The notes beneath the pieces were generated by a model. It ran no database searches, was not told the DNA's origin, and saw only the letters and a program-made list of their open reading frames with translations. A stretch of DNA of 34,021 bases from Desulfosporosinus sp. (GTDB taxonomy: Bacteria; Campylobacterota; Campylobacteria; Campylobacterales; Arcobacteraceae). How positions within the stretch are numbered: the first letter of the stretch is position 1; each line of letters opens with the position of its first letter. This document shows positions 1 to 34,021 of the stretch, in pieces. The stretch covers positions 8,610 to 42,630 of the forward strand of contig DYPS01000011.1 of the NCBI GenBank assembly GCA_020719775.1. Reading direction: 5' to 3'. A program made the translations under genes and the position numbers.

Positions 1-2
1 AT

Positions 3-161
3 AAGATATATATTTTCCAAAAAAGTAAAATAGAAAAAGTCCAAACAACTATTGAATTGTCTCAAATAAGAGTAAAAATGATATTAAAATTAGTTAAATA
101 AGTATTTTAAAGATTGTAAATAAGACAAAGAAAATGGGGAAGGTTTGCTGAACTATAATGA
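3..161 (+). CDS. Possible 3' end of an upstream gene (partial, 52 codons)
   Basis: With TAA/TAG read as Glu, the frame starting at base 3 is open from the window edge to a TGA at 159-161. The translation is Lys/Glu/Ile-rich and helix-like (it includes IEKVQTTIELSQIR and ends RKWGRFAELE), which would suit the tail of a coiled-coil protein. No family is recognised. A caution applies: bases 72-93 match the local 22-nt intron pattern (GTA...TTAG). If they were spliced, the frame would instead run on towards the giant gene. The stretch is short and AT-rich, and TGA is the only stop, so chance openness is possible. Confidence 0.3.
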
Positions 162-179
162 TTTAAATGTATAAAACTT

Positions 180-238
180 GGTTTAACATTTATAAGAATG
201 GGTTTAATATTTATAAGAATGGGTTTAACATTTATAAG
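180..238. repeat. Three tandem copies of a 21-bp repeat upstream of the giant gene
   Basis: The unit GGGTTTAACATTTATAAGAA(T) occurs at about 180-199 (lacking one G), 200-220 (one C-to-T change) and 221-238 (truncated). The array ends 47 bp before the ATG at 286. It could be a promoter or 5'-UTR element. In the frame of the downstream gene it would read as near-identical seven-residue units (EWVEHLE/EWVEYLE), so a coding origin cannot be excluded. The rest of 162-285 is AT-rich, with no other structure seen. Confidence 0.7.
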
Positions 239-285
239 CAATAAAATAAGTTCATTACCACTTAATAATATATTATTTAAGATTT

Positions 286-3200
286 ATGTACTTAGCAACT
301 AAAGTACTGCTTCTCCTTTTACTATTTTTTTCAGCTTTTGCCCTTTAAGGAATAGGTCTAAATCCCATCAGGCCTTTTCATTTAAATCAGGGAAAATATA
401 CAAGCTACCTCTTCTCAATCTCGCCACAGCAAGAAATTTTGACCAAAACCAAGCTAAAAGTCACATTTCCATACGAATTCGATCATTCAAAGCTTGCTGC
501 CAACTTACAATGCATGGTGAAGTCTGACTCATATGGATGGAAGTACGTCGACTGTCTATACTACATGTAATTTTCAAATTATTTAGCGACTCAGTCATAT
601 TAACTCTTGGATCAATCAAAAATGAAAATACAGACATTCTAATATCTAAACCACTCAATCCGACTATCTATACGATGTCTTCCTATTTTTCCATATGTCT
701 AATGTATGACAATGCAATAACTACATGTAATAAACAATTTGGAAAAGTCATATTCGCAACTATTCCGATTACAACTCCAGCAACCGCAATTGACCCCAAT
801 GTAACTTCTTTAACAAGTAGTTATGCTGGACAGGCTTCAACTTATCAATTTAAGTTTTCGCTGAGCACTACATATGGAATTGGAAATACACTAAGAATAA
901 AGTTCCCAGTTGGATTCACAACAACAAGCAGCCCTATTTGCCAAATGTCAGGAACGTTCAACCAAGTGATTAAAACGTTCGTATGGCCTGACAATAGAAG
1001 CATTGAATGCCAAAATATTAGCAAAACAATTTCGTCCGGCTAGGTATTGAAAATAATCGGAATATACAACCCAAAATACATAGGAACTTTCGGCAACACA
1101 AATGAAGGGTTTACTTTATAGATCCTAAAAGAGACAACAACCATCGTTCTGGAATAAATCAATATTCAAATGCAAGTCACTATTCTACCAGGAACTTTAT
1201 CTGGTAGAATTTAGCAAGAAAACAATTTTATCAAGTCAAAGTCCAAATATACTTTCTATCTAAATATACAGAACAATTTAAATTATGGGAACTACATTCA
1301 AATTAGGTTTGACAGATCATGGATACTTTATTCAGGAGAGTGCAATGTCATAACAGGGCTAAACATGGGAACTAATAGACTTACATGCGTTAACTCCACA
1401 GACTCAACCTACACCTACTTAAAAGTCTCCAATTTTGTTTCTGGAAGCGTTTCGAATCAAATAGCTTTGAGCATATATGTGGGTTCACCTTTAGTAACCG
1501 GAGACTACACTGTTTAAACAATCACTGCAAACTCAGAAGGAGTTATGGATAAAATGACTTCGAAAGTAAATCTTAACTCAACCTATGGAGCGCTCGGAAT
1601 GTTAAGTATAAATGCAATTACGGCCAATGCTAAAATAGCAGTGGGAGCAACAGGACCTTTGTAGTTAACCTTCTTTTTGAACTATCCGTTACCTCAAACT
1701 AACGTTTTAACTTATGGAAAATTCGTCCTTTATATTTACCCTCAAATTCCTTTGCCTTCTTCCTTAATTAACGGTGTTCTAAAATGTTATTTCTTTAATA
1801 CTATCCCAGCAAAAACATTACAGTGGGATACGTCAAATCCAGCATATACACTTGTTACTATCAACACTCCTGAAACAACCAGCTTTCAATATTCCGAAAT
1901 TCCAATCACTATTACAACAGAAGGTGCCCTAAACGACTCCATGATAGGAATAACCATTGCGAACAAGGTTACCAGATATAGATTTGAACTCAACGCTTTT
2001 ACTCACGAAAATGGAACAACTCCTACAGAAGTTTACTACACTTAGTACATTGCCGATCCAATATTGTTGTCTTTAACAACCTATTCATTGACAAATTATA
2101 TTAATGAGGCAACTCACTTGAGGTTCTAATTTGTTGGACCCTACGATTTCTTAGACATTACATAAAATCTCAGACTTAAAATTTAATTCTTAAACACTGG
2201 GGCTTGGGCCAATAATCTTGGTTATGATGCAAACAAAATTTACAAAAACTATCCATGTGTGTTTTCTGAAGACTTAGGAACAAATATTGACAATTACCTC
2301 TCAGACATTATGTGCGATCTTTACACATTCTTGGATGGACCTCATGCTTCTTTGACTGAATCTGCGACAAGAGGCCCCTATCTAATTGTATATGGATTCA
2401 ATAACTCTATATTAAATTTGTCAAATTATCGGCTTTAAGTAGGAAATTTTTTGATAAGTCAATCTGCAAATATTCAGGCAACTCTAAGATTTTCAATTTT
2501 AGAATAAACTTCAGATATGTTGACAAAATACATCGAACTTTATTACAATGAACTGTCAGTTTTTACCACTGTTTCAACTGTGAAAGCCACTTTATCCAGT
2601 CAGTTTACAACTTCAATGAGCACAAGTCAAATAGAATTAGCAAGCACTCATACAAACACTTATACTGTTACCACTAATGGATTCGGCATAATTTACGATT
2701 ACGATCAAACTTCAACTCAATCATTCCCAAATATGATGTTCAGATGTTCGACTTCAAATTTGTGTGTGTCGTTGGGATACCCTTTGAACTGGATTATTGA
2801 ATATCATAGCACAGGACAATTTTCAACTTCTATAGTAAGTGTTTACACAACTACTAATGGCAATTACGCAGGGACGTTTAGCGGTTTAGTTCGAGTATTT
2901 GGTAGTGATAAATCAATAATACAAAAATCAGCATTTACTTATATCTACACTCCAAAAGGGCTCAACAACTACGTGTTTTGGTTTTAATAAACATGGCTTT
3001 ATAAAGGAATGGAGTCCTATTATACTGTGTAATTTAGAACAGATACATCTATAGCATCTGGATGCTTTATTAGACTCACATTAGACAGTGGATTCAAATT
3101 CGGAGTCACTCCCTATTGTTCGTCCTCTCAGCTAGGTTTAATTGATTCAAAACTTGGACTCCTCTGCAGTCTTTAAAATTCTCAATCGACTTTAAAAATA

Positions 3201-6200
3201 TACAATTTAAATGGGTTAACAGCTAATGCAGTTTACCAAATTAGAGTCAGAATTGCTTCTGAATTGACAACTACTACTGGAAGCTCATTAAGACCTGTGA
3301 TCACCATTCAAACCTATCTAACTACCAACATTGATACATCTGTTGTTCATCAACTCAACAGCTTATCAATGAATTCTGCTCAAATAAATTATTACAACAA
3401 CCCCATTTCCTTTTAGATTGATAATCCAAGAGTCATCAATGACATTCCAGTCGTTTAGTATGTTGGGCAATTTCAAATGAAATTTACGCCTTCTACACAG
3501 ACAGCTGCTTCATCTAAAATTCGTGTAATTTTAAATAATCATCCTTGGAATGGAGGATTTTGGACAACTCCAAACAATGTAGTCACTGACGCATTAGTTT
3601 GCTTATTGAATGGAAAAAGAGTAGCTTGCACTTACACCTTATCTCCTTTAAATATTTTAATGGATGTGCAACCTGCAGGTATCTTATCTGGTTCCACAAA
3701 TTACATAACTTTCGACACTGAATACATTGCATCATAAAACGGAATAAAACATCCACTTAATGCCGGCTAGTACATGTCTTACTTGTATTTCTACGATAGC
3801 TCTTCGAATACTATAGAAAGCAACTCTTTCACACACAGAGTTAAGGCAAGAAAACTTCAAAACTTCAGAGTTTTATCCACTTGTCATGATGTTGGAGTAT
3901 AAAACATGTTCAGAATTCATATTGAAATTAATGACAGTATTCCAGTCAATTCTTATACTAATGGCGCTACTTATTCAAGAATTTTTATATAGTTTCCCAC
4001 TTTGGATTCATTAGGAAACAGGTTGTTTGCAGATGATTTAGGAGGTTATACTCAAACGGGCTAGTATGTTGGATGTTACTTTGATACTTTCAGTGATAGC
4101 TCATACGTATCAGCTGTTGCCGGATATATGAAATGTCGTTTGATAAAATCCTAAGTTTACGGTGACCCTGTAAAGGTGTAGATAATTAATCACAATTACT
4201 TCTCATCTAGTTACCCTTATATGAGAGTGTACATTGCTAAGGTCTTCAACCCTACGATTGCTGTGACCTCTATTCCTATAAGCATTCGAATTCAGCATGT
4301 AACAGTGTCAAACAACAATGTGTAGGACATTTACTACGATACTTATGACGTATTCATGATAAGTCCTGCTGCAGCGCCAGTGCTAGTAAATAATACAAGA
4401 AGCGCAAGAGGTGACTCCTTTTAAGGAAGTAGAAATATTAATGATATTGCATATATGTATCTTGATATGGTCAAGGTTGGATCTGTAGGAATTACTTCTG
4501 GAGAAGGCTATTATTATGTCTTAGATACCACAAACGCCTTCAAACCAAGAAACAGACAAGCTAATCCAAGTCAATATTGTAATAGTTCTTATCACTACGA
4601 ATGTATGTTCTTTCCTTAAATCAATTATCTTATTATTTGGTCATATTCAACAAACTATTATGTCAGCATGGATGTCTATTTCGCTCCAGCTATTTCTCAA
4701 GTCACTACTCAAATGGTAGCAAGAATATGGCAAAATGGCAGACTCATGGGTTTTGATATAATGAATTATTTGCCTTCTAATTGGATTTAATTAAGAGGAA
4801 CTATTTTGAGCCAAAGTTTTTCAGTTGTCGGATCTGGAAACAGCGCTTAAATTGGAAGAAGAAAACAACTAATGCAAGTCAGCTTTGTTCTTCAAAATAC
4901 TCTACCTTTAGGAGGAACAGTTCAAATTGTTTGGCCAAGTGGAGTGCCAGCAGCGTATCCTCATTGTAGAAGCATGACAAACTTAGGATCTGCATTAACT
5001 GCTGCCAGTCAATAATACAACGGATAAATCGGATGCATGGTGCAAAACACAAGAACCTGGGTAATCACATCTTTCCAAGCATTAACTGCAGGAGCAACAA
5101 TCATTATAAATGGTTAAATCGACCTTCCAAACTCATACGGTTATTTGGGATCTGGTGAGATTATAACATACAATAACACTCACTCGACGGATATTAGAAC
5201 CAATGGATTCATCATTGATTACGTAAATGATGGTAATTTCGGGGTGTACATCGCAAATTCAAACTCCTGGAATTTTGACAGTTAAATTACGGTATGGTAA
5301 ACTCTTCCTTTAAGAGTTGGGTATGTAGGTCCTCTACAATTCAAATTTCAACTCGCCTCTAGTCTAACTGGACCATATGCAGGAAGAATCAGCGTTGTAG
5401 TCAACAAAAGATCAACAATCAACGTTCTCAGTGGATTTACTTATGTCAATAAGAAATACGTGTGTAAAATCGTTCAAATTTTGAGTAATTAATAAACTGG
5501 TTGTACAGTTGAGAGCGTCACTGATAATTCAACTTCAGGCTTATAAAACATCAGATTCGTGATGTTCACGTCTTCAACTTTAGCATCTGCTACTAAATAC
5601 ATGCTTTCGATAACCAGTCAGACTGGTATTCAACATTAAGGTCTAGTTTTTCCATCTTCTCCTGGAAAATATCAAACTTCAGTGAGCTTCGACAATACAG
5701 GATCAGGAACATACACCATTTATAACAATCTGTATTTGGATGTTTATGGAACGCCATTTACTTTACTAAAAGTGCAGGCTTGGGTAACAATTCCAGGAGA
5801 CATGAACTTAGTTTGGATTCAATTAACACCTACTACAACTATTTAGACTACACAACAACTTGTAGTTGAATTTCCAACAAAAAGTTCAGCTGGTGCAGTT
5901 CTTTTTGCAAATGATTTAGGAACAGGTCTTACAGATGGAAGTTTAATCCCCGTTGATGTGATTGATGGCAATTTTGACAATACTTTCATGAAATGCAGAC
6001 TATTTTATGGAGATCAAACAAATTCAAAAAATGCAAAAATAGTATGCGGTTCATTCACACAAACAATTACAAGCAGTAAACTCTTATTCTTTGCCATGAA
6101 AGTAAAAAATCCCAGTATAAGTGTACAAGTTTCTATTCCCCTTTTCATTTATTCAGAATAGATTGGCCAAACTTACAGAACCAATTTCAATGTTCATGAA

Positions 6201-9200
6201 AACGCTATTTTCATTAACAATGACGTCTTCACTAATAACTACGAAGGTGACATTTACTCATCAAGTCAAACTCTTCAAACTGATGGAAGTTTTATCGATC
6301 TTATCACCAGAAATGTGTGGAATCTTTAAGTTGGTTCAGCATATGTTTTGTATTTCAATTTCCCTTTAAGAAAAAACGGTAAAGTTGCAAATGGATGCAC
6401 TTATCCTGGCAGTAGCATTTATGGAGATGCGTATTATCATTGGAATTTATGGACAATCGTTTGCAGTGTTACTTCAGCAACTATTGGAGTACCAGCTTGG
6501 TATAATACAACTCAAGGAAATACAAGAAACTTACGAATCGCAGGATTTTACACACCTTGGTATTATTTACAGGCAAGTGAGCAAGTAATAACAACATATG
6601 GATATCGATATGACTGGAAAATTTCTTCTCGAGGTATATTAACTGATGGATATCCAAACTAAAGCCCAAAAATTGGAACAAGTCCAACATTTTTAATGAC
6701 CCCATTACATTAAGCTTCTAAATATCTCGGATCAAGAGACGATTATACTTTTTAAATAACTTACTCTACTGTTTCGTTAGTGGATGTCAGCTACACTAGG
6801 CTTATTGCAATTATAATTCCTAACTCTTACAGCATCGATTTTGTACTCAGAGGACAAGACTGTGTAGAAGCAACCAGCAGCGATATTTAAATTCAATAAT
6901 GTTGGATTGATACAGGCTCAAGAGTAATTTGGCTTAGACCTGTTTTTAAGACATCCTACACAAACACCATGAAAGTCAGAATTCAAACCAGAAATTTTGC
7001 CATTCAAAATCCAGTGTCCAACAGCAGCTTTGACATGAACCTTTTTGTTGTCAAATACTACTCTTGGGAAAATGTCACTGAAGCATCTATTACAATGTCA
7101 CCACTGTCGAATAACAACTACTGTTTCTTGATGATAAACAACATCGCCTCCTCAACAGTGTCCTATTCAGCTAATCCAGTTTCATATCCTACTCAGTCCT
7201 TTGATTATATCCAACACTCTCATCAAAGATACTACGAATAAACTCCTTTCAACTCATTGTCTCAAAGAGCCCCATTTTAAATGATTTTTATTCCTCATGC
7301 AACATTCCCAACTGCAACAGGCAATAATTTACACACTATCAAAATCACTTATCCATCCTCTTTTGGCGACTACGACATGTTCACCATCAGGGATTTGCAA
7401 ATTTTTAGACCCGTCTGCTATTTAGCTAATAATAGAATCAGTCGTTGCACGATCAACACAGCTTCAAATTACATAATCTTGAACTTCCAGTTTGGATTGA
7501 CTCTTGAGACAAAATACCACATTAAAGTGAGTTTGATTGATCCAAGAAACCCGGACGTCAATGGATTTACTTCTGCCGCAGCTGTTTCAAATTTACTTGT
7601 TGAGTATCAAATCAGTCCTTCTGTAACAATTTACTATATGGAGACCGACCAGTTCCCTTCTTTATACACGTTACCTTCTGGTATCAATGCTGGACCTTTT
7701 AGAGGAATCATTGATGGGGCAATTGAATATGGACATGCAATGCCTTCTGCTTTAAATGTAATTAACCTGAGACTTACCTTCAATAGAACTGACATTACTG
7801 GCCTTGTGTTTTAAATTCCCTTATTTGATGCAGCAGGCTTATCACTTTACTCTTCCAATTTCGCCACCGCTTTTTTCAGTTTAGAAAATGGAGCCACTTA
7901 TCCATGTGGAAATAATGGACTCAGTGCCGGAGGAAATGTGAAGTGCTACATTTTAAATGGAGATAACACAGAAGCAGGAATACCAACTAGAATAATCATG
8001 ACTGACTTCACTTATGTTTCGCAGATGAACTGCAGGTTTTTATTTTATAATCCTGATCAAACTAGTAGCAATTATCCTTATTTCTCTGTGAATGTCAAAG
8101 CTTATGGTGGTAGTAAATCAGCTAGTAATCTATATGGAGATAAATACATGGGGTAATGGTCTTTTACGGATATTTTCCAAGTTGTTATTGCTTCTACTGC
8201 CATTGATTATAACACTTATACTCGAGGTAGTTATAGAGTTCCGACTCAGTCACCTTGGAGAAACCAAACAACTGATTATGTGTTTTCTCGAAACTAAATT
8301 TTAGGAGGCTCTCGAATGAGTATCGCCAGAGTAATCCTTTATGATTCAACACTTTCTTATACTGATAAAGCTGTATGTGAAGCTACCCTTGGATCTGGAA
8401 ATGATTATGATGATATGATCGACTATACTTTGGTTTCTGGTGCAAATACATATAAATACGCATATTATATTAGAACTTGGTCAGCGAACACAAACGTTTC
8501 ATATACTTTAGGTACTGGATGGGCTTTGTCTTATACTAAATGTAAATTTTATGCACTATCGCACCTTGCTTATTTCTTTTATAGTGACAGTAGTATATAA
8601 ATTGCAACTAATCAGTGGAGCACATCTCATTCTGGAACTTATGGTGCTATAACTGCACCAACAGTGATGTATTTTGATCAAACTTATAGATTTGGAGATG
8701 AAACCGACACATATTTCGTGCTTTAAATTGATTACACAGGCACTATTAACTCAATTGCTAATTTCTAATTTAGAAATGGTGACTCAATGCTTTTAAAAGT
8801 ATTCCTAACTAATAATTACTGGACCTCAATTGATAAATGTAGCGTTTTAGGAGGAGTTATTTCTACTTCTGCAACTCAATTAGCAACCTGCACATGGGCT
8901 TCCACAGATACTTTGCTGATTTCTAATATTGCCGGATTTGAAACCGACCCACTACTCGGTGTAACAACTAATAAAAGAGTTAAATTAATGTTTAGAGGTA
9001 CTGCTCTAACCTATCTGTATTCTGGTGACTATCCAACAAGATATGCCTATAGTTATTTGTATGCTAATCAAGATTCTTATAATAATGGTTATCAACCTAT
9101 TTTCGCTTAAACTAGCACTCAGTTACTTAACAACTGTTATTACGCAGATAATAACTGTTATTATGCACATGGGGCCAGCAATACAGGATAATTTTCATTT

Positions 9201-12200
9201 GATGTATTATCAGACACGTCCTTAAGAGTAGCTTTCAAGCCTTGGCAAGATTTAGTTTTTAGCACTAATACTGCGCATGACCATTATTACAAACTTTAAT
9301 TTAGCGGTTTTGGCTTTGGAGCTGGATGTAGCATCAGCAGTATCGTAGCATAAATTAGTTCATCTAAAACTCCAGGTTCTGGATTTAATAACACAGTCGA
9401 TCCTGACTCTTCGGCTTGCAGCGATCATAGCATTTCTTTCCAATGGACTACTGACCGCCTATTTTCAGACATATGGGGTGGGCAGACTGACACTACGTGG
9501 AGTACAACTTAATATGTCATTGTTTATATAATCATTTCACCAGGAACTACTAAAGATTTGCCTGTTTATCACCACTAATATTTGTTCATGACGGGCAGTT
9601 ACAATTACGTATGGTCTGGAACTTATTATTATTAAACAAGAGGAGTTGCTTATTTACCAATTCAACCTTTAGCCACATCTGCTACTTTTTCTACAATTTC
9701 TACCAATAGAGGAGGAGTCACTTAATTAATGATAGAAGTTAAGGGTCTTAACATGGACATTGGCTCAGCTAACACCAACTACCTTCTACTACTAGAATTC
9801 TTGACTACTAGTGGATGGACCAGTGCCAATGATCCTTTTAAATCCTACACTAACACAGTTAATAACGATGAACCCATTGATTGTAAGTGCTTATCTGGAG
9901 TTGGTCCACTTTCAAGTTCGACTACCTCGCCTCTGGTTAATGCAAAGTGCAGAAGAAGACTTCCAACAGCAACTTTCAACAATTTCGCTATTTTAATTGA
10001 TTCACAAGCTAGTCTTAACAATGATATCAGATGTTATTTCCCATAATTTTTGATTTCTACAGGAATGACCATTAATGCATAGGTCAAAGTCATTTATGGC
10101 GATTCTTATCCTCCAGATTTAATCGGTTCAAACTACTATGGCAGCATGCTAAGAGTCACATCCAATACTTTAACATTTTCAGGAAGCACGCCATCAATGA
10201 CACTCTCAGGGTTTACTTCGTTTAGTGAAACAGCCGACATTTATTCGAGTGCTGTGACAGTTGGCTCAAGATACTTAGCAATTTATGGATTAAATGCAAA
10301 TTGGGCATCTTCTTACTCTACTCCTTACGTTTATATTAATTTAAGAAAAGCTGGTCCAATTCCTGTCTTTTCATTCTGTTCTGATTCCAATGTCTACTAT
10401 GAATGTAGAGTATACACAACTTACGTTTACTTGATTATTGCTAAGCTAAAATCAACAGGAGTATCAAGTCTGACAATGACTCAAGGCTCATAAGATTTGT
10501 ACTATCCTCCAAACCAATTTAGTGATTCTTCTCTTTTTGGAGCAACAATGTATGTAGGAACAGGAGATTGGGTGAGATCAACTACCTTAACGAGAACTCA
10601 GTCTAAATTAGCTCCTATTTCAACAAATTCCTTTTTGGTTATGAGCGACAAGTACGGCTCTACTAGATATGGTTATGATACCAACTTGTTGGTTTCAATG
10701 AGCACAAACGGTCAAATATTGTACAATTATTTCAAAACTGGCTCAAAAATTTAAGTCTCATTTCTAGGAATAACGCAAAAATCAAACTGCCAAGTTTGGG
10801 TGCAGAACTAGCCAATCATCGAATTGACCTGCAAAGTTAGCGCAAACTTAATTACAATCTACTCCTTGTATTTCGACTACACACCTTCCAACAACATTTT
10901 TATAAGTTTAGGAATAAACAACCCTAACGCTGCTTCAACAACCTTCACTATGAAGATGTACAGTAATTACTACTCCGCCTCTCGATATTCACTTGTAATT
11001 TCTACTACTACAACATATGCAGTTGATGTTTCTTATTTTTCAAATACCAAACTTGCTAAATCAAGAGTTTTGATGTACCCATTCAAATCAAGGCAATCAA
11101 TGGTATCTAATTCTCCTCTCCGATTCAGATTTAAGCTTTCCTCCTCTCCAGGAGCAATCACATATGGTGGAAATGGTAGAATTAACATTATAAACAATCA
11201 ATTTCAGTACTCCTCCAAATTTTTGTGCTATTTTAAGTAGTATACAAACTATCTAAATATGGATCAATAAACGCGATATCAGTTTTATCAGGCTGCTGCT
11301 TGTACATCGAGCTCCACTACTTTAACTGTCTTACCAGCTAAAACTATGACCATAAATCCATCTTATTACTATGAGCTTATTGCAATGCCAATAGGAATAA
11401 CTTCTGCGGGATGCTTAATTGCTGGTTATGGATGCCAAACTCAAACAGGATTCCATCAGGATAACTTTTAGGATATCAACATTATTGCTTACCAATACTG
11501 GGTAAGTGGGCAAACACCTACAGTAGCAAATCAGCAAGTAAACAAGAGATATGCTTATTAAGGAAGTTCAATGATCGGTCTGCAGTACATTTATGCGCTG
11601 TCCGTAAAGCCAAGTCAATAAACTTCTCTGTACATTGCATTTAACCTAAATTTCACAAGCACAAACACCTATCCGAACCATTACATATAAATAATCTTGT
11701 GGGACATGCCAGTCGCATCTTTTGTTGGTTATTCAAACAATGATATAATTCCTTGTCAACTTTCAAGCAACTTCCCCTCTATCACAAACCGTCAACTTCC
11801 TCAATGCAGATTAGGGTATGTCTAATCGACAAATAACATTCTGAAAGTGAGAATTTAGAATTTTGGAAACATTGCTGTTGGAAATTATTGGGTTTCCTTA
11901 GATGATATCGTTCTCCCTTCTGTTAGCGGAGCTGATTTAACTCAAAAGTTTGATATCAGCATAGCCTTTTTCGGACCATCTAATTTGAAATACGAAAACA
12001 ATTTCAAGGAAATTTTTATTATGGATGGAAACTATGGGATAACGATAGTAACAAACAGTGCATTCACTTTTAGCAATCCAACTACTCGTAGTTATGGCTC
12101 TACTACAACAGGTGCGGTGTCATTTACTTGGCCTTATACTACTACAACAAGTGGATACTAATCAAAAATAGCAATCAATATGAACGGAGGATACACTCAA

Positions 12201-15200
12201 TGTTGGGACAGTGTCGACAGCATTACTGTTTCATAATCAGGTGTTGGAGTTTATTTACTCCTTTGGGTGAACAAACAGTTAAACAAATTCGTCTTTAAGA
12301 TCCCTAACAAATCAAATGGAGTTGGAACTACAATGAACATAAACAATATAAGAAACCCTTACCCCTATCACTTAACTAATTACAACGCTAATGGAACAAA
12401 CATATAAATAAACTTTTATCAAGCTTTATATTTGCAAACCAGGCAAGTGTTCAGTCAGCCGGCCTTTACATATTATCAAATGAATCCAGCTATCATATTT
12501 GTAAATCAGAATTTACCTACAAACACCATTGACAACTCAGTTACTGCCCTTAAAACAGCATCTGGAGGATTATCCAAACTTGTACTTTCTCTAGAGTTTG
12601 GTGAAACAGTCCCAAACATCATTCTTAAAAAATTAGATCTCATTGACATAACTTTTACTAGTGGATTGACATATATCGATAGATGCAAACTCATGAGAAA
12701 CAATTCCCTGTATACTAACACCGAGATAACTTGCCAGACATACTACGATAACTCCAACTGGCATGTCAAGCTATATGAAGTTTCTGCAAGTCAATTAGAC
12801 ATGGGATGGTGGATTCAAATTTGGGGAACCTTTACCTCAGCCACTTTAAGCTACAAGTTTCAAATCATGCCTTACAATTTAGTAGTATAATACGAGTCAA
12901 ACTATAGCTCTTCACTGAGTTCATACTACTCATCTTCAAATACTATTCCGACTGTTCTCTCATGGATGAACAACAAGTACATTCCTAGCTTTTACTAAAC
13001 TCAAGTAAAAATGCTACAAGCAAACACTGCAGTTTACACTCCATACTTGAGGTTTAGGTTTACAGTCTCTGCTTCTTTTGATGGTGCATATGGTGATTAC
13101 ATTACAATCAGTCTTCCTTCAAATTCAGCTTCCCAACCTTTTAGATCAAAGTCATCGACCACGAACTTATTCTGTAACTTCCTTCCTGCAACAGGCGCTT
13201 AGAGAGATTTTTCAATAGGATTGTACAGTTAATGCACATTATACGATACTGGAAGTTATTTGTACTTCCAAGTTTAATACATTCGAGGAGGTCTAACTCA
13301 AGGACAGGACTACTTGCTTCAAATTACTGAAGAAAATATCATTGCAACATCCTTCTATTTGCCTACTGTCCCTCAAAGAGATCAAATAAGCGTTTATTTA
13401 TGGAGAAATGAAAGTGGAACTGCATATGGACATAATGACGCATTTTACATAAGAACTTACCGATACTTCTCTCAAGCCTCTATTCTTCACACAACTACAA
13501 CAGTTTCCGACTATGATACTCTTACTGTCACTTATACACCTCAGGGAAGCTTATCTGCAGGAGCGTCAAATCGAGAAATGGTCCTCAGACTCAGTGTTTA
13601 TTCAAGATATTTAGCATATGATGGTGGAATATCTGCTATTTATGCAGCAGATGGAGTCTCTATTCAATCAGGCATTCAATTTTCATAAGTTGTGTCAAAT
13701 CCAAATGGAGCTTAAGTAACAACAGTCAAATTCCATCAATACAGCAGCACCTACATAAATCACCTACAGATTAGTCTTGCTAAACAAAGTGCTTATACGA
13801 ATGGAGTGTCTTACACATGGAGAATTCCGCTGTTAAAAAATCCATCAACAGCTTACGTAAGTTTGAGCTATAACTTGACTTTAGTGGAGTATGCAACAAG
13901 CACTGGATACTAGAACATCTTCAACAAGTACTAAATAATAAATGAGTATTACACATAGCCAGACACATCGACATCTTTTACAACAGCTCTGACTAACAAT
14001 TTGAGAAATGTTCAGTTGAGTTCTGGAGTGGACTTATCGATCGATCTTTCAGGATACAGTTTGAATCAATGGGATACCGCAATATTCAAATTGGATAACT
14101 CGAAGCCTGGACTTTTACAGGCTTTTTCAAGCTGCAACGACACTTCTAACTACAACTATTACTACTTCAAAATTCTGAACATGGTTTTGGCGCAGAAAAA
14201 GACAGTTAACAGTGTAACAAATATCGGAATCGGGGCTGTTTCTGGGTCTCTTAACTATGAATCTACATTTTCATTTTCTTGGGTGAAAGTGTTTGACAGT
14301 TCTAATGTTCAGTAAATGTTTAATCCAAAGACTCTAAAATACTCAGTTCCATCAACGCTAACCCTTCGTTCTTTAACAACATATGCTTCTTCAAGTCTAA
14401 ATGTAAATCAAGGGATTTAAGTTCAATCATCTTAAGTTATGTACACTCTTGTTGTCAGGTCCCCAATCGTTCCACAAGGAGGCTAGATAAGAGTCATGTT
14501 TGATGATACAAAACTTACTACTAATCTTCTAAGTCATTGCAGAGTTGGAGCAGGTTTTGCCAAATCTTCCAATTAAAACGAAGCACTTAGATGTTATCGA
14601 GCTCTTAATGGTTTTGTGATAGCAGGATTTTCCGCCATTGCAGTTTCAACAGACTTGACTATCTACTTTTATCTTAAATCACTAGCCAGTATCGCAGCTT
14701 CAGGTGTTTGGGTTGACATGTTTGGTATATATAGAGATAATTCAACCAGATTAGCTAATGCAACAATAAGAGATTTATCTCATGGCGCTGGAACGTACCC
14801 TACTAGCGTTGGAAGAGTTTAACAAATGATTCACACTTACTATACATCAATAAATAGCGTAAACTACTACTATTAAATCTAAGGTTCCTTTACTTTGCGT
14901 TCAGCCATCCTCAATAATACTCTTGACAGAATTTATATGACTGATCCATTTACGATATACGGAACCAGGAGACTTATAGTTAAAAAAAATTCTTCTACTG
15001 TAACTGGATGGACTTAATTAGATTTAAATAGTTGTTCAGGATCTAGATGCTTGTATTATTTGCCACCCAGTTACGCTTCCACAGATCTAGCTATAAACAC
15101 TAATCAGTAATACATATGGAGATATTCATCCTTTAATTGGGCCTCTGGAAACAACCAAGGATGGGGTGGATTTTTAATAGATGCCTATGGCAGTAACAGA

Positions 15201-18200
15201 TTCATGTTTTAATGCTATGATGGAAATGGAGGAAATTATACAGATGTGAACTACTTTTAATTTGTTTCTGATGACAGGTCCTCTATCTTGACAGTTTCAA
15301 ATAGATATCCAGCAGCAAGTCAACAAACAGTCTTAGATTTTACTTTTTCAGTGGATGTAGATGTCAATGCAGGTGCTTAATTTTAGTTTACCTTTGATAC
15401 AAACAACCTGCTTCTCGACATGTTTTAAAATGATGTTTAAGGTGCTGCAGTAGTTAATGGATAAACTTACAGATATCTGGATTGCCGATAATGGTCCACA
15501 AACTCAAACATTTCGAATTCTCGATTAGTCTGCATTTTGTATTTTGGAAATAGACTCGCTGTTGGAGGCCCAACTCCAGCTCGACTTTCTATTACGCTAG
15601 GAAACTACATTGATGGATACCCATCGGCTAGCACTATGAGATTCTTAGTTGCTAATGTCAAAAACCCTATAACTTCAGGAATGAATGTCGGAGTTCAGAT
15701 GAAGCTTTATGTGCCTTGCCAAGATGTGCTCAATAAAAAATGTCCAGTTTTTTCAGCAAGAGGCTACTATGTGACGGCTTCCTCAACTTAAAGCACTCCT
15801 GCAAGTTCAGCCACTTTTTCATCAAATTCGTATGTGGTGTTGGATAGTTCGTTGACTCACTCTTTTATGGTTCCATTGACCTCTTCAATAACAACTAGCA
15901 GCATCATCTACATTGTCTATCCTTAGAATTTTGTGGGACTGTTTCCTACTGATTGTACTGCTAGTGGCTACACATGCTATAGTTTCCCAACTAGAAGATG
16001 GATCGTTTTGTATCCCAGCTCGACACTATCAGGTTCAATAACTATCAGTGTTTATTATATGACCAATGCGTATTATTCTCAAGCCTACAGTCAAAACTTT
16101 AAAATAACAGTTGCTAGGAGTGGAGCTACTGCCGATGTCTATCAAGTTCTTCAGACTGCTTTTACTCCGATTACTAGTGCAATAACCATGATGATTACTG
16201 CTACTCAAACTCCTCAAATTTGGTTGAGAAACTACGCCAATACTGCCATATTTTAGATTGATAACATTTTTATGGACTCTAGAATCAAAGCAATTTACAT
16301 TCAAGCTCCAAGCGATATAAGTCAATGGACCAGTACCTACTGTAATGCAACAATAACAGGTACTTTAAGCAACACTTATCCATTGAGGTTCATTTGTTCT
16401 GTGTTTGCAGCTAATCCTCAATTTTTAATAATCACTCGAGAGTCTCTTGAAATGACAAATTATGATGCCAGTTGGGCTAGTGCGACTATTACAGTTCATG
16501 CTCAGTTTACAATAGTAGACTTTGTTACAGGACAGCCAATCTTGTATGCAACAACTGCAAACAACACATCGCCTTTTTACGCTTACGGTTCTGTGAATAC
16601 AACATCGTAAAATCCGATTTATTATTTATCCAAAACTTCACAAACAGTCCCAATTTCTCAGCATCAAGTCCCTATAATCAGTTAAATTACATTCAATCAA
16701 AAATCATTCGCCCATAGAGTTGGAACAGTTAATAATAAGTAAGTCTTTTATCTACTATTAAAACCGATTGTATCAACACCAATTTCTAAAATGGTCTTCA
16801 CAGTTCCAAGTTAATTTGATTATCCTGGAGTTTTCTCTCACGATAATTGTTACATGCTAGGAAGAACTAAATAACCTCAAGGTAGTTGTAGGCAAAGTAG
16901 ATAAGCAGGGCAAACTCTTATAACTTTAACGCCTACCAATTACGATCAGGATGTTAGAATTATCCAACTTGGTTCTAAGCTAACTGCAAACTGGTTTACT
17001 TCTCCTGCTCTACCTGGTGACTTTTACAATATGACAGTCTAACTGTACTCTGGCAGCAATCTTCTTCTTGAGAAGCAGACAATCAACATTTCTCCAGTAT
17101 ACGGATAATACTTCTATATACCATCAATTGTGTTGAATAACCTCAAATAGCCAAACTACTTATAATCAATTTATGACCTCAGTTTTGTGACAGGTACATT
17201 ACAAATACCTCCTGGAGGAACTACTACAGCAACAAAGCAGACAAGTTAGCTGCAATTTATTTTCTAAAACTATAACGCTGCAATATCCACTAACGTTTTC
17301 GCCAACGACCTTAAGACTGGTTTAGCAGAGGGAGATTAAATCGGATGCATTTTCTTTGGAGGCTTTGTTGCTTTATAAAAACAAAGGCTAAAATGCATCC
17401 TTCATTTAGGTAAAAACAGTACAGATAAACCAATTATAAAAGTGTTAGGATACGATTTCATTAATCCGGGAACTACTTTGAACATTTCTTTTGCTGGTAT
17501 TCAATCGCTTCCCGCAGTAAATGTTAACACAATTTCCATAGCCGTTGTTATCTACTATCATGACGAAAAAGATTCATCAACTTATCTGTACATTCCTACT
17601 CCAGTCAGAACAGTTCCAACTAATGCAACTTCTACAGAATACGACAGAACATTTAATCTATCAGGATGGGATTGGGCATTTAATAGTAGTTTTTCAGGAG
17701 TGAATGTCGTTTTAAAACCAACTCAATATCAATTTTCAATAAGGCCCCCTTATTATAATAATTACAGTGGTTTTGTGTATAGCTCTACTGGACAACAACA
17801 TTCGTTTATCCTGATAAAATACACCCCAAAATTTGTAATTGACCCTTACAACGCTATTAGCATAACGTCGACAGATTGTGTGTCAGTTTTCGTATATTAT
17901 GCGACTGGAATTATTCGATGCCATCATACAAGAAGCATAAGCGGTTGGAATACTTGGTTCACTTTTACTTTCAGAAACTTCCCAACATCAGCCTATACAA
18001 TTTTAAATCAACAAGTGTCGGTCACTATATAAGTCTACGATCAATATCGATTCATTACAGGAACAAAAACATCACCTAACGCATTGACAAGGACTATATA
18101 AAAATGCACATTGTTTACCTTTGGAGTTTTAAGTGTATCTTCTTTAAACGGTGGTTAAATTGGAGTCAGTTATGTCTTCAGCATGAAAACCAATCATTAC

Positions 18201-21200
18201 ATCCCTCCAAATGGTGCTGTTAGCATCACAATTCCAGAATCCTACGGAAACATGGTCACTAATAATGCAACTTGCACTTTAATTGGATTCAGTTTAACTA
18301 ATGCATACTGCGCAATATACACACCATCTCGAATCGATATCTACCTCAATGGCTCACAGTTAGATCAAAACTCTACTTACACTATCAAAGTTGATGGATT
18401 GCAAAATCCAAATTCAAATTCTTCGGGACTTATTTTTTATGTTTCTAGTTACTTCGATAATAGCATTTATAAAGCCAGAAAAATATGTGAGAATCAAATA
18501 ACACCCCCATCTATAAACGTGAAAGCAATTAGAGCATGCACTTTATCCTGGCAACCAAACTACTCAAACCAGGGGTACAATGCCACTTATACTTTTTACG
18601 TAAGTTGCTCGGATCAATTCAGAGGAGACAGTATTTTATACATAACTTTGCCAACTCAATTCAACAGTCAAAATAAAATAGGAAACTTGTACTGTACATC
18701 TTATGAGAGTTCAACTCTTGTTAATAACTTGTGCACATTGAGCCTGATCAATGGATCATTTGTTTTATCAACTTCATTAGATGCAACTTCACAATCTTCT
18801 CTCAGTATTATTACAAATCTGATCAATCCTGTAAATAACACATATAGCGCTTCTGCTAATATTATGAGTAAGGGAGTTTTATATGCCTCAACAGTTCAGC
18901 AATCCATCAAAATATTATCCACTTCTTACGCAAAGGGTGGAGTAAAGGATGTCTTTTTGATGAATAACCCAAAAGAAGCTGGTTTAATGGCAACTTACGT
19001 CTTTAAAGTCACTCCAATTTCATCATTCATTCCCACAAACATGGGAATCACTTTCCCATCAAACTTCTATATATCTCAAACTGATTTGATAGTTGGTTTA
19101 GCATGTTCCACAACAAGCAATCTTTTTGCAGCTCTAAACTATGACAACATACAAAAAATAATAAACAACATTTCTTCAGTTGCAGGAGTATCTTTGACTG
19201 CCTATCCGACATTCACTGTGTCTGGAAACACGATCTTTTTATCTAACATTAATGGAGTACTGAACTCATCTCAATGGACTTATTTGTTTGTGAGGGGAAT
19301 TAAAAACCCTTCAAAATTCACTTCAGTAAACTTCACCTTATCTTATTACGTGGAGACTGTCTAGTATAAGTCACTCACCTGGTTGTATTCTTACCCTTTG
19401 ACTTATTACATTAGCACTCCTCCAAATTATCTGACTATTTAAAACTTAACAGTCAGTGATTATGATCTTCTCTATCCTAGCGTTTATACATTCAAAATAT
19501 CCAGCATATCAAGCATTGCAATTGCAGGCAAAAAATTATCTTACGTTATTGTTCTACCAAGCTTCTATCAAAGCACACTATGGGCAAATACCGCTCCAAA
19601 ATGCAAGTTCAATGTGCTATCAGCAAACTCAACCTGCTACAGCTATGAATCTGAGATCATCATCACTTAGACTTTTGTGACAAATGAGACTTCTTTGACT
19701 ATCTCAATTGACAATATATTAAATCCAGCTTTGTAGACTTATTGCAACACAACTGATGTCACACTTTTGGGTCAGACGTTTTTCATGATCAGAATAATCG
19801 ACGTTGATTCAGATTCATTCTTATTTTAGTCTTCAGCTGTCGTAGATGGAAGCAATTGCTTGAAGTTCTACTCTATTAGAATTCCGATAACTTTGGAATA
19901 CTCTTTGATTATGGTTGCTGGAATCGCATATAATATTAGCTATGGCTTAACTAAACCAGCTTCAAACCTCAAAATCAACGCCTACATATAAAATCAGACA
20001 GGCTTTACTTTTTCACCAAGTATGGTGGAGTTCAACGATTACTACACACTTTCTAACAGCACCACACTTTATCTAAGGTCAGACATAAATCCTGGAACTT
20101 ACACTGTCAAATTTAATAAATATGAGTCGGATGTCAAAACATATTTTAGAAATATTTTACCAATTTAAATCACTGTCATCAAAGCAAATCAAAGCACTAT
20201 TTCTCTGCCAACAATTTCTATAAATTCCATGACTTAATCGACTGTTGGGTATCCGATTTCAGTTCCGATTAGCTTTTCGCTACCTTCATCGACCTAAATG
20301 ACATTATTTATGACTATTTCACAAGAATCAAATCAAACATTAGTTCAATACTCACCATACTTTGAAAACTTTACGATTTAGCCTAGAGTTATTAACATTC
20401 AACCACAAGGTTCAAATTACTCATTTGTAATAACTCAATTACAGAGAAAGGTGCCTCCACCACTAAGTTTAACGTTCAAACTGACTTCATTGTATCCTAT
20501 TATCCATAACCTGACAACACAGACAATGTTCTTATGCTTCGATCAAGACCCTCGATATAACGTGTTGTATCCTCCTCTGAGAGTAAAGCTTACTCCTTAC
20601 CTGTAATCCTGTAACACAAAAGATGTAGGAAAGAATGTTACAAATATCTTCGTTAGCAGTGATAGTTCTAACAGTTCTGCAAGCAAAGTTTTGCCAAAGA
20701 TTATCACAGTGTCAGCAACAAGCATTTCTAGCACATCAGTGGATATGAAGATCAGCGTTGATTCTAAAAGCACAATTTACTATTTGTATCAAAAAGACGG
20801 TTATTCTGATGTTAACGACAAATAAAAGATAAAATCTGGAGCAAACACATCTGGTATTACAGGATATGTGAGCAGCAACCCAGAAACCGTATATGCAAGC
20901 TCAGTTTCGCAAATTAATTATGCTGCTACATTTACCATAAGCAATCTTACTTCCACTACCAGCTTCAATATTTATTTGTTCACTGAATCAAACTTAGGGC
21001 AATCTTAAATTACTAAATTCAGTTTCGTGACAACTTCGCTTTCCAAAGGAGTTAAAATGATCTTGGTTTTAACAGACATCGTCCAGCCGTTGAACATTGT
21101 TCAAACATTAGTGAGAATAATGAGAATTTCTCCCTTGAGAGTAAAAGTATTGACCTCAGTTCATGATCTTTTAGCTATTAAAAATGCAGTCAATATCTAC

Positions 21201-21950
21201 AAAAACACTCCAAAATACAATTATGAGATTGTCATTGCCCCAGATGCACTCAATGACGTTATTTCACCTTTAAATCTAGTTAAAAACTTTGTGAGCAATA
21301 CATCAAACTTATAATTATTAAAAACTGAACTCCCTCAATGGGATAGTACTTCAACAACTAACTACTTTGAAATCAAAGCAATAAAGCCAAGAGTAACATA
21401 AATGCCAAAACCATTGACAATTCATAACTACAACTGCACATTTACCATAAAAATGTGGGAACAAGCTAACATTTACGCAATTATAATTGAAAGACCATAA
21501 AAAGCTAAAAATACTCTCTATTTATTGGATTAAGTCGTTGTACCAATACTCGTATCATCTCTAAATTCATCTCAGCAAAGACTATCACCATCAAGCAATC
21601 AAATAAGAAATGGAATGGATGTGAATAACGTGTAATTGACTAAATACAGGAAATTTTATTCAGCAACAGATACAAAAGGAGATGGTTTGATTTTCTTCGA
21701 CGATCTTACTCCGGGTTCAATTTACGATATGTACATAACGGCTTCAAGCATTCTTCCCTATGAACCTAGCTACTTGTGGACTGATGGTTAAGTTATAACT
21801 TTGAAATTGACAGTTTTATACAGTCAAGCAGTACAAAATCAATAGATAAACACGTAATAGCTGAGGAAGTACAAGCCGAGCTTGGCAAACGCCATCGACA
21901 AGTTTTTGGAAAAACAGAACAAGAAGGGCCAGTTGCAAGGCGCAAAGTGA
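286..21950 (+). CDS. Giant secreted/surface protein, about 7,214 aa, signal peptide, beta-rich modules
   Basis: The gene is join(286..566, 587..21950), 21,645 coding bases ending in TGA at 21948-21950. After the intron one frame is followed to the end, interrupted only by TAA/TAG, which are Glu here. The start is the first ATG in frame and opens a clear signal peptide (MYLATKVLLLLLLFFSAFA, then LEG), so the protein enters the secretory pathway. No catalytic motif, transmembrane helix or GPI-type hydrophobic tail is seen; the C-terminus is basic and ends KGQLQGAK. The body is rich in Thr, Ser, Asn, Tyr and N-glycosylation-type NxS/T sites, with scattered Cys. It looks like tandem beta-sandwich modules. 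One recurrent pattern is (F/I)P-x(n)-C-x(n)-C followed by G(I/L)xNP, for example GIYNP near residue 305, GLQNP near 6030 and GIKNP near 6340. Another is FxxDLG/K: FSEDLG at F653, FADDLG at F1241, FANDLGTGL at F1867, FANDLKTGL at F5665. The last 300 residues differ and include GDGLIFFDDLTPGSIYDMYI, which resembles a C-terminal fibronectin-like strand pattern. A structural role (surface coat, stalk, lorica or cyst matrix) is inference. It is less AT-rich than its neighbours. Confidence 0.9.
567..586 (+). other. 20-nt intron in the giant gene
   Basis: GTAATTTTCAAATTATTTAG separates the frame that starts at ATG 286 from the frame used for the remaining 21 kb. Splicing gives LYYIDSVILTLGS across the junction. 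Exon 1 is 281 nt, so the junction splits a codon after its second base. Without removal, exon 1 does not connect to the long downstream frame. Confidence 0.85.
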
Positions 21951-22097
21951 TAGCAATCATACAAACTGATAATAATCATAAATATATTAACAACATAAAA
22001 TTGTATTATTCACATTAATCAATTATCTAAAGATAGATAGTTCAGCAATAAATTATTACTAACTAATAAAAATATTCCAAATTCATTTATTTCTAAT

Positions 22098-24211
<2,114 letters not shown>

Positions 24212-24412
24212 ATATAAAATTTTATAATATATGAGTACACATGTATTTGTGCCTTTTTCAAGTTATTTTTAAATATTATCAGCATAAAAAGTATTGAATC
24301 AGAAGAATTCATTCTTACATGAGTCCTTCTTTGTTTTTTACTGCAGTTTTGATTAATTTTTCCTTAAAATTGCTATTCGAGGAGTTTTATTCATTTTAGA
24401 CATGTTGATGTT

Positions 24413-24889
24413 TCAGTTTAAGGTGGTGGCGCAAAGAAGTCTATGAGCCATAAACTCTTTCACAGTTTTAGAAATGGCACTAACATTATATTATTTTTAC
24501 TTTATGGTTCCTATCAATTTGGTTGAATTTTCTCCTTAACTTCTTTTCGTTTTAGTTTTGGCTATGTTTTTCAGAAAAGAAAGATGGCTGGGAATATTTT
24601 TAAAGTTTTTAAACTCTTTCCTCCAACCTTACGAGTCTTTTATTGAGCTAACAAATAAGCGAGTCTTCTTCTTGAATGACGTTCGGCTATATCCATGCTG
24701 ATAAAGGATCGATTTAAGTTTCTACATAAAAATTGGCGTACATCTGAAGGCGGATTATCTGAAGTCGATGGTTTTGCTATTTTCCGGTAGCAGTCTAGAC
24801 CTGTTATCAGTAATCAGAATAATTCCCTTAGTTTTCGGTTTTGGATCGGCTTCGCTCAGGCTAGAATTCTTTCGTTCTTAAAATTTCAT
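24413..24889 (-). CDS. Unknown basic protein, 158 aa
   Basis: The frame is open from ATG 24889 to TGA 24413-24415 when TAA/TAG are Glu. The protein starts MKFEERKNSSLSEADPKPKT, then has a short beta-like GIILITDNRSRLLPE stretch, a Lys/Arg-rich middle (YSRTSFKKKTR), and ends KEFMAHRLLCATTLN. No signal peptide, membrane helix or known motif is seen. It lies 201 bp upstream of the AFG3-like gene on the same strand and is divergent from the coiled-coil gene at 25012. An in-frame ATG slightly upstream would add about 15 hydrophobic residues; the shorter start is chosen because that extension is AT-rich and low in information. The opposite strand is also open over part of this span but gives a hydrophobic antisense-like translation. 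No function is proposed. Confidence 0.6.
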
Positions 24890-25011
24890 AAATATTTTAT
24901 TCTTGAATATAATAGAATAAAAACAATAAACCATATACCCAAACACCTAATAACTAATTTCATAAATAATAAACCCATAGAAAACTTTAATATTTAAAAA
25001 GAGGATATCAA
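24890..25011. promoter_or_regulatory. Divergent intergenic region, probable shared promoter
   Basis: These 122 AT-rich bases separate the ATG of the minus-strand gene ending at 24889 from the ATG of the plus-strand gene at 25012. Both promoters must fit here. No distinct motif is identified. Confidence 0.4.
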
Positions 25012-25747
25012 ATGGAAGACCAATTCTAGTCAAAAATATTCACTCTTAATCAAAAGTTGACGCATATTCATAAGCCTCAGTCAACTGTCGAGAGACTATC
25101 AGAGTGCAGGAACCATTTTCTGAAGTTCAAAAAATTTACAAATTAAAAATTAAAAGTAGTTTTTTTTATATGAAGGAATATCAAAAAGTTGTGAATAAAT
25201 TGCAAGATCAAATCGATGTTAAAGTATAAAAAATTTAGAAACAGAAAAAAGTAATTGAAAGTTTTTCAAATCAAAAGTACGAGCAGCTTATTGAAATAGT
25301 TCAAGACTGGGTTAGCTAATTCGATAATAGTCTTTCCCGAGCTAAATAAGAGCTAAAACTATAATAGGTCGCTGCTGATCAAAAAATGAGTGAATGTTAA
25401 AGATAAAATTAAGTAATTTCATTATCTTATGAACAAAAAATACACAAAAATATAAAATTGGCACAAAAATAACTATAAAACTATTCAAAGACTTGCCACT
25501 AAAGAAATTAATAAATAAAAAAATAGTTCGAAAGAATGAAAAAGGTATATCAATCTGCCATTAACAGCCGTTAAAAAGTATAGTTTGTTTTATATAGAAC
25601 TTATTAGTAATGTAAAAAAAAATTGATAAGAAATTGGAGTAGACCAATGCCAAATTATAAGCAGCTGCCTCAAATTTGCATTAGAAATGGCGAGCCAAAG
25701 ACACAAAGACAAAAAAAATATTTTAATTGCTCGTTGAAATGCTATGA
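25012..25747 (+). CDS. Coiled-coil protein, 231 aa
   Basis: The gene is join(25012..25155, 25176..25577, 25598..25747), 696 coding bases. With TAA/TAG as Glu the product is almost entirely charged, helix-forming heptads: NKLQDQIDVKVEKIEKQKK, SRAKEELKLEEVAADQKMSE and KKIDKKLEETNAKLEAAASN, ending KIFELLVEML before TGA 25745-25747. No globular domain, signal peptide or membrane segment is visible. Such short coiled-coil proteins are common in ciliate cytoskeleton and basal bodies, but that role is inference. The second intron matters: if it is retained, the frame runs on through a hydrophobic stretch into the next gene, which destroys the heptad pattern. Intergenic distance to the next gene is 127 bp. 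Confidence 0.75.
25156..25175 (+). other. 20-nt intron, first in the coiled-coil gene
   Basis: GTAGTTTTTTTTATATGAAG contains the TGA that would otherwise end the reading frame at residue 53. Removal (phase 0) joins TNEKLK to EYQKVVNKLQDQ and continues the coiled coil. The acceptor is AAG rather than the usual TAG, so this is slightly less certain than the others. Confidence 0.75.
25578..25597 (+). other. 20-nt intron, second in the coiled-coil gene
   Basis: GTATAGTTTGTTTTATATAG follows codon AAA in SREK. Splicing switches to the frame encoding NLLVMEKKIDKKLEETNAKL, which keeps the heptad pattern. The unspliced frame loses it. Confidence 0.8.
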
Positions 25748-25874
25748 ACAATCAATAATGCTCACATTGGCTACTTTGATATTCATTTTTTTGTATTTAA
25801 ATTAGTAGCTTTGCATATTTAATACTAAAATTATTTTGCAGTTAATAAATAAACAGTAATCAAAAGCCAAAATA

Positions 25875-26657
25875 ATGCAAAAAATAGATTTAAGCGAGCT
25901 GTAGATAATAATAAAAAAGCTAAAACTAAAAAGACCAGTTCCTCTCATTTAACACTAAAAGGAAAAATAAATTAAATAGTTTAATGATTTTTCGTTTTCA
26001 ATCTAATAGCAGTCAATTATCGAGGACAACTATTCGGATAGCAATTGTTTTTCATTCTTTAAAACCTCAACTAATAATCATCTTAATAAGAATCATCAGA
26101 CTTAATTAAGCCAGTTTGATTCGATTATTGATAAACTCAAAACAGAAGGAGATGTGTCATAACCATCAGGCTCATTTTACTAAACTCAAAAACAAATTCA
26201 AAAGCAGTAAATAAATTAAAGGTAAAGAGCAGTTCATCATAAACAATCATATTTTTCATAAAAATAGCTTAAACTGCATTCAAAGTCCTACAAAAATATC
26301 AGTTCAATGAAAAAAAAGACTATGTAAGAGCCTATAAATGCTAAGCTTACTTTAGACAAATAAAATTTCCACATTTACTCTAATGAATCTCATCATAGCT
26401 CGGTTCAAAAAATGAAAAAAACTTTCAATAGCTCGATAAAAATAGCAAACTCGATTAGTAATCAAAAGTTAAAACGATAAAAATAAAAAATAATAGCCAG
26501 CAAAGGACAAACATAAAGAAAAGGACTAAACGAAAACAAAAACAATAGCAATGTTAGCAAACACTAATATCAGAGTAAAACAGCATCACCATTGCCATTT
26601 CGACACTCCAAAATAGAACCACATAAGTTTTCATCATATAAAATGAGACTTTTTTGA
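25875..26657 (+). CDS. Unknown charged, low-complexity protein, 260 aa
   Basis: The frame is open from ATG 25875 to TGA 26655-26657 with no intron. It starts MQKIDLSELEIIIKKLKLKR, has a Glu/Lys-rich segment (EHEKEKEIKEFNDF), then a long Ser/Asn/Lys/Gln-rich, probably disordered region, and ends FRHSKIEPHKFSSYKMRLF. No domain is recognised. It follows the coiled-coil gene on the same strand after 127 bp; whether the two are functionally linked is unknown. Reading continuously from the coiled-coil gene into this one in the same frame is possible only by ignoring the intron at 25578-25597. The gene end is convergent with the F-BAR/TBC gene (122 bp between stops). Confidence 0.65.
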
Positions 26658-26779
26658 TTTTCAATTTGATTTTAATTATGTATTTATTTTGTTTGATATA
26701 AGGAGGTTTGTTTTAATTACGGAAGTTATGCTATATAACATGAAATGAATTAAAATCATTAACATTAACTTAATTTTCA

Positions 26780-29602
26780 TCATGTAAGATGATACTATTT
26801 GCGCAAGTTTTATAGCAGTTAGTTTGTGACATGATATTTTTACATTCCCTACTAAATATCTCCCTTGTTTCCGTGCTACTTTAGGTATTCTTATTTATTG
26901 CTTAAAAACATTGTGTCTTTTACGATCTATCCGAAAAAGTGCAATGCTCTGTCGTATGTCATTTAAATTATTTATTCCTAAATATTTTAACTTGTACTTT
27001 ATAAAGTGAAAATATCCATAGAACAAACTTGAAAAACTCTCTCCAACCATAAATAATGAACCTTTCCCAAAGAACATCGATTAAATGACTCTGTATTGTG
27101 TATTGATAACTTGAGGCAAACAGAGTAATAATCCAAGAAATTATGTAGCACTCTGGTAAAATAGACTGCCTTTTAAAATGTTCACTAATTTACGGATGAT
27201 AAATTGCCAAAAGTCTTTCGAACTGATACATTTTAATTTTCAATACTTAAAATTAATTAGCGAATAGCTACTTAAACCGAACTTACATTAAATACTAAAA
27301 TAACCTGTAACTGGCTTCTTAGTTTTTTGTTTTGATAAACAAATATCCAGCAATGTAGTTCATCCCTTGACAATATGAAATTTATTTGTTAGTGTGAGCA
27401 TAAACTCGGAGCACATTTGTCAGTATTTCTGGCTTTAGATAGTCAATGTGCATGTGAAGTGATCTACTAACATCAAGCTGGATAATTTCATCAACTTAGT
27501 TTTTATCTAATTTAGAAACTTGTTCAAATAGCTCCCAGTACTTTAGTTATTTTTTGAATGGGATAATTTTTGGCCACTTAACTGAAGATGGCATTTTGAG
27601 ATGATGCAAAATTTATTGATGAACAAGACTGGTATTTTTGCATACAAGCCTGAGTTGTATGGACTCTATTCCAAGATAGCCCTTTTTGGCTGCTAACCAG
27701 ATGCAATAGGGCCCAACAGTTTTTTATTTTAACATTTTTTACATTTTTTTTTACATTTTTTCCTTCACTTCAGTCTTATAGAATATCTTTTGCCTTTACG
27801 AAATGTCTTTCTTAGTCAATATAAGACTTTTTAAATATTAAAATGATTTTTTATTTTAGCTTCCCACTGCTTATTTCAAAAATGGAATTGAAATTTATGT
27901 GGATATTGAAAGATTCGCGATTATATTCGCTAATTCCTGTATGCACAAAAATTATTCTTCTTATGTCAAAATTGGCTATCTTTTACCAGTAACGACAGCG
28001 AAAAATCCCTTTGTGAATGAGGTTATCATTCCTTTACCTGATTAAAGTCTTTTTTTATCTTATCGTTTTTTTATAATAAAATTAAGGAGCTTCATCAAAA
28101 CTTTTGCTTTATTCAGTTTATCAACATTTTTACCAAGAGAGTGACATGCGAGCTATATTGGCTGACTTTTTGAGGATTTGTTATTTAATAAGTTTCGTTT
28201 TTTCATTATTCGTTGTGAAATTAGCAAAATTTTATACAGAAACTCTATATGAAGAGCACCATTTTTGGATTAAAGCTAAAGATTTTTGATTATTTAAAGA
28301 AAAGTGGAAAGAACAAAGTTGAATTGATCGTCTTATAATTTGCAGTAAATGGAGTTCATCTAAAAAATCTTGAAATATAAAATTTCAACAAAATAGAAGG
28401 AATATGCTTGTTGGCTCAATATCTTCGCTTTGCAAATTTACATATCCTTTGCATCTCTACTTTAATTTTATTTCGATTTGCTTTAAATTTACTTCATACT
28501 ACTATTTTTTGATTTTACTTAAAATAATGGGTCCAACATCTTTTTAATCAACTGTCTATCACTCTATTTAATCTTGCTAAAAACTTATGACAAATGAGAC
28601 TATTCAGCTTATAAAGATGCTTTTCTAATTTTTCTCATTTATTCGTCGTATGAAACGTATTCTTATCTGGTTGTAGAATTTACCATGAAACCTATTTTTA
28701 ATTGTTGCTTTTTCTTAATATTTATATACGTACATTTTATTGATTTTATATTTTTTAGGTCTGTATGTTTTTGTTACTTTCTTAGATTTTTTTTTCAATT
28801 GTAGTATCAATCGCATTTTAGAATTAATCTAAAGTTTTTATGCAGTTCAAAGCTGTCTTTCTACAAAATTATTGTCTTGATTATTCATTATGAATTAAAG
28901 AAGTGCTAATTTTTTTAAGCTATTATTTTGCCTGAACCCATTCATAATTTGTCTTCTAAATAGCACCAATGTAGAATTTTTAATAACTTGAAATCGTATC
29001 AAGTATTTTTTTGGATGATAAATTGAACCTAATATGATAAATTGATATACTTGTTGAGTTCGTCCATATTTTAAATACCTGCCGTTTAAATTTTGACCAT
29101 CATTTTTTTCTGTTGTTCTTTTTGCTTTTCAAGTTTTGCATTCCATAATCTGTAATTTTATCTTTGTTTTTCTAATTCTTGATTATGCAATCTCAAATTA
29201 TCGATTCTATTGGAAAGTTGCTTAGTAAGCTACATTCCCAGTCTGTAATTATTTTAGGAAAATAATTTTAGTGGCTAAAATATTTAATTTTGACACTTAT
29301 ATGCTACTTTTCTTGAGCATTCTCCCATGCGGAGAAGACTGTTGCTCAAAAATTGGTAGGTATTGTTGACATATTAATTATTGGACTCTAACAGTAATAA
29401 GATTGATACAGGAGGACAGTATTTACTGGTTGATCCTTCCGGAAAGATCGCACAGATCCTTTGAAAAAAGATGAAATATTTTTACGAAATCGATGTAAAA
29501 GTTCTTTTGGATCTAATTTCTTTCCTTGCTGTAGCTTATACCTTGACTCAGCATAGAATAGATCTATTTTAGTTCATCAAAGTCCTGAATCGTCTTAGAC
29601 AT
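26780..29602 (-). CDS. F-BAR-like plus TBC Rab-GAP fusion protein, 912 aa
   Basis: Coding is complement of 26780..29602 minus four introns (29388..29409, 29029..29050, 28714..28733, 26978..26997), 2,739 bases. Residues 1 to about 280 look like an F-BAR/BAR helical domain: FDELKEIYSMLSQG, an RNEIQKNFYIDFVKIF core, then EIFEPLKLFSENN and LEKQRENYRLWNAKLEKQKE, a pattern typical of the membrane-binding crescent. A charged linker of about 300 residues follows. The TBC domain spans about 605-880 with both catalytic fingers intact: I686-x-x-D-x-x-R692 (IQLDVSR) and YCQG with Gln724, then GMNYIAGYLF and WIITLFASSYQYT...DVLWERF. TBC domains stimulate GTP hydrolysis by Rab GTPases, so the protein is predicted to inactivate a Rab at curved membranes. 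The F-BAR call rests on pattern only; the TBC call is firm. The two halves are joined by the 20-nt intron at 28714. A separate start at ATG 28686 would make the TBC half a 628-aa gene, but then the F-BAR frame would run about 50 bases into it. The gene lies 133 bp downstream of KTI12. Confidence 0.85.
26978..26997 (-). other. 20-nt intron in the TBC domain
   Basis: Minus-strand GTACAAGTTAAAATATTTAG interrupts the last TBC helices. Splicing joins LWIFSLYK to EEIIEMTYDRALHFF. The unspliced frame reaches TGA a few codons later. Confidence 0.9.
28714..28733 (-). other. 20-nt intron joining the F-BAR-like and TBC halves
   Basis: Minus-strand GTACGTATATAAATATTAAG. Splicing joins EKIENQEN to KKQQLKIGFMVNSTTREEY and converts two overlapping frames into one. 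Length and donor match the other introns; the acceptor is AAG. This splice decides whether there is one gene or two. Confidence 0.72.
29029..29050 (-). other. 22-nt intron in the F-BAR-like region
   Basis: The minus strand begins GTATATCAAT and ends CATATTAG. Splicing connects NMDELNK to FNLSSKKILDTISSYEK and then NYEWVQAKEELKK, keeping the helical pattern. The unspliced frame stops at TGA soon after. Confidence 0.8.
29388..29409 (-). other. 22-nt intron in the F-BAR-like region
   Basis: The minus strand begins GTATCAATC and ends ACTGTTAG. Splicing joins SGRINQEILSS to ESNNEYVNNTYQFLSNSLL, with a split codon TAG (Glu) at the junction. Several frames are open locally, but only this splice gives an unbroken helical domain. 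Confidence 0.78.
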
Positions 29603-29735
29603 TGTAAAGCTGATTATAATAATGCAAATGTGAATCAATTTCAATTATATTTCTATGCATATTCAATTATTCAACTAAAATAACTAAAATAACATTTAAA
29701 TCCTTTATTTTAAAATTCTGTAGTTTTCATCAAGT

Positions 29736-30575
29736 TCATTTTCTTTTATCGGCTTACACAAGAAAGTTCTTAAATGATTATTTTACAGATTTTAGACCGA
29801 CTGGCTTCTATTTTATCATGTTCACAAAATCTTTTTTTATCTTTTTTAATTGTAGTGCATTCCAATTATTTTTCAAAATGAATTTTCCCATCACAACTTC
29901 ATCGCAGATTTATTGACAAAGTTTATCTAATTCATATAAATAGTCCTATGAAAGTTTTGCATCCTAAATATTAAATTTTCTCTACTTGTTTAGTTGATAC
30001 AGGATCTTTTGATTTTTTAGCTTAAAATAACAAAACTTGTGCAATTTACTATACAGGTGTTGGCTCTTCCTCTCTTCTTTAGAATAAGGGAACATCCCAT
30101 CTATTTTTCAATTGAGGAGGCTCCATTCTTTTAGCTAAATCTTAAAATCTGAATAAAAAAAATATTACAATTATTGATTAAACTGAGACTTATTCTTGAC
30201 ATTTAACTCTCGAGCAGCTTCAATAGTAGTATTACAATAGACAACGCAATATGTAGTTTTTTGTTAACGTGCAATGCAAAACATTTGGTATCGATAGCCC
30301 TTAATATAATTGAGAGAGTCAGCAATAACGATGACTCCTTCATTCAAATTTTTTTATACTTAAAATTTGATTTTTCCTCTCATCATTTTTTCTGCTTATG
30401 AAGCTTAATTGATGAAAAATTTACTTTGATAGGATTAGTTTTTATCTACGTTTAAGGATTACTAATTAACCACGTATACTTTTTGATTGTACTTTGTTCT
30501 TAAATACTCTGCAATTTATTGACTTCTTGACGTTTTTCCGCTTCCCGGAATTCCACACATAACTATCAATGGCAT
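29736..30575 (-). CDS. KTI12: KTI12, Elongator-associated P-loop protein, 265 aa
   Basis: KTI12 associates with Elongator, which modifies wobble uridine in tRNAs; it is related to the tRNA-Sec kinase PSTK. The start at 30575 places the P-loop at residues 8-15 (GIPGSGKT) after MPLIVMC, exactly as in the family. Next come VYVVNEESL (family VVDDESL), VIVIADSLNYIKGYRYQMFC, TTYCVVYCNTT, LFEDLAKRMEPP, and KNRWDVPLF. The C-terminal part has DYLYELDKLCQEI and the helical LQLKKIKKDFVNMI that matches the family's C-terminal LRRLRR-F segment. Two introns (30149..30168 and 29964..29985) are removed; together they total 42 nt and restore the frame. The stop is TGA 29736-29738. Length is close to the usual 270-310. 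Glu codons TAG and TAA in NEESL support the code assignment. It lies 133 bp upstream of the F-BAR/TBC gene on the same strand. Confidence 0.95.
29964..29985 (-). other. 22-nt intron in KTI12
   Basis: The minus strand begins GTAGAGAAAA and ends AATATTTAG. It joins PVSTKQ to DAKLSEDYLYELDKLCQEI. Without it the frame meets TGA before the conserved YELDKLCQEI helix. Confidence 0.88.
30149..30168 (-). other. 20-nt intron in KTI12
   Basis: Minus-strand GTAATATTTTTTTTATTCAG. Splicing yields FNQELFEDLAKRMEPPQLKN and the conserved RWDVPLF. The unspliced frame loses this motif. Confidence 0.92.
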
Positions 30576-30727
30576 TTTGATTTATTATACTATGTTGACA
30601 ATTATTAATATTAGCTTAATTCGATTTTGTTATAGTCTATAAAAGAAATATGATAATATACTCAAAGTAACAGTTTAAATCAAGTCTGAAACTAAAATTT
30701 TTATTTGATAAAAATTAAACATTTTTT

Positions 30728-30817
30728 AATGGTGGCTTCAATTTGAATGGTGGTTTCAATTTGAATGGTGGCTTCAATTTGAATGGTGGTTTCAATTTGA
30801 ATGGTGGCTTCAATTTT
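30728..30817. repeat. Five tandem 18-bp repeats carrying in-frame TGA stops
   Basis: Plus-strand unit AATGGTGGCTTCAATTTG starts at 30728, 30746, 30764, 30782 and 30800. Units alternate GGCTTC and GGTTTC, and the last base of the fifth copy differs. Read on the minus strand in the frame of the WD40 gene, each unit contains one TGA (30810-30812, then every 18 bp down to 30738-30740). The first is the gene's stop and the other four are back-up stops. The remaining intergenic bases 30576-30727 are AT-rich with nothing else seen. Confidence 0.95.
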
Positions 30818-33800
30818 TATCTTTTTTTAAAAATTTAGTAAACTAACTTGACATTTTCTGATATTAATCGAATATTTTTGACCCTTACTCGGCCCTGATT
30901 TACTATTTTTATTTTTATTTCAACAGACTTTGTTTTTTTGATTTTTATGGTTAAAAAATTTAACCTAAGATACAATATAACTTATAAAACTATTTTTCAT
31001 TTTGGGTCACAAGGCTCTTGATATATGACTTATCAATAAATTATTCATCCTCTTAAATAGTACCTAGGATTTATTTGAATGTAGCTAAAATTTGCTATGA
31101 AGATTGTGGATTTTTTTTCATTGAAATTGGTGAAATTGATCTTTCATCATTTTTATTGAATAGATCTAATGAATTTCGAACTTATTCTTATTTATCTGTA
31201 TAGTTTTAGCTATATTTTAAAGTTTCAGACTATCTTGATTTAGAATATGAAAAAGATGGCGAATCTTATTGATAAGAAGCTTTATTTGCATTGTTAGTGT
31301 CTATTCTATTAACTTTTGAAGTTACAAGCTTGGATTAAATCATGTTTTGTGTTTTCGGTTTACTTTATTCCATTATGAAACTTTCATTAGAAATGGAGTT
31401 ATTTTTGTTTGTTTAGTTGCTATGTTAGTTAAGATTAACATAGCTCTCAACCAAGTTATTACAAAACTTTGGCATAAACTCTTATTTTTTATCCGGAAAT
31501 ATTTTCTTTTTTTGCTCTCTCTGCAAATTGCTACTAGATTCCCCTAATCCAAAATCTATTTGTTATAAACTATTTGAAAAATTAATGTTTTTTTCGTTTG
31601 TATTTCTTTGTTACCGATCTTTGATGATTCCATTAACATTGTTGTAGACTTCATTTACTTGCTTTAAAATGTTAGAAGGATTAAACACAGACATTTTGTT
31701 ATTCTAATTTTTGTACTATAATTATACACTCGGAAGCTGATATAATCTAATACTCTATTCGCCTAAAATATTGCTCATTTTTATGCTTTTAGCATTCTCG
31801 ATGGAATTAAAGTTTTATTCTCTGTTGTTACTTTTTTAAACACTTTTGTTCTTTATTGAAGAGAGAGACTGATTTTTAGACTGGGTCCAAACACTGTTAT
31901 CCATCCAAGACATATCGTTCTGCTAAAACCATTTCTTGACTTTTTGCTACATTTTAGAGTATTTAGGATCATTTATGGCTTTTATTATAATATCTGCTTA
32001 ATGACCAACTAAAATAATCTCACCATTTTCTGTTACATCTAAATCAATTATATCTTAATTCATCATTTCAGAGTACATAATGGTCTCTGAAAAGTTGGCA
32101 ACGATCAGTCGATGCTTACTGGAAATAATCGCTATGAGCCACGAATTACTTTTAACAGTTTTGATATGCTAGTCCGCATCAAGCTAGTGAGATAGACTTA
32201 TTTGTCCAGTCTTTTTATTTTTTTGTATGTTAAAATAAATAATTTTTTTCTTTTAGCAAAGAATTAAGTAATTCTGAGAAACTGCGCAACTCTCTATATT
32301 TTATTGGACTATTTTTTAGTGGGTTTAGATATTATACGATAAAACCTTTGATTTACCTTTGATTAGCAATTTTTTTTTATCGTATAATTTTATTTATTGA
32401 ATGGAAGTACCAATATCCAGTTATTTCATTTTTAACAAAGAATCCTCCGAAGGTTTGTATATTCTCAGAAACCCATTCTAAAATCCAAGGTATATCAAAT
32501 CTTAATTGACTTCCAGGCTTAAAATAATTTATGACTTTATCCGACTGGCCTTGAATTCTTATTCAAAATTTTAATGCAAAACTAATTGAAAGTTTTATAG
32601 CGAATACATTAGAAACTATTGCTTTGAGATGCACACCACATATTTTTTCATGTACATTTTCATATTAAATATTGGATGTTCTGAATCAGTATAAATTATT
32701 CTTGTTAGATTTTTGCAATATGCGTTTCGCTTTATCCCAATCACTTCTGCTATATCTAAAGACTCCTTGTTGCTATCGAAACATTTTTTGTAGAAATGCC
32801 AAATTCTTACTAAATTAATAAAAAAATTACGTGTATTATCCTCAGAAGCAGTTCCGAAAAATGAAATGTCTCCTTTAATTTCCTACAATAAACACACACA
32901 ATTAATTTTTTCTCTATGGGTAATGATAGATCTAAAAGCAATTATCTATTCGTCCATTTTCCAAATGAACATTGTCAGGTTTTCATACAGTGTCAAGACA
33001 TAGTTGTTAAGTATTAAAATTCCATTACATTTTGGAAATACTTCGTTTTACTTAAATTACAAACACTCATCTTTTGTAATGTTCTATTTGTTTGTTGGTG
33101 GAGGTTTTGGAAATTTACCTTATAAGGAAAGAGTAGCTAGATTAATAATTTTTATTAGAGAATTATCGCCACCACATAAAGCCGAATTTCCAATTATTTG
33201 TAGAGATGTAGCACTTTACATCATCAAGTCTATCCACTTGCCTACTTTTTAGTAGTTTGCATCAATTACGCACAATTGCCCATCTGAACTCAATAATATC
33301 AAATTAATGGTATTTTCCTGGTAATTTAAATATATACTTGCGTCAATATATTATTTTGTGCCGAACTTTTTCCCAAAGTTTATAGCTTTTCCTTATATCA
33401 TCCAGCAATCGCCCTATTTTTTTCTAATTATATTTCCTTAATTAAACTTCCAAATTTTAAAATATCCTCTTCCAATCGTCAGCAAATACTCATTATGGTC
33501 AAACATGAGCTTATTGATAGATTTCGACATTTTATTTTTAGTAATAGTTTATCCGTTTTCCCAAACAAACATACTTCCATCACTATTACAAATTGAAATC
33601 AAGTATTTTGAATTTGGAGAAAATACGATTAAATCTATTGACAATTTGTGCCCTTTTAAAATCCAAAGGGGTTTTTAATTTATCTGGCTGTCCATAGTTA
33701 GCGTTTTCTCCACATCATAAATGAAAATGTTAGGATATTTTCCATTCTAAGCAACGGCTATAAAGTTTTAGTTAGGCGACACAACTATTGTAGAAATATT

Positions 33801-33974
33801 TTAAGTTCGGTGCTTGATGTATGCAATTTGTTAATCTAAGATTGGACTGTAAAATATTATATAACAGCCACAAACGTATAAAAGTGTTTATTTGGCATGT
33901 GCGATTTGAGTTATCCTTTTGGATGAGCTTCCCAAGAGGTTGAGTATTTTAAAGGAAAGTTTTGAGTTGTCCAT
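30810..33974 (-). CDS. WD40 scaffold of WDR62/MAPKBP1 type, 1,047 aa
   Basis: Coding is complement of 30810..33974 minus a 21-nt intron (32810..32830), 3,144 bases. The start at 33974 gives MDNSKLSFKILNLLGSSSKR, which aligns with the EKVLGL start of the WDR62/MAPKBP1 family. WD repeats follow in that family's order: ETLLYVCGCYIIFYSP with DEQIAYIKHRT, VSPNENFIAVAENGKYPNIF (family TGExGHxPxVRVWD), LKGHKLSIDLIVFSPNSKY, DGSMFVWENGE, LTIGRGYFKIWKF, and the SEDNTLRIWHFY repeat formed by the splice. A second propeller-like half runs to about residue 690. The C-terminal third is Asn/Ser/Lys/Glu-rich and probably disordered. In animals this family scaffolds JNK signalling and sits at spindle poles and centrosomes; a basal-body or spindle role here is inference. 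The stop TGA lies in the first 18-bp repeat. Other WD40 families cannot be fully excluded. Confidence 0.85.
32810..32830 (-). other. 21-nt intron in the WD40 gene
   Basis: The minus strand begins GTAATTTTTTT and ends TTAATTTAG. Removal changes SEDNTRNFFINLVRIWHFY to SEDNTLRIWHFY, the canonical WD-repeat ending. It is a multiple of three and contains no in-frame TGA, so only protein homology reveals it. Confidence 0.8.
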
Positions 33975-34021
33975 AATTTTTTTATTTAAAATTATAGAAT
34001 TGCATAGATATCCGTTTAATA
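33975..34021 (-). promoter_or_regulatory. Upstream flank of the WD40 gene (window edge)
   Basis: Forty-seven AT-rich bases precede the chosen ATG. The frame stays open upstream to the window edge, but the translation is low in information and the chosen start already matches the family's N-terminus. No motif is seen. Confidence 0.3.

Follow-up and report, generated by a model that had tools for sequence, protein, structure and literature searches.

Does a short minus-strand region of ciliate type encode one protein in which a membrane-curvature domain is joined to a RabGAP domain? The question is raised by positions 29602-26780 of a 34,021-nt window, the whole stretch of DNA analysed here, which corresponds to 8610-42630 of contig C13 in a 2.85 Mb prokaryotic assembly. 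In an earlier note, made from the sequence alone, removal of a single 20-nt intron was proposed to join a BAR-superfamily-like helical N-terminus to a TBC domain. The reading that we favour, with moderate confidence, is that the region is a single nuclear gene of a ciliate, whose 912-residue product consists of a divergent F-BAR-like domain (residues ca. 12-268), a basic helical linker (ca. 276-640), and a TBC RabGAP domain with both fingers (ca. 663-851), which would inactivate a Rab at a membrane.

Ciliate sequences in a prokaryotic assembly

Under genetic code 11, many contigs of the assembly, C13 included, contain almost no long open frames, while under code 6 they are nearly full; these contigs are thus interpreted as admixed ciliate sequence. 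Although it is rated 100% complete and 0.32% contaminated, this assembly (G000) contains at least 300 kb of sequence from a ciliate whose introns measure 20 nt (e.g. contigs C183, C81, C13, C42, and C52). The 20-nt introns of the ciliate contigs have the form GTA, A at -6, and TTYAG, and GTA..YAG units that are AT-rich, exactly 20 nt long, and carry A at -6 are strongly enriched there, TTTAG being counted 32 times versus 2 in the bacterial contigs. Units of 15-16 nt (GTA..ATTAAG) were also observed, 18 in ciliate and 0 in bacterial contigs.

The neighbours of the gene are ordinary nuclear genes, encoding an AAA/M41 protease, a WD40 protein, and KTI12. The KTI12 gene (window about 29736-30574, also on the minus strand), which apparently contains introns, is the immediate upstream neighbour, at a distance of 133 nt. 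Elsewhere in the window, positions 528-21950 of the plus strand form, in the ciliate code, a single Ser/Thr-rich open frame 7,140 codons long, with no Pfam match in its first or last quarter. On the minus strand of contig C183 (L003), reading by eye in the ciliate code beside a PF00566 match revealed a Sec7-like domain ahead of TBC, which probably represents the TBS fusion already known.

Gene model

The region at 29602-26780 is a real ciliate gene on the minus strand, with TAA and TAG read as glutamine and TGA as stop (Table 1). The proposal of one 20-nt intron was correct in that the GT..AG 20-mer at 28714-28733 joins the frames, but in-frame TGAs are left if it alone is removed, and the 912-residue protein is obtained only with four short introns (22, 22, 20, and 20 nt). 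With start 29602 and stop 26780 imposed, exactly these four were recovered by Viterbi decoding under two intron penalties, using codon statistics that were drawn from the assembly's other ciliate contigs (about 49,000 codons); the intron-length and acceptor preferences were set by us from contig statistics after the model had been drawn by hand, and this recovery is therefore a consistency check and not a blind prediction. When the stop was not imposed, a truncated TBC was favoured by 1.6 nats (18.8 vs 17.2), a 3' end that the TBC homology argues against. Intron 4 has the typical 20-nt AT-rich GTA..YAG form, introns 1 and 2, both of 22 nt, being less typical. The introns from a first gene-finding run were wrong, its codon model being poor, and an alternative splice yielding ATVFSAWENAQEK in exon 2, noticed by eye, was dropped, as the unspliced open frame suits both the profile and the trained model.

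Table 1. Features of the gene in window coordinates
Feature	Position	Strand	Remarks
Exon 1	29410..29602	-	ATG at 29602-29600; F-BAR-like region begins
Intron 1, 22 nt, GTATCAATCTTATTACTGTTAG, phase 1	29388..29409	-	Genome-trained Viterbi; no A at -6, weaker fit to the organism's intron form
Exon 2, long helical stretch	29051..29387	-	
Intron 2, 22 nt, GTATATCAATTTATCATATTAG, phase 2	29029..29050	-	Genome-trained Viterbi
Exon 3, F-BAR-like region ends	28734..29028	-	
Intron 3, 20 nt, GTACGTATATAAATATTAAG, phase 0, putative fusion-making splice	28714..28733	-	Modal length, A at -6; acceptor AAG, not YAG
Exon 4, 572 codons, with the basic helical linker and the larger part of TBC	26998..28713	-	
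Intron 4, 20 nt, GTACAAGTTAAAATATTTAG	26978..26997	-	Viterbi; crossed by TBC1D1 alignment
Exon 5, TBC C-terminal helices, TGA at 26782-26780	26780..26977	-	
F-BAR-like region, residues 12-268, introns 1 and 2 inside	28755..29569	-	8-sequence F-BAR HMM
RabGAP-TBC domain, residues 663-851, intron 4 inside	26966..27552	-	PF00566; PDB 3qyb
Catalytic Arg finger R692 (IQLDVSR)	27463..27465	-	
Catalytic Gln finger Q724 (YCQGM)	27367..27369	-	

The C-terminal TBC domain

Judged by its sequence, the C-terminal half is with certainty a genuine TBC RabGAP domain in which both catalytic fingers are intact, as had been claimed. PF00566 matched residues 663-851 (E 6.1e-35; 121.3 bits, curated cut-off 25.2), the first 26 positions of the profile having no match in this protein. 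PDB chains of TBC1D4, TBC1D1, and RABGAP1 were retrieved with E values from 1e-20 to 5e-18, the best match being 3qyb of TBC1D4 (E 1.4e-20), and their Arg and Gln motifs aligned with those of this protein, where the IxxDxxR and YxQ fingers are represented by R692 in IQLDVSR and Q724 in YCQGM. Since Arg692 and Gln724 are both present, RabGAP activity is predicted. A Pfam search of this protein revealed no Sec7 domain, the partner that defines Sec7-TBC (TBS) proteins.

One gene or two adjacent genes

The fusion depends on intron 3, since its removal joins the upstream frame to the 572-codon open exon that carries the TBC domain. Its PWM score (4.78 bits) is close to the training mean (4.72), with an acceptor that reads AAG instead of YAG. 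In favour of the splice, scores as high as this were reached by 5 of the 152 AAG-ending 20-mers; against it, AAG-ending units show no enrichment at 20 nt (5 vs 4). Together with the lack of any orthologue found, this acceptor weakens the claim that the N-terminus and the TBC domain belong to one protein, but the near-consensus score speaks for it, and the splice is likely to place both halves in a single polypeptide.

A less probable arrangement, which nevertheless deserves consideration, consists of two adjacent genes, one encoding a stand-alone F-BAR-like protein (exons 1-3, extended to a TGA at 28635) and the other a TBC protein starting from about ATG 28539. It would account for the F-BAR-like match stopping at residue 268, within exon 3, and for the non-consensus acceptor, and the 95-nt gap that it implies is possible in a compact genome where the upstream gene lies at 133 nt. 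However, the read-through extension shows no sign of coding (-0.25 over 32 codons), whereas the exon-4 frame is coding-like in the same stretch (+4.2 over 27 codons, and +4.7 to ATG 28539). Apart from its acceptor, intron 3 scores like the real introns of this organism, and an upstream 17-nt GTAACAAAAACATACAG, read off the sequence, would likewise preserve the fusion.

The earlier note had suggested looking for the same architecture in other ciliates; searches for relatives gave none. Neither a protein search nor a TBC DNA pattern with TAR allowed for Gln revealed another ciliate-type TBC in the genome contigs, and none was detected in viral contigs or, with PF00566, in about 960 whole genomes (overlapping draws).

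The probable F-BAR-like N-terminus

The BAR-superfamily character attributed to the N-terminus escaped standard models and emerged with a purpose-built profile compared against decoys. Pfam and PDB sequence searches with residues 1-284 gave no FCH, BAR, or PDB match, and the PF00611 (FCH) profile likewise gave none. The purpose-built profile comprised eight solved F-BARs recovered through PDB searches and aligned end to end with the N-terminus (residues 12-268 against positions 11-258 of the 283 in the profile), scoring 37.7 bits forward, with composition correction off, and 12.6 for the reversed sequence. The forward score alone was reached by two of 1,377 decoy segments drawn from the same assembly, the strongest decoys being coiled coils. 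None equalled the forward-minus-reversed difference, either with this profile or with any of eight leave-one-out profiles (8/8), a result whose strength should not be overrated since the decoys come from overlapping windows and reversal was adopted as a test once the coiled-coil decoys had been seen.

Other comparisons gave lower signals. A six-sequence F-BAR profile with composition correction on yielded only 5.9 bits (E about 0.5), a profile built from PACSIN1 and FES alone missed the N-terminal region, and a single-sequence hhalign comparison with six F-BARs was weak (19.5, with 1 of 60 shuffles higher); known F-BARs, when left out, scored 64 to 227 bits, far above this N-terminus. In the eight-sequence profile test, ACAP1 and endophilin were not prominent and APPL1 was only slightly so, and the signal thus favours F-BAR over other BAR classes. 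The direction test, in which the N-terminus ranked 1 of 1,126 with F-BAR, 3 of 1,028 with BAR_3, and 133 of 1,019 with N-BAR, indicated no preference for BAR_3 or N-BAR over F-BAR.

Structure prediction, recommended in the earlier note, agreed with a helical N-terminus and was otherwise uninformative: AlphaFold, run without homologues on one sequence that still included short pieces of read-through close to introns 1 and 2, returned a pLDDT of 44.7 and a pTM of 0.25. As no relatives were found, no alignment was available for a good structure model. Exon 4 was equally uninformative (pLDDT 39). Counting K, R, D, and E, residues 12-268 have a net charge of +21, and the linker (residues 276-640) is basic, with a net charge of +47.

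Based on the full-length, direction-specific profile match and the all-helical prediction, an F-BAR-like N-terminus is moderately well supported, and residues 12-268 probably represent a highly divergent F-BAR, below the level of proof. That the single protein instead begins with a generic coiled coil or another helical dimer, such as a BAR_3-type domain, and is a coiled-coil-tethered RabGAP appears improbable: standard searches returned no F-BAR, coiled-coil decoys reached similar raw scores, and the BAR_3 profile places the N-terminus first by raw score (13.8 bits), but strong decoys score alike in both directions while the N-terminus differs by 18 to 25 bits, as no decoy does, and the direction test relegates BAR_3 to third rank and fails N-BAR.

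Proposed function

In the favoured one-gene reading, the N-terminal domain would dimerise and, through its net positive charge, bind anionic membranes, a preference for curvature being assumed by analogy with F-BARs. Its most likely effect would be to keep the dimeric RabGAP, with its TBC domain, at the bound membrane, where Arg692 and Gln724 would complete the active site of a Rab, accelerate GTP hydrolysis, and end the Rab signal locally. The basic linker could contribute further membrane or protein contacts. Nothing in the analysis pointed to the food-vacuole or contractile-vacuole location suggested in the earlier note. If the favoured reading is true, a single polypeptide connects the shape of a membrane with the termination of Rab signalling, a link usually established through separate proteins, and one more member is added to the known alveolate TBC fusions. 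In the papers searched, no protein pairing F-BAR with TBC came to light; we tentatively suggest that a ciliate lineage possesses an F-BAR/TBC fusion, possibly undescribed so far, coupling a curved-membrane domain to Rab inactivation.

Comparison with known systems

The best solved relatives of the C-terminal half are the RabGAPs TBC1D4, TBC1D1, and RABGAP1, which share the same catalytic domain (PF00566) and both fingers. Members of this group have N-terminal PTB domains, in contrast to the F-BAR-like region predicted here. The N-terminal half resembles FCHo2, PSTPIP1, Cdc15, Imp2, and FBP17/CIP4 in its end-to-end profile alignment, net positive charge, and helical character, but differs from known F-BARs in its very low similarity and its lack of a Pfam FCH match. 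Elsewhere, F-BARs are combined with SH3, RhoGAP, kinase, or muHD domains and are not known to be combined with TBC.

Among ciliates, Tetrahymena GFU1, which has a role in gamete fusion, has likewise received an F-BAR-like label, from predicted structure only, with TBC unmentioned in that report (PMC10246275). Sec7-TBC (TBS) fusions are known in alveolates, such as Tetrahymena TBS1 (PMC553965, PMC3143110), and similarly represent trafficking fusions with TBC in a ciliate. In TBS, however, the partner is an Arf exchange domain (Sec7), whereas in the protein proposed here it would be a membrane-curvature domain.
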